From Williamsia maris (lineage in GTDB: Bacteria > Actinomycetota > Actinomycetes > Mycobacteriales > Mycobacteriaceae), in the NCBI RefSeq assembly GCF_024171815.1, contig NZ_JAMTCJ010000001.1:248001-312000 (forward strand): a stretch of DNA of 64,000 bases. The letters are read 5' to 3'. The notes beneath the pieces were generated by a model. The model was not told the origin of the DNA, searched no databases, and was given only the letters and a program-made list of their open reading frames with translations. Positions within the stretch are counted from its first letter, which is position 1, and each line of letters opens with the position of its first letter. The position numbers were made by a program, and so were the translations under genes. Below are positions 1-64,000 of this stretch, one piece after another.

Positions 1-282
1 GTTGCTCACGGTCTTGCCGTCGATACCGCCCCGGCTACCGGAGTTCGGCTTCCAGTCCGTCGGGGTCTCGGGTAGCCGGATGGGGAACGACATCGTCTGG
101 GCGTCGGCGGTCAGGCCGGCGGTCACGTCGTAGGCGGGGGTCTTGTCGTCGCGCGCCCCGCCGGTCAGACCGACCGAACAGTTACCCGAGACGACCGCGA
201 TCACCGCACAGATCGCGATGAGCGGGATCAGCGACCAGATCATGTCTTTGTGATCGGTCAGTATCCGGGGTTTGGCAGCCAC
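1..282 (-). CDS. DUF4245 family membrane-anchored protein (3' part beyond window)
   Basis: Reads leftward off the start of the window, so only about the first 94 residues are present. It opens with a short basic segment containing DHKDMIWSLIP, followed by one hydrophobic helix (IAVICAVIAVVSG) and then a soluble extracytoplasmic part, the plan of DUF4245 proteins. In Mycobacterium the homologue (Rv1100) also lies next to glpX, which supports the call. Function is unknown; it is probably an envelope-anchored protein. I chose the GTG at 282; an in-frame GTG at 297 is also possible. It is divergent from glpX, with about 90 bp of shared control region. Confidence 0.75.
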   Translation of the reverse strand, partial: MAAKPRILTDHKDMIWSLIPLIAICAVIAVVSGNCSVGLTGGARDDKTPAYDVTAGLTADAQTMSFPIRLPETPTDWKPNSGSRGGIDGKTVSN

Positions 283-371
283 GAGACCAGTATCCACGCA
301 CGCCCATGAAAGGATGAGCACCACACCCGCCGTGGGCTCCCACCACGCGCGACCGAGCACTGGAGGCCTCC

Positions 372-1376
372 ATGTCCGACCCCGTCCGCTCCCCGCAAGC
401 CCCGGATCGAAATCTGGCGATGGAGCTGGTCCGGGTGACCGAGGCAGCGGCGCTCGCGGCCGGACGCTGGGTCGGACGCGGCGACAAGAACGGCGGCGAC
501 GGCGCGGCGGTCGACGCGATGCGCCAGCTGCTGTCGACAGTGTCGATGCGCGGCGTCGTGGTCATCGGCGAGGGCGAGAAGGACGAGGCCCCGATGCTCT
601 ACAACGGCGAAGAGGTCGGGAACGGCGAGGGACCCGAGGTCGACGTCGCCGTCGACCCGATCGACGGCACCACGCTGATGGCCGAGGGCCGCCCGAACTC
701 CATCGCGGTTATCGCGGTGTCCGAGCGCGGCACCATGTACGACCCGTCCGCGGTGTTCTACATGGAGAAGATCGCCGTCGGCCCGGAGGCCGCGGGCGCC
801 ATCGACATCAACCAGTCCGTCGAGTGGAACGTCACCTCGGTGGCCAAGGCCAAGAACATCGCCGTCGCCGACACGACCGTCGTCGTGCTCGACCGTCCCC
901 GTCACGCCGATCTGATCGGCGAGATCCGCGCTGCGGGCGCCAAGGTGCGGCTCATCTCCGACGGTGACGTCGCCGGTGCGATCGCCGCCGCGCAGGCGGA
1001 GAGCTCGGTGGACATGCTGATGGGCATCGGTGGCACGCCCGAGGGCATCATCACCGCCGTCGCGATGAAGTGCATGGGCGGCGAGATCCAGGGCAAACTG
1101 TGGCCACAGACCGAGGCCGAGCGCCAGAAGGCGCTCGACGCCGGCCTCGAACTCGACCAGAAGCTGACCACCAACGACCTGGTCAAGGGCGAGAACATGT
1201 TCTTCTGCGCGACCGGCGTCACCAACGGCGACATGCTGCGTGGCGTGAGCTACCGCTCGACCGGCGCCACCACCCGCTCGCTGGTGATGCGGTCGAAGTC
1301 CGGGACGATCCGACGGATCGAGGGCTTCCACCAGGTGGACAAGCTGCGTGAATTCGCGACCATCGACTTCGGTTAA
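372..1376 (+). CDS. glpX: class II fructose-1,6-bisphosphatase GlpX
   Basis: 334 residues, the usual length for actinobacterial GlpX. It hydrolyses fructose-1,6-bisphosphate to fructose-6-phosphate in the cytoplasm, the committed step of gluconeogenesis. Family metal- and phosphate-binding signatures are present: [12 protein letters not shown] at about residues 65-76 and VDPIDGTT at 94-101. The ATG at 372 has a GGAGG ribosome site five bases upstream; that site and the next five bases form GGAGGCCTCC. It lies 11 bp before fumC on the same strand, so the two are likely co-transcribed, as in Mycobacterium (Rv1099c-Rv1098c). Confidence 0.96.
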
Positions 1377-1387
1377 GGTCGTTGTCC

Positions 1388-2806
1388 ATGAGTGATTCTG
1401 ACGCCGACGGCACACCGCAGTTCCGTATCGAACACGACACCATGGGCGAGGTCCGGGTACCCATCGACGCACTGTGGCGGGCCCAGACCCAGCGTGCGGT
1501 CGAGAACTTCCCGATCTCCCACCGCCCGCTGGAGCGCACGCAGATCCGCGCGATGGGGCTGCTCAAGTCCGCGTGCGCGCAGGTGAACAAGGATCTCGGG
1601 TTGCTCGACGCCGAGAAGGCCGACGCGATCATCGCCGCCGCCGCCGAGATCGCCTCCGGTGCGCACGACGACCAGTTCCCGATCGACGTGTTCCAGACCG
1701 GCTCGGGCACCAGCTCGAACATGAACGCCAACGAGGTCATCGCCTCGATCGCGAAGGCCGCCGGTGTCGAGGTGCACCCCAACGACCACGTCAACATGTC
1801 GCAGTCGTCGAACGACACCTTCCCCACCGCAACCCATGTGGCCGCGACCGAGGCCGCGGCGACCGACCTGATCCCCGCACTCGAGCACCTGCACGAGGCC
1901 CTCGCGGCCAAGGCCATCGAATGGCGTGAGGTCGTCAAGTCCGGTCGCACCCACCTGATGGACGCCGTCCCGGTCACCTTGGGTCAGGAGTTCGGTGGTT
2001 ACGCCCGCCAGATCGAGGCCGGGGTCGAGCGCGTGCAGGCCTGCCTGGTCCGCGTCGGCGAACTGCCCATCGGCGGCACCGCCGTCGGCACCGGGCTCAA
2101 CGCGCCCGACGAGTTCGGCACCAAGGTCGTCGCCGACCTGGTCAAACAGACCGGCGTGCAGCATCTCTCGCTGGCCGTCGACAACTTCGAGGCGCAGGCC
2201 GCGCGCGACGGGCTCGTCGAGCTGTCCGGCGTTCTCAAGACCGTCGCGGTGTCGCTGACCAAGATCGCCAACGACGTCCGCTGGATGGGATCGGGGCCGC
2301 TGACCGGTCTCGGCGAGATCCGGCTCCCCGATCTTCAGCCCGGCAGTTCGATCATGCCCGGCAAGGTCAATCCCGTTCTCCCCGAGGCGGTCACGCAGGT
2401 CGCGGCGCAGGTCATCGGCAACGACGCCGCGGTCACCTGGGGCGGCGGCAACGGTGCGTTCGAGCTCAACGTCTACATCCCGATGATGGCCCGCAACGTC
2501 CTCGAGTCACTGAAGCTGTTGGCCAACGTCTCCCACCTGTTCGCCGACCGGTGCATCGCCGGCCTGGAGGCCAACGTCGACCATCTCAAGACCCTCGCCG
2601 AGAGCTCCCCGTCGATCGTGACGCCGCTCAACAGCGCGATCGGGTACGAGGAGGCCGCCGCGGTCGCCAAGCAGGCCCTCAAGGAGGGCAAGACGATTCG
2701 TCAGACGGTGATCGATCGCGGTCTCATCGGCGACACGCTGAGCGAGGCCGAGCTCGACAACCGGCTCGACGTGCTGAAGATGGCCAACCTCGACCACAAG
2801 CGCTGA
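1388..2806 (+). CDS. fumC: class II fumarate hydratase
   Basis: 472 residues. Converts fumarate to malate in the TCA cycle; class II fumarases are oxygen-stable, iron-free homotetramers. The fumarase/aspartase superfamily signature [11 protein letters not shown] is at residues 319-329, and the upstream motifs [14 protein letters not shown] and SSNDTFPTA are intact. I chose the ATG at 1388, nine bases after AAGG, over the in-frame TTG at 1382. It follows glpX by 11 bp, placing a gluconeogenic and a TCA enzyme in one operon. A very strong hairpin follows the stop codon. Confidence 0.95.
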
Positions 2807-2822
2807 GCGCTGCGGGACCGTT

Positions 2823-2886
2823 CCCGCGACTCGAATCCGTTACCGCGACCGAGATCTCGGTCGCGGTAACGGATTTGTGTCGCGGG
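2823..2886. terminator. 64-nt near-perfect hairpin between convergent genes
   Basis: Bases 2834-2854 and 2855-2875 are exact reverse complements (42-bp perfect palindrome), and an outer arm CCCGCGAC (2823-2830) pairs with GTCGCGGG (2879-2886) across a three-base internal mismatch. It lies between the ends of fumC (+) and the small membrane gene (-). No U-run follows on either strand. I infer a bidirectional terminator or 3'-end stabiliser. Confidence 0.7.
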
Positions 2887-2891
2887 AGGCC

Positions 2892-3242
2892 TCAGAGGAA
2901 CACCGCCTCACTGCGATAGCAGAGGAAGGCGAGCAGCGCGACGACCACCGCACGCACCAGGTCGGCCTGCCTGCCGCGCAGCCGACCGGCGAGAGTCATG
3001 CCCACCGGGACGATCGCGGCCGCGGTGACCGCGTACCCGGCGAATACTGTCGGGCGTGCAGGCGGCGTGCCGGTCACCCATGCCACCAGACCGGTTGCCA
3101 GCCAGGCGGTCACGGCCACCCAGAGCATCGTGATGGGCAGTGTGGACGGCGCCGTGGCCGGTCCGAGCACCGCCCGTCCGAGGAACCACAGCCCGGCCGC
3201 GCCCGCCCAGATGATCACCGCGAGGGCGACCGTCTGGTTCAT
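2892..3242 (-). CDS. small four-helix membrane protein downstream of PepSY gene
   Basis: 116 residues, starting MNQTVALAVIIWAG. Four hydrophobic segments fill nearly the whole chain, so it is an integral membrane protein; I recognise no catalytic motif or named family. Its ATG overlaps the stop of the PepSY gene in an ATGA arrangement (3239-3242), so the two are translationally coupled and probably act together. Being in that transcript, it should share the IdeR-type iron control. A role in iron acquisition or heme/siderophore handling is inference from context only. Confidence 0.7.
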   Translation of the reverse strand: MNQTVALAVIIWAGAAGLWFLGRAVLGPATAPSTLPITMLWVAVTAWLATGLVAWVTGTPPARPTVFAGYAVTAAAIVPVGMTLAGRLRGRQADLVRAVVVALLAFLCYRSEAVFL

Positions 3243-4465
3243 GCCCCGGCGGGAGCAGAACGGCCGGCGTCCCGCGCCGCGCGAGCCTGCTTCTTGCGCT
3301 TGGTGGTTCCCCGTCGGAACAGCCAGGTCGACACCCCGGTGATCATCAACATCAGCGGGGTGAGGCCGAACAGGAACCACAGCGACCGCCACCACGGGTT
3401 GACCGAGACGCCGTAGTGCAGCATCGGTTGGGCCCACTGCTCGATGATCTCGGTGGAGAGACCGTCCGGGGTCCCGCTCATCACCTTCACGTCGGTCGCG
3501 TCGTGGGCGTCGACCCCGACCGAGCGGTTGCCGTGGTAGGTCGGGCTGTGGGCCCACAGGTCGGCGTCCGTCCCGTCGGGTCCGCGGTCGAGGAGAGTGA
3601 AGCCGTAGTAGCCGTCCGTGTCGGCCGGTAACGTCACCGCCGTCACCACGGAACCGGGGAACGCCGAGGTCGCCGCCGCGGAGGCTGCGGCGAGGGTGAT
3701 GCCGGGGCCGGTCGTCCCCGACGGTTCCATCTCGTAGGCGTCGTCGGCTGCCGCGGTTCCTCCGGTCGTCGAGTACCAGAGGTCGGTGACGGCGGGGATC
3801 TCGAAGTTCATCCCGGTCAGCGCCCAGACGAGCAACGCCGGAGCGGCGACGATACCGATGACGTTGTGCAGGTCGTAGTCACGGGCGAAGCGGCCCCGTC
3901 CGAGCCGCACCCGGAAACCGTGGCGCCACTTCCGGATTCCCGGCCACCACAGGACGAATCCGCTGATCGCCAGGACCAACAGCAGCAGGCCCGTGCCGGC
4001 GAGGATCAGTCCGCCCCACGTCATGTCCGCGGTCGCCGCGAACCCGGCCAACGGCGACGCCTCGTTCAACCAGGGCAGGTATCCGGGGTAGGCCTCGCAG
4101 GTGAGACCGCAGTCGTGCACGTTGACTCCGAACCCGATGACGCCGCCGTAGATGTCACCGTGACCGTTGATCGCGCCGGTCCCCGCGTCCACGAAGTAGG
4201 CCTCGTTGGATGTCGCGTCGTCGGAGAACAGAACGTACACACCGTCTTTCTCGGATGCGTACGACGTGGCGAACCCGGGGTCGGCGGCGCGTACAGCGTC
4301 GAAGGCCGCTGCGAAACCCACCGGCCGCTCGGCCGCGGTCGACGCGAACAGGTCGGAGTTGGTGGCCCTGAGGAGTTCCGGCGCGTAGACGAGGGAGGCA
4401 CCGGTGGTGCAGACCACCACCAGGACGAGTCCGAGGACGAGCGAGGACCACCGGTGCGCCAGCAC
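3239..4465 (-). CDS. PepSY-associated transmembrane protein, iron-regulated; N-terminal frameshift suspected
   Basis: The body is a PepSY-associated TM protein: TM1 in HRWSSLVLGLVLVVVCTTGA, an extracytoplasmic PepSY-like domain, TM2 near GGLILAGTGLLLLVLAISGFVLWWP, TM3 in NVIGIVAAPALLVWALTGM, and a C-terminal helix before a basic tail. Such proteins are linked to siderophore or ferric reduction and metal uptake. In this frame the only start is GTG at 4465, just before TM1. A leaderless ATG at 4575 begins a plausible basic cytoplasmic tail (MSDVVLDPPGLTEP, then RPRARKRRTRK) in another frame, and one missing base near 4465-4480 would join the two. So either the gene is shortened or frameshifted, or there is a sequence error. 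An iron box lies at 4582-4600. Confidence 0.8.
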   Translation of the reverse strand: MLAHRWSSLVLGLVLVVVCTTGASLVYAPELLRATNSDLFASTAAERPVGFAAAFDAVRAADPGFATSYASEKDGVYVLFSDDATSNEAYFVDAGTGAINGHGDIYGGVIGFGVNVHDCGLTCEAYPGYLPWLNEASPLAGFAATADMTWGGLILAGTGLLLLVLAISGFVLWWPGIRKWRHGFRVRLGRGRFARDYDLHNVIGIVAAPALLVWALTGMNFEIPAVTDLWYSTTGGTAAADDAYEMEPSGTTGPGITLAAASAAATSAFPGSVVTAVTLPADTDGYYGFTLLDRGPDGTDADLWAHSPTYHGNRSVGVDAHDATDVKVMSGTPDGLSTEIIEQWAQPMLHYGVSVNPWWRSLWFLFGLTPLMLMITGVSTWLFRRGTTKRKKQARAARDAGRSAPAGA

Positions 4466-4581
4466 CAGACCCTGCGAACGGGTTTGCGGGTGCGCCGTTT
4501 TCGTGCGCGCGGTCTCGGCACACGGGCAACCACGGGCTCGGTGAGGCCTGGAGGATCCAGGACGACGTCGGACATAGCTGG

Positions 4582-4600
4582 TTAGGCTAGCAGTACCTAA
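4582..4600. promoter_or_regulatory. IdeR/DtxR-type iron box
   Basis: TTAGGCTAGCAGTACCTAA is a 19-bp imperfect palindrome matching the IdeR/DtxR consensus TTAGGTTAGGCTAACCTAA at both ends (TTAGG...CCTAA). It lies six bases before the ATG at 4575, overlapping the expected -10 region of a leaderless PepSY transcript. Established knowledge: Fe(II)-loaded IdeR represses by covering such promoters, so the PepSY operon should be induced under iron limitation. Confidence 0.8.
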
Positions 4601-4638
4601 CTCGACTCCCCACCCTGTGAAAGCGGCGGGATCGCCCG

Positions 4639-5688
4639 CTAGCGGCGCAGCAGGTCGAACGTGGGCTTTCGCTTGTAGTCGTAGGTCAGCAGGGCCCCGA
4701 AGCGGGTCTCCCGATTCGCCAGTGACTGCGGATCGCCCGCCGTGTCCCGGATGCTGTAGATGAACGCCGGTCCGGAGTACGGCAGACGGGCCAGGAACGC
4801 CAACGTGTCGCGGATCTGGTCGCGCTGCTGGATCGGGGTGTTGCCGCCGAAACGCGGGCCGTTCGTGGGCGCGCCGAACTCGGTGAACCAGATCTTCTTC
4901 CCGCCGTCGCCGTTGCGCGACATGATCGCGTGGACCACCGCGATGTCGGAGATCCCGTTCTCCTGGTTGGCGCGCAGTCCACCCGGGAAGGTGTACGGGT
5001 GCATGGCCGCCGCGTCGAAGAAGCCCTTGGCCCCGTAGCGGTACATCGCCTGGATGAAGGCCGGCGGTGAGAGCGCCCCGATCTGACGGCTCAGGCCGGC
5101 CGCGATCACGGTCGCGCGCGGCTGGACACGCTTGATCGCCGGGTAGGCGGCGCGGAGCAACTGGGTGTACTTCAACGCCGGATTGGGCACGTTGCCGAAG
5201 AACAGCGGGAGGTTGGGCTCGTTCCAGATCTCCCAGTTCGACACCCGCCCCTGGTACCGCTGTGCCGCACGCGAGGTGAACACGGCGAAGTCGTTGACGT
5301 TGGCCGGGGGTGCGGTCCGGAGGAGACCGCCGCCCTGCAGGATCGGGGTGTAGGCGATCACGGCCAGGACCGTGAGGCCACGCGCACGGGCCGCGTTGAT
5401 GACCCGGTCGGAGGTGCTCCAGTTGTAGACGCCGGGGCCGGTCTCGATCTGGCTGCGGTCGACACCGACACGCAACCACCGGGCACCGGTCGCCGCGACG
5501 GCGTCGAGTTCGCGGTTCAGGTCTCCCTGCGACAGCGCGAGCAGATCCGCACCACCGGAGAAGCCGTACCCGGCCGCCGGCGCGAGCGGTGCCGCCGATG
5601 CGGAGGGAACGGTCGAGAACCCGAGCGTGACCGCGAGGATCACGCCGGTGATGAGAGTTCGCAGAGAAAGCCGTGACATGCGGAACAT
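4639..5688 (-). CDS. secreted clan GH-A-type glycoside hydrolase
   Basis: 349 residues from the ATG at 5688, which has GGTGA seven bases upstream. An N-terminal signal peptide ends near SASAAPLAP. The rest has the (beta/alpha)8 plan of GH-A cellulase/xylosidase-like enzymes (GH5/GH39 neighbourhood). The acid/base Glu is in NWEIWNEPN (E157) and the nucleophile Glu in IWFTEFGAP (E270), spaced as in retaining clan GH-A enzymes. The substrate cannot be read from sequence; cell-wall arabinan/galactan or environmental plant polysaccharide are both possible. Reads codirectionally into the PepSY gene, but the iron box lies between them, so it is probably separately transcribed. Confidence 0.82.
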   Translation of the reverse strand: MFRMSRLSLRTLITGVILAVTLGFSTVPSASAAPLAPAAGYGFSGGADLLALSQGDLNRELDAVAATGARWLRVGVDRSQIETGPGVYNWSTSDRVINAARARGLTVLAVIAYTPILQGGGLLRTAPPANVNDFAVFTSRAAQRYQGRVSNWEIWNEPNLPLFFGNVPNPALKYTQLLRAAYPAIKRVQPRATVIAAGLSRQIGALSPPAFIQAMYRYGAKGFFDAAAMHPYTFPGGLRANQENGISDIAVVHAIMSRNGDGGKKIWFTEFGAPTNGPRFGGNTPIQQRDQIRDTLAFLARLPYSGPAFIYSIRDTAGDPQSLANRETRFGALLTYDYKRKPTFDLLRR

Positions 5689-5763
5689 TGTTACATCACC
5701 AGCGTGAATCCAGCGCATCGAAAGTGCAGGCTCACAGGAAAATCGGGAGCTTGGTCGGCAATG

Positions 5764-6471
5764 TCAGGCCTGGTTGGCGTTCAACCCGATCGTGATGACC
5801 GGATCCTTGCTCGGGTCGAGCCACTTGAGCACGGAGACCATCGTCGCCTTGTCCACCGCGACGCATCCCTGGGTCGGCGAGCCGTCGGTGACGTGCAGGA
5901 AGATGCCCGACGCGTAACCGGGACGGCGCTGCGGGTTGTGCGCGATGTTCACCGCGTAGTCGTAGACGGGGCCGCTGTCGTACAGGTTCTCACTGTCGCC
6001 GCCGGGGCTCTTCACCTGGCGGACGTGGGTGTTGTAGGTCGGGGACGACGGGAACTCGTCCCACCAGTCCTGTCGATCAGCCTGGAAATAGGGCAGTTTC
6101 GTGCCCGGGTTGGGCTGGCGACCGAAGGCCTGGTCGAAGGCGAAGGTGCCCTCGGGCGTGCGCGGCACGTTGTCCCGCGGAGCGCCGATCCCCTGCGAAC
6201 CGACGAACGCCTTGACCGGGCCGATGGTGGCCTTCCAGGCGCCGTCGACCTTGTCCCACGCGGTGAGGGTGGCGGTCGTGTCCGACCGCTCGTCGGACAT
6301 CACCGTGACCATCTGCGCGGTGCTCGGGAAATCCGCCGGCGAGACGACCGTCGCCGCGTTCGCAGGTGCCAACCCCACAGCACCCGACAACGCGGCCATC
6401 ATCACCACCCCGGCCGCGATAGCAGGAGACAACACACGCCACTTGAACAACTCTCGTAACTCGAACACCAT
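5764..6471 (-). CDS. secreted L,D-transpeptidase (YkuD-like) protein
   Basis: 235 residues from the ATG at 6471. A hydrophobic signal segment ends at about APANAATVV. The C-terminal half carries a YkuD-like catalytic pattern: His193 in IFLHVTDG and Cys203 in TQGCVAV, the His...[S/T]xGC arrangement used for peptidoglycan 3-3 cross-linking or for attaching proteins to peptidoglycan. The CVAV context after the Cys differs from the SHGC(I/V)R/N of classic YkuD, so it belongs to the divergent branch found widely in actinobacteria. It probably acts in the periplasm-like space on the cell wall. The preceding in-frame ATG at 6540 lies in a non-hydrophobic extension and is less likely. Confidence 0.8.
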   Translation of the reverse strand: MVFELRELFKWRVLSPAIAAGVVMMAALSGAVGLAPANAATVVSPADFPSTAQMVTVMSDERSDTTATLTAWDKVDGAWKATIGPVKAFVGSQGIGAPRDNVPRTPEGTFAFDQAFGRQPNPGTKLPYFQADRQDWWDEFPSSPTYNTHVRQVKSPGGDSENLYDSGPVYDYAVNIAHNPQRRPGYASGIFLHVTDGSPTQGCVAVDKATMVSVLKWLDPSKDPVITIGLNANQA

Positions 6472-6581
6472 AGAAGTATCCGGCCACGCCGGTCGATGAT
6501 CGATATCGACAGGGTCACAACACTGCACTGATACGGTCACCGACCGGCGTGGTGACGTGAGTCACGAGCCAACGGTCAGTT

Positions 6582-7880
6582 TCACGCTCCCGGCGCGAAC
6601 TCCTCCAGCATCTCCGTCACGAGCGCCGCGATCGGCGACCGCTCACTCCGGGTCAGCGTGATGTGCGCGAACAGCGGATGCCCCTTCAACTTCTCGATCA
6701 CCGCCGCGACCCCGTCGTGCCTGCCGACGCGGAGGTTGTCGCGCTGGGCGACGTCGTGGGTGAGGACCACCCGCGAGCCGGAGCCCAGACGCGAGAGCAC
6801 GGTGAGCAGGACGTTGCGTTCGAGCGACTGAGCCTCGTCGACGATGACGAACGAGTCGTGCAGCGACCGGCCGCGGATGTGCGTGAGCGGCAGGACCTCC
6901 AACATCCCCCGACTCAGCACCTCCTCGATCACCTCGGTGGATGCCAATCCCTCCAGGGTGTCGAACACGGCCTGCGCCCAGGGGCCCATCTTGTCCGATT
7001 CACTGCCGGGCAGGTACCCGAGATTTTGACCGCCCACGGCGTAGAGCGGACGGAACACGACGACCTTGCGCTGCGTGCGACGCTCGAGGACCGCCTCGAG
7101 TCCGGCGCACAGGGCCAGCGCCGACTTACCGGTGCCCGCCTTGCCGCCCATCGAGACGATCCCGACGCTCTCGTCGAGCAACAGATCGAGCGCGACCCGC
7201 TGCTCGGCCGACCGACCGCGCAGCCCGAACGCCTCGCGATCGCCGCGGACCAACTGCACCTGCTTGTCCGCGTTGACCCGGCCCAGTGCACTCGACGAAC
7301 CGCCGAGGAGTCGAACCCCGGTGTGGCACGGCAGTTCCCGGGCCACATCGACATCGGCCACACCCTCGGCGAACAGCCGGTCGATGTCGGTGGGGTCCAC
7401 CTCGACCTCGGTCATCCCCGCCCACCCCGACACCACCACGTCCTGGGCGTGGTACTCGTCGGCGGCCAGTCCCACCGCGCCTGCTTTCACCCGCAGCGGG
7501 GTGTCCTTGGACACCAGCACGACATCGTTGCCCTCGGCCCGAAGATTCAACGCACAGGCCAGGATTCGTGAGTCGTTGGTGTCGGTGCGGAAGCCGGCGG
7601 GCAGGACTGCGGGGTCGGTGTGGTTCAGCTCGACCTGAACGGTCCCGTCGTCGTCGCCGATCGGGACGGGGAGATCGAGGCGCCCGTGTTCGATTCGCAG
7701 ATCGTCGAGCATCCGCAACGACTCGCGCGCAAACCATCCCAGCTCGTGGTGATGCCGCTTGCCCTCGAGTTCGCTGATCACCACCAGCGGCAGGACGACG
7801 CGATGCTCGGCGAATCGCGTCACCGCCCACGGGTCGGACAGCAGCACGGAGGTGTCAAGGACATAAGTGCGTGTGGTCAC
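6582..7880 (-). CDS. phoH2: PhoH2-type protein: PIN ribonuclease fused to PhoH ATPase
   Basis: 432 residues, almost exactly the length of mycobacterial PhoH2 (Rv1095). The N-terminal PIN domain (about 1-150) has acidic nuclease positions such as D9 (YVLDTSVLL), E37, D103 (TNDSRI) and D126. The C-terminal PhoH ATPase has Walker [10 protein letters not shown] (245-253) and Walker B VIVDEAQ (345-351). Mycobacterial PhoH2 is reported as an ATP-dependent RNA unwinding and cleaving enzyme, coupled to an upstream small antitoxin (PhoAT). I chose GTG 7880, with GGAG six bases upstream. No convincing separate antitoxin frame is visible, although the reading frame stays open upstream to 8129. Confidence 0.92.
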
Positions 7881-8226
7881 GAAGGGCTCCTCGGCCGGCA
7901 CGGCTCCCGTGCAAGCAGTTTCGACAGGACCGGGCCGGTACAGAGACCGGGGCCGGTCCCCTCGCGGTGTGTGAGGAAAACCACGAATAGAACCTCCCGG
8001 ACGGACCACTTCCCCGCGATCCGTCATTCGCCAAGCTACGCCCGGAGGACCCGGACTTCGCGTCATGCCGCCCGCGTGTCCGTGAACAACACGTAACGCG
8101 GTGAACCGCCGTGTTCGACCGGTGTTCATCCGGTGACGCGCGGACGATCCGAGTTCATGCGCGGGTCATCCACCCACCCCCGCAGCGACCCGCGACGGTC
8201 AACGCAACCTGGTCGGCTGGATCACC
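7881..8226. other. 346-bp divergent control region of phoH2 and phoD, with a 5'-UTR hairpin
   Basis: No gene is called here. On the minus strand the phoH2 frame stays open for about 83 codons, but without a convincing ribosome site or domain. The clearest element is an inverted repeat at 7927-7959 (GGACCGGGCCGGT paired with ACCGGGGCCGGTCC, one interior mismatch), which would form a hairpin in the phoH2 leader about 47-79 bases before its start. The part nearest phoD shows nothing distinct. Confidence 0.45.
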
Positions 8227-9855
8227 ATGAGCCCTCGAATCCTCGCGCCCTCGGTCGTCGTCGACGCCGACAAGTCCATCCGCCACGGGGTGAACCGCCG
8301 TCGCTTCCTGACCTGGACCGGTGTCGCCGGGGCGCTGGCCTTCACACCCGGGCTGTTCGCCGACGCCGCTCCCCTGGCCACCGCGCCGTCGTCCGGCGAC
8401 CACCTGTTCACCCTCGGCGTCGCGTCCGGCGATCCGCTGCCCGACGGTGTCGTCCTCTGGACCCGACTGGCGTCGGCCCCGCTGTCCCGGGGTGGCGGGA
8501 TGGGGGCGGCATCGGTCCCGGTCGAGTGGCAACTCGCCACCGACGAGAAGATGACATCGGTCGTCCGACGCGGACGTGTGGTCGCGACCGCCGCCGACGG
8601 ACACAGCGTGCACGTCGACGTCCGGGGCCTGACCCCGGCACGCGAGTACTTCTACCGGTTCCGATCCGGACCGCACATCTCCGATGTCGGACGGACCCGG
8701 ACGGCGCCGGCGGCCGGGTCCCCACTGTCCGCGCTGACCTTCGCGTGGGCGTCCTGCCAGTCGTGGGGCGACGGGTTCTTCAACGCCTACGAGGACATGG
8801 CGTCGTTCGCACCCGACGTCGTGTTCCATCTCGGTGACTACGTCTACGAGAAGGGGATCCCGGCAGGCGGCGGGCGCCGCAACACCGCGGCGCTGCCCGC
8901 GTCGTGCCTGACCGAGATGATGACGCTGGACGACTACCGCGACCGGTACGCGCTCTACAAGCTCGACCCACAGCTGCAGCACGCCCACCGCGTCAGCCCG
9001 TTCATCACCGTGTTCGACGACCACGAGGTGGAGAACAACTGGGCGGGGCCCATCTCCGAGGACAACGCGCCGATCCCGCAGTTCCTGGCTCGGCGCGCCC
9101 AGGCGATGAAGGCGTGGTGGGAGAACACCCCGGTGCGCGCGGCCCAGCGTCCGCTCGGACCCGACGTCCAGGCCTACCGCCGCTTCGATTTCGGCGATCT
9201 CGCGCGCTTCGACGTCCTCGACACGCGTCAGTACCGCAGCGATCAGGTCAACGGCGACATGGACTCTCCGCAGGACGCGCAGACCGCCGATCCCCGTCGG
9301 ACCATCACCGGCGCCCGCCAGGAACGATGGATCCTCGACAGCCTGGGCTCGAGCCGTCGCCGCTGGAACGTGCTGGCGCACCAGACCACCATCGCCGATC
9401 TGGCCCGCGACATCGACGGACAACGCAAGGTCAGCATGGACGGATGGAGTGGGTACGAGGCCTCACGCGTCCGCATTCTCGACGGCGCCCGCGACCGCAA
9501 GGTTCGCAACCTGGTGTCCATCGTCGGCGACATCCACCGCAGTGTGGTGTCCGACCTCCGGTCGACCTATACCCGCGAATCCCCCACCGTCGGAATCGAA
9601 CTGGCCGGGACATCGATCGCATCGGGCAAGGACGGTGCCGACAGCGACGCGAGCGACAAGCAGCTCAAGGCCGCGTCACCGCACGTCCGCTTCGGCAACG
9701 CCCAGCGTGGATACGTCCTCAACCGACTGACGCGGGCACAGTGGCAGGCCGAGTTCCGGGTGACCGATTCGATCGCCGATCCGCGGAACCCGTTGCACCG
9801 CAGGGCAGTCGTGACCATCCCCGACGGCCGACCCCAGGCCGACGTCTCCGCCTAG
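8227..9855 (+). CDS. phoD: PhoD-like alkaline phosphatase/phosphodiesterase (Tat-exported)
   Basis: 542 residues. A twin-arginine signal is visible in NRRRFLTWTGVAGALAF, followed by a PhoD N-terminal immunoglobulin-like domain and the metallophosphatase domain. Family metal-site blocks are present: SCQSWGDGFF, FHLGDYVYEKG, FDDHEVENNW and SIVGDIHRS. PhoD enzymes are Ca2+/Fe3+-dependent and release phosphate from mono- and diesters outside the cell, typically under phosphate starvation. It is divergent from phoH2. I did not find a clear Pho box. The C-terminus ends five bases before the convergent desA2-like gene. Confidence 0.9.
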   Translation: MSPRILAPSVVVDADKSIRHGVNRRRFLTWTGVAGALAFTPGLFADAAPLATAPSSGDHLFTLGVASGDPLPDGVVLWTRLASAPLSRGGGMGAASVPVEWQLATDEKMTSVVRRGRVVATAADGHSVHVDVRGLTPAREYFYRFRSGPHISDVGRTRTAPAAGSPLSALTFAWASCQSWGDGFFNAYEDMASFAPDVVFHLGDYVYEKGIPAGGGRRNTAALPASCLTEMMTLDDYRDRYALYKLDPQLQHAHRVSPFITVFDDHEVENNWAGPISEDNAPIPQFLARRAQAMKAWWENTPVRAAQRPLGPDVQAYRRFDFGDLARFDVLDTRQYRSDQVNGDMDSPQDAQTADPRRTITGARQERWILDSLGSSRRRWNVLAHQTTIADLARDIDGQRKVSMDGWSGYEASRVRILDGARDRKVRNLVSIVGDIHRSVVSDLRSTYTRESPTVGIELAGTSIASGKDGADSDASDKQLKAASPHVRFGNAQRGYVLNRLTRAQWQAEFRVTDSIADPRNPLHRRAVVTIPDGRPQADVSA

Positions 9856-9859
9856 GCGG

Positions 9860-10735
9860 TCATGCGTTCGCGCGGGCGAAGAGTTCCTGGCGGGCGGCTT
9901 CCGCGTCCGCGCCGAGACCGTCGAGGGAGTTCAGACCGAGCGCGGACACCAGGCTCTTCGCGACACCACCGAGCACCGACGAGTCGGTGTACTCGCCGAG
10001 CAGCGCGTACTCCGCCTCGAAGTGCGCGATGTCGGCACCGATCGGCACCGCGGCGTTGACCGCGGCGGCGACGGCGAGCACTGTGTCGTCGGGTTCGGCG
10101 TTGAGCGCGGCGTTGAGGAACGCGATGAACGTCGCGGCCTGTACCTCGTCGTCCTTGGCGACCAGTCCGAGCATGTCGGCCAGACTCTTCGTCTCGACCT
10201 TCTCGGCGAGCGCGCGTGCGAATCGGGAGGCCTGCAGTTCGTGCACGGCCATCAGCGCCAGCGCCAACGCGGGTCCGGTGGACTCACGGAAATCGCTGTT
10301 CTGCTGATACCCCTGGGTCACGTGTGAGAGGCGCAGGGCCTCGAGTCCCTCGGGGTCGATCTGGCGGGTCACCACGAGGTGGTCGCGTAGAGCGATCGAG
10401 TGGCGGTTGTCCTCCGCGGTCCAGCGGCCGACCAGATCACGCCATTCCGAGAACGGCGGGAAGTGCAGCCCGAGCACACGGTGGAACGACGGCAGGTTCT
10501 CCTTCGTGAGGAGCAACGCGAGAACGGCCGCACGGACCTCTGCCGACATCGTCGATTCGGCGGCGTCCCAGTCAGATCCGCCCAGGAACGCGAAGTTGCG
10601 TCCCTCGTCCCACGGCACCAGGTCGTGTGGATTCCAGGTGATGGAATCCTCCTCGTGCGCGGCGGCGATCTCCGGCAGAGCCTTCTCCAGAGCCAGGATC
10701 AGGTCGTCGTAGGCAATGTTCTTCACGCGAAACAC
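9860..10735 (-). CDS. desA2: acyl-ACP desaturase family protein, DesA2-like, with degraded di-iron site
   Basis: 291 residues. Sequence around NFAFLGGSDWD and the position next to glyA match the mycobacterial DesA2 locus (Rv1094). The first half keeps iron ligands of the ferritin-like fold: E79 in TKENLPSFH and E108-D-N-R-H112. In the second half the expected ExxxxxxH and DExxH are altered: E166 is kept but Ala173 replaces His, and DDEVQA (E197, A200) replaces DExxH. The site therefore lacks two His ligands, so it may not be a functional desaturase. GTG start at 10735, with no strong ribosome site. Last gene of a DUF885-glyA-desA2 run. Confidence 0.78.
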   Translation of the reverse strand: MFRVKNIAYDDLILALEKALPEIAAAHEEDSITWNPHDLVPWDEGRNFAFLGGSDWDAAESTMSAEVRAAVLALLLTKENLPSFHRVLGLHFPPFSEWRDLVGRWTAEDNRHSIALRDHLVVTRQIDPEGLEALRLSHVTQGYQQNSDFRESTGPALALALMAVHELQASRFARALAEKVETKSLADMLGLVAKDDEVQAATFIAFLNAALNAEPDDTVLAVAAAVNAAVPIGADIAHFEAEYALLGEYTDSSVLGGVAKSLVSALGLNSLDGLGADAEAARQELFARANA

Positions 10736-10775
10736 GATAGAGAATCGGCGGGACGGAAGCCAACGAACGCGGTTT

Positions 10776-12086
10776 TCACGCGCGCACCCCGGTGCTCAGC
10801 ATGCCCCACTCCTCGAGTCCTTCGTAGAGCGGGAAATCCAGGGCGAGCTGCGAGACCCGACCGCGCAACGCGGCCACATCGGCCGACGCGCCGGCGGCGA
10901 GCGCGGTGCCGATGATGTCGGCGACCTCGGTGAACTCGGTGGCCGAGAAACCACGGGTCGCGAGAGCGGGCGTACCGATACGCAACCCGGAGGTCACCAT
11001 CGGCGGGCGCGGATCGAACGGAACGGCGTTGCGGTTGACCGTGATACCGACCTGGTGCAGGAGATCCTCGGCCTGCTGGCCGTCCATCTCGCTGTTGCGC
11101 AGATCGGCGAGCACCAGGTGGACGTCGGTGCCGCCGGTGAGGACGGACACGCCCGCCGCGGACACGTCCGAGCCGGTGAGTCGTTCGGCCAGCAACTGTG
11201 CGCCCTCGATCGTGCGGCGCTGGCGGTCGACGAACTCGTCGGTGGCCGCGATCTTCAGCGCGACGGCCTTGGCGGCGATCACGTGCATGAGCGGTCCACC
11301 CTGCTGGCCGGGGAACACCGCGGAGTTCAGCTTCTTGGCCCATTCCTGCTTGGCCAGGATGATGCCGGAGCGTGGGCCACCGAGCGTCTTGTGGACGGTG
11401 CTCGTGACGACGTCGGCGTAGGGCACCGGCGACGGGTGCAGTCCCGCTGCCACGAGGCCGGCGAAGTGCGCCATGTCGACCCAGAGGTACGCACCGACCT
11501 CGTCGGCGATGGACCGGAACGCCTCGAAGTCGAGCGTGCGCGGGTAGGCCGACCAGCCGGCGACGATCACCTTCGGCTTCTCGGCGACCGCGATCTTGCG
11601 GACCTCGTCCATGTCGATGCGGTAGTCCTCTTTGCTCACCCCGTAGGCGGCGGTGTCGTAGAGCTTCCCGGAGAAGTTGAGCCGCATGCCGTGGGTGAGG
11701 TGTCCGCCGTGCGCGAGGTCCAGCCCGAGCAGCTTCTCGCCCGGGTTCATCAGGGCCATCAGGACGGCGGCGTTGGCCTGCGCGCCCGAGTGCGGTTGGA
11801 CGTTGGCGAAGTCGGCGCCGAACAGCGACTTCGCGCGTTCGCGGGCGATGTTCTCGACGACGTCGACGTACTCGCAGCCGCCGTAGTAGCGCCGACCCGG
11901 ATAACCCTCGGCGTACTTGTTCGTCAACACGCTGCCCTGCGCCTGCAGAACCGCCCGGGGGACGAAGTTCTCCGAGGCGATCATCTCGAGCGTGTCGCGC
12001 TGTCGGCTCAGCTCACCGTTCATCGCGGCGGCGACGTCGGGATCGAGTTCGGCCAGGGACGCGGTGTTCAGATCCTGCGCGGTCAT
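10776..12086 (-). CDS. glyA: serine hydroxymethyltransferase
   Basis: 436 residues. PLP enzyme interconverting serine and glycine while charging tetrahydrofolate with one-carbon units. The PLP lysine is K233 in [14 protein letters not shown], and the [15 protein letters not shown] and HGGHLTHG blocks are intact. It starts 10 bp after the DUF885 gene and is followed 40 bp later by the desaturase-like gene, so it is probably the middle cistron of a three-gene operon. In M. tuberculosis glyA1 occupies the same position, upstream of desA2 and close to coaA. Confidence 0.97.
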
Positions 12087-12096
12087 GCCGACCAGT

Positions 12097-13311
12097 CTAT
12101 TGCGCCAATTCCGCCCGCAACGCCGCCGGGGTCAGCGGCTCGTCGAGGAGCCGCCCGAACCGGGCGGATCGGCCCGGACCCGAGGGCCCGTCCGCGTCGG
12201 CATCGAGCCACGTCCCCAGCAGTCGGTAGCCCTCCACGTAGGTGGTGATGTAGGCCCGCCACAGCGGTGACGACAGGAATCGCAGCATCTGACGGGCTCG
12301 GGGCTGCGACGCCAACAGCCAGGTCTGCAGGTACTCGGCGACGGTGTCGTGGTCGGCGCCGCGATCGTGCAGGAGCAGCGCCGCGTCCTGCCGGACGCCC
12401 AGGAGTCCGCCGGTGGCACGGGAGATCCGCTGCGCGCGGTCGCCGTCGAAGCGCAGACCGAGGTCGGCGTAGATCTCCTGGGCCCAGAGCCCCCAGTCGG
12501 GACCGATCGCCGACTGGAGCGCGTGGTCGGCCAACCCCTCGGCCATCAGGCACTGCGGGGTGTTGACCAGGAAGATGCTCTGCTCCCGTTGGCCGCCCGC
12601 CACCAGGATCTCCTCCTTGCGGCAGTGCTCGGTGTGGTGCCCGGGGTAGGCCTCGTGCGCGATCAGGTGCGGCAACGACGCCATGTGCTGGGTGAGGTCG
12701 ACGTTGATGGCGACCCGCGAGCGGAAGTCGCCGAGGTAGTAGTTGAACCCCGACCACGGCTTGTCGGTGACCACCTCGAACTCGACGATCTCGGTGTCGG
12801 GCAGCGGATGGGAGGCCCGGACGCGTTCGCGCAGCGCCGAACTGAACGCCGCGACGCAGTCGGCGACCCGATCACCGGGGATCTCGTCGCTCGCACGGTG
12901 CGTGGCGTACCTCTCGGCGAGGTCGCCGGATCCACCGAGCACTTCCGACAGCGCCGTGTGGGCGCGTCGATAGTCCTCTGGATCGCCGAGCGCGATGTCG
13001 ACGTCGAAGTAGTGGCGCACCTCGTCGACGAACCCGATCTCCTCGCCCGCGAACCGGCGGGCGGAGCACTCCATGGCGTCGAGATGCGCGGCGACGAACG
13101 CACGACGCTGCTTGGGCAGGTCGGATGCGGTGACGTCGGCACACAGGCCGCGGATCCGTCGGGCCAGCTCCGACGGGTCGGGGGCCGGGCTGTTCACCGA
13201 CTCGGCACGCAGGCGCGGGTCGCCGGTGAACGCGTCGACGAAGCCCTCCTCGAGCCGGTCGAACGCCAGACCGACGCGCAGGTAATCAGTGATCAACGAC
13301 TCGGAATCCAC
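12097..13311 (-). CDS. DUF885-family putative zinc metallopeptidase
   Basis: About 404 residues from the GTG at 13311 (a TTG at 13329 is an alternative). It carries the DUF885 metal-site signature [11 protein letters not shown] (HExxxGHH) and a downstream acidic ligand context in [10 protein letters not shown], as in M2/M32-like helical metallopeptidases. There is no signal peptide, so it is probably cytoplasmic; substrates of the family are mostly unknown. It is the first gene of the run into glyA (10-bp gap) and divergent from coaA. M. tuberculosis does not, to my memory, have this gene at the locus. Confidence 0.8.
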
Positions 13312-13427
13312 GACGTCGACGCTACCCAAACGACCCCCGAGTTTCGGATCCCGCGCCGATTGGCGAGACTATGTGCCATGCCGCCGGAGTCTGCCGAACG
13401 GCCCGTACGTCCGGCCGAGAGGCTTGC

Positions 13428-14360
13428 ATGTCACGGGTAGCCGAACCGAGCCCCTATATCGAGCTCGATCGCGCGCAGTGGCGGAAGCTGCGTCAGTCGG
13501 TCCCGCTGGTGATGAACGAGGAAGAGCTCCGCGGTCTGCGCGGGCTGGGCGAGCAGATCGACCTCTCCGAGGTCGCTGACGTCTACCTGCCCCTGTCACG
13601 TCTCATCCATCTGCAGGTCGCCGCCCGGCAACGACTGTTCGCGGCCACCTCGACCTTCCTCGGCGAGCGTCAGCCCGAACGTCAGGTGCCGTTCGTCATC
13701 GGTGTCGCGGGCAGTGTGGCGGTCGGCAAGTCCACCACCGCGCGCGTGCTGCAGGCGCTGCTCGCCCGGTGGGACGCCCACCCCAAGGTCGACCTCGTGA
13801 CCACCGACGGCTTCCTCTACCCCACCGCCGAACTCGAACGGCGAGGGATCATGCACCGCAAGGGTTTTCCGGAGTCGTACGACCGACGGGCGTTGTTGCG
13901 CTTCGTGACCGAGGTCAAGGCAGGCGCGGTCGACGTCCCGGCGCCGGTCTACTCACACCTGAGCTACGACATCGTCCGCGGCGTGGAACACCATGTGGAG
14001 CAACCGGACATCCTCATCCTCGAGGGGCTCAACGTGCTCCAGACCGGACCGCGGCTGATGGTGTCGGATCTGTTCGACTTCTCCGTCTACGTCGACGCCC
14101 GCATCGAGGACATCGAGGACTGGTACGTGCACCGGTTCCTCGCGATGCGGTCGACGGCGTTCGCCGATCCCAACTCGCACTTCCACAGCTATTCGTCGCT
14201 CGGCGATCACGACGCGACGTCGGCCGCCCGCGACATCTGGCACGGGATCAATCTGCCCAACCTCGTGCAGAACATCCTGCCGACGCGCCCGCGCGCGACC
14301 CTGGTGCTGCGCAAGGACGCCGACCACGCGATCAACCGCGTGCGGCTGCGAAAGATCTGA
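13428..14360 (+). CDS. coaA: type I pantothenate kinase
   Basis: 310 residues. Phosphorylates pantothenate with ATP, the first and usually rate-limiting step of coenzyme A synthesis. Walker [14 protein letters not shown] and the type I motifs [18 protein letters not shown] and EGLNVLQ are present; type I enzymes are feedback-inhibited by CoA. I chose the ATG at 13428, five bases after GAGAGG, rather than the upstream ATG at 13371, which adds 19 unconserved residues. It converges with the Z-prenyl diphosphate synthase gene 10 bp later. Confidence 0.96.
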
Positions 14361-14370
14361 CCCCGAGGCG

Positions 14371-15153
14371 CTAGCGGCCGAACCGCCTGCTGCGGGCACC
14401 GTAGTCGCGAAGGGCGCGCAGGAAGTCGACGCGTCGGAACTCCGGCCAGTAGGCGTCGGTGAACCAGATCTCGGAGTAGGCGCTCTGCCACAGCAGGAAG
14501 CCCGAGAGTCGTTGTTCGCCCGAGGTCCTGATCACGAGATCCGGGTCGGCCTGTCCCTTGGTGTAGAGGTGCGCGTCGATCGCGTCCACCGACACCGCCT
14601 TGACGAGGTCGGCCGCGTCACCCCCGGATTCCAACCGGTCGACCAACAGTGAGCGCACGGCGTCGACGATCTCCTGACGACCGCCGTAGCCGACCGCGAC
14701 GTTCACGTGCATCCCGGTGTTGTCGACGGTGCGTTCCTGTGCGGTCTGCAGCCGGAGGGCGACGGGCTCGGGCAACTGATCGAGCGTGCCGACGATGTGG
14801 ACCTTCCAGTCCTGCCCGGGTGCGGCGATCTCGTCGACGATGTCGGGGACGATCTGCATCAGCGCGTCGAGCTCCTCGGAAGCGCGCTGCAGGTTCTCCG
14901 TCGACAACAGGTAGATGGTCACCGTCTCGATCGACAGCTCTGTGCACCAGCGCAGCATCTCGGCGATCTTCTGGGCGCCGACGCGGTGCCCGTGGCTCAC
15001 GTCCTCGAAACCGGCCTCCCGCGCCCAGCGTCGGTTCCCGTCGCAGATGATCGCGATGTGTCGGGGCATCCGCTCGGGGTCCATGAGTTGAACCAGCCGG
15101 GTCTCGTAGACCCGATAGAGCGGGATGCGGAATTGTCCGGGGATCAATTTCAC
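14371..15153 (-). CDS. (2Z)-prenyl diphosphate synthase (Rv1086/UppS family)
   Basis: 260 residues from the GTG at 15153, eight bases after GGAG. It is a cis-prenyltransferase: CDGNRRWA with the catalytic Asp, the STENLQR block and the C-terminal DLVIRTSGEQRLSGFLLWQSAYSE signature are all present. The genomic position beside hemolysin III, and the family split in mycobacteria, suggest the short-chain (Rv1086, Z-farnesyl diphosphate) enzyme that feeds decaprenyl phosphate synthesis rather than the long-chain enzyme; that product assignment is inference. It is divergent from the hemolysin III gene. Confidence 0.88.
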   Translation of the reverse strand: MKLIPGQFRIPLYRVYETRLVQLMDPERMPRHIAIICDGNRRWAREAGFEDVSHGHRVGAQKIAEMLRWCTELSIETVTIYLLSTENLQRASEELDALMQIVPDIVDEIAAPGQDWKVHIVGTLDQLPEPVALRLQTAQERTVDNTGMHVNVAVGYGGRQEIVDAVRSLLVDRLESGGDAADLVKAVSVDAIDAHLYTKGQADPDLVIRTSGEQRLSGFLLWQSAYSEIWFTDAYWPEFRRVDFLRALRDYGARSRRFGR

Positions 15154-15248
15154 CGGATGGGCTCCACAGGTTCGGCGCGTTCTCGGACTTCCTCCACGCA
15201 ACGAGAGGATACTCGTGAATTCACCGCCGGTTCAGGCCCCACAGGCAG

Positions 15249-15268
15249 AACCTACGGTAGCGTAGGTT
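15249..15268. promoter_or_regulatory. perfect 8-bp-arm inverted repeat between prenyl synthase and hemolysin III genes
   Basis: AACCTACGGTAGCGTAGGTT: arms AACCTACG and CGTAGGTT are exact complements around GTAG. It lies in the short region between two divergent genes. The form is typical of a dimeric repressor operator such as a TetR-family site; the regulator is unknown. Confidence 0.5.
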
Positions 15269-15297
15269 TGTCCGAAGAAGTCCGGCCCGTCGCGGAG

Positions 15298-16005
15298 GTG
15301 AGTGCGATCGTCATCGAGACGAGCAAACAGGATCTCGCAGAGCTCTCGGTGCTCGCCGATCTCCGCCCCCGGATGCGCGGGTGGATCCACCTGTACTCCG
15401 GATTCGTCGCCATCATCACCGGCGCCACGCTGGTCGCCGTCGCGTGGGCGATGACCGGTCCGGTCGCCGCGTTGGCCTGCGGCATCTACGCCCTGACGGT
15501 CTGCGGTGTGTTCGGGGTCAGCGCGACCTATCACCGCGTCCACTGGTCGACGGTGGCCGCGCGCACCTGGATGAAACGCGCCGACCACTCGATGATCTTC
15601 ATCTTCATCGCGGGCAGCTACACCCCGTTCTGCGTGCTGGCACTGTCCGCTCCCGAGAAGTGGGTCGTGCTCGCGGTGGTGTGGGCGGGTGCCCTCGCCG
15701 GGGTCACGTTGAAGATGATCTGGCCGGGCGCGCCGCGCTGGCTCGGCGTGCCGCTCTACATGATCCTGGGGTGGACGATCATCTTCGTGGCCCCCGAGCT
15801 CACCGCCCGCGCCGGCGTCGCAGTCATGGTGTTGCTCGCCGTCGGCGGCCTGTTCTACACGGTGGGCGCCGTCCTCTACGCGACGCGGTGGCCCAACCCG
15901 TGGCCGTCGACGTTCGGCCACCACGAGTTCTTCCACACCGCGACCGTGATCGCAGCGCTGGTGCACTATGTCGCGGTCTGGCTCGTCGTCTTCACCGCCG
16001 GCTGA
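15298..16005 (+). CDS. hemolysin III family (PAQR-like) membrane protein
   Basis: About 235 residues with seven hydrophobic helices. Conserved family positions are visible: SATYHRVHW, RADHSMIFIFIAGSYTPFC and the C-terminal HEFFHTATVIAALVHY, whose histidines form the metal site of the wider PAQR/alkaline-ceramidase fold. Despite the name, a lytic role is not established for actinobacterial members; the M. tuberculosis homologue is Rv1085c. The start is uncertain: I took GTG 15298; TTG 15268, within the inverted repeat, is the alternative. Its 3' end overlaps aroG by 14 bp in convergent orientation. Confidence 0.88.
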   Translation: MSAIVIETSKQDLAELSVLADLRPRMRGWIHLYSGFVAIITGATLVAVAWAMTGPVAALACGIYALTVCGVFGVSATYHRVHWSTVAARTWMKRADHSMIFIFIAGSYTPFCVLALSAPEKWVVLAVVWAGALAGVTLKMIWPGAPRWLGVPLYMILGWTIIFVAPELTARAGVAVMVLLAVGGLFYTVGAVLYATRWPNPWPSTFGHHEFFHTATVIAALVHYVAVWLVVFTAG

Positions 16006-17080
16006 CCACCGCGCCCGCCAGCGACTCGATCACCTCGACCGTCTTGGCGAGATCCATGCACTTGTCGGTGACCGACTGCCCGTAGACCAGTGGCGCATCA
16101 CCCGGCGACCTGCCGTCGAGCGACTGGGCGCCCGCGACGAGGAAGCTCTCGAGCATCACTCCGGAGACTGCGCCCTGCCCGCGGCCGATCTGGTCGGCGA
16201 CCTCGAGGGCGACGACGGCCTGCCGCAGATGGTCCTTGTGCGAGTTGGCGTGTGAGCAGTCGATCATGAGCCGGGCGGGCAGCCCCTGCGCCGCGAGTCG
16301 GTTCGCCGCGGCGGCCACCGACTCGGCGTCGTAGTTCGTCCCGGCCCGACCGCCGCGAAGGATGACGTGACAGTCGCCGTTGCCCACGGTCGCGACGACG
16401 GCTGCCGACCCCACGTCGTCGACGCCGAAGAACACGTGTTCGGCCGCGGCCGCGCGCACCCCGTCGATCGCCGCCTGGACGTCGCCGTCGGTCCCGTTCT
16501 TAAAACCGATGGGCATGGACAGCCCCGAGGCGAGTTGGCGGTGCACCTGCGACTCCGTGGTCCGGGCGCCGATGGCACCCCACGAGACCGCGTCGGCGAT
16601 GTACTGCGGGCTGGTCGGTTCGAGGAACTCGCAACCGACAGGCAACCCGAGGTCGATGACGTCGAGCAGAAGTGCTCGCGCGGTACGCAATCCGCGCTCG
16701 ATGTCGAAGCTGCCGTCCATCCCCGGGTCGTTGATGAGACCCTTCCAGCCGACCGTGGTCCGCGGCTTCTCGAAGTAGACGCGCATGACGATCTTGAGCT
16801 GATCGACGTGCTGCTCGGCGACCACCGCGAGACGTCGGGCGTAGTCCAGGGCGGCGACGGGGTCGTGGACCGAGCAGGGGCCCACGACGACCAGGAGGCG
16901 GTCGTCTCGGCCGGCGAGGATGTCGGCGATCTCGGCGCGGTCGCGGCGCACGGCAACTGCTTGCTCGGCGGTGAGGGGTAGTTCGGTGCGTAGGGCCTCC
17001 GGCGAGGGAATGGTGCGGAAGGACCGGATTCGTCGATCCGAGGTCCCGGTGTCGGGCGCGGTGGTGAGTCCGCTGGTCAT
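15992..17080 (-). CDS. aroG: class I 3-deoxy-7-phosphoheptulonate synthase (DAHP synthase)
   Basis: 362 residues. Condenses phosphoenolpyruvate with erythrose-4-phosphate, the entry step of the shikimate pathway. Class I blocks are clear: VVVGPCSVHDP, MRVYFEKPRTTVGWKGLINDP, GCEFLEP, FKNGTDG, HVILRGG and DCSHANS. The ATG at 17080 has AAAGG six bases upstream. The gene sits behind a leader with a 26-codon reading frame containing clustered Tyr, Trp and Phe codons and an intrinsic terminator, suggesting transcription attenuation by aromatic amino acid supply. Confidence 0.94.
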   Translation of the reverse strand: MTSGLTTAPDTGTSDRRIRSFRTIPSPEALRTELPLTAEQAVAVRRDRAEIADILAGRDDRLLVVVGPCSVHDPVAALDYARRLAVVAEQHVDQLKIVMRVYFEKPRTTVGWKGLINDPGMDGSFDIERGLRTARALLLDVIDLGLPVGCEFLEPTSPQYIADAVSWGAIGARTTESQVHRQLASGLSMPIGFKNGTDGDVQAAIDGVRAAAAEHVFFGVDDVGSAAVVATVGNGDCHVILRGGRAGTNYDAESVAAAANRLAAQGLPARLMIDCSHANSHKDHLRQAVVALEVADQIGRGQGAVSGVMLESFLVAGAQSLDGRSPGDAPLVYGQSVTDKCMDLAKTVEVIESLAGAVVSRR

Positions 17081-17100
17081 GGCGTGCCTTTCTGGGGGAA

Positions 17101-17130
17101 GGGCACCCGTGCGGGAGTCGTCCGGTGCCC
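17101..17130 (-). promoter_or_regulatory. hairpin between the leader terminator and aroG ribosome site
   Basis: GGGCACC (17101-17107) and GGTGCCC (17124-17130) form a 7-bp stem with a 16-nt loop. On the aroG transcript it lies after the terminator U-run and before the Shine-Dalgarno, so it could protect read-through mRNA or modulate initiation. Role inferred. Confidence 0.4.
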
Positions 17131-17142
17131 TGAAAAACAGGA

Positions 17143-17168
17143 GAGCAGCGACCATGTGGTCGCTGCTC
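17143..17168 (-). terminator. intrinsic terminator (attenuator) in the aroG leader
   Basis: On the transcript, GAGCAGCGACC pairs perfectly with GGTCGCTGCTC (11-bp stem, loop ACAU), followed by UCCUGUUUUU (17132-17142). It lies between the leader reading frame (stop at 17201) and the aroG start at 17080, where termination would block aroG expression. A 9-bp complement just upstream, 17171-17179 with 17229-17237, could form a competing structure. Confidence 0.8.
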
Positions 17169-17200
17169 GGGGCTCCGGGGGGTGTGATCTCACGCGTGCG

Positions 17201-17281
17201 TCAGCGGCGCGCTCCATCGTCGACTCCACCCGGAGCCTCGATAAAACGACGCCAGCGATAGGCGCGCGTCACGGAGATCAT
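17201..17281 (-). CDS. 26-residue aromatic leader peptide for aroG attenuation
   Basis: Short reading frame ATG 17281 to TGA 17201. Residues 7-13 are AYRWRRF, putting Tyr, Trp and Phe codons within six codons; the rest is ordinary. A -10-like TACTTT (17289-17294) ends seven bases before the ATG, the geometry of a leaderless mycobacterial transcript, which would explain the lack of a ribosome site. An 11-bp intrinsic terminator follows. Established parallel: leader peptides control trp and aroF-type genes in other actinobacteria. That this one senses all three aromatic amino acids is inference. Confidence 0.65.
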   Translation of the reverse strand: MISVTRAYRWRRFIEAPGGVDDGARR

Positions 17282-17288
17282 GAGATCG

Positions 17289-17294
17289 AAAGTA
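17289..17294 (-). promoter_or_regulatory. -10 element of the aroG leader transcript
   Basis: TACTTT on the minus strand, ending seven bases before the leader ATG at 17281. This spacing matches leaderless promoters in Mycobacteriales, where the first base of the start codon is the transcription start. No good -35 is seen. Confidence 0.5.
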
Positions 17295-17468
17295 GCACCC
17301 GATCGGACGCCCGTGCCACATCCGGTTGTCGGGCACCCAAGTTCGTTAATTGTCATAAAGAACTACGGAAACGGAATTATCGCCTACTTCGTTCTCCTAA
17401 CGTCCTTTGTGGCGCCGGACCACCGGCCGCCACTCACGAGCTCTTCTCGCACATGGAGGACACCGAAG

Positions 17469-17990
17469 ATGACGTTCAACACCTCAGCTCGCTCGCGCAC
17501 ATTCGCGACCGCAGTCGGAACCGCAGCGGCGACCGTCGCGGTCATCGGCGCGACGCTGGGAGCCGGCGTCGCCGGTGCCGCGACGATCTCGCCCGCGAAC
17601 ACCGCGTTCACCGCGCCCGGATCCATCGTCGTCACCTCGCCGGCGTCGTTCAACGTCCCGGTGTCGTGCTCGATCACCCTGACCGGCTCCACCGCGGCCG
17701 ACGGCGCCTCGGCGACCATCACCGCGGCCCAGGTCAGCGGAACCAACCGCCTCTGCAACGTGCCCGTGATCAAGGGCCTGCCGTGGACCCTCACCCCCAC
17801 CAGCGCCACCACCGGCGAGGTCTCGAACGTCGGCTTCTCCATCCTCGGTTCCAACTGCGGACCGGCCACGCTGGCCGGATCGTTCGACAACATGACCAAC
17901 ACGCTGACCTCGACCGATCAGTCGCTCTCGGGTAACTGCAAGATCAACAGCCTGTCGGTTCAGCCGAACCCGGCCTTCACACTGTCCTGA
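17469..17990 (+). CDS. secreted Cys-containing protein, PraB-like (tentative)
   Basis: 173 residues. The ATG at 17469 follows GGAGGA by eight bases. A signal peptide ends near GVAGAATISP; the mature part of about 135 residues is rich in Thr, Ser and Ala, predicted beta-rich, with four cysteines (two likely disulfides: SCSIT/RLCNV and SNCGP/GNCKI). The pattern resembles small secreted actinobacterial proteins annotated as PraB-like (alkane oxidation activator) but I cannot confirm this. Its upstream region (17295-17468) is unusually AT-rich for the window, suggesting a strong promoter. A strong terminator follows. Confidence 0.7.
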   Translation: MTFNTSARSRTFATAVGTAAATVAVIGATLGAGVAGAATISPANTAFTAPGSIVVTSPASFNVPVSCSITLTGSTAADGASATITAAQVSGTNRLCNVPVIKGLPWTLTPTSATTGEVSNVGFSILGSNCGPATLAGSFDNMTNTLTSTDQSLSGNCKINSLSVQPNPAFTLS

Positions 17991-18003
17991 TCTCCCGCGC
18001 ACG

Positions 18004-18043
18004 ACGACGATGCCCCCTCGAGAGATCGAGGGGGCATCGTCGT
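18004..18043. terminator. 18-bp-stem terminator between convergent genes
   Basis: Bases 18004-18021 are an exact reverse complement of 18026-18043 around a GAGA tetraloop. It separates the secreted protein gene (+) from the mca operon end (-). No U-run, but the stem is very stable; probably bidirectional. Confidence 0.75.
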
Positions 18044-18055
18044 GAGGTGGGTCGC

Positions 18056-18373
18056 TCAGCCGGTGTGGTTCCGGCCGGACTCGTCGCGTCCGGGGGCCGC
18101 GTCGTCGGTGGCGGGCGCGCCGTCCGTGGGTTGATCGGGCAGCAGCCCCGCGCTGTCGGTGCCCTCGTCGGCGGCCTGGTCCGGACCGGGCTCGCCCCGC
18201 ATGAACGAACTCGGCAGCTTGCGTAGGTGCTTGTTCATCGAGCGGATCAGGAAGATGGTGCCGACCAGCAGGAGCAGGACCAGCAACAGACCCAGCGGGG
18301 ACGCCTTGCCGAACTCGGGGCCGTCGGCGTCGCGGGCGAGGATCTCGGTGGCGGCCAGGGTCACCGACGTCAT
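18056..18373 (-). CDS. single-pass membrane protein downstream of mca (Rv1083-like)
   Basis: 105 residues. One membrane helix ([17 protein letters not shown], about 27-43) is followed by a basic patch ([14 protein letters not shown]) and a long acidic, Pro/Ala-rich tail. The ATG at 18373 overlaps the mca stop as ATGA and has GGAGG seven bases upstream, so the pair is coupled. In M. tuberculosis the gene after mca (Rv1082) is Rv1083, a small membrane protein of the same plan. Function unknown; a membrane tether or partner in mycothiol conjugate export is only a guess. Confidence 0.75.
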
Positions 18374-19251
18374 GACGTCGCCTCCGCGTCGTCGAGCCCC
18401 GCGAACAGGTCGGTCTCGGGGATGGCGGTGGTCACCCGGGTCTTGGCCAGCTCGAACTCCTCGGTCGGCCACAGGCGCTGCTGCCAGTCCATGGGCACCG
18501 CGAAGAAGACACCGTTCGGGTCGATCTGGGTCGCATGGGCCCGCAGGGCCTCGTCGCGCTGCGGGAAGAACTCGCCGCAGGTCACCTGCGTCGTGACGCG
18601 ACCCATGAGGTCACCGCGGCTGGGATCCCAGTTCGACAGCCACTCCTTGTACGGGCTCTCCTGGCCGTGGAGCTCGAACTCGTCGGAGAAACGCACCATG
18701 CGGTCGCGGATGAAGCCGTGTGTGTAGTAGACCTTCGAGACCGTCCAGGGCTCACCGGCGTCCGGGAAACGTTCCGGATCGCCCGACGCCTCGTACGCGG
18801 CCATCGACACCTCGTGGCACCGGATGTGGTCGGGGTGCGGGTACCCGCCCCGCTCGTCGTAGGTGATCATCACGTGCGGCTTGAAGTCGCGGACGACCTT
18901 CACCAGGGCCTCGGTCGACTCCTCCAGCGGCACCAGGGCGAAGCAGCCCTCGGGCAGCGGCGGCAGCGGATCACCCTCGGGCAGACCGGAATCGATGTAG
19001 CCCAGCCAGACCTGCGAGACGCCGAGTGCGGCGGCGGCCTTGGCCATCTCCTCCTTGCGCACCTCCGGCATGCGGTCCTTGATGCCGGGGAGATCCATCG
19101 CCGGGTTCAGGATGTCGCCACGCTCACCGCCGGTGAGGGTGACCACGAGAACCTCGTGCCCCTCACTGGAGTACTTGGCCATCGTCCCGGCACCTTTGCT
19201 GGACTCGTCGTCGGGATGCGCGTGCACCGCCATGAGCCGAAGTCCACTCAC
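18370..19251 (-). CDS. mca: mycothiol S-conjugate amidase
   Basis: 293 residues. Cleaves mycothiol S-conjugates to release mercapturic acids for export, a detoxification pathway specific to actinobacteria. Zinc-site motifs of the MshB/Mca (LmbE-like) family are clear: HAHPDDES near residues 10-17 and [11 protein letters not shown]. The GTG at 19251 gives the conserved start [22 protein letters not shown], matching mycobacterial Mca; the longer frame to 19335 adds unconserved residues. Mca rather than MshB is favoured by the SSKGAG sequence and the Rv1081c/Rv1083 neighbours. Confidence 0.93.
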
Positions 19252-19390
19252 CTGTAACGTCCTCACCTTCATCTGCCACCGGACGAGCCCCTGGGCGTGC
19301 TCATTCCCTCGACCGACCAATCCTCCCACCGACACCTGCCCGGTGTGGTGGCGGGATGCGCCCGTCGCATCTCATGGTAGGTATTGATCC

Positions 19391-19825
19391 ATGAGCACCG
19401 GTCCCTCACTTCCCCCCGGCCGGTACCCCACCGAGCGGTCGGCGGGCAATCGTCGACGTTGGCTGATCGGGCTCTCGGTGCTCGTCGTGGTCGCGGGCGT
19501 GGCCACCGCCTACCTCGGCTACTCGAAGTTCGCCGATCCCGCGGTGTCCGGCGAGGCCACCGGCTACCAGGTCATCGACGAGTCGACGGTCGACGTGCAG
19601 TTCACCGTCACCCGGAGCGACCCGCGCCGACCCGCCGCGTGTGTGATCCGCGCCCGGTCGCGCGACGGGGCGGAGACCGGACGGCGCGAGGTCCTGATCC
19701 CGGGCAGCAACGCCCAGCAGACCGGGGTGAAGTCGCAGGTCCGGACGTCCGAGCCACCGGCGATCGGCGAGGTCTTCGGCTGCACCGAGAACGTACCCGC
19801 GTATCTGCAGGCCCCGGCCGACTAG
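19391..19825 (+). CDS. DUF4307 domain membrane protein (Rv1081c-like)
   Basis: 144 residues: short proline-rich N-terminus, one membrane helix (WLIGLSVLVVVAGVATAYLGY, about 24-44), then a small extracytoplasmic domain with the DUF4307 pattern (VDVQFTV.. ACVIRARSRDGAETGRREVLIP). It is divergent from mca, as Rv1081c is from Rv1082. Function unknown; the conserved position beside mca across Mycobacteriales hints at an envelope link to the mycothiol amidase, but the sequence shows no direct clue. Confidence 0.85.
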   Translation: MSTGPSLPPGRYPTERSAGNRRRWLIGLSVLVVVAGVATAYLGYSKFADPAVSGEATGYQVIDESTVDVQFTVTRSDPRRPAACVIRARSRDGAETGRREVLIPGSNAQQTGVKSQVRTSEPPAIGEVFGCTENVPAYLQAPAD

Positions 19826-19960
19826 ACCGGCTCCCCCGTCGTCCGATCGGCCGACGAACGATAACGGATTGATCTCAGTCCTTTCCGTGCGCTAACGAAC
19901 CGCGGCGGTACTCCGAAATACCAGCATCACCCCTGGCTTCGGACGTAGAGGACAACGAAC

Positions 19961-20641
19961 ATGGTCGACTCACCCGGGTTCCGGCGACTGACGCCCTCCA
20001 TCGCGCTGTTCTCCGCCGCCGTCGTGGTGGCGGTGGCCGTTGTCGCCGCCTGTGGCGCCGACGATGCGCTGCCGCGCGCATCCGAGGCGACGATGACGAT
20101 CGTGGCGGACCCGGCACCCACCTCCGTCGCCCCGTCGACCACCGAACTCCCGCCCTTGTCGGCGACCGAGACCGTCGACGCCCGTGGCGGTTCCACCGCA
20201 CTCGGCGACACCGACGGTTGTGCGCCCGACATCGGCGCCGCGGCTGCCGCCGAGCGGGACATCGCCTCCATCCCGCCCCCGCGACCGCAGGGACGGTGGC
20301 GTGCGTACAACTCGGGCGGCGTGTGGTGTCCGGGACTCAGTTGGATCGAGCTGGACTCCACGATCAGCGGGAGTCCGGTCCGACCGCACCAGTTGCTGAT
20401 CTACCACGCGGGACGATTCCAGGGCACCGGAATCACCTGTGAGGCGAGGCATGGGGAGTACGTGCTCGCCACCACCCGCGACGCCATCACCGTCCGCTAC
20501 AGCTACGTCGACGTCGCGAACCCGGATCAGCAGAGCACCCAGAACCCGGTCGGCAAGGTCGTGGTCACGTTCCGCTGGAACGGTTCTCGCGTCGTCATGG
20601 ACGGCTCACTGCCGTACGCGTTCACCGAAGGGAAGTGCTGA
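19961..20641 (+). CDS. LppP/LprE-type lipoprotein, first copy
   Basis: 226 residues. Lipobox-like VVAAC at about residues 27-31 after a hydrophobic signal, a Thr/Ser/Pro-rich linker, and a C-terminal domain with the LppP/LprE pattern (WCPGLSWIELD, QLLIYHAGRFQGTGITCEA, VTFRWNGSRVVMDGSLPY). GAGGA lies eight bases before the ATG. It is directly followed, 37 bp on, by a paralogue with the same C-terminal blocks, so this is a tandem duplication. Such lipoproteins are envelope proteins of unknown biochemical role in Mycobacteriales. Confidence 0.85.
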   Translation: MVDSPGFRRLTPSIALFSAAVVVAVAVVAACGADDALPRASEATMTIVADPAPTSVAPSTTELPPLSATETVDARGGSTALGDTDGCAPDIGAAAAAERDIASIPPPRPQGRWRAYNSGGVWCPGLSWIELDSTISGSPVRPHQLLIYHAGRFQGTGITCEARHGEYVLATTRDAITVRYSYVDVANPDQQSTQNPVGKVVVTFRWNGSRVVMDGSLPYAFTEGKC

Positions 20642-20678
20642 CATGCCCATCATCCGAGTCCGATCCACAGGAGACCAC

Positions 20679-21314
20679 ATGCGTTCCATGATCCGTTTCA
20701 GCACACCACTTCTCGCACTCGGCGCGATGTCGATGCTCGCCGGGTGCGGCAGCGACACACCGACCGCGCAGACGCCGACCGTCACCTCCACGATCACCGC
20801 CGCACCCTCGTCGACGCCGGCCACGGCCGGCGAACCGGGACCGACAGGTCAGTCCGACGGCGCCGAGACCGCCACCTCCACAGTGGATCCCGTCGCCACG
20901 CCGAATACGCCCGACTGCGCCACACCCGATGTGGCCGCCGACATCGGCCGCATCGCGGGGCCGCTTTCCCGCACCCGGGATGCGTACTGGGTACGAGGCG
21001 AGTCGGGCGGGACGCGCTGCCCCGGTCTGAGCTGGGTGGGTCTCGACACCAACGGCGCCACGGCGTCATCACCGATGCAGCTGCTGATCTACCACAACGG
21101 CTATTTCCAGGGCACCGGGATCAAGTGCAACGCGGGCTATCAGACCGTCCTGGGATCGACGCCGAACTCGATCCAGGTCCGGTACCGATACCTGCAGGGG
21201 AACGACATCAGCGCACGCCCCAGCGGGTCGGCGACGGTGACGTTCCGGTGGAACGGTTCCGCGGTCGTCATGGACGGCTCCCTGCCGTACGGGGTCACAC
21301 TCGGTCAGTGCTGA
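20679..21314 (+). CDS. LppP/LprE-type lipoprotein, second copy
   Basis: 211 residues from the ATG at 20679 (AGGAG five bases upstream; the ATG at 20643 is less likely). Lipobox MLAGC, then a Thr/Ser-rich linker and the same domain as the preceding gene: RCPGLSWVGLD, QLLIYHNGYFQGTGIKCNA and VTFRWNGSAVVMDGSLPYG. Conserved Cys pairs suggest disulfides in both copies. Co-oriented with the first copy and probably co-transcribed. Linkers and signal peptides have diverged far more than the domain, so the duplication is not recent. Confidence 0.85.
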   Translation: MRSMIRFSTPLLALGAMSMLAGCGSDTPTAQTPTVTSTITAAPSSTPATAGEPGPTGQSDGAETATSTVDPVATPNTPDCATPDVAADIGRIAGPLSRTRDAYWVRGESGGTRCPGLSWVGLDTNGATASSPMQLLIYHNGYFQGTGIKCNAGYQTVLGSTPNSIQVRYRYLQGNDISARPSGSATVTFRWNGSAVVMDGSLPYGVTLGQC

Positions 21315-21357
21315 CGCGGGGACCCGCGTCGTCTCGGACACGGCATACTTGGCCACC

Positions 21358-22146
21358 ATGACCACTGCCAAGTCTGGGCAGCCGGTTTCGCGATCTGACA
21401 GCGATCAGCGGGCAGCACGCCCGGCGGAACCGGCCTTCGCCTCACTCTCCAGCCACTACTTCCCCATGCTCGTCGCGCTGTTCGTCGGCGTGATGATCAT
21501 CAGCAACATCACCGGCACCAAGGGCGTGCTGCTGTTCCCCTCCCTGAACTTCGACATCGGTCCGTTGGCCGTCCACGGACTCGTCACCGACGGCGCCTTC
21601 TACCTGTTCCCCCTCGCCTACGTCCTCGGGGACGTGATCAGCGAGGTCTACGGATTCCGCGCCATGCGCCGGGTCATCTTCAGCGGTTTCGCGGTCCTGC
21701 TCATCGCGTCGATCTGCTTCTGGATCACCATCGAACTCCCCGCCGCGCCGTTCTACGACGGCCAGGAGTCGTTCAAGACCGTCGCCGGGGTCGTGCCGCA
21801 GTTCCTGCTCGCCGGGCTCGCCGGATACGTCGTCGGCGAGTTCCTCAACTCCTACGTGCTCGTCGCCATGAAGAAACGCAGCGGCGAGAAGCGCCTGTGG
21901 GCCCGTCTGATCGGGTCGACGGTCGTGGGCGAGTTCTTCGACACCCTCGTGTTCTGTTCCATCGCTGCCAGCGCCCTCGGGATCTCGACCTGGGAGGACT
22001 TCGTCAACTACACCGTCATCGGATTCGTCTGGAAGACGCTCGTGGAGTTGGTCGTCATGCCGGTGACCTACGCCGTCGTGGCCGCCCTGAAGCGTGCCGA
22101 GCCGAGCTATCAGGAGGCGCTGGGACGCGCGCCGTCGACGGCCTGA
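21358..22146 (+). CDS. queuosine precursor transporter (YhhQ/VUT family)
   Basis: 262 residues with about six membrane helices. Characteristic blocks: NITGTKGVLLFPSL, GAFYLFPLAYVLGDVISEVYGFRAMRRVIFSGF and VGEFFDTLVF. YhhQ-family proteins import queuosine precursors (preQ0, preQ1 or queuine) for tRNA modification; the exact substrate here is not readable. I chose ATG 21358; the in-frame TTG at 21349 sits in a promoter-like sequence (CATACT), and a leaderless start is plausible. No queuosine biosynthesis gene is in the window, so a salvage role is inferred. Confidence 0.88.
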   Translation: MTTAKSGQPVSRSDSDQRAARPAEPAFASLSSHYFPMLVALFVGVMIISNITGTKGVLLFPSLNFDIGPLAVHGLVTDGAFYLFPLAYVLGDVISEVYGFRAMRRVIFSGFAVLLIASICFWITIELPAAPFYDGQESFKTVAGVVPQFLLAGLAGYVVGEFLNSYVLVAMKKRSGEKRLWARLIGSTVVGEFFDTLVFCSIAASALGISTWEDFVNYTVIGFVWKTLVELVVMPVTYAVVAALKRAEPSYQEALGRAPSTA

Positions 22147-22207
22147 GTCCGCACGCCCGGCGGGCCCGATCAGACGACGGAACACACTCGTCACCCGGCA
22201 GACCTGG

Positions 22208-22245
22208 TAGTATGGATCGACACACGGTCCCGCGAGGGGCCGTGT
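22208..22245 (+). promoter_or_regulatory. greA promoter and 5' leader hairpin
   Basis: An extended -10 (TGGTAGTAT, hexamer 22208-22213) lies about 115 bp before greA. The predicted start is right before a hairpin, ACACGGTCC (22222-22230) pairing with GGGCCGTGT (22237-22245), one G-U pair. The long leader may be regulatory. Confidence 0.5.
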
Positions 22246-22324
22246 TGCTGCATTTTGCAGGTGCCTGCAGGCGATGGGCACTGCGGCCCGATTCGCGGGC
22301 ACGACGATAGAAGGAGTGACACCG

Positions 22325-22819
22325 ATGACCGATACACAGGTGACCTGGCTGACCCAGGAGTCCCACGATCGGCTCAAAGACGAACTCGATTCGCTCATCG
22401 CCAACCGTCCGATCATCGCCGCCGAGATCAACGAGCGTCGCGAAGAGGGCGATCTGAAGGAGAACGGCGGATACCACGCCGCTCGCGATGAGCAGGGCCA
22501 GCAGGAAGCTCGCATCCGCCAGCTCCAGGAACTGCTGAACAACGCCAAGGTCGGTGAGACGCCGACGCAGTCGGGCGTCGCGCTGCCCGGATCGGTCGTC
22601 AAGGTCTACTACGACGACGACGAGTCCGACACCGAGACGTTCCTGATCGCCACCCGTGAGCAGGGTGCCGAGGCCGAGACGCTCGAGGTCTACTCGCCCA
22701 GCTCGCCGCTCGGTGGCGCGCTGATCGACGCCTCCGTCGGCGACTCCCGTGAGTACACCGTGCCCAGCGGCGCCACCGTCAAGGTGACGTTGCTCAGCGC
22801 GGAGCCGTACCACTCCTGA
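22325..22819 (+). CDS. greA: transcription elongation factor GreA
   Basis: 164 residues, the standard length. Binds in the RNA polymerase secondary channel and stimulates cleavage of backtracked RNA. The N-terminal coiled coil carries the acidic tip ([19 protein letters not shown]), followed by the FKBP-like C-terminal domain. AAGGAG lies eight bases before the ATG at 22325. It is monocistronic, ending in a bulged 15-bp hairpin terminator; in M. tuberculosis (Rv1080c) it is likewise near metB and Rv1081c. Confidence 0.96.
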
Positions 22820-22832
22820 TCCACCCTGCACC

Positions 22833-22868
22833 CGGTAGCCGCTGTTCTCCCGCAGAACACGGCTACCG
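22833..22868 (+). terminator. terminator hairpin after greA
   Basis: CGGTAGCCG and TGTTCT (22833-22848, one bulged C) pair with AGAACA and CGGCTACCG (22854-22868) around CCCGC. No T-run follows, but the stem is strong and lies 14 bp past the greA stop. Confidence 0.7.
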
Positions 22869-22967
22869 AGTGCTTTGTGGTCGAAACACACAGGTGGGGC
22901 GCAGACCGTCCACAGTCGGTCGGTGTTTCGTGAGGTGAGAAGTCCACCCCACGAGAGGAACACCACC

Positions 22968-23312
22968 ATGGCAACCGCCTACACCCCCGAAACCGATGAC
23001 GTCATCGTCGTCGCCGTCGCCGATCACTCGGGTGCCGAACTGGCGCGGGATCTGATCGGGCGCGGTCACCGCGTCGCCGTCGCAGGCACCTCGGCCGGTC
23101 ACCTCGTACCGCTCGTCACCGGCCATGTCGACAACACCATGGCCATCGTCGCCGATCTCGCCGACCCGGCACAGGTGCGGTCCATGATCGACCGTGTCGA
23201 GCGTCGGCTCGGACCGGTCACGGTGATGACCGACCCGGCCGGCGCCTTCGGGTCGACCCCGTGGCGTCTGCACGCCATCGAGTGCGCCACCGATCATCCT
23301 GTGGCCGCCTGA
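22968..23312 (+). CDS. truncated SDR-like Rossmann protein, copy 1
   Basis: 114 residues with AGAGGA eight bases before the ATG. It looks like only the first half of a short-chain dehydrogenase: strand-helix (DVIVVAVADHSGAELARDLIGRG), HRVAVAGTS, a DLADPAQVRSMIDRVERRLGPVTVMTDPAG segment equivalent to the D-[LV]-x-D-P...GPVDVLVNNAG region, then it ends. The glycine-rich TGxxxGxG is absent and there is no YxxxK, so it is unlikely to be an active oxidoreductase. A similar protein follows 61 bp downstream. A binding or regulatory role is conceivable but unsupported. Confidence 0.65.
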   Translation: MATAYTPETDDVIVVAVADHSGAELARDLIGRGHRVAVAGTSAGHLVPLVTGHVDNTMAIVADLADPAQVRSMIDRVERRLGPVTVMTDPAGAFGSTPWRLHAIECATDHPVAA

Positions 23313-23373
23313 CAGAGTTTCGTGGTCCTCTTTTCACAGGGGCAACAGAGATTCTTTAGACACCGCGAGTGTC

Positions 23374-23739
23374 ATGGAATACATGACCAGCACAGTGATT
23401 CTCACGATCAGCACCCACTCCGACGCCGGCACCCTGGCGCAACGACTGCTTCGCCGGGGGTGCCGCGTCGCGGTCCTCGGACCGGATGTCGGCACCTTGC
23501 TCGACGCGGTCCGCGGCTACGGAACCGGACGCGCCGCGGTGTTCGTCGGTGACGTCGACGATCCCGCCGAGGCGGCCCGTCTCCGCGCCCGCGCCGAAGC
23601 CGTGATGGGCCCCGCCGACGTGATCATCCCGGCCGAGATCACCGCGACCACCGAACGGTTCGCGTCGGTGCACCGCCTCCCGGTCCGACCCGCCGCACGC
23701 CGACTGGTCCCGGCACCGCAGCACAGCGCCGTCGCCTGA
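23374..23739 (+). CDS. truncated SDR-like Rossmann protein, copy 2
   Basis: 121 residues from ATG 23374 (ATG 23383 is equally possible). It aligns by eye along its length with the preceding protein: STVILTISTHSDAGTLAQRLLRRGCRVAVLG, then GDVDDPAEAARLRARAEAVMGPADVIIPAE, and a divergent basic tail. Like its neighbour it stops where the second half of an SDR would begin, with no catalytic YxxxK and no NNAG. The pair is a tandem duplication of a half-domain protein. It converges with ilvA; the stop codons are one base apart. Confidence 0.6.
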   Translation: MEYMTSTVILTISTHSDAGTLAQRLLRRGCRVAVLGPDVGTLLDAVRGYGTGRAAVFVGDVDDPAEAARLRARAEAVMGPADVIIPAEITATTERFASVHRLPVRPAARRLVPAPQHSAVA

Positions 23740-23740
23740 A

Positions 23741-24943
23741 TCAGCCGGCCAGATACCCCGCATCCGCGAGCGAGGTACGCACCAGGTGCTGATGGTCGGG
23801 CCCGCGTGTCTCCACGCTGACGGTCACCTGGACCTCCCCGAGCCGGAGTTCCCCCGACACCCGCGAATGGATCACGTCGACGACACTCGCGCCGGTGTCC
23901 CGAAGGAGTTCCAGCAGCGCAGCCAGCCCGCCCGGCCGGTCGGGAACCGTCACGGCCACGGTCAGATAGCGTCCGGCCGCCTGGAGTCCGTGCGTCGTCA
24001 GGTGCGACAGCAGCAGCGGATCGACGTTCCCGCCCGAGAGCACGGCACAGACCGGCCCCACCAACCCCAGCCCGACCGGGTTCATCATGGCGGCCACCGC
24101 AGCCGCGCCCGCCGGCTCCACCAACAGCTTCGCGCGCTCCAACATCATCAGCACCGCGCGACTGATCGCGTCCTCACTGACCGTCACCACCTGGTCGACG
24201 AACTCGGTCACGTGTGTGAACGTCACCGCACCGGGCATCGCCACCGCGATCCCGTCGGCCGTCGTGCTCATCGACACCGCCCGCGTGGGTACGCCCGCAG
24301 CGAGCGAATCCGGCCACGCCGCAGCCTGTTCGGCCTGCACACCGATCACCCGCACGTCCGGTTTGGCCATCTTGACCGCGATGGCGAGCCCCGCCAGGAG
24401 ACCACCACCGCCGAGTGGGACGACCACGGTCCCCACGTCCGGCATCTGCGCGGCGATCTCCACCCCCACCGACGCCTGTCCGGCGACGATGTCCTCGTGG
24501 TCGAAGGGATGGATGAGTGTCGCGCCCGTCTCGTCGGCGAATTGCTGTGCATGCGCAAGACTCTCGTCGATGATCTCACCGGCCAACACGACCTCGGCGC
24601 CGTAGGCACGGGTGGCGGTGACCTTGGGCAGCGATGCACCGGTCGGCATGTAGACGCGCGAACTGATGCCCAGCGTCGAGGCCGACCACGCCACCCCCTG
24701 CGCGTGATTGCCCGCACTCGCCGCGACCACCCCGCCTGCGCGCTGCTCGTCGGACAGCCCCGAGATGCGCACGTACGCGCCGCGGGGCTTGAACGACCCG
24801 GTGCGTTGCAGGTTCTCGCATTTGAGCCACACCTCGTGCCCACAGGCGTCCGACAGCGCGCGGGAGGCGACCATCGGCGTGCGTCGCATGACGGGGGCCA
24901 ACAGGGCCACGGCCCGATCGATCTGCTCGGCGGTGATCAACAT
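23741..24943 (-). CDS. ilvA: threonine ammonia-lyase with ACT-like domain
   Basis: 400 residues. PLP enzyme converting threonine to 2-oxobutanoate and ammonia, the first committed step to isoleucine. The PLP lysine is K52 in TGSFKPRGAY; the ASAGNHAQG loop and VPLGGGGLLAG phosphate site are present. The C-terminal part (about 325-400) looks like a single ACT domain, as in the shorter IlvA form. Start ATG 24943; the frame is open further upstream but unconserved. It follows the metallopeptidase gene by 56 bp on the same strand. Confidence 0.93.
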   Translation of the reverse strand: MLITAEQIDRAVALLAPVMRRTPMVASRALSDACGHEVWLKCENLQRTGSFKPRGAYVRISGLSDEQRAGGVVAASAGNHAQGVAWSASTLGISSRVYMPTGASLPKVTATRAYGAEVVLAGEIIDESLAHAQQFADETGATLIHPFDHEDIVAGQASVGVEIAAQMPDVGTVVVPLGGGGLLAGLAIAVKMAKPDVRVIGVQAEQAAAWPDSLAAGVPTRAVSMSTTADGIAVAMPGAVTFTHVTEFVDQVVTVSEDAISRAVLMMLERAKLLVEPAGAAAVAAMMNPVGLGLVGPVCAVLSGGNVDPLLLSHLTTHGLQAAGRYLTVAVTVPDRPGGLAALLELLRDTGASVVDVIHSRVSGELRLGEVQVTVSVETRGPDHQHLVRTSLADAGYLAG

Positions 24944-24999
24944 CTTCTCGACGGTAGCCGCTACCGCGGTCGACCGCGGGACCGCGAGCCCCGCCGACC

Positions 25000-26361
25000 T
25001 CAGGACGTTGCGAGGCAGGGCTTCGCGCCGTTGATCACGCCGCTGCGGTAGGCCTCGGTCCGCACGAATCCCGCGCCCTGCCGGTCGGCGTCGCCGGGAC
25101 CTCGGAAGGTCAGCAGGGCCTCGATGGCCTCGTCGAGGTCTCCGGGCGAGAGCGAGTAGCCGCTCGTCGCGTCCCGGTTCTGCAGCAGCACACTCGCGGT
25201 CCAGGCCCCCGCGAGACAGTCCGCCCGCTGCGAACTCATGGCCTCGTCCGACGAATCCCCCATCTGCGTCAGTGCCGCGATCCCCCACTGGGTAGCCAGC
25301 AGCGCGGCGACGGCGAAGTCGCCTCCCTCGGCGTAGAAGCCCTGCATCGACTCATCCTCGAATCCGACGTAGTTGTCCGGGACGCAGTAGAAGAGCAGGT
25401 ATCCCTGCGCCGAGGTGTCACCGCACGCCGGGGCCCGTGATCCGAAGGGGACGACGCGACGCACCGGCGTCCACCGCTTGCCGGTCAGCTCGGGGTAGAC
25501 CTGTGACCAGTAGTCCTCGAGGTCGACCGGCACGCCGGCGATGATGTCGTCGTAGGGCGCGTCCCCGCCCGCGGCCTCGTCGGCAGCGCTGCCGAACGGC
25601 AGCTCGACCACCGCGGGCGCACCGTCGCGGTAGCCGGCGCACGTGGTCGGGCCGTTCTCGTATCCGTTCTGGAACGCGTTGATGCGGTCGAACCCGCTGC
25701 CGTGGGCCGAGGGATCGTCTGCCGCGGTTCCGGGTTCGTCCCGCAGGGACAGGAACCCGGCGAGCGCGCGGTCGAGGTCGACACTCGAGACGCGGTACTC
25801 ACCGGAATCGATGGCGTGCCGGCTCCAGGCCCCCGAGAAACAGTCGGCCTGGATCTCCCGCGTGATGGTCATGCCGTCGAAATCCGATCGAGCCTGCAGC
25901 GCGTGCCCCCACTCGTGGGCCAGTACCACCGGGATCACGAAGTCGCCGTATGTCTTCCGCAGTTCGGGCAGCAGTCCCGCCGCGTCCCAGGCGACGACGT
26001 CCTTCGTCGCGCAGTAGAAGGCGTTGCCCGCGATGTCGGACGCCGTCTCGGCGCACGGCGGCAGCGGACCCGTACCGGGGTCCACCGCGTAGAAGCCGCC
26101 GGTGACCGGCTGGTATGCCGCGCCGTCGTAGACCCGGGGGTACTCGGTCGTCCAGTAGTCCTGGATGTGCGCGATCGACTGCGCGACCATCACGTTCACG
26201 GGGTCGGCGCGGTCGCCGATGATCGGCACCGCCGGGACGCTTGACGACGCCGAGGACTCCTGCGGGCGCGGCCCACCGGTCTGCCCGGAGGAGCACGCGG
26301 TCGCGATCGTGACGACCGTCGCGACGATGACGACGACGGGGCGGACTCGGTTCAGGCGCAT
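25000..26361 (-). CDS. lipoprotein with duplicated neutral zinc metallopeptidase domain
   Basis: 453 residues. Signal and lipobox end at about Cys23 (TIATACSSG). The first domain (about 55-245) is an active-looking YpfJ-type neutral zinc peptidase: HEWGH at 149-153 and the third-ligand context REIQADCFSGAW. The second (about 275-453) repeats the same architecture (DYWSQVYPELTGKRW, FYCVPDN, RADCLAGAW) but has TQWGI at 357-361 instead of HExxH, so it is catalytically dead. Both halves keep the YpfJ-type cysteines. An exported envelope protease with a pseudo-enzyme half is the likely architecture; substrate unknown. Confidence 0.82.
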   Translation of the reverse strand: MRLNRVRPVVVIVATVVTIATACSSGQTGGPRPQESSASSSVPAVPIIGDRADPVNVMVAQSIAHIQDYWTTEYPRVYDGAAYQPVTGGFYAVDPGTGPLPPCAETASDIAGNAFYCATKDVVAWDAAGLLPELRKTYGDFVIPVVLAHEWGHALQARSDFDGMTITREIQADCFSGAWSRHAIDSGEYRVSSVDLDRALAGFLSLRDEPGTAADDPSAHGSGFDRINAFQNGYENGPTTCAGYRDGAPAVVELPFGSAADEAAGGDAPYDDIIAGVPVDLEDYWSQVYPELTGKRWTPVRRVVPFGSRAPACGDTSAQGYLLFYCVPDNYVGFEDESMQGFYAEGGDFAVAALLATQWGIAALTQMGDSSDEAMSSQRADCLAGAWTASVLLQNRDATSGYSLSPGDLDEAIEALLTFRGPGDADRQGAGFVRTEAYRSGVINGAKPCLATS

Positions 26362-26445
26362 GTCGCGCAGTCAACCGTGGTGGGGTTGAACAAATCATGG
26401 ACAGCTCGGCGGCGGCGATCCAATCGGTTTCCAATTCGCGATCTC

Positions 26446-26451
26446 TATCTT
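26446..26451 (+). promoter_or_regulatory. -10 element for leaderless LpqN/LpqT-type gene
   Basis: TATCTT, six bases before the ATG at 26458, with no Shine-Dalgarno between. The spacing fits leaderless transcription starting at the initiation codon, common in Mycobacteriales. Confidence 0.45.
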
Positions 26452-26457
26452 GCCACC

Positions 26458-27171
26458 ATGAAACTCACGAAGATCGGATCGGCGACCGTCGTCGTCGGCG
26501 CAGCACTCACCCTCGTCCTCGCCGGCTGCTCGAGCAGCTCCGACTCGGCGTCGGGATCGTCCACGTCCTCATCCGCCCCGAGCTCGACCTCCAGCGCGGC
26601 GGCACCGTCCACCGGCGAGCTCACCCCCCGATCGGTCGACGCGACCGGAGCCAACGTCACCATCGCCGACTACATCAAGCAGAACAACATCACCGAGACG
26701 CCGATCAAGATGGGCGACACGACCGCGCCCACCATCGACCTGCCGATCCCGGAGGGGTGGACCCCTGCGGGCGACAAGACCCCGGACTACGCCTACGCCG
26801 CAATCGAATACACCGGGCCCGACGCGTCGTCGGCGTCGTACACCCCGAACTTCGTCGCCCTGCTGTCGCGACTCGAGGGCACCGTCGACCCGCAGAAGCT
26901 GATCGATGCGGCGTCGGGCGAGGTCAAGAACCTCAAGGACGCCGAGGTTCTCGACGAACAGACCGCCACCCTGTCGGGTTACCCCGCGTACGAGATCGCG
27001 GCCAACTACGACCTCGAGGGCACCAAGGCGCTGAGCGCCCAGAAGACGGTGGTCATCCCCGGCGACGGAGCGGTGTACATATTGCAGCTCAACGGAACCA
27101 GCGATCAGGCGCAGTCGGAGATCCTGCAGACCGCGGCCCAGTCGATCGACAAGGCGACGATCACGCAGTAG
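26458..27171 (+). CDS. LpqN/LpqT family lipoprotein
   Basis: 237 residues. Signal peptide with lipobox VLAGC, a Ser/Thr-rich linker, and an LpqN/LpqT domain (IPEGWTPAGDKTPDYAYAAIEY, NFVALLSRLEG, LSGYPAYEIAANYDLEGTK, AVYILQLNGTSDQ). LpqN in M. tuberculosis is an envelope lipoprotein with reported protein partners and no known enzymatic activity. It is divergent from the metallopeptidase lipoprotein and ends 16 bp from the convergent SARP gene. Its start appears leaderless. Confidence 0.85.
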   Translation: MKLTKIGSATVVVGAALTLVLAGCSSSSDSASGSSTSSSAPSSTSSAAAPSTGELTPRSVDATGANVTIADYIKQNNITETPIKMGDTTAPTIDLPIPEGWTPAGDKTPDYAYAAIEYTGPDASSASYTPNFVALLSRLEGTVDPQKLIDAASGEVKNLKDAEVLDEQTATLSGYPAYEIAANYDLEGTKALSAQKTVVIPGDGAVYILQLNGTSDQAQSEILQTAAQSIDKATITQ

Positions 27172-27187
27172 CGCGACGGCGAACTCC

Positions 27188-30100
27188 TCAGCCGGCGTTG
27201 CCGGAGAAGTGACCGTCGACGACGCGACCGTCGGTGGACCGGAGCCCGCGGTTCACCGACGGTCGCCTCTCCCATGCCATCTCACCGGTGGCGTGCGCCA
27301 TCAGTTCGGCGCGGTGGGTCGAGGCGCGGGCGTCGTCGATGTGACCGTGCGCGTTCTCGACCTCGGCCAGCAGCCGCAGGTAGAACGGCGCGAAGATCCG
27401 CATGCCGCCGGAGGTGTGGTGCGCGAGGCCCTCGCGGATGGCGCCGGTCGTGTCGGGACCGCCGACGGCCATGCCGCGCGCCCACCCGGCGATGATCTGC
27501 GTCGAGCCGAGGAGATCCACGGCACCGGCCCGGTTCAGCACCCCGATCAGCTCATCGGCCTCGGCGGCGGTGCCGGGCACAACCCCGCAGAACGCGTTGA
27601 CCTGCAAGGCATTGACCGAGATGATCGCCTCGGCGAACGCGTTCGATCGGGATCGAGCCAGTTGGATCCCGTTGTGCGCCATGGCCCGACCCGTCACGGC
27701 ATCGCCCAGGGTGGCGTGGGCCAGAGCTGCGACCCCGAAGGCCCGGACGTCGAACAGCAACAGGTTGTCGCGAGCGGGAACCGCGGGCACCTCGGTCTGC
27801 AGCCGTTCGACGGTGCGCACCGCAGCGGCGGGTTCCCCGCGCATCAGCTCGGCGACCGCCCGGACGTAGAACCCGGCCGCCCCGGCCGCCGGGTCGCCGC
27901 CGGCATCGAACGTCACGATGAGTTTCTCGCCGAGCGCGGCAGCCTCGCGATAGCCGGCGGTCCCCACCAGCATCGCGCAGCGTAGCGCCACCGCCGAGGT
28001 GAACAGCGACGTCGACGACATCGCCGACCCGACCTCGAACGCCCGCGCCAGCGCCTCCTCGGCCTCGGTCGAGGTGTGTCCCTTGAGGACGGCGAGCACC
28101 GACGCCCGTTGCATCCAGTGTCTGGCCTCGCGCTCGAGCCGGGAGTCGCTGGGTGGCATCCGCTGCGCCATGTCGAGGGCGTGTTCGGTGAGATCGGCGA
28201 TGTCCTGGTACTCGGCGCGCGTCACCGAGTGTTGCAGCGCACGGTCGATGAGGCCCGCCGCGACCTCGGGTTGCAGCTGTTCCCCCGCCCGCCACGCGTG
28301 GTCGGCGGCGGCGATGGTCTGGTCGTAGGCACCCACGTCGGCCCGTGCCGCGTACGCGCCGGCGATGCGTGCGTGCCCCCACTCGCGACGGTCCGCGGGC
28401 AGGTCGTCGGCGGACACGTGCCGGATCACCGCGTGGGTGAACCAATACCGTTGCGGCGCCAGCGCACTCGGGGTCAGCACACCGATGCGGCAGGCCGGAC
28501 CGAGGAGTTCGCGCAGTTCGGAGTCGCTGATGTCGAGCACCTGCGCGAGCAACGCCGATTCGATGACGACCCCGAGCAGCGCCCCCACGCTCAGCGCATC
28601 CCGGGTGCGTCGCGACAGTCCGGCCAGCCGTCGGCGCACCACCCCCGCCACCGCGTCGGGCAGGACGGCGATGTCGATGCGCCGGGTGTCGGCGTCGAGG
28701 TGACCGCCTGCGTACAGCAATCGGGCCAGTTCGCGGGTGTGGAACGGGTTGCCCCCGGTTCGGTCGTGGATGGCCGCGACCAGATCGGGATGCGCGCGTA
28801 CGCGGGTCTCGACGGTCAGGAGTTCGCCGACGGCCTCGGGGCTGAGCGGTCCGAGTCGTATGGTCACGGTGTCGGATCTGCTCAGCAGGCGGTCGAAGGC
28901 CTTGGGGCGCAGCGGCCGATCCGGTCCCGCGTCCTGCCAGGTGACGACGACGAGCAGGGGGACCTCGCGGAGGCGATGTGACAGCACCTCGAGCACCTCA
29001 CGGGTCGGACGGTCCGCGCGGTGCAGATCGTCGAGGACCAGGACGGTCGGCGTCGCGCCGACCAGCATGGCGATCACGGTCGCGATCTGATCAGCGCCCT
29101 CGAAGCGTGATGCCGCAGTCGAATCCGTCGATGGGCCTGCCGATCCCGGCCCCCGTGTGGAGAGGAGGTCGGGGGCGAACGCCGTCGCGCGGGTGACGGC
29201 GTCGGGGTCGGCGTGTTCGACGAGGCGGTCGACGATGTGCACCCAGGTCCACATCGGCGGTTCGCGGACACCGTCGGTCTGCGTCGACCACGCGAAGACG
29301 AATCCCTGCTCCAGGGCGTCGTCGACGACGGCCGCGGCCATCGACGACTTGCCGGTGCCGGAGTCACCGCGGATGACCGTCATCGCGCCGTGCCCGCGTG
29401 GCGTGGCCGACACCAGGTCGGCCAGCACCGACAACTCGCGGTCGCGGCCGACGATCCGGTGGTTGCGCGGCGTGTCGACCACCGCGGTCCGCAGTTCCAG
29501 CCGCAGCGGTGCGTAGTCGAGTTCGGTGGACTCCCTGGCGATCTCACGCCGCAGGTGTTCGAGGGCGGCGCCCGGTGCGACGCCGAGTTCCTCGTCGAGC
29601 ACCGTCCGGGCCCGCTGGTAGGTCCCCAACGCCTCCGCGCGCCGTCCGGACCGGTACAACGCGACCATCAACTGTCCCCACAGCCGTTCGTGCAGGGGGT
29701 CGATGCGCACCTGCTCCTCGAGCCCCGGGATCAATTCGGCGTCGCGACCGAGCTGCAGCCCGGCCTCGTAGAGCCCCTCGGCGGCCATGGTCCGCAGGGC
29801 ACCGAGACGGTGGACCGCTGCGTCGGCGAACCGGTGCTCGCGGAAGTCGAACAGCGCGGGCCCGCGCCACAGGTCGAGCGCGACACGCAACGAATCCTCG
29901 GCCCGGGCGGCGTCACCGACGGTCAGGGCCTGCCTGCCCTCGGTGGTCAGCCGCTCGAACGTGGCGGTGTCCAGCTCGTCGGGGGCGACGTCGAGGCGGT
30001 AGCCGGTCGTGTCCGTCACGAGCGCCCGTGCCCCGGTCGGATCGCCGTCGGCGAGGGCTCGGCGCAGGTTCGCGATGTAGGCGCGGACCGACGAGATCGG

Positions 30101-30271
30101 CTTGGCCGGCGGGGTGTCGTCCCACACCAGGTCGACGAGGGTGTCGAGGTCGACACTCGACCCGGCGTTCAGCAACAGGATCGCGAGTACCGCCCGCTGC
30201 TTGATCCCGCCCACGGAGAGGTCACGCCCGTGGGCGCGCACCACCATGTGTCCGAGAAGTCGGTACTCCAC
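27188..30271 (-). CDS. SARP/AfsR-type regulator: BTAD domain plus AAA ATPase and repeat tail
   Basis: 1027 residues. OmpR-type winged helix at about 1-95, bacterial transcriptional activator (BTAD, TPR-like) domain at 100-245, then a STAND/AAA ATPase with Walker A GDSGTGKSS (302-310) and Walker B LVLDD (411-415), and a long Ala-rich helical C-terminus probably of TPR repeats. Large SARPs act as ATP-responsive activators, often of secondary metabolism or development, sometimes phosphorylated by Ser/Thr kinases. GTG start. No biosynthetic cluster is adjacent, so its targets are not evident; it is flanked by metB and a lipoprotein gene. Confidence 0.88.
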   Translation of the reverse strand: MEYRLLGHMVVRAHGRDLSVGGIKQRAVLAILLLNAGSSVDLDTLVDLVWDDTPPAKPISSVRAYIANLRRALADGDPTGARALVTDTTGYRLDVAPDELDTATFERLTTEGRQALTVGDAARAEDSLRVALDLWRGPALFDFREHRFADAAVHRLGALRTMAAEGLYEAGLQLGRDAELIPGLEEQVRIDPLHERLWGQLMVALYRSGRRAEALGTYQRARTVLDEELGVAPGAALEHLRREIARESTELDYAPLRLELRTAVVDTPRNHRIVGRDRELSVLADLVSATPRGHGAMTVIRGDSGTGKSSMAAAVVDDALEQGFVFAWSTQTDGVREPPMWTWVHIVDRLVEHADPDAVTRATAFAPDLLSTRGPGSAGPSTDSTAASRFEGADQIATVIAMLVGATPTVLVLDDLHRADRPTREVLEVLSHRLREVPLLVVVTWQDAGPDRPLRPKAFDRLLSRSDTVTIRLGPLSPEAVGELLTVETRVRAHPDLVAAIHDRTGGNPFHTRELARLLYAGGHLDADTRRIDIAVLPDAVAGVVRRRLAGLSRRTRDALSVGALLGVVIESALLAQVLDISDSELRELLGPACRIGVLTPSALAPQRYWFTHAVIRHVSADDLPADRREWGHARIAGAYAARADVGAYDQTIAAADHAWRAGEQLQPEVAAGLIDRALQHSVTRAEYQDIADLTEHALDMAQRMPPSDSRLEREARHWMQRASVLAVLKGHTSTEAEEALARAFEVGSAMSSTSLFTSAVALRCAMLVGTAGYREAAALGEKLIVTFDAGGDPAAGAAGFYVRAVAELMRGEPAAAVRTVERLQTEVPAVPARDNLLLFDVRAFGVAALAHATLGDAVTGRAMAHNGIQLARSRSNAFAEAIISVNALQVNAFCGVVPGTAAEADELIGVLNRAGAVDLLGSTQIIAGWARGMAVGGPDTTGAIREGLAHHTSGGMRIFAPFYLRLLAEVENAHGHIDDARASTHRAELMAHATGEMAWERRPSVNRGLRSTDGRVVDGHFSGNAG

Positions 30272-30347
30272 CCGCGGATTCTAAGCAGTTTCTCAGCTTC
30301 ACGGGCGGCTTGTCGCGCAGCCGTACGGCCGCACACTCACGAACGGG

Positions 30348-31520
30348 TCAGCCGAGCGCGTTCTCCACGTCACCGAGGAGGTCGTCGATGTCCTCGATCC
30401 CGACCGACAGACGCACGAGGTTCGCGGGCACCTCGAGCAGCGAACCGGCGGTCGAGGCGTGCGTCATCGCAGCGGGATGTTCGATCAGCGACTCGATGCC
30501 GCCCAGCGACTCGGCGAGGGTGAAGATCTCGGTCTTCGCGCAGAACTCCTGGGCGGCCGGGGCCCCGCCGGCGACCAGGACCGAGATCATGCCGCCGAAA
30601 CGCTTCATCTGTTTCGCCGCGACGGCGTGGTTCGGGTGCGACTCGAGGCCGGGGTAGAGCACCGACTCGATCTTGGGGTGCGACTGCAGGTAGTCGACGA
30701 TCTTCTCGGCGTTGTCGCTGTGCCGGTCCATCCGCACCGCGAGGGTCTTGATGCCCCGCATCGTGAGGTAGGCGTCGAACGGTCCCGGGACCGCGCCGGC
30801 GCCGTTCTGCAGGAACGCCAGATCTGCGTCGAGCTGCTCGTCGTCGGTGACCAGGGCGCCACCGACGACGTCGGAGTGTCCACCGAGGTACTTGGTGGTG
30901 GAGTGCAGGACCACGTCGGCACCGAGTCGCAGCGGCTGCTGCAGGTAGGGCGAGGCGAAGGTGTTGTCCACCACGAGCTTCGTGCCCGCCTCGTGGGCGA
31001 CGCCGGCCAGGGCCTCGATGTCACCGATGTTGAGCAGCGGGTTGGTGGGTGTCTCCACCCACACGAGCTTGGTCGCGGGGGTGATGGCCGCACGCACCGC
31101 GTCGACATCGGAGACCGCCGCCACCGAGTAGGTGATCCCCCACTGGGTGAACACCTTGTCGATGAGTCGGAACGTGCCGCCGTAGGCGTCGTTGGGGATC
31201 ACCAGGTGATCGCCGGGACGCAGGGTGGCGCGCAGCAGGGCGTCGGTCGCGGCCATGCCGGAGGCGAAACCGCGACCGTACGAACCGCCCTCGATCGCAG
31301 CGAGGTTGCCCTCGAGTGCCTGACGGGTCGGGTTGCCGGTGCGGGCGTACTCAAACCCACCCCGCATGCCGCCGACGCCGTCCTGGGCGAAGGTCGAGCT
31401 GGCGTAGATCGGGACGTTGACCGCGCCGGTCAGCGGGTCGGGCTCGTACCCCGCGTGGATTGCCTTGGTGCCGAAGCCCTGCCAGTTGCTGGCGTCGACA
31501 CGGCTGCGCTGTTCACTCAT
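30348..31520 (-). CDS. metB: cystathionine gamma-synthase
   Basis: 390 residues. PLP enzyme of the Cys/Met metabolism family; the PLP lysine is K210 in HSTTKYLGGHSDV. It joins an activated homoserine with cysteine to give cystathionine; a gamma-lyase activity cannot be excluded from sequence. Its ATG overlaps the stop of cbs (ATGA, 31517-31520), so the two form a coupled transsulfuration operon, as the neighbouring M. tuberculosis genes Rv1077 (cbs) and Rv1079 (metB). Confidence 0.92.
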   Translation of the reverse strand: MSEQRSRVDASNWQGFGTKAIHAGYEPDPLTGAVNVPIYASSTFAQDGVGGMRGGFEYARTGNPTRQALEGNLAAIEGGSYGRGFASGMAATDALLRATLRPGDHLVIPNDAYGGTFRLIDKVFTQWGITYSVAAVSDVDAVRAAITPATKLVWVETPTNPLLNIGDIEALAGVAHEAGTKLVVDNTFASPYLQQPLRLGADVVLHSTTKYLGGHSDVVGGALVTDDEQLDADLAFLQNGAGAVPGPFDAYLTMRGIKTLAVRMDRHSDNAEKIVDYLQSHPKIESVLYPGLESHPNHAVAAKQMKRFGGMISVLVAGGAPAAQEFCAKTEIFTLAESLGGIESLIEHPAAMTHASTAGSLLEVPANLVRLSVGIEDIDDLLGDVENALG

Positions 31521-32923
31521 GACGAGGCTCCGATCTTGGGTGAGGAACTGACGAAGGCGAGGAGGTCGTGCCGGGTGATGACACCGATCGGCTTGCCGTC
31601 CTCGACCACCATCAGCGCGTCGGACTCCGACAGCGCCTTGGTCGCCGCGGACACCGGCTCGCCGGAACCGATCAGCGGGAACGGCTCGCCCATGAACGAC
31701 GACACCGGGTCGGCGAGGGTCGCGCGTCCCTCGAACACCGCGCTGAGCAGTTCGCGCTCGGTGACCGCGCCGGCCACCTCACCCGCCATGATCGGCGGTT
31801 CCGCGCCGACCACCGGCATCTGCGACACCTCGAACTCACGCAGGATCTCGATCGCGTCGCGCAGCGTCTCCGCCGGATGGGTGTGCACGAAGTCGGGAAG
31901 CGAGCCGGACTTGCCGCGCAGCACGTCGCCGACCGACGGGTCGCCCTTGTCCTTGCCGTCGAGCGGGGTGCGCAGGAATCCGTAGCTGCTCATCCACTTG
32001 TCGTTGAAAATCTTGCCCATGTAGCCGCGACCGCCGTCGGGCAGCAGGACGACGACGATCGCGTCCGGCCCCTCACGCTCGGCGACCTTGAGCGCGGCCA
32101 CCATCGCCATGCCGCAGGATCCGCCCACCAGCAGACCCTCCTCGCGGGCGAGGCGACGGGTCATGTCAAACGAGTCGGCGTCGGAGACGGCGATGATCTC
32201 GTCCGGGATCGACGGGTCGTAGGCACTGGGCCAGAAGTCCTCACCGACACCCTCGACGAGGTAGGGCCGACCGGTGCCGCCGGAGTAGACCGAACCCTCG
32301 GGGTCGGCGCCGATGATCTTCACGCGACCGTCGGACATCTCCTTGAGGTAGCGACCGGTGCCGGTGATGGTGCCGCCGGTGCCCACGCCGGCGACGAAGT
32401 GCGTCACCTTGCCGTCGGTGTCGTCCCAGATCTCGGGGCCGGTGGTCTCGTAGTGGCTCTGCGGGCCGGCCGGGTTCGCGTATTGGTTGGGCTTCCACGC
32501 ACCCTCGATCTCACGGACCAACCGGTCGGAGACGCTGTAGTAGCTGCCCGGATCCTCCGGGGCCACCGCGGTCGGGCACACCACGACCTCGGCGCCATAC
32601 GCCTTGAGCACGTTGCGCTTGTCCTCGCCGACCTTGTCGGGGCACACGAACACGCAGTGGTAACCGCGCTGCTGGGCGACCAGCGCCAGGCCCACACCGG
32701 TGTTGCCGGAGGTCGGTTCGACGATGGTGCCGCCGGGCTTGAGCTCCCCGGAGGCCTCGGCCGCGTCGACCATCTTGACGGCGATGCGGTCTTTCGACGA
32801 CCCACCCGGATTGAGGTATTCGACCTTGGCGGCGACCAACCCCGAACCCGGTGTGACAACCGAGTTCAGACGGACCAGCGGGGTGCCGCCGACGAGGTCG
32901 ACGACGTGATTTGCGATGCGCAT
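31517..32923 (-). CDS. cbs: cystathionine beta-synthase
   Basis: 468 residues. PLP enzyme condensing serine and homocysteine to cystathionine in reverse transsulfuration. PLP lysine K44 in NPGGSSKDRIA; SGNTG phosphate loop at 72-76; GTGGTITGTG glycine loop. The C-terminal third (about 335-460) holds a pair of CBS domains, which in homologues bind adenosyl ligands such as S-adenosylmethionine for regulation. No N-terminal heme domain is present, as expected in bacteria. Start ATG 32923; upstream frame to 33232 is unconserved. It overlaps metB by four bases. Confidence 0.94.
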   Translation of the reverse strand: MRIANHVVDLVGGTPLVRLNSVVTPGSGLVAAKVEYLNPGGSSKDRIAVKMVDAAEASGELKPGGTIVEPTSGNTGVGLALVAQQRGYHCVFVCPDKVGEDKRNVLKAYGAEVVVCPTAVAPEDPGSYYSVSDRLVREIEGAWKPNQYANPAGPQSHYETTGPEIWDDTDGKVTHFVAGVGTGGTITGTGRYLKEMSDGRVKIIGADPEGSVYSGGTGRPYLVEGVGEDFWPSAYDPSIPDEIIAVSDADSFDMTRRLAREEGLLVGGSCGMAMVAALKVAEREGPDAIVVVLLPDGGRGYMGKIFNDKWMSSYGFLRTPLDGKDKGDPSVGDVLRGKSGSLPDFVHTHPAETLRDAIEILREFEVSQMPVVGAEPPIMAGEVAGAVTERELLSAVFEGRATLADPVSSFMGEPFPLIGSGEPVSAATKALSESDALMVVEDGKPIGVITRHDLLAFVSSSPKIGASS

Positions 32924-33001
32924 GTCTCCATCGTTCCAGATCGGCGCCGACGCGGTTGCGGCGTACCGCTGAACTTTCTCCCACACCGATAGGCTCGGGG
33001 T

Positions 33002-33991
33002 GTGCCAGCATCCCGACGGCGAGTGGTCCGCGACGTGACCGCGTCCATCGCGGCCACCGCGGGCAGCGCCGGGGCCGGGTGGGCAGCGTGGAATTTCCTC
33101 AACGGTCAGGCGCGCGCGGCGCGCGCGGTGATCCCCCACCGCACCGACAACGCACCCAACGGTGACGGCATCTATCGACCGGACGGAACGGGTCCGATCC
33201 GGGTCACCCCGCGCGTCAGCGCCGACATCCACATGATGGTGTTCGGCGACTCCACCGCCGCCGGGCTCGGCGCGGAATCGGCCGACGAGACCCCCGGCGT
33301 GGCCCTGACGCGGATGGTGGTCCGCGAGACCGGCCGGTCGGTGCGGTTGAGCACGAAGGCCATCGTCGGGGCCACCTCGCGCGGGCTGTCCGGACAGGTC
33401 GACGCGATGCTCATCGCAGGGAAGCCACCGGACGTCGCGGTGATCCTGATCGGCGCCAACGACATCACCGCCGTCAACGCGCCCTCACCCGCGGCCAAGC
33501 GGGTCGGATCGGCGGTCCGACGTCTCGTCGAGGTCGGCGCGAAGGTCATCGTCGGCACCTGCCCGGATCTCGGCGTGGTGACGGCAATCCCGCAGCCGCT
33601 GCGTTCGGTGTTGCGCCAGTGGGGCTTCCGGCTCGCCGCGGCCCAGACGCACGAGGTGCGGGCGGCGGGCGGCCGACCGGTGCCGCTGGCCGACCTGTTG
33701 TCGCCGGTGTTCCTCGCGTCCCCCGACCGGATGTTCTCGTCGGACAACTACCACCCGTCGGCGGCGGGGTACCAACTCGCCGCCGAGACGCTGCTGCCCG
33801 AGGTGCTCGCATCGTTGGGCGAATGGGGTACCGGTCCGCTTCCCGATCCCCCGGAGGTGTCGGAGTTCGCGGAGAACAACCGGCTGGTCGTCCGCGTTCG
33901 TCGACGGCTCGGCATACCGGTCCGATTGCGCCGCCGACGTGCGGACGCGACGGTCGGGAGCGATCGCTCCACCGGTCGGAGCATGGCGTAA
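33002..33991 (+). CDS. SGNH/GDSL hydrolase (Rv1075c-like)
   Basis: 329 residues. An N-terminal Ala-rich hydrophobic stretch may anchor or export it. SGNH blocks: block I FGDSTAAGLG with the nucleophile Ser, block III IGANDI with Asn, and block V DNYHPSAAGY with the catalytic Asp-His. Homologues, including M. tuberculosis Rv1075c, are esterases. The GTG at 33002 is preceded by TAGGCT about six bases upstream, which fits a leaderless start. Divergent from cbs and followed by the thiolase gene on the same strand, 44 bp later. Confidence 0.87.
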   Translation: MPASRRRVVRDVTASIAATAGSAGAGWAAWNFLNGQARAARAVIPHRTDNAPNGDGIYRPDGTGPIRVTPRVSADIHMMVFGDSTAAGLGAESADETPGVALTRMVVRETGRSVRLSTKAIVGATSRGLSGQVDAMLIAGKPPDVAVILIGANDITAVNAPSPAAKRVGSAVRRLVEVGAKVIVGTCPDLGVVTAIPQPLRSVLRQWGFRLAAAQTHEVRAAGGRPVPLADLLSPVFLASPDRMFSSDNYHPSAAGYQLAAETLLPEVLASLGEWGTGPLPDPPEVSEFAENNRLVVRVRRRLGIPVRLRRRRADATVGSDRSTGRSMA

Positions 33992-34035
33992 CGTCCGGTT
34001 CGCAGTCCTGTCGCGCACACACGAGGAGTCACGTC

Positions 34036-35259
34036 ATGCCCGAAGCCGTCATCGTCTCCACCGCACGATCGCCCATCGGACGGGCGGTCAAGGGGTCGCT
34101 CAAGGACATGCGTCCCGACGATCTCGCCGCCCAGATGATCGAGGTGGCCCTGAACAAGGTGCCCGAGCTCGATCGAGCGGACATCGAGGACATCCACCTC
34201 GGAATCGGTCAGCCCGGTGGTGGTGGTGGCTTCAACATCGGCCGCGTCGTCGCCGTCCAGCTCGGTCTCGACCACGTTCCCGGTGTCACCGTCAACCGCT
34301 ACTGCTCGTCGTCGCTGCAGACCACGCGCATGGCCCTGCACGCCATCCGATCCGGCGAGGGTGACGTCTTCATCTCCGCCGGTGTCGAGAGCGTCTCGAG
34401 CTACGGCACACTGGGCAACTCCGACGGATGGCCGAACAGCAAGAACCCGATCTACGCCGACGCGCAGGCCCGTACCGAGAAGAACTCGCAGGGTGGCGCC
34501 CCGGTCTGGACCGATCCCCGCGGCGCGGGTCTGATCCCCGACGTCTACATCCCGATGGGCCAGACCGCCGAGAACGTCGCCAGCTTCACCGGCATCTCGC
34601 GTGAGGACCAGGACCGCTGGGGTGTGCAAAGCCAGAACCGCGCCGAGGCCGCCATCGACTCGGGCTTCTTCGAGCGCGAGATCGATCCGGTCACGCTGCC
34701 CGACGGCACCGTCGTGTCCACCGACGACGGTCCCCGCGCCGGCACCACCTACGAGAAGGTGTCGCAGCTCAAGCCGGTGTTCCGTCCGGACGGCACGATC
34801 ACCGCGGGCAACGCCTGCCCGCTCAACGACGGCGCTGCCGCGCTGGTCATCATGAGCGACACCAAGGCCAAGGAGCTCGGCCTCACGCCGCTCGCGCGCA
34901 TCGTCGCCACCGCGGCGACCGGCCTGTCGCCGGAGATCATGGGCCTCGGTCCGATCGAGGCGATCCGCAAGGTGCTGCGCCTGTCGGGCAAGACCATCTC
35001 CGACATCGACCTCGTCGAGATCAACGAGGCGTTCGCCGTGCAGGTGCTGGGTTCGGCCGCCGAACTCGGCATCGACCACGACAAGCTCAACGTCTCCGGC
35101 GGCGCGATCGCGCTGGGTCACCCGTTCGGCATGACCGGCGCCCGCATCACCACCACGCTGATCAACAACCTGCGTACCCACGACAAGACCTTCGGCATCG
35201 AGTCGATGTGTGTCGGTGGCGGTCAGGGTATGGCGATGGTGCTCGAGCGCCTCAGCTGA
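34036..35259 (+). CDS. fadA3: acetyl-CoA C-acyltransferase (thiolase, FadA3-like)
   Basis: 407 residues. Thiolase of fatty acid beta-oxidation or acetoacetyl-CoA metabolism. Catalytic residues: nucleophile C90 in NRYCSSSL, H362 in GHPFGMTGAR and C392 in SMCVGGGQG. GGAG lies seven bases before the ATG. The position beside the Rv1075c-like gene matches M. tuberculosis fadA3 (Rv1074c). Chain-length specificity is not readable. It overlaps the convergent MFS transporter gene by 8 bp. Confidence 0.93.
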   Translation: MPEAVIVSTARSPIGRAVKGSLKDMRPDDLAAQMIEVALNKVPELDRADIEDIHLGIGQPGGGGGFNIGRVVAVQLGLDHVPGVTVNRYCSSSLQTTRMALHAIRSGEGDVFISAGVESVSSYGTLGNSDGWPNSKNPIYADAQARTEKNSQGGAPVWTDPRGAGLIPDVYIPMGQTAENVASFTGISREDQDRWGVQSQNRAEAAIDSGFFEREIDPVTLPDGTVVSTDDGPRAGTTYEKVSQLKPVFRPDGTITAGNACPLNDGAAALVIMSDTKAKELGLTPLARIVATAATGLSPEIMGLGPIEAIRKVLRLSGKTISDIDLVEINEAFAVQVLGSAAELGIDHDKLNVSGGAIALGHPFGMTGARITTTLINNLRTHDKTFGIESMCVGGGQGMAMVLERLS

Positions 35260-36787
35260 GTCGCGTCAACTCGTCCGACGAGCCCTGCACCGAGATCGTC
35301 GGTGCGGGGCTCGTCTCGTCGGGGAGCGTCTCGCCGACGTCCGTGTGCTCGGGGTGTACCGACGACTTCGGCGCCCGCACGAACGCGACGATGACGATCA
35401 GCACGAGGCCGAGGACACCGGCGACGGTGAAGACGGTCCGCACACCGTCGGTGATCGCCTGCGCGTCGGCCACGCCCGCGGCCCGGCCGTCGGCCGCGAC
35501 CACGGTCATCACGGTGATGAACAACGCCGTGCCTGCAGCGCCTGCCACCTGCTGGAACGTGCCGAGCGCGGCCGAGGCGTGCGAGTAGCGCGCCGGCGCA
35601 ACCGATCCCAGAGCGGACGTCATCAGCGGGGTGAAGGTCGCCGCCAGCCCCAGGCACAGGGTCATGTTGGCCCCGGTCAGCAGCCAGGCCGACGTCGTGG
35701 TGTCGATGGTGGTGAGCAGCCACACCCCGGCGGTGATCAGCAACGCTCCGGGCATGACGAGTACCCGCGGTCCGCGTCGGTCGTAGATACGTCCGACCAC
35801 GGGTCCCGCGATGCCCATCAGCAGACCACCGGGCAGGGTCAGCAGGCCCGTCGACAACGGGCTGAAGCCGAGTACCGCCTGCGCGAAGTACGGCACCACG
35901 ATGAACGTCCCCATCATGGTGGACATCGCGACGACCATCGCCACGATCGCCAGCGAGAACTGGAACGACGCGAACACCCGGAGGTCGAGCAGCGCACGGT
36001 CGGTCCGCTGCAGCCGCAACTGCCGGATGACGAACGCACACAGCCCGATCACGCCGACGGTGAACGGGATCCACACGGGTACGGCCGATCCGTGGTCGGC
36101 GGCCTCCCCGATGCCGACCAGTCCGTAGACCAGTCCGCCGAAACCGAGGATCGCCATCGGCACCGACACCACGTCGATCGGGACGCTCACCGTCGGCGAC
36201 ACCGACCGCACGCAGACCGCGCCGACGACCAGCGCCGCGACGGCGATGGGGATCATCACGCCGAAGATCCAGCGCCACCCCAGGTGATCGAGAACCAGCC
36301 CGGACAGTGTGGGGCCGAGCGCGGGTGCCACCGCGATGACGACGGAGATGTTGCCCATCATCACGCCCCGGCGGTTCTCCGGGACCAGGGTCATGACCGT
36401 GGTCATCAACAGCGGCAGCATGATCGCCGTTCCCACCGCCTGCACGACCCGCGCGACGAGGAGCACCTCGAAGCCGGGCGCGACGAACGCGAGGACCGTT
36501 CCTGCGGTGAACGACGACATCGCCGTGATGAACAGCGGACGGGTACCGATCCGCTGGATCAGGAAACCGGTCAGCGGGATGACGACCGCCATCGTCAGCA
36601 TGAACACCGTCGTGAGCCACTGACCGACGCTGGGCGGGACGCCGAGTTGCTCCTGGAGCACCGGGATCGCGACGCTCATGACCGTCTCGTTGAGGATCAC
36701 GACGAACGTCGCGACCAGGAGCAGACCGATCACCAGCACGTGGTCGCGAGTCAGTCGGTCGGTCGCGTCGGTACGCGTGATGGTCAT
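35252..36787 (-). CDS. MFS drug exporter, DHA2 (EmrB/QacA) family
   Basis: 511 residues, fourteen predicted helices as in DHA2 transporters. Motif A-like DRRGPRV in the middle loop and the motif C region (ISVVIAVAPALGPTLSGLVLDHLGWRWIF) mark a proton-driven drug:H+ antiporter. The C-terminal tail is acidic and Ser/Thr-rich. Start ATG 36787, with GAGGGGA upstream. No regulator is adjacent. Substrate unknown; family members export cationic dyes, antibiotics or fatty acids. Confidence 0.88.
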   Translation of the reverse strand: MTITRTDATDRLTRDHVLVIGLLLVATFVVILNETVMSVAIPVLQEQLGVPPSVGQWLTTVFMLTMAVVIPLTGFLIQRIGTRPLFITAMSSFTAGTVLAFVAPGFEVLLVARVVQAVGTAIMLPLLMTTVMTLVPENRRGVMMGNISVVIAVAPALGPTLSGLVLDHLGWRWIFGVMIPIAVAALVVGAVCVRSVSPTVSVPIDVVSVPMAILGFGGLVYGLVGIGEAADHGSAVPVWIPFTVGVIGLCAFVIRQLRLQRTDRALLDLRVFASFQFSLAIVAMVVAMSTMMGTFIVVPYFAQAVLGFSPLSTGLLTLPGGLLMGIAGPVVGRIYDRRGPRVLVMPGALLITAGVWLLTTIDTTTSAWLLTGANMTLCLGLAATFTPLMTSALGSVAPARYSHASAALGTFQQVAGAAGTALFITVMTVVAADGRAAGVADAQAITDGVRTVFTVAGVLGLVLIVIVAFVRAPKSSVHPEHTDVGETLPDETSPAPTISVQGSSDELTRLS

Positions 36788-36866
36788 GGGTCCCCTCTTC
36801 GTGAGCTGGAAAGAGTGTCGCCGGGTATGACTCGTGCGCGCAAGGAAAATAATCGCGGCCGGACAC

Positions 36867-36905
36867 GACAGCGGCCCCACACCCGCCGGGTGTGGGGCCG
36901 CTGTC
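36867..36905 (-). terminator. 18-bp-stem terminator after the Bax inhibitor-1 gene
   Basis: GACAGCGGCCCCACACCC (36867-36884) pairs perfectly with 36888-36905 around GCC. It lies just past the stop of the BI-1 gene (36930) and before the MFS gene start, so it separates two genes on the minus strand. Confidence 0.75.
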
Positions 36906-36929
36906 GATCAGTTGCGTGGTGCCCGATGA

Positions 36930-37805
36930 CTAGTCGGAGTTGAAGTAGCTCAGCAGTCGCAGGATCTCGACGTAGAGCCAGACCAGGGTCACGGTCAGGC
37001 CGAGGGCGATGCCCCAGGCGGCCTTGGCCGGCGCGCCGGCACGGATGAGACGGTCGGCCGAGTCGAAGTCGATCAGGAAGCTGAACGCGGCCAGACCGAT
37101 GCAGACGAGCGAGAAGATGATCGCGATCGGGCCACCGCTGCGCAGGCCGAGACCCTCACCGCCGTTGAAGAACCCGACGACCAGGTTGGCCAGGATGAGC
37201 ACGATGACGCCGACGAGACCGGCGAACAGCATGCGGGTGAAGCGCGGGGTGACGCGGATGGCGCCCGTCTTGTAGACGATCAGCATGCCGCCGAAGACAC
37301 CGAACGTGCCGAGCACGGCCTGTCCGATGAGCATCCCGGCCGAGATGTCGCCCGCCACGACGAAGTTGGCGAAGACGAACGAGATCGCACCGACGAACAG
37401 ACCCTCGAGCGCCGCGTAGGAGAGCACGATGGCGGGGTTGTCCTGCTTGCGCCCGAAGGTCGCGATCATGACGAGGACGAATCCGCCGAGGCCACCGACG
37501 AGCAGCAGCGGCATCGCCAGGCCCTCGTTCTGGTGGATCAGGAAGTAGGAGATGAGGGCGGTGACGATCAGCACGCCGAGCGTCGACGCGGTCTTGGTGA
37601 CGACGTCGTCGATGGTCATCGACCGGGCGCCGACCGGTTGCCCGGGGCGGGCGTACGGGTCGGTCTGCTGCGGCTGGCCCAGCTGCTGGCCCATCACGGC
37701 GCCCTGGCCGGCCCCGGCCATCCCGGTTCCGAACCCGGCGTAACCACCATTCTTCTGGTTGTCGCGGAGTACACCCCGCATGACCGGATTGCTACTTTCT
37801 CGCAC
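36930..37805 (-). CDS. Bax inhibitor-1/YccA family membrane protein
   Basis: 291 residues. A soluble Gly/Gln/Pro-rich N-terminus of about 60 residues precedes seven hydrophobic helices of the TMBIM fold; the family's conserved region is visible in SYAALEGLFVGAIS and the C-terminal DFDSADRLIRAGAPAKAAWGIALGL. Family members act as pH-dependent calcium leaks in characterised cases (BsYetJ); the actinobacterial role is unknown. GTG start with AGGGA seven bases upstream. A strong terminator follows, so it is probably monocistronic. Confidence 0.88.
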   Translation of the reverse strand: MRESSNPVMRGVLRDNQKNGGYAGFGTGMAGAGQGAVMGQQLGQPQQTDPYARPGQPVGARSMTIDDVVTKTASTLGVLIVTALISYFLIHQNEGLAMPLLLVGGLGGFVLVMIATFGRKQDNPAIVLSYAALEGLFVGAISFVFANFVVAGDISAGMLIGQAVLGTFGVFGGMLIVYKTGAIRVTPRFTRMLFAGLVGVIVLILANLVVGFFNGGEGLGLRSGGPIAIIFSLVCIGLAAFSFLIDFDSADRLIRAGAPAKAAWGIALGLTVTLVWLYVEILRLLSYFNSD

Positions 37806-37942
37806 CGTCTGGTCCCTTCACTAAGTTCGATCGGCTCGATCAATTCGTTCAACACTGCCCATGGCCGTCAGTGGCTTCCGGTGTCACCGTGAGCGACTGT
37901 CACGTCAACGATCGACACGGTGTCCGAGTTCCGTGACCGACT

Positions 37943-38557
37943 TTACCTACTCTTGACCATTGGCGCAGCGACCGCGTGCCCGTCGGTCAGTCGCACGCCG
38001 CGATGGCGATGCGCGACCGCGGCACCCGCGGCGAGCAGCGGTTCGGTGCTGCGCGTGGTGCGGGCCATGACGAAGGCGCCCTCGAGGGCGCAGATCACCG
38101 AGATCGCCACCTCGCGGGCCGCGTCGGCGTCGACGCCCCGCCGGGCGAAGTGCTCTGCCGCACCGCTCACCCAGGACTCGAAGACCTCGGCGGCGGCGAC
38201 TCGGAGCGACTCCTCGGAGTCGGCCACCTCGCCCGCCACCGTGGAGACCGGGCACATGTTGGCGAATCCGGTCGACTCCATCGTCTCCGCGGCCGCGCGG
38301 AATGCGTGGGCGATCGCCTCACCCAGATCGTCGTGTCCCTCCATCAGGGTCGGTATCAGCACCGCGTAGGCGGCCCCGGAGTCGACCAGCGCCTCGCGGG
38401 CGATCTGCGTCTTGCCGCCCGGGAAGTGGTGGTAGATCGAACCGATCGGCGCGCCGGAGCCTGCGGCGATCTGTTTGATGCTCACCGCGGCGTATCCCTG
38501 GCGGCGCATCAACTCGGCGGTCGCGGTCAGGATCGACTCCCGCGTGGATCTCGCCAT
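37943..38557 (-). CDS. TetR/AcrR family regulator (LmrA/YxaF-like)
   Basis: 204 residues. N-terminal TetR helix-turn-helix (ESILTATAELMRRQGYAAVSIKQIAAGSGAPIGSIYHHFPGGKTQIAREAL) and a C-terminal ligand domain with the MCPVSTVAGE motif typical of LmrA/YxaF-type repressors. It is divergent from an alpha/beta hydrolase gene; two operator-like repeats lie between (38584-38613). I infer autoregulation and control of the hydrolase in response to a small hydrophobic ligand. Confidence 0.88.
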   Translation of the reverse strand: MARSTRESILTATAELMRRQGYAAVSIKQIAAGSGAPIGSIYHHFPGGKTQIAREALVDSGAAYAVLIPTLMEGHDDLGEAIAHAFRAAAETMESTGFANMCPVSTVAGEVADSEESLRVAAAEVFESWVSGAAEHFARRGVDADAAREVAISVICALEGAFVMARTTRSTEPLLAAGAAVAHRHRGVRLTDGHAVAAPMVKSR

Positions 38558-38583
38558 GGCCGCTGCCTTTCTATGGTGTTCAC

Positions 38584-38613
38584 TGGAATGATAGTTCTAG
38601 AATGATCGCTCTA
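38584..38613. promoter_or_regulatory. two overlapping operator-like repeats in the TetR/hydrolase divergent region
   Basis: TGGAATGATAGTTCTA (38584-38599) and TAGAATGATCGCTCTA (38598-38613) are related imperfect palindromes in tandem, 14-bp repeat spacing. They resemble the TAGA...TCTA-type sites bound by LmrA/QacA-type TetR repressors, matching the adjacent regulator. Confidence 0.55.
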
Positions 38614-38637
38614 GCGGATTCGTCGAGAGGGAGCCTC

Positions 38638-39513
38638 ATGCACGTCGGGAACCGGGACCGCCGGTCGGTGGAGTTGAGCGCAGGGCTCCTCGAGTACGCC
38701 GAGGCCGGGGACCCGCACGGCCCACCGGTCGTCCTGCTGCACGGTCTGTTGATGAACGACGCGCAGTGGGATCTGGTCCTCCCCCGATTGCCGGAGTCGT
38801 GTCGATACGTGTTGCCGGTGCTGCCGTTGGGTGGTCACCGGGTACCGATGTCGCCGCACGCCGACCTGACGCTCGCGGCGATGGTCGACCTGCTGGCCGA
38901 GTTCCTCGACGCGCTGGACCTGCGCGACGTGACCCTGGTCGTCACCGACTGGGGCGGTCCGCTGTTCCTCACCGCCCGCGGACGCGACGAGCGGGTCGGG
39001 CGGATGATCGTCCTGCCGTGCGAGGCGTACGACAACTTCCCACCGGGGCTGGCGGGGAAGATGGTCGCGGTGGCCGTACACACCCCGGGCGGCATCCGGT
39101 TCGCGGCCTGGCAGCTGCGCATCCCGTTTCTCCGACGCATGCGACTGCTACTCGGCGACATGGCCGTTCGCGAGATCCCGCAGGACATCGTGGAACGGTG
39201 GACCGCCGGCGCCCTGGCGTCGGCGGGCGTCCGATCCGATGTCCGCCGGTATGCGCTGACCCGATTCGACCGACAGGCCCTGATCGCCGACACCGAGAAG
39301 CTCGCCTGCTTCGACCGACCCGCGCTGATCATCTGGGCGCCGGAGAACCGGATGATGCCGGCTGCGCACGGCCCCGCGCTGGCCGAGTTGCTGCCCGACG
39401 CACGGCTCGTCGAGATCGAGGACTCCTACGTCCTGACGATGCTCGACCGGCCGGACCGCACCGCCGAGGTGATGTCGGAATTCCTCCGCGCCGAACTGTC
39501 GTTGCCCCGCTGA
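38638..39513 (+). CDS. alpha/beta hydrolase with Asp nucleophile, catalytic His apparently replaced
   Basis: 291 residues from the ATG at 38638; the ATG at 38602 lies inside the operator repeats. The fold is haloalkane-dehalogenase/epoxide-hydrolase-like: oxyanion region LLHGLLMND and nucleophile elbow VVTDWGGP with Asp104. The usual C-terminal catalytic His region reads IEDSYVLTMLDRPD, with Tyr264 where His is expected, a variant I recall from some actinobacterial hydrolases. Activity is therefore uncertain; it may be non-hydrolytic or use another base. Divergent from the TetR gene and probably its target. Confidence 0.75.
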   Translation: MHVGNRDRRSVELSAGLLEYAEAGDPHGPPVVLLHGLLMNDAQWDLVLPRLPESCRYVLPVLPLGGHRVPMSPHADLTLAAMVDLLAEFLDALDLRDVTLVVTDWGGPLFLTARGRDERVGRMIVLPCEAYDNFPPGLAGKMVAVAVHTPGGIRFAAWQLRIPFLRRMRLLLGDMAVREIPQDIVERWTAGALASAGVRSDVRRYALTRFDRQALIADTEKLACFDRPALIIWAPENRMMPAAHGPALAELLPDARLVEIEDSYVLTMLDRPDRTAEVMSEFLRAELSLPR

Positions 39514-39532
39514 CCGGGCCGACCCGGCGACA

Positions 39533-41833
39533 TCAGCGCAGGCGGGTGGACGCACGACCGGGTACGGCAGGGGCGGGATCGATTGCGGCATCGGGGTCGT
39601 CGCCGTCGGATTCGGTCAGCCCGAAGCGATCGTGGAATCTGCGCAGCGGACCCGGCGCCCACCAGTTGGCCCGACCGGCCAACCGCATGAACGCCGGCAC
39701 CAGCAGCACCCGCACGAGCGTGGCGTCGACGAGCACCGCGAGCATCAGTCCGAGTCCGAACATGCGCATGAAGGACACCTGCGAGGCGATGATGCCCGCG
39801 AACACGATCGCCATCAGCACCGCTGCGGCGGTCACCACCCGGCCGGTGCGGGCGAGTCCCATGGCCACCGCCTGCTCGTTGTCGGCGCGGGTCGCCTGCC
39901 CGGTGCGCAGCCACTCCTCGCGGATCCGCGAGAGCAGGAAGACCTCGTAGTCCATCGACAGCCCGAACGCGATACAGAACATCAGCACCGGCATGGTCGC
40001 GGCCAGCGAACCGGTCACCGTGGTGCCCAACCCGCCCAGGTGACCGTCCTGGAAGATCCACACCATCGCACCGAACGTGGCGCTCAACGAGAACGCGTTG
40101 AGCACCAACGCCTTCAGTGGCAACAGGACACTCCCGCTGAGCAGGAACAGCAGGACGAAGGTCGTGACGGCGATCAGGCCGAGCACCAGCGGCAGTCGGT
40201 CGACGATGGCGTCGACGTTGTCGCGGTTCTGCTGCGCCAATCCGGTGAACAGGACCTGCGTACCGCCCGGTGTCGGCACCGCACGCAACGCATCGAGCTG
40301 GTCGGAACCCGCGCGCGACAACGGATCCAGCGACGTGGCGACGGTGACGAACTGTGCGCGGTCGATGCTCGCCCCCGGGTCGCCGCGCGCGAACTCCTGC
40401 CCGTCGACGAAGGCCGCCTGTGCGGTGGTCACGCCGTTGACGTCGGCGATCCGCGACATCGTGTCGGCGTAGGCCGCCACCGCGGAGTTCGCCGCCGCGT
40501 CGCCACCGACGTCGGGGAGCACGGCGGTGATCGACACACTCGCGTTCTGCGGGAAGTCCTCTCGGAGCTGCGCACCGATCTCGAACGACGACGCCGAGGT
40601 GGGCAGGACCCGCTCGTCGGGGAACCCCACCTTCATGCCGAGGAAGGGCGCGCCGAGCAGCAGCAGGAAGGCGATGATCGACACCCCGACCACCAGGTGA
40701 TGTCGGAACACGAATTTCGTCGACCGGTAGAACGCGGAGTCCTCCGGGTCGATGGCCGCCGGCGGCGGCTTGCGCAGCAGTCGACGGATCGGTCGGCGGA
40801 CGTCGAGCGCGTCGACCCGGTCACCGAGCGCGAACAGGATCGCCGGGGTCACGATGAGTGCGGCGGCGGCCGCGACGATGATCACCCCGATGCCCGCGTA
40901 GGCGAACGACCGCAGGAAGTACATGGGGAAGATCGCCATGGCGCACAACGACAACCCGACCGTGGCCGCCGAGAACAGGACCGTCCGTCCCGCGGTGCTG
41001 ATCGTGCGGATCAACGCGTCCTCACGCTTCCGCCCGGAGGCGAGTTCTTCGCGATAACGGCTGATGATCAGCAACGTGTAGTCGATGGCCAGGGCCAGCC
41101 CGAGTGCGGTCGCCAGGTTCAGCGCGAAGACGGACACATCGGTGAACAACGTCATCATGCGCAGGATCGCCGCCGCCCCGATGATGGCGATCAGGCCGAT
41201 GACCACGGGGATGGCGGCCGCGACCAGCCCGCCGAAGACCCAGATCAACAGGCAGAAGCTGATCGGGATGGCGATGGCCTCCGCTATGGCGAGGTCGCGC
41301 GACGTCTGGTCGTTGATCTGTTGATAGACCAGGGCCTCACCGCCGACGGTCACGGTGATCCCCGAGCGACCCCCGGCGAACTCGTCGTCGATGGCCTGCG
41401 CGTGCAGTGCACCGTCGCGTTCACCGCCCGACACCGTGAACACGATGAGGCCGGTGGACCCCTCGGCACTCTGCAGCGCGGGGGCGAGATCGGAGTTGCG
41501 CCACAGCGACAGCACCGGTTGCTGGACGAACGTCTCGGTCTCGAGGGTGTCGGTGATCTGTTTCGCGACCCCGAGGGCGGTCGGGTCCTGGGAGATGTCG
41601 CCGGTCGTCGGGAGGCGGAGCGCTATGACCACCTGGAGACCGCCGCGGTTGAACGTCTCACCGAGTTGCGCACCGGCGCGGGCCGATTCCGACGTGGGGT
41701 CGCTGTAGCCGCCGGCCGAGAGGGCGGACCCGACCCCGAACCCCAGTGCACCACAGACCACCAGGATCGCCAGCGTGACCAGCAGGACGCGGCGAGGTGC
41801 GGCGATGACACCCTTGGTCAGACGGGAGAGCAT
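39533..41833 (-). CDS. MMPL family RND transporter
   Basis: 766 residues with the duplicated MMPL plan: helix 1, a large extracytoplasmic loop, five helices, a second loop, and five helices. Proton-relay-type residues appear in ALGLALAIDYTLLIISRYREEL and FGLSMDYEVFLLSRIREEW, the GxxxDY signatures of RND/MMPL pumps driven by proton motive force. AAGGAG lies seven bases before the ATG. Relatives export lipids, siderophores or drugs. It follows a TetR and an SRPBCC/DUF5995-like gene on the same strand, a likely three-gene operon; substrate unknown. Confidence 0.9.
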   Translation of the reverse strand: MLSRLTKGVIAAPRRVLLVTLAILVVCGALGFGVGSALSAGGYSDPTSESARAGAQLGETFNRGGLQVVIALRLPTTGDISQDPTALGVAKQITDTLETETFVQQPVLSLWRNSDLAPALQSAEGSTGLIVFTVSGGERDGALHAQAIDDEFAGGRSGITVTVGGEALVYQQINDQTSRDLAIAEAIAIPISFCLLIWVFGGLVAAAIPVVIGLIAIIGAAAILRMMTLFTDVSVFALNLATALGLALAIDYTLLIISRYREELASGRKREDALIRTISTAGRTVLFSAATVGLSLCAMAIFPMYFLRSFAYAGIGVIIVAAAAALIVTPAILFALGDRVDALDVRRPIRRLLRKPPPAAIDPEDSAFYRSTKFVFRHHLVVGVSIIAFLLLLGAPFLGMKVGFPDERVLPTSASSFEIGAQLREDFPQNASVSITAVLPDVGGDAAANSAVAAYADTMSRIADVNGVTTAQAAFVDGQEFARGDPGASIDRAQFVTVATSLDPLSRAGSDQLDALRAVPTPGGTQVLFTGLAQQNRDNVDAIVDRLPLVLGLIAVTTFVLLFLLSGSVLLPLKALVLNAFSLSATFGAMVWIFQDGHLGGLGTTVTGSLAATMPVLMFCIAFGLSMDYEVFLLSRIREEWLRTGQATRADNEQAVAMGLARTGRVVTAAAVLMAIVFAGIIASQVSFMRMFGLGLMLAVLVDATLVRVLLVPAFMRLAGRANWWAPGPLRRFHDRFGLTESDGDDPDAAIDPAPAVPGRASTRLR

Positions 41834-41889
41834 CGTGGTGCTCCTTCGGCGCCGACACAGGTGGACGGCGTCAAGTTAACACTGCGACG

Positions 41890-43029
41890 TCAGAAGGTCC
41901 GCCGGGCGATGTCGTAGCCGCGGTCGAAGGCCCGCATCCGGTCCACCTCGATGTCGTAGTAGACCCGACGGACGACCATGTCGCGGAGTTCCGGCGACAG
42001 CAGTCGCGACAGCCGCAGTGGACGCGGGACGAGGTCGGCGGGCAGTTCGGCGAGGAGACGGTCGGCGCATGTCCCGTGCAGACTCGACAGACGTATGTAG
42101 TCGGCTCGGAACTCTTTGTAATGCCTCGTGTCGCGGTAGTTCACGCCCCACACCTCGGCGAGAGCAGCGGGGGTGTCCTCGGCGAGATGAGCCCGCGACC
42201 CGGCCCGGATTCCGGCGAGCACGCCGCCGAAAGCCCGACGCGGCGAGGTCTCCTCGCATCGCGCCCAGGCCGACCGCCACGTCGGCGAGATCGGGCCACC
42301 GGTGCGGTAGGCGTGCAGATTGGACACATAGCGGCGATGCAGCGTCGACATCACGTGCAGCAGCCAGTCCGGGTTCTCGATGACGCGCGCGTCGACGAGC
42401 GCCAGCGCCTCCTCGTTCGCGAGCACATGACTGCGCGCCAGCCAGTATTTCGGGTCACCGGTGCGCGCGAACTCGTCGGCGATCAGTCGCTGATGGCCGA
42501 GTTGGCGGTCGACCTCGGGGCGCAACACCGACGCCGGCGTTCGGCGCGGACGAGCGGGGTGCGGCCGACGCGTGGTCACCACGGCCGGCGGCGGCATCAG
42601 CTTGGACTGCTCGGAGAGCCCGGCGAGGGATTTCTCCATCTCGCGCCGCAGGCTCGGCGTCGCGATCATGCCGAGCTTCGTCGTGAAGGACACGTCGACG
42701 GTCCATCGGACGGCGCACCCCGCGGGCGTCGTCTCGATGTCGATGCGGCCGTGGTGATCTCGGAGCAGCGGGGCACCCTTGTAGACCATGTAGTCGAGCC
42801 GATGGGGTTCGTCGGCCACCGTCACCACCTCGTGTACCCGGGTACGCAGTGGCACGGAGATCTCCACCTCGCGCAACGCTCCCGCGCGATCACATCGGTC
42901 GTCCTCGCCGACGTCCTCGACATGGAAGGGCGCCGCAGACCAGATGGTCTTCAGATCGGGATCGGTGAGCAGTCCCCAGGCCTGCTCGGCGCTACAGGCG
43001 AGCTGCGTCGCCACATCGATACGCGTCAC
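41890..43029 (-). CDS. SRPBCC domain fused to a DUF5995-like domain
   Basis: 379 residues, GTG start. The first ~150 form an SRPBCC (START-like) domain (ATQLACSAEQAWGLLTDPDLKTIW, RVHEVVTV, GCAVRWTVDVSF) that typically holds hydrophobic ligands. A Pro/Arg-rich linker follows. The rest resembles DUF5995, a helical domain with the pattern RAHLAEDTPAAL and repeated Arg/Tyr/Trp-rich helices; this second assignment is tentative. The neighbouring MMPL transporter and TetR regulator suggest lipid or polyketide handling. An AGACATGGTGTCT palindrome lies 49 bp upstream of its start. Confidence 0.6.
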   Translation of the reverse strand: MTRIDVATQLACSAEQAWGLLTDPDLKTIWSAAPFHVEDVGEDDRCDRAGALREVEISVPLRTRVHEVVTVADEPHRLDYMVYKGAPLLRDHHGRIDIETTPAGCAVRWTVDVSFTTKLGMIATPSLRREMEKSLAGLSEQSKLMPPPAVVTTRRPHPARPRRTPASVLRPEVDRQLGHQRLIADEFARTGDPKYWLARSHVLANEEALALVDARVIENPDWLLHVMSTLHRRYVSNLHAYRTGGPISPTWRSAWARCEETSPRRAFGGVLAGIRAGSRAHLAEDTPAALAEVWGVNYRDTRHYKEFRADYIRLSSLHGTCADRLLAELPADLVPRPLRLSRLLSPELRDMVVRRVYYDIEVDRMRAFDRGYDIARRTF

Positions 43030-43077
43030 GTCGACTCACCGCGGGCAGAGGTCGGTCACGCGTACGAAAGGCACAAA

Positions 43078-43090
43078 AGACATGGTGTCT
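43078..43090. promoter_or_regulatory. 13-bp operator-like palindrome upstream of the SRPBCC gene
   Basis: AGACATGGTGTCT: 5-bp exact arms around TGG, 48 bp upstream of the SRPBCC gene and just past the end of the TetR gene. It fits a TetR-family operator; the adjacent TetR protein is the obvious candidate. Confidence 0.5.
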
Positions 43091-43106
43091 ATTTCGGGGT
43101 CGGGAG

Positions 43107-43739
43107 TCAAGGGTCGGGAGACGGTTGCGCTCCCTGGAAGCCGGACCAGAGCAGGTTCGTCAGATGGTCGACGAGTTCGTCACGATCCATGGTGCGCTCG
43201 CGAACCCACCATCCCACAGTGACCGAGATCGCGCCGATGAGAGCGCGTGCCCACGGACCGGCCGCGCGGACGTCGCTCCCCAGGGTCGCGAACCCCTGCT
43301 CCAGCAACGTCTCCAGGTATCCGGTGATCGCCGAGTGGCCCACCCCTCGATGCATCTGCGGCATCAGCACCGGCGCCAGCGACGACTCGCTCTCGACCCA
43401 CTCGACCAGGACCTCGACCGCGGCACGCGTTGCGGCCTGCAGGTCGGGCGCGCCGGTGACCGCCGCACCGAGATGGCCGGTGATCCGAGCCGTGTGTCGT
43501 CGCGTCAGCGACGCGACGAGGTCGTCCTTGTCCTCGAAGACCGCGTAGACGGCCGACCGGGTCAGGCCGGCCAGGTCGGCCACCTGACCGAGGCTGAACT
43601 CGATGCCGTTGACGCCGATCGCCGACTCGGCGGCGTCGAGGAGTGTTTCGCGACGTGCGAGGAGGTCCACGCCGGGTCCCGGCGGGCGGCCGCGGGTGCG
43701 ACGGACATCGTCGGGTCGACTCACCGCATCCGATGTCAC
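43107..43739 (-). CDS. TetR family transcriptional regulator
   Basis: 210 residues from the GTG at 43739 (GTG 43724 also possible). TetR helix-turn-helix: ETLLDAAESAIGVNGIEFSLGQVADLAGLTRSAVYAVFEDKDDLVASL, followed by an all-helical ligand domain. The frame is open well upstream through the tRNA gene in antisense, which is not coding. First gene of a same-strand run TetR - SRPBCC/DUF5995 - MMPL, so likely a local regulator of that putative export operon. Confidence 0.85.
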   Translation of the reverse strand: MTSDAVSRPDDVRRTRGRPPGPGVDLLARRETLLDAAESAIGVNGIEFSLGQVADLAGLTRSAVYAVFEDKDDLVASLTRRHTARITGHLGAAVTGAPDLQAATRAAVEVLVEWVESESSLAPVLMPQMHRGVGHSAITGYLETLLEQGFATLGSDVRAAGPWARALIGAISVTVGWWVRERTMDRDELVDHLTNLLWSGFQGAQPSPDP

Positions 43740-43824
43740 GCCCGACAGTCTCTCACCTCGTCGGCGGGTCGATGCGCGACCGTGAGATTCTGGTTGTCGG
43801 CCGCATGGACGTCGCGAGCCGAGC

Positions 43825-43898
43825 GCCCCCATAGCCCAATTGGCAGAGGCAGCGGACTTAAAATCCGCCCAGTGTCGGTTCGAGTCCGACTGGGGGCA
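43825..43898 (+). tRNA. tRNA-Leu (anticodon UAA), short variable loop
   Basis: 74-nt cloverleaf without encoded CCA. Acceptor GCCCCCA (43825-43831) pairs with TGGGGGC (43891-43897), discriminator A. The anticodon stem GCGGA/TCCGC encloses loop CTTAAAA, anticodon TAA (43859-43861). T arm GTCGG-TTCGAGT-CCGAC. The variable region is only about five bases, whereas bacterial tRNA-Leu usually has a long type II arm. Leu is assigned from the anticodon. Confidence 0.85.
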
Positions 43899-44020
43899 CT
43901 GGTCGTCGCCCCGACGGGTCGGGCACCTGCGTCGCATCGGTGGGCCATCACCCGCGACACCGAACGGACCGGTGACCACCGCACTCGCGGTCCACCGCAC
44001 GACCATCGAAAGGCGCACCC

Positions 44021-44785
44021 GTGTCGACAGAACTGGCCTCCACCACCGCCCTCGTGACCGGAGCGAGCAGTGGCATCGGAGCCGCGACCGCCCGGTCGCT
44101 CGCCGCCCGTGGCGCACGGGTGGCGCTCGTCGCGCGCCGCCGTGACCGCCTGGATCAGGTGGTCGCCGACATCACCGACGCGGGCGGCAGCGCGTTCGCG
44201 GTCGAGGCCGACCTGACCGACGAGGCGCGGGCGCAGGCAGCCGTGCACAGCGTCGTCGCGGAATCGGGGCGGCTCGACATCCTCGTGAACAACGCGGGAC
44301 TGATGCTGTCGGGCCCCATCGCCGATGCGCCCGACGGTGAGTGGGACCGCATGCTGGACATCAACGTTCGTGGACTGCTGTACGTCACACGGGCTGCGAT
44401 CGGACATCTCACCGACGCCGCGAGAGACTCCCCGCGCGGTGTGGCCGACATCGTCACCATCAGCTCCACGGCCGGCCGGGTCGCGCGCCCGGGCACCGGG
44501 ATCTACAGCCTGACCAAGTTCGGGGTCAATGCGTTCAGCGAGTCACTACGCCAGGAGTTGCTGGCCGCGCGGATTCGCGTGGGGGTCGTGGAGCCGGGAA
44601 CCGTCGACACCGAGTTGCTCGACCACGTACGCGACGGTGCCCGGGAGGCGATGCGGGCGAACGTCGATGCCATCGTGCCGTTGCGACCCGACGACATCGC
44701 CGACGCGGTCACCTACATGGTGACGAGGGATCGCCGAGTGGCAGTGAACGAGATGCTGGTCCGCTCGGCAGAACAGACCTGGTGA
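44021..44785 (+). CDS. SDR family oxidoreductase
   Basis: 254 residues. Classical SDR: cofactor loop TGASSGIG, ARRRDRL after strand 2 (favouring NADP(H)), DLTD, NNAG, the catalytic Ser in ISST and YSLTK. The substrate cannot be inferred. GTG start at 44021. It lies downstream of the tRNA gene with about 120 bp between and ends just before the convergent small membrane gene. Confidence 0.9.
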   Translation: MSTELASTTALVTGASSGIGAATARSLAARGARVALVARRRDRLDQVVADITDAGGSAFAVEADLTDEARAQAAVHSVVAESGRLDILVNNAGLMLSGPIADAPDGEWDRMLDINVRGLLYVTRAAIGHLTDAARDSPRGVADIVTISSTAGRVARPGTGIYSLTKFGVNAFSESLRQELLAARIRVGVVEPGTVDTELLDHVRDGAREAMRANVDAIVPLRPDDIADAVTYMVTRDRRVAVNEMLVRSAEQTW

Positions 44786-44789
44786 CGCG

Positions 44790-45137
44790 TCACTCGGCCG
44801 GACGGTCCTCGGTACCGGCGCTCTGAGTCTGCTGTTGCTGCTGATGCGCCGGGTAAGCGCTGCGGTAGCGGGCCCGACGGAGTCGACTCGATCGCTTCTG
44901 CGCCCCGGGATCCTGTCGCGCCTGCGAATTGATGCGGGTGCCGACCGCGGTCACGCCGAACAGCACCACTGCGACCACCACGGCGATGACGCCGAGGACG
45001 GTGCGCCCGGTCAGCAGACCGACCACACCGAGGGCCACGAGTACGACGCCGAGCGCGCCCGCGAGCGAACCCACCTTGCTCAGCACCGCTGCGTTGCGGG
45101 CATGGGTGATCCGACCGTGTGTGTCGTCGTGAGTCAT
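44790..45137 (-). CDS. two-helix small membrane protein
   Basis: 115 residues. A polar N-terminus, two adjacent membrane helices (about 25-45 and 50-68: LAGALGVVLVALGVVGLL, VLGVIAVVVAVVLFGVTAV), then a basic tail ending in a Gln-rich stretch. AGGAGG lies just before the ATG at 45137. I do not recognise a named family. The palindrome TGAACCAAATGTTCA (45164-45178) upstream suggests specific regulation. It converges on the SDR gene 4 bp away. Confidence 0.7.
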   Translation of the reverse strand: MTHDDTHGRITHARNAAVLSKVGSLAGALGVVLVALGVVGLLTGRTVLGVIAVVVAVVLFGVTAVGTRINSQARQDPGAQKRSSRLRRARYRSAYPAHQQQQQTQSAGTEDRPAE

Positions 45138-45481
45138 GCGTCCTCCTCAGGATCTCCACCAAGTGAACCAAATGTTCAATAATGGAACCCTAGACCAGTA
45201 GCCGATGATTCCGGCCAGCGACCGAGATCACATGAGACCAGATGCACACATCCGGCGACCGGATTACTGGACAGGAAGTTCAAGAACGTCGTCCGAACGG
45301 CGTACCGTTGGGTACTACGACGCGGGAAGCTCCCATGCCCATTCCGGTCGCCCAGACGCGGCGATGTTGTGCGGAGCCCATCGCACGGTCGCAGGTTCAC
45401 AACAGAGCCAGGCCCACCTCGAAACTCTCACCCACTGCGCCGATCCGACGGCAGCGGACGAATTCTCAGTTCAGGAGTCAT
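45138..45481. other. 344-bp intergenic region with an operator-like palindrome
   Basis: No gene called. TGAACCAAATGTTCA (45164-45178) is a 15-bp palindrome with TGAAC/GTTCA arms, placed 27 bp upstream of the two-helix membrane gene. The right half runs into the DUF6480 gene; an in-frame ATG at 45334 would extend that protein but the extension shows no family features. The region is slightly less GC-rich than the coding sequence around it. Confidence 0.4.
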
Positions 45482-45724
45482 ATGACCACCGAGCCCAACC
45501 CGTACAAGCCCGACGCCGACCTCGAGTCCGGCGGCGAACTCGCCCCGGGCGCGACGCCCCCCGACAGCGGATCGACCTCGCTGGAGTCGGACGGCCGTCA
45601 GACCGTGCCGAAGCGGTTCTCCCCCACCATCATCACGGTGATGATCATCGTGGGCATCATCATTGTTCTCGCGGTCGCCGGCGGAATCGCAGTGATCTTC
45701 GACGCATTCCAGCTGTTCACCTAG
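45482..45724 (+). CDS. DUF6480-like small membrane protein
   Basis: 80 residues. The start reads PNPYKPDADLESGGELAPGATPPDSGSTS, close to the Pro/Gly pattern of DUF6480 proteins, then a basic stretch and one membrane helix (IITVMIIVGIIIVLAVAGGIAVIF). CAGGAG precedes the ATG. DUF6480 proteins are common small actinobacterial proteins without known function. I prefer this start to ATG 45334, in the same frame. It faces the convergent oxidoreductase gene at 45734. Confidence 0.72.
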   Translation: MTTEPNPYKPDADLESGGELAPGATPPDSGSTSLESDGRQTVPKRFSPTIITVMIIVGIIIVLAVAGGIAVIFDAFQLFT

Positions 45725-45733
45725 CCGCGCGGT

Positions 45734-46594
45734 TCAGGCCTCGAAACCGTGGATGACCGCGGCCATGTCGCTGTCGCTGTAACCGGCGTCGGATGCGGCC
45801 GCGAATCGTGAGCGGATGGCCCGCATGACCGATGCGTCCATGCCCGCACCCTCCATGGCGTCGGCGATGAGGCCGCTGTCCTTGGTGGCGCCATCCAGGG
45901 CGAATGAGGGGTCCAACGAACCGGTGATCATCGCGTCGCCCTTCAGCTGCGCGTAGCCGCAGTCGAGCGGGCCGCCGCTGATGGAGTCGAGGAACTGACG
46001 CGGATCGATCTCGAGATGCTGCGCCATTCCCACCGCCTGTGCAGTCGCGGTCGTGATCGACAGCACCCACGAGTTGGCGACCAGCTTGAGGCGATGCCCG
46101 TCACCGGCCTTCTCACCGACCCACACCGTCGTCGAGCCGATCGCGTCGAACAGCGGTGCCACCTGATCGCGCACGTCGACCGGACCGCCCGCGAGCACGG
46201 TGAGGGCGCCGTTCTCGGCGGGTGCGCGTGTCCCCAAGACCGGGGCATCGACGAACGTGACGTCATGCTCGCTCGCCAGAGAGGCCAGACGCTCCGTACC
46301 GGCGATGCCGACGGTGCTGGTCTGCACCCACGGCACGCCGTCTGCGATGGCATCGATGGCCTCGCTCATCACTGCTTCGACCGATTCGACGTCGAACAAC
46401 ATGGTCACGACGATGTCGGCGTCGCGAACAGCGTCGGACGGATCGGTGGCCACCCGCGCCCCGGCCTCACCGAGGTCGGTGGTCTTGTCCACCGACCGGT
46501 TCCAGACGGTCACATCGAGTCCGGCGCGCAGCATGCTCCGCGCCATTCCCGCTCCCATCAGACCGGTTCCCAACAGAGCCACTCGCAACGTCAT
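45734..46594 (-). CDS. NAD(P)-dependent beta-hydroxyacid dehydrogenase family protein
   Basis: 286 residues. N-terminal Rossmann domain LLGTGLMGAGMARSMLRAGLDVTVWNRS, matching the 3-hydroxyisobutyrate/6-phosphogluconate dehydrogenase-type family; a substrate-binding block is in PVLGTRAPAENGALTVLAGG and a catalytic Lys context in GDGHRLKLVANSWVL. The helical C-terminal domain follows. Family members oxidise beta-hydroxyacids or reduce imines; the substrate is not determined. Divergent from an SDR gene with about 75 bp between. Confidence 0.85.
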   Translation of the reverse strand: MTLRVALLGTGLMGAGMARSMLRAGLDVTVWNRSVDKTTDLGEAGARVATDPSDAVRDADIVVTMLFDVESVEAVMSEAIDAIADGVPWVQTSTVGIAGTERLASLASEHDVTFVDAPVLGTRAPAENGALTVLAGGPVDVRDQVAPLFDAIGSTTVWVGEKAGDGHRLKLVANSWVLSITTATAQAVGMAQHLEIDPRQFLDSISGGPLDCGYAQLKGDAMITGSLDPSFALDGATKDSGLIADAMEGAGMDASVMRAIRSRFAAASDAGYSDSDMAAVIHGFEA

Positions 46595-46668
46595 CAGATC
46601 TACCTTTCGTCGACACCGACTACCGTTGTACCCGTCCGCACCTCAGCACGGCGAAAGCGCGAAACCAC

Positions 46669-47496
46669 ATGGCGAAGACGATCGTGATCACCGGGGCAAG
46701 TGACGGCATCGGCGCATCGGCGGCGAAACAGTTGTCCGACAAGGGCGACGAGGTCATCGTCGTCGGACGCTCCGCCGAGAAGACGAAGGCAGTGGCGGGT
46801 TCCATCGGCGCACAGTTCCACGTCGCCGATTTCGCCGACCTGTCCGAGGTGCGTGGACTGGCGTCGACGCTGAAGGCGGCGCACCCACGGATCGACGTCC
46901 TGGCGAACAACGCCGGGGGGATGTTCGGACAGCCCGCGCGCACGGTCGACGGCTTCGAGAAGACCTTCCAGGTGAATCACCTCGCGCCGTTCCTGCTCAC
47001 CAACCTTCTGCTCGACACCTTGATCTCCAGTCGCGCGGCGGTCGTCAACACCTCGAGTATCGGCGCCCGACTCTTCGGCGACATCGACATCGACGACCTC
47101 AACAACGAAAAGAACCCCTCACCGCACAAGTCCTACGGCGACAGCAAACTCGAGAACATCCTCTTCACCCGAGAACTCGACCGACGGTTCTCCGACCGCG
47201 GCCTCACCTCGGTGGCGTTCCACCCGGGAAACGTGGCGACGAATTTCGCGTCCGACACGACCAGTCCGATGCGTTTCGTCTACGCGACTCCGTTGCGCCG
47301 ACTTGCCATGATCGGCCCGGACAAGGGCGCGCGGACGCTGGTGTGGCTCGCGCAGGGCACCGCCGGTGAGGACTGGCAGTCCGGCGAGTTCTACATCAAA
47401 CACAAGGTGCGCAAGACCAACAAGCAGGCCTACGACGCCGACCTGGCGCGCCGCCTCTGGGAGGTCAGTGCGGAGATGGTCGGCGTGCCCGCCTGA
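46669..47496 (+). CDS. SDR family oxidoreductase (retinol-dehydrogenase-like)
   Basis: 275 residues. TGASDGIG cofactor loop, NNAGGMFG, the catalytic Ser in VNTSSIG and YGDSKLENILF; the plan is that of the RDH/WWOX-like classical SDRs. A C-terminal basic segment follows. Substrate unknown. A 10-bp-arm inverted repeat (47516-47552) lies between its stop and the next gene. Confidence 0.88.
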   Translation: MAKTIVITGASDGIGASAAKQLSDKGDEVIVVGRSAEKTKAVAGSIGAQFHVADFADLSEVRGLASTLKAAHPRIDVLANNAGGMFGQPARTVDGFEKTFQVNHLAPFLLTNLLLDTLISSRAAVVNTSSIGARLFGDIDIDDLNNEKNPSPHKSYGDSKLENILFTRELDRRFSDRGLTSVAFHPGNVATNFASDTTSPMRFVYATPLRRLAMIGPDKGARTLVWLAQGTAGEDWQSGEFYIKHKVRKTNKQAYDADLARRLWEVSAEMVGVPA

Positions 47497-47515
47497 GCGG
47501 CGCGGACATCGCCAT

Positions 47516-47552
47516 GTGACACCTGCACCGGCGGATCCATGACAGGTGTCAC
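47516..47552. promoter_or_regulatory. inverted repeat GTGACACCTG/CAGGTGTCAC upstream of a membrane protein gene
   Basis: Arms 47516-47525 and 47543-47552 are exact complements with a 17-bp spacer, about 37 bp before the ATG at 47589. The wide spacing suits a dimeric regulator site or a hairpin terminator for the preceding SDR gene. Which one is undecided. Confidence 0.45.
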
Positions 47553-47588
47553 TGTCGCCTCGTCGCCGACCCGACCAGAGTCGGTGAC

Positions 47589-48629
47589 ATGAGATGGCGT
47601 CGCAATCCCGTTGTCGGACTGTTCTTCCTGGCTCCCCTGATCGCCGAGTTCTTCCTCGGCGATTTCCCGATCTACCTGCTGCCGCTGATCCTGCCGCTCT
47701 CGCTCTGGTACGGCGCCGGAGCGGTGATGATCCGTGAGGTCACGCGCAGACTCGACCGGGGATGGCCCACGATCCTGCTGCTCGGACTCGCATTCGGCGT
47801 CGCGGAGGAGGGACTGCTGACGATGTCGCTGTTCAACCCGGACTACGCCGACCTCCGCCTCCTGGACTCCGGCCACATCGCCGCGCTCGGGATCGGACTG
47901 CCCTGGACCATTTTCGTCCTGAGCCTGCATGTCCTGTGGAGCGTGGCCGCGCCCATCGCGTTGATCGAGGAGGCCCAACCTGATCGACGAACCACCCCAT
48001 GGCTGAGCAACCGGGCGCTGACGGTGATCGGCGTGCTCCTCGTTCTCGGCGCCGGGGTCACCTTCGCCACGAACTACCCGGCTTACGGCGACTTCCTGGC
48101 ATCGCCGGCACAGCTCGTCACCTGCGCGGTGATCGTCGCCGCGCTCGTCGCCCTGGCCGTGAACCTGCCCCGAAGTCAGTCACCGACGACACCGGGCCGC
48201 TTCGCTCCCTCGGCGTGGTCGGTCGCCGGCGTCGTCCTGGTCTGCGCGGGAGCGTTCCAGGTGGCGGGCCACACCGGCATCGCGTGGGTCGCGGTTCCCG
48301 GGATGGTGGTGTCACTCGCCGTGCTCGGAGCGTCGGTCGCCTGGTGGTCGCGGTCCGCCGAATGGACCGCGAACCACCGGTTGGCCGTCGCCGCCGGTCT
48401 CGTACTGACCTACACCTGGCGCGCATTCTTCGGCGGGTACGGCACCGGAGCCGGCGAGCTCGTGGTCAGCCTGGTGAGCTATGTCGTGTATGCCATTGCT
48501 GCGGTGACGATCCTGATCGTGTGTTCTCGCAGGATCGGACGCGCCGCCGAGGAGATCAGGACATCGTCGCCTTCTGCTCGCCGTCGGCATCGGCGTCGCT
48601 CACCAGTGGACGCCACAGCGCCCAGATGA
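47589..48629 (+). CDS. multi-helix membrane protein with CPBP-like EE motif (unassigned)
   Basis: 346 residues and about nine hydrophobic helices, ending in an Arg-rich tail. Two acidic motifs stand out: FGVAEEGLLT in an early helix and IALIEEAQ, with a His between (SLHVLWSV); this loosely recalls CPBP/CAAX intramembrane proteases (EExxxR, FxxxH, HxxxN/D), but the Arg after EE is missing. I do not assign a family. Its 3' end overlaps the convergent 108-residue gene by 74 bp. Confidence 0.65.
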   Translation: MRWRRNPVVGLFFLAPLIAEFFLGDFPIYLLPLILPLSLWYGAGAVMIREVTRRLDRGWPTILLLGLAFGVAEEGLLTMSLFNPDYADLRLLDSGHIAALGIGLPWTIFVLSLHVLWSVAAPIALIEEAQPDRRTTPWLSNRALTVIGVLLVLGAGVTFATNYPAYGDFLASPAQLVTCAVIVAALVALAVNLPRSQSPTTPGRFAPSAWSVAGVVLVCAGAFQVAGHTGIAWVAVPGMVVSLAVLGASVAWWSRSAEWTANHRLAVAAGLVLTYTWRAFFGGYGTGAGELVVSLVSYVVYAIAAVTILIVCSRRIGRAAEEIRTSSPSARRRHRRRSPVDATAPR

Positions 48630-48882
48630 CGAACACCGCGGCGACCACCACCATGATCAGCCCGACCCAGGTGTTGGCATCGGTGCCCGCGGCCATGTCG
48701 ACGCGATTCGCGTCGCGGGGTTGGTGTTCACGGGTACCGAAGGCGTCGGGCATCAGGCCGGCGAGGACCAACAGGACGCCGTAGATCCCGATGAGGGCGG
48801 CGATGATGTTCCGGATGTCGAACAGCCGGGCCAGGATCCGGGTCTTCCGACTGGCGCCGGGCGTGGTGTCGGGGGTGATCAT
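48556..48882 (-). CDS. small membrane protein in the galactose symporter operon
   Basis: 108 residues, two membrane helices (NIIAALIGIYGVLLVLAGLM and WVGLIMVVVAAVFVIWALW). AGGAG lies just before the ATG at 48882. It follows the SSS symporter gene by 24 bp on the same strand and is probably translated from its mRNA. Small membrane partners downstream of sodium:solute symporters are frequent in actinobacteria; a role as an accessory subunit is inference. Confidence 0.72.
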   Translation of the reverse strand: MITPDTTPGASRKTRILARLFDIRNIIAALIGIYGVLLVLAGLMPDAFGTREHQPRDANRVDMAAGTDANTWVGLIMVVVAAVFVIWALWRPLVSDADADGEQKATMS

Positions 48883-48906
48883 GATGACTCCTGATCTCGT
48901 GAGACG

Positions 48907-50610
48907 TCAGTGGAAGACGAGGTTGAGTGCGAGGACGAGCACGAGCCCCACACCGGCCAGCGGCACCGGCCGCTTGAACCACGGGTTGTTCGCGTCCTCG
49001 GGATCGGTGAAGTGCGACTTCGGCGTCTCCGAATAGACGAGGCCGACCAGCGCGGCCACCGGTTTCGCGGTGGTCACCGTGCTGACGGAGACGCTGACCG
49101 CAATGTCGACCACGAACGCCGCCGACGCCGCGACGAACGGCATACCCTGCCCCGGGAGGTTGATCACCCCGACCTTCGAGAGGATGAAAACTGTCACGGC
49201 GGAGAGGGTTCCGGCCACCAACCCCATCCAGCCGGCCGTCGGGGTCATCTTCTTCCAGAACATGCCCAACAGGAACGTCGCGAACAACGGCGCGTTGAAG
49301 AACCCGAACAGGGTCTGCAGATAATCCATCAGGTTGGAGTAACCGGATGCGATCAGTGCGGTGAAGATCGCCAGGATCGTCGCACCGACGGTGGCGAGAC
49401 GGCCGACGCCGATGTAGTAGTTGTCCGGCTTGTTCTTCACGATGTACTGCTGCCAGATGTCGTAGCTGAACACGGTGTTGAACGCCGAGATGTTGGCCGC
49501 CATGCCGGCCATGAACGACGCGATCAGCCCGGCCACGGCCACACCGAGCAGGCCGTTGGGCAGGATGTCGCGGATCATCAGCAACATCGCGTCGTTGTAG
49601 GTGACGCCACCGGCGTTGGGGCCGTTCTTGAGCGAGATCATGTCGCCGACGACCGCTGCGCAGATCATGCCCGGCACCACCACGACGAACGGGATGAACA
49701 TCTTCGGGATGGCGCCGATGATGGGGGCGCGGCGCGAGGCGGACATCGACTTCGAGGCCATGGCGCGTTGCACCTCGACGAAGTTGGTGGTCCAGTACCC
49801 GAACGACAGCACGAAACCGAGTCCGAACACGATGCCGATCACCGACCAGACGGGACTGTCGAAGCCGCTCAGGGCATTTCCGGGCCACGACGACATCTGG
49901 TCGCCCACGGTGGCGGTCACCTTGCCATCGGTGGTGGTGGCCACGATCTTCTCTTTCATCCCGTTCCAGCCACCGACCTTGATCAGACCGATCACCGTCA
50001 ACGGCACCAGCGCCGCGAGGATGACGAAAAACTGCAACACCTCGTTGTAGATCGCTGCCGACAGGCCGCCGAGCGCGGTGTAGGTCAGCACGATCGCCGC
50101 CGCGGCGATGAGCGAGACCCATTGGCTCCAGCCCAGGATCACGTTGACGACGGTCGCCAGCAGATACAGGTTGACCCCCGCGATGAGCACCTGGGCCACC
50201 GCGAAGCTGATCGCGTTCACCAGGTGCGCGCCGGTGCCGAAGCGACGCCGCATGAACTCGGGAACGCTGCGCACCTTGGAGCCGTAGTAGAACGGCATCA
50301 TCACGACGCCGAGGAACAGCATCGCGGGGATGGCACCGATCCAGTAGTAGTGCATCGTCGCGAGGCCGATCTGCGCGCCGTTGGCTGACATGCCCATGAT
50401 CTCGACCGCGCCGAGATTGGCCGAGACGAAGGCGATCCCGGTGACCCAGGCCGGCAGTCGGCGACCGGAGAGGAAGAAGTCCAGGCTCGACGAGATCTGG
50501 CTGCGTGCCAGATAACCGATCCCCAGCACGAACACGAAGTAGAGCGCGATGAACACGTAGTCCAGGGCTCCGGCATCGAGGCGGAGCACGTTGCCCGACG
50601 CGAGGTTCAT
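48907..50610 (-). CDS. sodium:solute symporter (SSS/SGLT-like), probable galactose uptake
   Basis: 567 residues, about fourteen helices of the SSS (LeuT-like) fold: LDYVFIALYFVFVLGIGYLARSQISSSLDFFLSGRRLPAWVTGIAFVSANLGAVEIMGM, with the Na+-site region ANISAFNTVFSYDIW. AAGGAG lies seven bases before the ATG at 50610. It is divergent from deoR-galT-galK, so it most likely imports galactose or a related sugar with Na+; that substrate is inferred from context, supported by its similarity to SGLT-type sugar symporters. Followed by a small membrane gene. Confidence 0.88.
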   Translation of the reverse strand: MNLASGNVLRLDAGALDYVFIALYFVFVLGIGYLARSQISSSLDFFLSGRRLPAWVTGIAFVSANLGAVEIMGMSANGAQIGLATMHYYWIGAIPAMLFLGVVMMPFYYGSKVRSVPEFMRRRFGTGAHLVNAISFAVAQVLIAGVNLYLLATVVNVILGWSQWVSLIAAAAIVLTYTALGGLSAAIYNEVLQFFVILAALVPLTVIGLIKVGGWNGMKEKIVATTTDGKVTATVGDQMSSWPGNALSGFDSPVWSVIGIVFGLGFVLSFGYWTTNFVEVQRAMASKSMSASRRAPIIGAIPKMFIPFVVVVPGMICAAVVGDMISLKNGPNAGGVTYNDAMLLMIRDILPNGLLGVAVAGLIASFMAGMAANISAFNTVFSYDIWQQYIVKNKPDNYYIGVGRLATVGATILAIFTALIASGYSNLMDYLQTLFGFFNAPLFATFLLGMFWKKMTPTAGWMGLVAGTLSAVTVFILSKVGVINLPGQGMPFVAASAAFVVDIAVSVSVSTVTTAKPVAALVGLVYSETPKSHFTDPEDANNPWFKRPVPLAGVGLVLVLALNLVFH

Positions 50611-50670
50611 TCGACAACTCCTTTGTTGGCGGTGAGCTGGGTCACTAGCCCAGACAACCTCACACATTTC

Positions 50671-50709
50671 CGAACAATTAGCAACACCGACGATGTTTGA
50701 TACTGTTCG
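50671..50709. promoter_or_regulatory. four-half-site DeoR-type operator in the gal divergent region
   Basis: CGAACAATTAGCAACA (50671-50686) and TGTTTGATACTGTTCG (50694-50709) form an imperfect 16-bp inverted repeat with a 7-bp spacer. Each arm holds two TGTT-type half-sites 10 bp apart. It lies between the symporter and deoR starts, a likely operator for the adjacent DeoR-family regulator. Confidence 0.6.
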
Positions 50710-50740
50710 ACCACCGACCCCGCCGATTCAGGAGGTGCTG

Positions 50741-51544
50741 ATGCTCGCAGTCGAGCGCCGCCGCTGGATCCTCGACGCCCTGCAGCGGGACGGCACCGTT
50801 CGGGTCGCCTCTCTCGCAGCCGATCTCGGGGTGTCGGAGATGACCGTCCGCCGCGATCTCGACGCCCTCGACGACCGGGAGGCCCTGCACAAGGTGCACG
50901 GCGGCGCGGTGTCGCGGCACAACCGTGGCGAGGAACCGTGGTCGGCGATCAAGGCCACCCAGCAGCGGGCCGAGAAAATTGCGATCGCCCACACCGCACT
51001 CGAACTCATCGAGAACGGGATGACCGTGGCGATCAGTGCGGGCACGACCACACTTGAACTCGCCCGCCTTCTCGGCGAGCGTTCGTCGATCACCGTTGTC
51101 ACGAACTCGATCTCGATCTTCCAGGAACTCACCGATCCCCAGCGCCCCCAGTCCCCGAGCAACCCCGAGGTGTTCCTCACCGGCGGTTCACGCACGCCGT
51201 CGGACGCATTGGTGGGGCCGATCGCCGACGCCGCGCTGTCGACTTTCCGTGTCGACGTGAGTTTCCTGGGCGTGCACGGGGTGGACCCCGAGGCGGGCCT
51301 GACCACACCGAACATCGCCGAGGCGCAGACCAACCGACGGCTCGCGGACATCGGTCGCAGCCTGATCGTCCTCGCCGACCACACCAAGTACCTCGAGGTC
51401 GGTGCGAACGTGATCGCGCCGCTGAGTCGGGTCGACACCCTCGTCACCGACACCGCGTTGCCCGAACCGGCGCGCATCGAGCTCGCCGACCACATCACCG
51501 ACCTGCGCATCGCACCTGTCGACCACGATCGGACACCGACATGA
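50741..51544 (+). CDS. DeoR/GlpR family regulator of the galactose operon
   Basis: 267 residues from the ATG at 50741, five bases after AGGAGG. N-terminal DeoR helix-turn-helix (RRRWILDALQRDGTVRVASLAADLGVSEMTVRRDLDALDDREALHKVHGGA) and a C-terminal sugar-phosphate-isomerase-like effector domain (ISAGTTTLELARLL, VFLTGGSRTPSD, LADHTKY). Such regulators usually repress until a phosphorylated sugar binds; galactose-1-phosphate would be an attractive inducer here. Its stop overlaps the galT ATG (ATGA). Confidence 0.92.
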   Translation: MLAVERRRWILDALQRDGTVRVASLAADLGVSEMTVRRDLDALDDREALHKVHGGAVSRHNRGEEPWSAIKATQQRAEKIAIAHTALELIENGMTVAISAGTTTLELARLLGERSSITVVTNSISIFQELTDPQRPQSPSNPEVFLTGGSRTPSDALVGPIADAALSTFRVDVSFLGVHGVDPEAGLTTPNIAEAQTNRRLADIGRSLIVLADHTKYLEVGANVIAPLSRVDTLVTDTALPEPARIELADHITDLRIAPVDHDRTPT

Positions 51545-52686
51545 CCGGCGCCGACGCCGCGCCCCCGGTGCACGCCACTCTCGCCGATGGCCGCGAGATC
51601 CTGTTCTTCGCGCTACCGGGACACCGTCCCGATCCCGTACCCGACGTCCGCCCCCTGCCCGACCGCGCCGGGCTCGCATCCGAGGTTCGCTTCGACAGGG
51701 CGACCGGCGACTGGGTGGCGGTGGCCGCGCTGCGGCAGGACCGCACTTACAAGCCACCCGCCGATCAATGCCCCCTGTGCCCCTCGGCCACCGGCGCCGT
51801 CAGCGAGGTGCCCGCGGCCGACTACGACGTCGTCGTGTTCGAGAACCGGTTCCCCAGTCTGTCCGGTGCCGCCGCGGGATCAGATTTCGTTCTGCCGCAA
51901 CCGCTCGACGACGTGCCGACCGCCGCCGAGGGGTACGGCCGATGCGAGGTCATCTCGTTCTCCAGCGATCACGACGCGTCGTTCGCGTCGCTGAGCCACG
52001 CCCACGCGCGTCTGGTGGTCGAGGCGTGGCGCCACCGCACCCGGTCGCTGCTCGCCCTCCCCGGGGTCGCGCAGGTGTTCTGTTTCGAGAACCGCGGTGA
52101 GGACATCGGCGTGACCCTCACCCACCCGCACGGCCAGATCTACGCATACCCCTACCTCACGCCACGCACCCGCTCGATGCTCGATCGGGCCGACGCCCAT
52201 CGTCGCGACCACGACACGAATCTCTTCGCCGACATCGTGGCCTCCGAACGCACGGAGAACAGTCGTGTCGTGGCCGGCGACGAGCTCACCACCGCCTTCG
52301 TGCCGTTCGCCGCACGGTGGCCCGTCGAGGTACACATCTACCCGAATCGAAAGGTGCACAACCTCACCGACCTCGACGACGACGAGATCGACTCACTGAC
52401 CGCGGTCTACCTCGACGTGCTCACCCGGTTCGACGCGCTGCACCCGACACCGTTGCCGTACATCTCCGCGCTGCATCAGTACTCGTCAGATCCCGCGCAG
52501 CGGGAGGGCTACTTCCACATCGAGCTGATGTCTGTTCGCCGCAGCGCCACCAAGCTCAAGTTCCTCGCGGGATCGGAGTCCGCCATGGACGCGTTCATCA
52601 CCGACGTCACGCCGGAGAGCATCGCGGCTCGTCTACGCGACGTCGCCGACGCCACGGGAGAACGAGACGCCGCGGGAGAACGATGA
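51541..52686 (+). CDS. galT: galactose-1-phosphate uridylyltransferase
   Basis: 381 residues. Transfers UMP between UDP-glucose and galactose-1-phosphate in the Leloir pathway. The catalytic HPHGQ loop is at residues 195-199; the CPLCPSATG block near the start is the Cys zinc site. It overlaps both neighbours by four bases (ATGA junctions with deoR and galK), so the three are one tightly coupled transcript. No galE epimerase is in the window, so it must lie elsewhere. Confidence 0.95.
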
Positions 52687-53777
52687 GCCCCACGGTGGTG
52701 TGTTCGGCACCGGGCCGGGTCAACCTGCTGGGCGAACACACCGACTACAACGGCGGTTTCGCGTTGCCGATCGCGCTGGAGCAACGCACCCGGGTCGGCC
52801 TCACGCCGGACGACTCGACCACGATCGTCATCGAGGCCGACGACCACGGCACCGCCACCGTGAGCACCTCACCCCGGCCGGGAGACGTGACGGGGTGGTC
52901 GGCATACGTCGCGGGTGTTGTGTGGGCGTTGCGAGAGAACGGGATCGCGGTACCGGGTGGGCACATGACGATCAGCAGTGAGGTGCCCGTCGGCGCGGGT
53001 CTGTCGTCGTCGGCAGCCCTGGAATGCGCCGCGATCGGCGCCTTCACGGCAGCCACCGAGACCACACTCGACAAGCTCGCCTGGGCGCGGGCCGCACAGC
53101 GCGCCGAGAACGACTACGTGGGTGCGCCGACGGGACTGCTGGATCAACTGGCCTCACTGCACGGCCTGGCCGACCACGCGCTGCTGATCGACTTCGAGTC
53201 CCTCGACGTCGAACCCGTTCCGTTCGAACTCGATTCAGCAGGCATCGCCTTGGTCGTCCTCGATTCGTTGTCTTCACACGGGCACGCCGGCGGCGAGTAC
53301 GCACAACGCCGGGCGTCGTGCGAGCGGGCGGCCGCCGCACTGGAGGTCGCATCACTGCGCGCTGTCACTGACGTCGTTTCGCTGAGCGCCATCACCGATC
53401 CCACCGACCGTCGACGTGCCCGACACGTAGTCACCGAGAACCAGCGGGTACTCGACGCATGCACCGCACTGCGTGATCGGGACTATGTCCGCGTGGGCGC
53501 GAAAATGACCGAATCCCATGCGTCGATGCGCGACGACTTCGAGATCACCACCTCGGGAATCGATCTGATCGTCGACTCGGCACTGCGCGCAGGCGCTCTC
53601 GGCGCACGAATGACCGGTGGTGGTTTCGGCGGGTGTGTGATCGCACTGGTCGAGTCGACCCGCGCGACAGCCATGGTCGACGCGGTCACCGAGGAGGTCG
53701 AGGCCGCGGGGTTTCCCCGACCGCGGGCCTTCGTCGCACGTGCGGGCGCCGGCGCCATGGTGCATCCGGCCCCGTAG
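52683..53777 (+). CDS. galK: galactokinase
   Basis: 364 residues, GHMP kinase. Phosphorylates galactose with ATP. Signature GRVNLLGEHTDYNGGFALP near the start, the ATP loop PVGAGLSSSAALE at about 102-113, catalytic Asp154 in GAPTGLLDQLAS, and MTGGGFGGC near the C-terminus. The segment LDSLSSHGHAGGEYAQRR replaces the common DT(R/K)xKH...EY of galactokinases, so specificity may be slightly altered. Last gene of deoR-galT-galK. Confidence 0.94.
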   Translation: MSPTVVCSAPGRVNLLGEHTDYNGGFALPIALEQRTRVGLTPDDSTTIVIEADDHGTATVSTSPRPGDVTGWSAYVAGVVWALRENGIAVPGGHMTISSEVPVGAGLSSSAALECAAIGAFTAATETTLDKLAWARAAQRAENDYVGAPTGLLDQLASLHGLADHALLIDFESLDVEPVPFELDSAGIALVVLDSLSSHGHAGGEYAQRRASCERAAAALEVASLRAVTDVVSLSAITDPTDRRRARHVVTENQRVLDACTALRDRDYVRVGAKMTESHASMRDDFEITTSGIDLIVDSALRAGALGARMTGGGFGGCVIALVESTRATAMVDAVTEEVEAAGFPRPRAFVARAGAGAMVHPAP

Positions 53778-53794
53778 TCGTGCCGCGCTGCCGA

Positions 53795-54061
53795 CTATCG
53801 CGCTATGCGGGCGAGATGGCGCACCCGCGCGTCGATCAGCAGGATGAGCACAAAGCCGACGGGCACGGTGACCCACAGGCTGATCGCGAAGTCGTCGTGC
53901 ACGACCCACACGCCGAACAGGACGGCGATGTTGGCCAGTTCCAACAGCCAGACCTCCGGATGGAGCCACCATCTGCGGCGATGGACGTCTACTCGATCAA
54001 CCGGCCTCATGCCGTTGTCGATGGGGAGATCGTCATCGCGCACGGTGTTCCTCTGTGTCAT
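53795..54061 (-). CDS. small two-helix membrane protein
   Basis: 88 residues from the ATG at 54061. A basic, polar N-terminus (RPVDRVDVHRRRWWLHPEVW) precedes two hydrophobic helices (LLELANIAVLFGVWVV and LWVTVPVGFVLILLI) and a short basic end. No family recognised. It lies six bases after a 38-codon membrane gene and ends 17 bp from galK in convergent orientation. Probably a partner of the two preceding small genes. Confidence 0.6.
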   Translation of the reverse strand: MTQRNTVRDDDLPIDNGMRPVDRVDVHRRRWWLHPEVWLLELANIAVLFGVWVVHDDFAISLWVTVPVGFVLILLIDARVRHLARIAR

Positions 54062-54067
54062 CAACTC

Positions 54068-54184
54068 TCAGAACGCCACCGAAGCGATCAGATACACCAA
54101 CACCGCGGCCAGCAGAACAAAGCTGAAGATCGCGAGTCGCTCCTGCGTGGTGAACCGCGCCCACGAATTCTTCACCGTGGCCAC
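54068..54184 (-). CDS. 38-residue single-helix membrane protein (short ORF)
   Basis: GTG at 54184 to TGA at 54068. A polar, basic start (VATVKNSWARFTTQERL) leads into one membrane helix (AIFSFVLLAAVLVYLIASVAF) at the very end, so it would be a tiny tail-anchored protein. It lies 24 bp after the 131-residue membrane gene and 6 bp before the next small membrane gene on the same strand. It has no strong ribosome site, so coding status rests on composition and packing. Confidence 0.5.
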   Translation of the reverse strand: MATVKNSWARFTTQERLAIFSFVLLAAVLVYLIASVAF

Positions 54185-54208
54185 GATACCCAGGCCAGGC
54201 CGCGATGA

Positions 54209-54604
54209 TCACGTCTTTCGGTGCCGGTCGACGAGTTGGGCCGCGTCGAGCAAACTCAGACCGGGATAGGTCTCGCGGAGTTCCTTGACGGCAGGTACCC
54301 GCTCGCCGTGACGCGCGGTGATGGTGTGCACGGTGTCCTCGTCGATGTCGTCGAGTGGGATCGACGACGGCCCCATGAGGCCTCGATTCAGAGGCTTGTT
54401 GCGATCGCGCCATGTATTCCGAACCTCGAACGGAATGTAGACGACTATCGCCAACCACAGGGCGAAGAGGATGCACTCCCACCACGAAGGGGTCGACAGC
54501 ACTCTCGGAATGATCAATGGGCCGTAGATGGCGAGAATCAGTGTGTCCCGAACAACCGGCCGCCAACGCAGGAACCCTGACCACCATCGCGTCCGTCTAC
54601 CCAT
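54209..54604 (-). CDS. membrane protein with soluble C-terminal tail
   Basis: 131 residues. A basic Trp/Arg-rich start, two hydrophobic helices (DTLILAIYGPLIIPRVL and CILFALWLAIVVYIPF), then an acidic-basic cytoplasmic tail (DDIDEDTVHTITARHGERVPAVKELRETYPGLSLLDAAQLVDRH) that reads like a small helical domain. No family recognised. First gene of a run of three small membrane genes. Confidence 0.6.
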   Translation of the reverse strand: MGRRTRWWSGFLRWRPVVRDTLILAIYGPLIIPRVLSTPSWWECILFALWLAIVVYIPFEVRNTWRDRNKPLNRGLMGPSSIPLDDIDEDTVHTITARHGERVPAVKELRETYPGLSLLDAAQLVDRHRKT

Positions 54605-54825
54605 CGCCCCATGGTCGCACGATCGCGAGCACGAGCTGTCGAACCGCGGCGTCGATCGGGCTGGCGACCCGCAGGATCGCCGTCGTTTCGATGCGCTTCA
54701 CGCGGCCTGTGGACAGACGCGTCTGCACGGCCGCGAGATGTCGTAGGGCTGATCTACACTGCCGCGCTCGTCGTTCAGATCGCTGTAATTTACTGGTGTT
54801 CAACATGATTCACTAAATTCAATGG

Positions 54826-54853
54826 TTGCACCTCGTTCGAACATGTGTACGAT
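54826..54853 (+). promoter_or_regulatory. promoter with SOS (LexA)-like box, leaderless, for the HNH gene
   Basis: -35 TTGCAC (54826-54831), 16-bp spacer, -10 TACGAT (54848-54853), then GGAGTC and the ATG at 54860, a leaderless geometry. TCGAACATGTGTACGA (54837-54852) matches the mycobacterial SOS box TCGAAC-N4-GTTCGA at all but one base (GTACGA) and overlaps the -10, a classic repressor position. Confidence 0.65.
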
Positions 54854-54859
54854 GGAGTC

Positions 54860-56158
54860 ATGAGTGGGGGAACACTTACCGACATCGCCAACGCAGTTGT
54901 CGATGAATACGGTTGTAGAGAAACAGTTGTCGCTGATGTCGACAAGCTGATCGTGGACGCGATCCGAGGTGCTGTGGCACTACGCGCGGTGGCTGACGAT
55001 CTGTTGGCGCGGTTGACGGCACAGGCCGAGCGCGTCGGTACCGCGAAGCGGTCGGGTATGTCGCTACGGGAGTTGTTGTGTGCCAACGGTCTGGCTCCCG
55101 CTGTCGCGTCCAGGTTGATCCGGCTCGGGCGGGCACTGCAGGTGTTACCGCGGTTGTCCCGCCACAGTCGCAACGGGTCGGTGTCGGCTGAGCACCTCGA
55201 CGCGGTCGCCCGGGGTGTCGAGCACGTCGCGCGCCGCACCGGGGAGTCCGTGGATTCTGAGGCCATCACCGCGCTGGAGGGCAGTCTGATCGGCCACGCG
55301 GTCGCCGGCACCGCGCCCGCGGAGATCGTGGAACGGGCACGCGCAGTCGCGATCGAGCTGACAACCGACAGCACCAACGCCGACGATCCGGACCGGTTGC
55401 CGCCCGCGGAGGACTCGTCCCTCAATGAATTGGATTGGCGGGCCGGTGACGACGGACGACTCCGGGGGACCTTCGAGCTCGACGCACTGACCGGCGAACG
55501 CCTGATCACCGCACTCGACACCGCATCACGCCCACGATCCGAACCCGACGGATCCGACGACCTTCGGCCCGCCACTCGCCGCCGCGCGGACGCATTCGCG
55601 CAGCTACTGGAAGTCGGCTCTCGCGGACTGGCTCCCGATGCGCTGTCGGGGCCGCCGCGCACCGAGATCCTGGTGACCATCCCCGTCGAGGTCGACACCA
55701 CCACCCTCACCGCCGGCACTGCGTCGCTGACGTGGATGGGGCCGATCACGCAACTGTCCGCGAAACTCCTCTCGTGCGACGCACGGCTGGCCGGCGTCGG
55801 ACTCGACCTCAACGGAGCACCGGTCTCGGTCACCGCACCCGAACGCCTGTTCACCGGGGCCGCCCGCAAAGTCGTCCTCCTACGTGACCGCGGCTGCATC
55901 AAATGCGGGGCACCCGCCTCGTGGTGCGACGTCCACCACATCGTCCACCACGTCGACGGCGGGCCGACCACCGTCGACAACGGGTGCCTGCTCTGCCGGT
56001 CGTGTCACACCGCGGTCCACCACAACGGCTGGGACATCGTGATGGGCGCCGACCGACACCCCTGGCTCATCCCACCCACCACCGTCGACCCACAACAACG
56101 ACCACTACCCGCCTACAACCGGAGAACCATGCGACTCGACGACCCCATCGCCGCCTGA
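54860..56158 (+). CDS. DUF222 / 13E12-type HNH endonuclease protein
   Basis: 432 residues. The N-terminal DUF222 domain is helical (about 20-330); the C-terminus carries an HNH module: CIKCGAPASWCDVHHIVHHVDGGPTTVDNGCLLCRSCHTAVHHNGW, with two CxxC zinc pairs around the DVHHIVHHVDGG core. Genes of this class are multi-copy in Mycobacterium (13E12 family) and Gordonia. I recall that several M. tuberculosis members are damage-induced from SOS boxes, which agrees with the box found here. The ATG at 54860 is preferred to GTG 54845. No flanking repeats mark it as a mobile element. Confidence 0.9.
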   Translation: MSGGTLTDIANAVVDEYGCRETVVADVDKLIVDAIRGAVALRAVADDLLARLTAQAERVGTAKRSGMSLRELLCANGLAPAVASRLIRLGRALQVLPRLSRHSRNGSVSAEHLDAVARGVEHVARRTGESVDSEAITALEGSLIGHAVAGTAPAEIVERARAVAIELTTDSTNADDPDRLPPAEDSSLNELDWRAGDDGRLRGTFELDALTGERLITALDTASRPRSEPDGSDDLRPATRRRADAFAQLLEVGSRGLAPDALSGPPRTEILVTIPVEVDTTTLTAGTASLTWMGPITQLSAKLLSCDARLAGVGLDLNGAPVSVTAPERLFTGAARKVVLLRDRGCIKCGAPASWCDVHHIVHHVDGGPTTVDNGCLLCRSCHTAVHHNGWDIVMGADRHPWLIPPTTVDPQQRPLPAYNRRTMRLDDPIAA

Positions 56159-56269
56159 ACTCCAGAGCCGCCACCCAGACCACCCGAATACATGCACCCG
56201 CCCCGGCGGGACCGCATCAGCACTTTGACAACTACACAGTGTGATCACGAGATGGCTCGAGAATCGAGT

Positions 56270-57466
56270 TCACTCCGCGACGTCGGTGTAGTCGGTGAAG
56301 CCGTACTGCTCGTGCGGTCCGATCACGGCGAACTCGAACAGGCCCCGGGCATGTTCACTGGACTCGCCGTCACTGACGGTGAACTCGGCTAGATGGTCGA
56401 TCGGGCAGAACAGTTTCATCGTGTCGTCGAGGTCGGCGACGAGCGTGTGGCTGTTCTGTACCTCGAGCTCGCCCTGCCACATCCCGTGCCGCCAGTCCTG
56501 TTCGAGTCCATATCCGGTTCCGAAACCGAGGAAGTTGGCCAGCTGCGGGACACACTCGACGGTGGTCACCGCACCTCCGGGACGGGTGAAGACCAGCGTG
56601 GCGGCGGTCGGTTCGCGTGTGCCGGGCCGGAACGTGATGGTGTGCTCGACCCGTCCCAGCCATTCGGCGCGCCGGTCCCGGTCGTGCCAGATCCTCTGGG
56701 TCTCGTCGACCACCCGTTCGCCGGTCGAGGTCTCCTGCAGCAGAACGACGATGGAGTAGTCCCGGCACGCGATCACGGCGTAGATCCAGAAGAACGACCC
56801 GTGCGTCTCGGTCACCGCACGACCGGGTGGCTCGGGCTCTCCGACGGGACGCACACCCCAGGATCGATCCCGGTTGCCGCGCCAGGTGTCCGGGGTGACG
56901 TCGAAGGACTCATCGGCGACCGTCAGCCGACCCGACCAGGATCCGGTCTGCACAAAACGCATCGTGTCGATGAACACCCGGTCGAGACGACGTTGGAAGT
57001 GCCTGGCCTCCAGCGTCGCCGGGCTGATCCCGGTGAACGTCAGGTCGAACGACATGCCGACGTTGTCGTCGTCGAGGACCAGTCGCAGACGTTCGAGGCC
57101 CTGCTCGATCTCGATACGGAACGGCCCCACCGCGAGATCAGATCTTTCGGCCCCGAGTGCGCGCGACGCCCGGAACACCCGGTGGTCGCCGCCGTGTCGC
57201 AGCACCGCGAAGCAGTCGGTGACGCCCAGGTTCGGGTAGACACCGAAGCCGACGATCAGCCACGGCAGTGTCGGATCGCCTCCGTGACAGTTGAAGTAGT
57301 AGCGGTCGTAGAAGTTGCGGTCGGAGGTGCCCGGGTGGCGGATCACTTCGGCGACCTGGTGGACGGGGTAGTCGTCCATGCTCGAGAGGGTCATCGCCTG
57401 GTCGCCGTCCCTGTCGATATCGCTGTCGCGGTCGCGGTCGGTGTCATGACCCGCTGCCCTCGTCAT
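56270..57466 (-). CDS. AttH/DUF7064-like protein paired with the APH gene (tentative)
   Basis: 398 residues from ATG 57466, or 374 from ATG 57394. The first 24 residues are low-complexity Asp/Arg repeats (DRDRDSDIDRDGDQ). The rest is a beta-rich globular protein without transmembrane helices; the blocks HPGTSDRNFYDRYYFNCHG, GSWSGRLTVADESFDVTPDTWRGNRDRSWGVRPVG and FFWIYAVI resemble the lipocalin-like/AttH-type DUF7064 proteins often found beside aminoglycoside-phosphotransferase-like genes. That link is from memory; no enzymatic residues are assigned. Its start overlaps the upstream APH gene by 23 bp. Confidence 0.6.
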   Translation of the reverse strand: MTRAAGHDTDRDRDSDIDRDGDQAMTLSSMDDYPVHQVAEVIRHPGTSDRNFYDRYYFNCHGGDPTLPWLIVGFGVYPNLGVTDCFAVLRHGGDHRVFRASRALGAERSDLAVGPFRIEIEQGLERLRLVLDDDNVGMSFDLTFTGISPATLEARHFQRRLDRVFIDTMRFVQTGSWSGRLTVADESFDVTPDTWRGNRDRSWGVRPVGEPEPPGRAVTETHGSFFWIYAVIACRDYSIVVLLQETSTGERVVDETQRIWHDRDRRAEWLGRVEHTITFRPGTREPTAATLVFTRPGGAVTTVECVPQLANFLGFGTGYGLEQDWRHGMWQGELEVQNSHTLVADLDDTMKLFCPIDHLAEFTVSDGESSEHARGLFEFAVIGPHEQYGFTDYTDVAE

Positions 57467-58607
57467 CCTCGTCGGCCCAGTAGGTTCCCGCGATCATCGC
57501 GTCCACCGTGGCGCGGTGCATGATCATGTCGTCGGGATCGTCGGGGACGGTGGCGTGCCCGAACGCGATCGCGCGGATCTGGATGCGGTACATGATCACC
57601 GCGTGGATGATCGAGGCATAGGTGATGTAGAAGTCCAGATCCCGGACCTCGTATCCGGTTGCCTCCCGGTAGATCTCGGCCACCCGCGCTCGTCCGAGGA
57701 AGTGGGGAAGTCCGGGCAGGCCTGCCATCTCCGTGATGTCCTGGAAGAAGCGGTGCAGGAATATCGTCCATCCGAGGTCCAGCTCGCGCGGACCGAGACA
57801 GGCCATCTCCCAGTCCAGCACGGCGACCGGCCGGAACTCGTCGAAGATCATGTTGCCGATGCGCGCGTCTCCCCACGACAGTGCGGCGGCACTCTCGGCC
57901 GGGATGTTGTCGTCGAGCCACCCGAAGGCCCGCTCGATCAACGGGGAGCGCGGGTGTCCGTCGCCGGCCCACTCGTAGAAGGACCGGAGCCTTCGGACGT
58001 GTGCGCGCAGCGGGGTCTCGCCGTCACCGGGCGCCTCGAGCAGATCGTCATCGACCGGTGTCGCATGGATCGCCGCGATGGTCTCGACCGCGCTGCGTTC
58101 GAGCAGGGCGCGGTCGTCGTCGCTCGCCTCGGTCACCCACGAACCGAAGGTGTACGGCATGACGTCGGGCGGGATGACACCGTCGATCCGCTCCATCACG
58201 AAGAAGGGCGACCCGAGCGGGCCCGGATCGGGTTCCGACCAGAACAGCGCGGGCACGGGCACCTCGGTCGTCTCGGCCACTCGCCTCATCACCGCGTACT
58301 GACGGTCGAGGTCGTAGGTCGCGAACACCGGGTCGGACTCGGCCAGCGGCGCGACGCGGGCGACGAGCCGGTGCACCTGCCCTGACCATCGCGCATCGAA
58401 CAGAATGGTCTCGCTGGACATGCCGTTCGCGGACGGGATCCGCAGGTCCTCGATCATCGCGTCAGCGCCCTGCACACCCGTCAACCACACACCGAGCCGT
58501 TCGCGCAGCATCACCGGATCGCGTTGCGACTCCTTCGGGCGCGCCACGTCACCGTGATCGGCGTCGGCGACATCGCTCTGCTCTACAAACGAAATATCAT
58601 CGGCCAC
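57444..58607 (-). CDS. aminoglycoside phosphotransferase-like (APH/ACAD10-type) kinase family protein
   Basis: 387 residues from the GTG at 58607, which has GGGAT five bases upstream. The fold is APH/choline kinase-like; the catalytic loop reads SWGDARIGNMIFD (usual HGDxxxxN, here with Trp for His) and the Mg2+ motif VAVLDWEMACLGPRELDLGW is intact. ACAD10-type members are thought to phosphorylate hydroxyacyl-CoA or related substrates rather than antibiotics. It overlaps the AttH/DUF7064-like gene by 23 bp, so the two are likely a functional pair. Substrate unknown. Confidence 0.8.
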   Translation of the reverse strand: MADDISFVEQSDVADADHGDVARPKESQRDPVMLRERLGVWLTGVQGADAMIEDLRIPSANGMSSETILFDARWSGQVHRLVARVAPLAESDPVFATYDLDRQYAVMRRVAETTEVPVPALFWSEPDPGPLGSPFFVMERIDGVIPPDVMPYTFGSWVTEASDDDRALLERSAVETIAAIHATPVDDDLLEAPGDGETPLRAHVRRLRSFYEWAGDGHPRSPLIERAFGWLDDNIPAESAAALSWGDARIGNMIFDEFRPVAVLDWEMACLGPRELDLGWTIFLHRFFQDITEMAGLPGLPHFLGRARVAEIYREATGYEVRDLDFYITYASIIHAVIMYRIQIRAIAFGHATVPDDPDDMIMHRATVDAMIAGTYWADEDDEGSGS

Positions 58608-58743
58608 AATCGATCCCAATCGTCCACCACGAATCGTCGTTGATCGACGGTGGTTGTGGATGCTACGCCGGGAGATCAGAACCAGAACACGTTTTAGTTC
58701 GATTCATCGGTCGGTGTCCGAGGGCATCGGCGACACTGGTCCG

Positions 58744-59484
58744 ATGACACGACATCGACCGGTTTCGCAGGCACTCGGCGCCGGCGCCCTCCTGTTCGCC
58801 CTGGCGGCCGTCACAGCCTGCGGCAGCGACAGTTCGCCCGCATCGTCCTCGGCCGACGGGCCGCCCGCGGTGACCGTCAACGGTGTCGGCGAGGTGCAGG
58901 GCACCCCGGACACGCTCACCGCGCAGATCGGCGTCGAGACCCAGGCCACCGACGTGACCGCGGCGATCGGGCAGGCCAACAGCAGCGTTCGCACCGTCAC
59001 CGACGCGGTGGTGTCGGCAGGTGTCGACCGCAAGGACGTGCAGACCCAGCAGGTCTCCATCACCCCGCAGTATGCGGGTGCCCTCCCGGGCGGCAGCAAC
59101 GCGATCTCCGGGTATCAGGCCACCAACACGCTGCGGGTCACCGTCCGCGACCTCGCCAAGGCGTCCACGGTCCTCGGTGACGCGGTGTCGGCCGGTGGCA
59201 ACGCCACTCGACTGTCCGGGGTGTCGTTCCGGGTCGACGACAACTCGAAACTGCTCACCGACGCCCGGTCCCGTGCGTTCGCCGACGCGAAGGACCGTGC
59301 CGAGCAGTACGCGAAGCTCTCCGACAGCGACCTCGGGAAGGTGCTGTCGATCTCGGAGAACATCAGCGGTCAGGAGCAGTCGGCGAACTCGGACCGCAGC
59401 GCATCGTCGAGCCTGGCGGTCCCCATCGAACCGGGACAGCAGACCATCAACGTCTCGGTCAGCGTGAAGTGGGCGCTGAACTGA
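58744..59484 (+). CDS. SIMPL domain (DUF541) lipoprotein
   Basis: 246 residues. Signal with lipobox AVTAC, then a SIMPL domain: TVNGVGEVQGTPDTLTAQIGVETQATDVTAAI, QTQQVSITPQYAG, GYQATNTLRVTVRDLAKASTVLG and INVSVSVKWAL. SIMPL proteins are exported, beta-rich and of unclear function (oxidative stress protection or multimeric assemblies in some bacteria). The ATG at 58744 is the first before the signal; an upstream ATG at 58654 is in an unlikely extension. Divergent from the APH gene. Confidence 0.88.
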   Translation: MTRHRPVSQALGAGALLFALAAVTACGSDSSPASSSADGPPAVTVNGVGEVQGTPDTLTAQIGVETQATDVTAAIGQANSSVRTVTDAVVSAGVDRKDVQTQQVSITPQYAGALPGGSNAISGYQATNTLRVTVRDLAKASTVLGDAVSAGGNATRLSGVSFRVDDNSKLLTDARSRAFADAKDRAEQYAKLSDSDLGKVLSISENISGQEQSANSDRSASSSLAVPIEPGQQTINVSVSVKWALN

Positions 59485-59509
59485 ATCGACTCGGCGGGAC
59501 CGGAACCGG

Positions 59510-60367
59510 CTAGAGGCGGTCGAGTATCAGATCGGTCTTGAGGATGTCGCCGTGGTACAGCCAGGCGTTGGAGTCGGTCACCGAGATGGCCTTCGCCCGC
59601 AGGGCCGACGCCTCGGAACGGGTGTCGGCGGTGAACGACAACTCGATGACCGTCTGCGTCCCGCTGCCCGACGCCGCGGGGACCGTCAGCACCTCGATGC
59701 TCGGTTCGGTCCCCTGCCAGGAACCGCTGTAGACCTTGGTCGTCACCGGGCCGTGGGCCCCCGACTCGGTCAGGCGGTCGGTCCCCCAGTGCTTCGCGGT
59801 CCAGTCGTCGAGCTTGCCGGGGATGTTCGACACCAGCAGCGACCGCGCGGTCGACACCGCAGGCAGGGACGTCCCGGAGTAGCTTGACCCGCTCGCCGAC
59901 TTGTCGTTGCTGAAGCTGAGCTCCTGCTGGCTGTACCCCCAGTCGACCTGGGCGTCGTAGTTCGTGTCGGACGAATCGAAGCCGGCCCGGTTGGCGGCGT
60001 CGAGAGCCGAGGTCACGTCGCCGTTCGACACGTCGAATCGCTTCTTGTAGTTCAGTTCCAGGTCCTTGCCGCTCTTGTGGCGCAGCCGCACACTCCAGCC
60101 CTGACCCTTCAGCGCTCGCGCGCTGGTGTCGAAGTACTCGTACGACCGCGACGACGCGGTCGACGCCAGCCCGAACGCACTACGTACGGCCGCCGACGGC
60201 GCTCCCGAGCTGTCCAGGGCCGAGGCCAACAGATCCAGCTTGACCTCGTAGTCCGGGGTGGCGTTCGCGTCGGCGGCGGCGACCCCGGCCGCGGCACTGA
60301 TCGAGACGACAGTGGCCACAGCGGTGACGACGACGCGCAGGGACAGGGGCAGAAGAGTCCGGCTCAT
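59510..60367 (-). CDS. secreted CYTH-like (triphosphate tunnel) domain protein (tentative)
   Basis: 285 residues. A signal peptide (RVVVTAVATVVSISAAAGVAAADA) is followed by about 250 residues with the CYTH/TTM alternating-charge pattern: YEVKLDLL at the N-terminus (ExExK is reduced), SYEYFDTSARALKGQGWSVRLRHKSGKDLELNYKKRF and a long beta-rich remainder ending IELSFTADTRSEASALRAKAISV. Intracellular CYTH enzymes bind triphosphates; an exported one is unusual. The assignment is by pattern only. Confidence 0.5.
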   Translation of the reverse strand: MSRTLLPLSLRVVVTAVATVVSISAAAGVAAADANATPDYEVKLDLLASALDSSGAPSAAVRSAFGLASTASSRSYEYFDTSARALKGQGWSVRLRHKSGKDLELNYKKRFDVSNGDVTSALDAANRAGFDSSDTNYDAQVDWGYSQQELSFSNDKSASGSSYSGTSLPAVSTARSLLVSNIPGKLDDWTAKHWGTDRLTESGAHGPVTTKVYSGSWQGTEPSIEVLTVPAASGSGTQTVIELSFTADTRSEASALRAKAISVTDSNAWLYHGDILKTDLILDRL

Positions 60368-60472
60368 GGGCAGGAAGTTATGCCGAGCCGATGAACGACG
60401 GGGGCACGCCGCGGCGAACGGTGTTCACCCACACGCCACCTGCGAGTCGACCGCGACTGGTACCCCTGCCCG

Positions 60473-61876
60473 ATGCACATGGTTCGAAAGTTGTTGCTCG
60501 CCGCCGGTATCGCGTCGGTTGTCGCATCCAGCGCCTGTTCGTCGTCCCCGGACCCGACGACGGGATCCGACAACGGAACCGCCACCACCGGCGCCACCGC
60601 GAGCGCCCGCGATGCGGTGCGGCTCTACACGACCGACATCCCGCCGCTGGCGACGATCGGCGGGGTCACGATCGGCGGGAGCGCCTTCGGGTCCGCTCTC
60701 ACCCCAGTGCCCGGTTCGCGCGACGAGTTCTACGGACTCACCGACCGCGGACCGAACGTCGACGGCCGCACCGACACCGAGAAGGTGTTGCCGATCCCCG
60801 ACTTCCATCCGGCCATCGGTCGGTTCCGTCTGTCCGACGGCCGCGCCGAACTGACGAGGACGATCACGCTCTCCGGCACCGACGGCGCCCCGCTGAACGG
60901 TCTCGTCGACCCACGCGCCGACACCGGTGAATCGCTCGTCGACATCAACGGCCGCGCGCTGCCGCGATCCGACCACGGCCTCGACACCGAGGGACTCGTC
61001 GCGCTGCCGGACGGAACCTTCTGGGTGTCCGACGAATACGGCCCCTACATCGTGCACTTCGACGCCACAGGCAAGGAGATCGCCCGCCTGTCGCCGTTCG
61101 ACGGCACGCTGCCACGGGAGCTGTCGCTGCGCACCCCGAACCAGGGCATGGAGGGTCTCACCGTCACCCCCGACGGCAGCACGCTCGTCGGCGTCATGCA
61201 GTCCGCCCTGAAGACACCGGGGCTGAAGGGATCCGCGAAATCCGTTCCGCTGACCCGCATCGTCACGGTGAACCTGACCACCAGGGCGGTGTCGGAATAC
61301 CTGTACCCGCTGACCGACCCGCAGAAGACCAAGGTCGCCGTCTCCGAGATCACCGCGCTGAGCAACACCCGGTTCATCGTCGACGAACGCGACGGCCGGC
61401 TCGAGCCCGGAGCCGACAAGAAGCTCTACGTCGCCGACATCGCCGATGCCACCGACGTCGGACCGCGGTCGACGGTTCCCGGAGCACGGTACGTCGCCGA
61501 CGAAGGCGGCCTGCAGATCGCCGGGCGCGCCATCGAGACCACGGTCGGCGTCGGCACCGACACCGCGGCGATCGAGACGCTGCGCACGGCCGGGATCATC
61601 ACCGCGACAAAGAAGCTCGACCTCGATCTGGGCGCCCTGGTGACCCGGATCGACCCGTCCGGGGCGTTCTTCGGCCACGACAAGGTGGAGGGCGTCGCCG
61701 TCCTCGACGGCGGGTCGACCCTGGTCATCTCCAACGACAGCGACTTCGGACTCGCGGGCCTCGCCGACGACACCCCGCCGTTCGCGCTGAAACCCAAGAT
61801 CCTGCCCGACGGCAAACAGGACTCCGGCGAGATCCTGGTCGTGGACACGACCCGACTTCCCGAAGCAGGCAACTGA
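60473..61876 (+). CDS. phytase-like esterase (esterase-like activity of phytase family) lipoprotein
   Basis: 467 residues. Signal with Cys in SACSSSPD, a short linker, then a beta-propeller-like Phytase-like domain: FYGLTDRGPNVDGR, ALPRSDHGLDTEGLVALPDGTFWVSDEYGPYIVHFDATGKE, NQGMEGLTVTPDGSTL, VDERDGRL and KVEGVAVLDGGSTLVISNDSDFGL. Members are extracytoplasmic esterases or phosphatases without a proven natural substrate. Starts at ATG 60473 (or 60479). Followed 55 bp later by a serine protease gene on the same strand. Confidence 0.87.
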   Translation: MHMVRKLLLAAGIASVVASSACSSSPDPTTGSDNGTATTGATASARDAVRLYTTDIPPLATIGGVTIGGSAFGSALTPVPGSRDEFYGLTDRGPNVDGRTDTEKVLPIPDFHPAIGRFRLSDGRAELTRTITLSGTDGAPLNGLVDPRADTGESLVDINGRALPRSDHGLDTEGLVALPDGTFWVSDEYGPYIVHFDATGKEIARLSPFDGTLPRELSLRTPNQGMEGLTVTPDGSTLVGVMQSALKTPGLKGSAKSVPLTRIVTVNLTTRAVSEYLYPLTDPQKTKVAVSEITALSNTRFIVDERDGRLEPGADKKLYVADIADATDVGPRSTVPGARYVADEGGLQIAGRAIETTVGVGTDTAAIETLRTAGIITATKKLDLDLGALVTRIDPSGAFFGHDKVEGVAVLDGGSTLVISNDSDFGLAGLADDTPPFALKPKILPDGKQDSGEILVVDTTRLPEAGN

Positions 61877-61931
61877 CCCACGAATCCGGCTGACCAGCGC
61901 AGTCGAGCGCCGCCATCGATAGCATCAGGCG

Positions 61932-62672
61932 ATGCGGCACATGATGATCTTCGTGGTGGTCATCGTGGCCTCGGCCCTGATCGGCGGCGCCGCCTCGTCG
62001 ACGTCGATCGACGTTCACGCCAACCGCAAGATCGGCGCACTGTTCGTCGGCGACACCGATCGACACACGTGCACGGCGGAATCGGTCCACAGCCGCTCCG
62101 GTGACCTCGTACTCACCGCGGCACACTGTCTGACCGGCGCGACCGGTCCGATCACCTACGTCCCCGCGTACCGGGCGTCGCAGGCCCCCTTCGGTCGGTG
62201 GACGGTCACCTCGGTCTATCTCGATCCCGGCTGGCTCACCGGCCAGGACGTCAACCGGGACTACGCGGTGCTCCGCGTGCGCGCCGACCCGCAGACCGCA
62301 CATCGGACGCTCGAGTCGGTGACCGGCCGCGGCTTCGGCATCGGCTCGTTCGGCATCGGCACGGCCATCCGGGTGGTCGGGTACGGCGCCGGGTCGGGCG
62401 ACACCCCGATCGGATGCCGCGGTCGCACCCGAGAGGCGCGGAACTCACCGACGGTGACCTGCCGCGGACTGGTGGACGGGACCAGCGGATCCCCCTGGAT
62501 GACCGGACGCGCCACCACGATCGGCCTGGTCGGCGGCTACAACCAGGGCGGCTGTGTCAGCTTCATCTCGCACTCGCCCGTGTTCGACGCCGACCTCACC
62601 GCGCTGATGGCACGCGCGGACGCCGGCGGACCGGGTGACACGGCACCGCCCACCGGCGCCGCGGTCTGCTGA
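61932..62672 (+). CDS. trypsin-like serine protease
   Basis: 246 residues with an N-terminal hydrophobic signal (MMIFVVVIVASALIGGAAS). Catalytic triad: His65 in LTAAHCL, Asp110 in NRDYAVLRV and Ser185 in DGTSGSPW. Cysteines C47/C66 probably form the characteristic His-loop disulfide. It is a chymotrypsin-fold secreted protease; target unknown. TAGCAT six bases before the ATG fits a leaderless start. Confidence 0.88.
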   Translation: MRHMMIFVVVIVASALIGGAASSTSIDVHANRKIGALFVGDTDRHTCTAESVHSRSGDLVLTAAHCLTGATGPITYVPAYRASQAPFGRWTVTSVYLDPGWLTGQDVNRDYAVLRVRADPQTAHRTLESVTGRGFGIGSFGIGTAIRVVGYGAGSGDTPIGCRGRTREARNSPTVTCRGLVDGTSGSPWMTGRATTIGLVGGYNQGGCVSFISHSPVFDADLTALMARADAGGPGDTAPPTGAAVC

Positions 62673-62690
62673 ACCGTCGCGCCCGGACGA

Positions 62691-63284
62691 TCAGTAGAGG
62701 TACACCACAGCGTCGTCGCCACCGTTGCAGGTGACGATCTGCCCCTGCGCCGCGCACATCATCGCGATGCGCTCCCCGGTCTCCGGACTCGTCGCCCGCA
62801 CCGTGCGCGGCAGCTGACCGGGGCGCCCGCTGTCGGAGTACGCCAGTCGGACCTGCTCGGCGAAACCACATGTCGTGGCCGATGACCCGACCGAGGACGC
62901 ACGGTAGAGGCCGGTTCGTCCGTACCGGATCGGACACGCCCGCGACCCCTCCGGCGCGCCGTCCGCGGTGGTCACCGGCGTGGACCTGGTACTCGAGGGC
63001 GAACTGCTCGTGGTGCTGCGGGTGGTGGTGACCGGCGGCTCGCCGGTCACCGACGGCGTCGCGGTGACCGTCGACGTCGACGCGATCGGCGCCGTGGTCG
63101 GGAACGAACCGCCCGAATCGGATCGGCCGAGCACCAGGTACCCGACGACGGCCGCCAACCCGAAGACGAACACCACGATCAGGACGCCGAGCGCGATGAT
63201 GACCCCACGCGACGGGCCCACGTGGCCGGGCGGCGGCGGTGCGTCAGGGTATTCGGGGTCAGGCGGTGTCGGGTCGCCGGTCAT
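62691..63284 (-). CDS. single-pass membrane protein with Cys-containing extracytoplasmic domain
   Basis: 197 residues. A Pro-rich cytoplasmic start (DPTPPDPEYPDAPPPPGHVGPS), one helix (VIIALGVLIVVFVFGLAAVVGYLVL), a long Thr/Ser/Pro linker, then a C-terminal domain of about 80 residues with four cysteines (RACPIRYG, ATTCGFAEQV, MMCAAQGQIVTCNGGDDAVVYLY). The plan resembles extracytoplasmic sensors or envelope proteins but no family is recognised. Convergent with the protease gene (18-bp gap). Confidence 0.7.
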   Translation of the reverse strand: MTGDPTPPDPEYPDAPPPPGHVGPSRGVIIALGVLIVVFVFGLAAVVGYLVLGRSDSGGSFPTTAPIASTSTVTATPSVTGEPPVTTTRSTTSSSPSSTRSTPVTTADGAPEGSRACPIRYGRTGLYRASSVGSSATTCGFAEQVRLAYSDSGRPGQLPRTVRATSPETGERIAMMCAAQGQIVTCNGGDDAVVYLY

Positions 63285-63311
63285 GACAGGCAGTTTCTCA
63301 CCGACGCGCGA

Positions 63312-64000
63312 CTATTGCTGGGACGTGCGCCACGAATTCATGCCGAGGATGACCATCACCAGCTTGCGCTCGGAGCGCGCCGTGACCTCGCGATCGTCAC
63401 CGTTGTCGCGTCGGTTGGCCTCGAGCATCTCGGCCACCGCCTGCAGCAGGACGTTCACCATGAGATCGGCGGCGAGCTCCAGATCCTCCGCACCCCAGCG
63501 GGCGAGCTCGGGTATCCGGGACAGATCGATGGCCAGTTCCTTGACGAACAGGCGCAGCTCGGTGTCGATGGCCCGTCGGATCTCCGACACCCCGCCGTGC
63601 TGCTCGCGGATGAGGAACCGGAACTGGGCCTCGTTCTCGCGCACCTGCTGGACGAGGATGGCCACCGAACTCTTCACGGTGGGTACGGCGTTGCGGGTGG
63701 CGAGATCGCGGCGACCCTCACGCAGTGTCTTGCGCAGCACCCGCATCGAGTCCTCGACCACGGTGACGCCGAGATCTTCCATCGAGGCGAAGTGTCGGTA
63801 GAACGCGGTGGGGACGATGCCCGCGGCTTTTGCCACCTCACGCAGGCTCAGACTCGCGAAACTGCGGTCGGACACGAGCGCGAGAGTCTCGTCGAGCAGC
63901 GCCTGCCGGGTACGACCCTTGCGCGCTGACCGACTCTCGGAGGCATCGACCGCAGCCGACCGGGTCGGCGGTCGGGGAGGCGAGGCGGGATTTCTGGACC
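63312..64000 (-). CDS. TetR family regulator, truncated at the window end
   Basis: The frame is open from the stop at 63312 to base 64000, so the true start lies outside the window; the GTG at 63875 is internal. The visible N-terminal part (ARKGRTRQALLDETLALVSDRSFASLSLREVAKAAGIVPTAFYRHFASMEDLG) is a complete TetR DNA-binding domain, and a helical ligand domain follows to the end. It resembles the FadR/FasR-like lipid-responsive branch in general appearance, but I cannot assign ligand or targets. Neighbours do not indicate one. Confidence 0.85.
   Translation of the reverse strand, partial: SRNPASPPRPPTRSAAVDASESRSARKGRTRQALLDETLALVSDRSFASLSLREVAKAAGIVPTAFYRHFASMEDLGVTVVEDSMRVLRKTLREGRRDLATRNAVPTVKSSVAILVQQVRENEAQFRFLIREQHGGVSEIRRAIDTELRLFVKELAIDLSRIPELARWGAEDLELAADLMVNVLLQAVAEMLEANRRDNGDDREVTARSERKLVMVILGMNSWRTSQQ

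Follow-up and report, generated by a model that had tools for sequence, protein, structure and literature searches.

A conserved leader with aromatic codons, probably a leaderless attenuator, precedes the type I DAHP synthase gene of Williamsia maris and many related actinobacteria

DAHP synthase catalyzes the opening step in the synthesis of aromatic amino acids and controls the flow to all of them. Within the window, by which we mean the whole stretch of 64,000 nucleotides of Williamsia maris DNA that was analyzed, a preliminary description had placed a leaderless attenuator upstream of aroG, in which a ribosome stalled on any aromatic codon would alter the folding of the leader and thereby control DAHP synthase. 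Its coordinates are correct; the strand, missing there, is the minus strand for all elements of the leader (Table 1). The gene downstream is, as described, a DAHP synthase gene, and is of type I by its match to the TIGR00034 profile (E 1.2e-150; 501 bits against a cut-off of 173); the protein from a Gordonia locus (L059) is 76% identical to that of the window. Read 5' to 3', TGC-TACTTT is followed by 7 nt, the ATG, a frame of 26 codons, segment 3, a hairpin, a U5 run and the aroG start at 17080. From comparison of sequences we consider it highly probable that this arrangement is a leaderless, ribosome-mediated attenuator of the type I gene. The same genome also encodes a type II DAHP synthase, and on reading, the DNA upstream of the type II gene contains no such leader. 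That gene itself (L256, about 2895-2880, minus strand) is seemingly leaderless, with TAGGCT six bases before a GTG and no attenuator visible by reading.

Table 1. Features of the aroG leader region, in positions of the window
Feature	Position	Strand	Basis
Extended -10 (TGC + TACTTT; TACTTT at 17294-17289), 7 nt before leader ATG (17281-17279)	17289..17297	-	read in sequence
Leader ORF, 26 codons, ATG to TGA	17201..17281	-	script translation; homologous leaders
Tyr8 codon, TAT	17258..17260	-	TAT 125, TAC 3 in clusters of 126 leaders
Trp10 codon, TGG	17252..17254	-	Trp in cluster of 126/128 family loci
Phe13 codon, TTT, 8 nt before segment 1	17243..17245	-	spacing count over leaders
Helix 1:2, 5' arm (contains Phe codon and GGCTCC)	17232..17248	-	covariation; fold prediction
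Segment 1, GGCTCCGGG, partner of segment 3	17229..17237	-	helix 1:3 covariation
Helix 1:2, 3' arm (GGAGTC GA CGATGGAGCG)	17210..17227	-	covariation; fold prediction
Segment 3, CCCGGAGCC	17171..17179	-	helix 1:3 covariation
Terminator-like hairpin, 11 bp	17143..17168	-	stem-loop search; covariation
U5 run, 5 nt after hairpin	17133..17137	-	reading; stem-loop search
Segment 5, GGGCACCGG, possible second partner of segment 3	17122..17130	-	complementarity; fold prediction
Possible ribosome-site hairpin, GTGCC..GGCAC, around SD AGAAAGG (17093-17087)	17084..17108	-	predicted
Type I DAHP synthase (aroFGH), regulated gene	15992..17080	-	TIGR00034 profile match, 501 bits

Translation by script of frame 17281-17201 yields the peptide MISVTRAYRWRRFIEAPGGVDDGARR, ending at the stop codon, with AYRWRRF at residues 7-13 as first reported; its aromatic residues are Tyr8, Trp10 and Phe13. 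The -10 box does stand seven bases before the ATG, and this arrangement recurs among 128 strong loci of the family: TANNNT lies 6-8 nt before the leader start in 126 of them and exactly 7 nt before it in 101, TGn precedes the box in 87 of the 126 leaders, and a Shine-Dalgarno (SD)-like 4-mer precedes only two. The nearly constant spacing of the box and the scarcity of SD-like sequences support the earlier proposal that the transcript is leaderless.

The type I gene is present in 127/151 family genomes, and the count of 128 loci was reached after two weak matches (E about 1e-4) were dropped. From each locus 600 nt upstream were taken (one contig was shorter) and searched for ORFs, 8-45 codons long, in which aromatic residues cluster within seven positions and which are preceded by a TANNNT box. 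Codons for the pathway's end products, Tyr, Trp and Phe, occurred within 7 residues of a small ORF that also had the box 6-8 nt upstream in 126/128 loci, 123 of the 126 leaders being distinct sequences; the presence of Trp in these 126 is a requirement of the test itself. Chance origin of the leader was rejected, as none of the 128 loci had cluster and box in any of ten dinucleotide shuffles of the same stretches; shuffles scored without the box contained a Tyr, Trp and Phe cluster in a mean of 1.3/128 loci and at most in 4, and the reverse strand yielded no locus with all three aromatics and two with three of any kind. The two family misses are L005, a genus mate in which, by reading, the leader is kept and its Tyr codon is lost, and L213, the second gene copy of one genome, upstream of which no leader was found. 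At the level of the order, 20 of 28 loci examined (from 54 matches outside the family) passed with all three aromatics, five had no such ORF and three more had the ORF without a -10 box; at class level 11/17 passed with at least three aromatics, all three being present in only four, while five lacked the ORF and one more had it without the box. Among named actinobacterial loci 32/33 passed with all three aromatics, and the large group that carries the leader includes named mycobacteria.

Several forms of the peptide can be told apart. That of the window is AYWRFIEAPGG, and the second form in the family is YFWFS.PAPGG; RWYAYF.LALE.P occurs in 13 named Arthrobacter-, Microbacterium- and Brachybacterium-like loci and a few others, WRFYF or RFYF in Corynebacterium, and a Trp-less form, RRYPYFAQAPGG, in seven loci of one class-level family. 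The forms differ in their flanking residues and share the promoter spacing, the RNA segments and the aromatic cluster. A contig labelled Sporosarcina (L085) has an Arthrobacter-type leader before aroG; it may be mislabelled or misassembled. Such leaders are not confined to actinobacteria: of 47 other loci, 46 of which lie outside that group, 17 carry an ORF with three aromatics, nine have all three and four have the box as well. By reading, the leaders of four Burkholderiales aroG genes (L122, L128, L134 and L136; each lying upstream of the match at 2001) are rich in Phe, or in Phe and Tyr, and two of them (L122 and L136) also carry Trp, as YFWF. A -10-like box precedes the start by 7-8 nt in three of the four, and all four have a terminator of the CCGCCGG type that is followed by a long stretch of T and whose 5' arm is complementary to the Gly-Gly codons of the leader.

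In the clusters of the 126 family leaders Tyr is encoded by TAT 125 times and by TAC three times, as against TAT 6 and TAC 148 in 33 aroG genes; for Phe the counts are TTT 137 and TTC 52 in the clusters, against TTT 3 and TTC 296 in the genes. Tyr and Phe codon usage in four genes of the window agrees with that of the aroG genes and not with that of the leaders. By reading, the use of TTT is partly explained by its position in helix 1:2, and that of TAT, in most leaders, is not. Spacing is constrained too: segment 1 (taken as the first of four GC-rich motifs after the last Phe codon) begins exactly 8 nt after the first base of that codon in 181 of 190 leaders, of which 190 leaders 184 are distinct sequences. 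The conserved cluster, the bias to TAT and TTT, and the fixed 8-nt spacing together support the sensor role that had been assigned to these codons. Individual codons can nonetheless be lost, as with Tyr in L005, and with Trp in C. ulceribovis (L068) and in seven class-level leaders.

The RNA of the window leader is predicted to fold 5.1 standard deviations below shuffled sequences, and its helices were examined in an alignment (A1) of 48 chosen sequences of the APGG kind, comprising 39 of the 46 non-redundant window-type family leaders and nine others; the motif GGCTCCGG, present in every chosen row, served to cut the stretches. Helix 1:2 is paired in 87.4% of 768 cells, 36 of which are changed on both sides; helix 1:3 is paired in 96.6% of 524 cells with six double changes; and the terminator is paired in 95.6% of 475 cells, 8 of its 10 pairs showing changes on both sides. 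The covariation scores of helix 1:2, helix 1:3 and the terminator were each reached by 0/500 shuffles, which ignore relatedness, and pairing in the slid controls does not exceed 50, 59 and 60%, respectively; the number of pairs with double changes was matched by 21/500 shuffles for helix 1:2 and by 27/500 for helix 1:3. In the RWYAYF form (18 sequences) helix 1:3 is kept, with 97.4% of 234 cells paired and U-A in place of C-G; because shuffles often match the double-change pairs (346/500) and the further pair types (474/500), support for the helix in this group comes mainly from its high pairing relative to slid controls. Alignment across relatives, the check proposed with the preliminary description, thus finds the frame and its three kinds of aromatic codon conserved and both stems covarying, so that the stems appear to be real. 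L161 and L162, which are not in the alignment, have CCGGGGCC in segment 3; in both, the peptide and segment 1 are kept, and no clear terminator with a T run is visible.

Eight pairs between segments 1 and 3 are invariant in 48/48 aligned sequences, a degree of constancy that would also suit a conserved RNA element, riboswitch-like or protein-bound, in which the ORF is an untranslated chance frame; the LEU element of leuA is a debated case of this kind in the accessible text of PMC1262725. We regard such an origin as very improbable here. The start codon has a -10 box at constant distance, the aromatic cluster is kept while the flanks and RNA segments vary (AYWRF, YFWF, RWYAYF), and the codons of the leaders are biased. 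Nor does any Rfam family match the element: no hit reached the gathering score, only chance-level matches being returned at E up to 10, and a known, curated Rfam element was accordingly rejected as an identity for the leader. Scans of 10 and 5 leader peptides against NCBIfam and Pfam likewise recovered no known leader family. Elsewhere in the window Rfam returned an ASdes match (10344-10411, plus strand, 49.6 bits) that lies antisense within ORF 10735-9860 (minus), which we take to encode a desaturase; the match may merely mirror coding conservation.

A covariance model built from the 48 sequences found one strong site in the genome of origin (E 9e-27), the next match (E 0.05) being the same place on the other strand. 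The site lies just upstream of the gene in 8/8 genomes of the genus, including four outside the training set, one of which is that of L005, whose leader was found at E 6e-24; matches just upstream of aroFGH were also obtained in four order- or class-level genomes outside the training set (G153, G179, G188 and G258). Six of 61 genomes in the order search and four of 198 phylum genomes (E <= 0.01) had a match, tallies that do not represent prevalence because, in the order search, stricter filters were applied and YFWF leaders were missed. One phylum-level match (L270) was taken as chance: it falls within long ORFs, and the one neighbor tested is hmgA-like.

The preliminary description had reported a perfect terminator of 11 bp with a U5 tail. 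The stem at 17168-17143 does consist of 11 perfect pairs, with the loop ACAT, and is a covarying stem-loop before the structural gene; its tail is less canonical than stated, because UCCUG separates the stem from the U5 run at 17137-17133. In several relatives T follows the terminator stem directly. The complement of 9 bp adjoining the terminator is also exact (17237-17229 with 17179-17171) and ends 2 nt before the hairpin, and its putative exclusion of the terminator would involve hardly any overlap: by reading, complement and terminator overlap in the window by two bases with one mismatch, and the gap between segment 3 and the terminator is 0-4 nt in 60/60 window-type leaders (from 63; the segment-3 motif used by the script is absent from L161, L162 and L020) and 2-4 nt in 19/19 sequences measured.

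From these elements we infer the transcript start, the stalling, the direction of the switch and the block to termination by helix 1:3, as follows. Transcription would start at the leader ATG, or within a base or two of it, and a ribosome would initiate at the RNA 5' end without an SD site. Where charged tRNA-Tyr, -Phe or -Trp was scarce, the ribosome would wait at a disfavored TAT or TTT, or at TGG. If it did not wait, it would leave at the stop codon, and helix 1:2, which holds the Phe codon, would close; segment 3 would then stay unpaired and the adjoining terminator would end transcription. If it waited, the lower half of helix 1:2 would be open, and segment 1 could pair with segment 3, giving read-through. 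Our choice of helix 1:3 as the state that permits read-through rests on the retention of Tyr and Trp codons and on the complement that four Burkholderiales leaders, by reading, have in the terminator arm; we hold this direction to be about an even bet.

Ribosome-masking predictions bear on both directions. With a mask of 12 nt on the window leader, the predicted pairing of helix 1:3 is 0.0 without a ribosome, 1.0 on a Tyr or Trp stall and 0.0 on a Phe stall. Over the group (61 of 63 window-type leaders; L161 and L162 are without the script's segment-3 motif) it is predicted to rise from 0.70 without a ribosome to 0.97 on stalls at Tyr (53 leaders) and at the first Trp (56 leaders), these being the leaders with the commonest spacing. 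A Phe stall gives 0.88, 0.55 or 0.17 in the 61 leaders for masks of 9, 12 or 15 nt, and in 10 leaders with a second Trp near segment 1 a stall there abolishes the helix (at most 0.06). With the ribosome at the stop codon helix 1:3 is also favored (0.85), and the scheme therefore needs kinetics. It follows from the masking results that Phe and Tyr/Trp stalls are not equivalent in the simplest model, and that the OFF state requires helix 1:2 to close before segment 3 appears. The proposal of a three-amino-acid attenuator is supported as regards the attenuator leader; an equal effect of any aromatic stall would be conjecture. An ancient leaderless sensor of three aromatics at the entry to the shikimate pathway, spread across much of Actinomycetia and reading codon position such that stalls give graded or opposite outputs, seems to us an unlikely extension.

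The same attenuator may instead be wired the other way, which we regard as the less likely alternative: helix 1:3 would be the OFF state, a ribosome stalled at the last Phe codon would cover segment 1, and segment 3 would pair with segment 5 beyond the terminator or remain free, permitting expression, with the Tyr and Trp codons mattering little. The fixed 8-nt distance of the last Phe codon from segment 1 suits this arrangement, as does the predominance of helix 1:3 without a ribosome in the 61 leaders and, at a mean of 0.93, in 15 RWYAYF leaders; in the latter, predicted access to the aroG SD is 0.19 with no ribosome and 0.37 when one stalls at Phe, and freeing segment 3 lifts it from 0.34 to 0.48 (by more than 0.1 in 6/15). 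A review of C. glutamicum, in the part accessible, also reports control by Phe and not by Tyr (PMC11802643). Against this, opposite wiring would leave unexplained the persistence of Trp codons and of Tyr codons, the latter almost invariably TAT; helix 1:3 is predicted to be absent from the window leader when no ribosome is present, the models give no SD effect in the 61 window-type leaders, and the four Burkholderiales leaders, by reading, put the segment complement inside the terminator arm, as befits a 1:3 antiterminator.

Segment 5 may be a second partner of segment 3. The complementarity of the two has a mean of 18.0 over the 60 leaders, against 13.2 in shuffles (0/50 as high), but only 31/60 leaders beat 95% of their own shuffles, and pairing was unsupported in nine class-level loci tested; it is predicted in the fold of the window leader. 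In the RWYAYF form (alignment A2), segments 3 and 5 can, by prediction, enclose the terminator and a small CGCC..GGCG hairpin in a compact three-way junction, all seven pairs being standard in 16/18 sequences; L034 and L090 have six standard pairs. Conceivably, control could be mainly translational, with segments 3 and 5 and the SD hairpin governing how accessible the aroG ribosome site is and the terminator being constitutive or weak, though we think this rather unlikely. The complementarity of segments 3 and 5 exceeds shuffles in two groups, a GTGCC..GGCAC hairpin is predicted around the SD, SD access in 15 of the 16 RWYAYF leaders varies with segment 3 over the range given above, the T tract is interrupted in many aligned sequences by reading, and AroR is termed a translational regulator in an excerpt of PMC7356990. 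Set against these, predicted SD access is unchanged by segment 3 in the window group (0.40 vs 0.41, n = 61) and in 60 of the 61 YFWF leaders (0.45), so that a segment 3 switch of SD access was found in neither group and was partial in RWYAYF; the terminator covaries strongly; and the C. glutamicum case is presented as transcriptional in the accessible part of PMC11802643.

The nearest known system is the aroR-aroF attenuator of C. glutamicum, reportedly described by Neshat et al. in 2014, as papers that cite that work relate. In both, a small ORF with aromatic codons lies directly upstream of a DAHP synthase gene; the C. glutamicum enzyme, used as a control with TIGR00034, is of the same family; and a named Corynebacterium (L068) has RFYF, segment 1 and segment 3 by reading. 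In the accessible parts of the sources, the AroR leader peptide precedes the aroF operon and carries Phe-Tyr-Phe codons, and aroF transcription rises on Phe limitation, Tyr availability being without effect (PMC11802643); the leader is listed in 2013 (PMC4046766), attenuation of aroF by Phe is repeated (PMC11525245), and aroR has been replaced to relieve so-called translational control by Phe and Tyr (PMC7356990). The window leader, unlike aroR, has Tyr-Arg-Trp-Arg-Arg-Phe. It is probably the counterpart of the aroR attenuator; we do not treat the two as the same because Phe-Tyr-Phe is absent and the response is a predicted one.

Other actinobacterial leaders share single features with it. The trp operon attenuators of Corynebacterium and Streptomyces (Seliverstov et al., 2005; PMC1262725), in the portion available, likewise have a leader peptide, alternative hairpins, a terminator and complementary triples, but carry Trp codons only; the same portion states that no conserved RNA structure was found for actinobacterial phenylalanine and tyrosine operons. 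It also describes the LEU element of leuA, which resembles the window leader in pairing a leader ORF with strongly conserved complementary segments in actinobacteria, and differs in being a pseudoknot with its base stem on the leuA SD box, the leuA leaders being described as without other attenuator elements. Leader ORFs of Streptomyces lividans, among them trpL, are transcribed without a 5' UTR, as is predicted for the window, although none of the eight leaders listed in the accessible part of PMC8079986 precedes a DAHP synthase gene. The suggestion that a leaderless three-amino-acid sensor would be notable is weakened, as far as these partial sources go, by the published aroF attenuator and by the leaderless leaders of Streptomyces. 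Our search of the openly accessible literature returned no account of this leader outside Corynebacterium; three features go beyond the accounts that it did return, namely the Trp codon, the fixed geometry and how deeply the leader is conserved. The window element would be a variant with a Trp codon and a much wider distribution than the searchable literature shows, such that a mechanism published for one industrial species would extend to a large group of actinobacteria. It may offer a ready system for learning how one leader weighs three amino acids, and the aroG leader a target in producer strains.

A comparable arrangement stands upstream of a gene for another type of DAHP synthase (TIGR01361, above cut-off) in an order-level genome. 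At L268, about 1667-1519 on the minus strand, a seemingly leaderless GTG leader is visible by reading, with TAGCCT, 7 nt and the GTG, a peptide containing Phe-Glu-Tyr, and a GC-rich hairpin followed by TTTCGTCGTT; the covariance model of the window matches the site at E 0.005.
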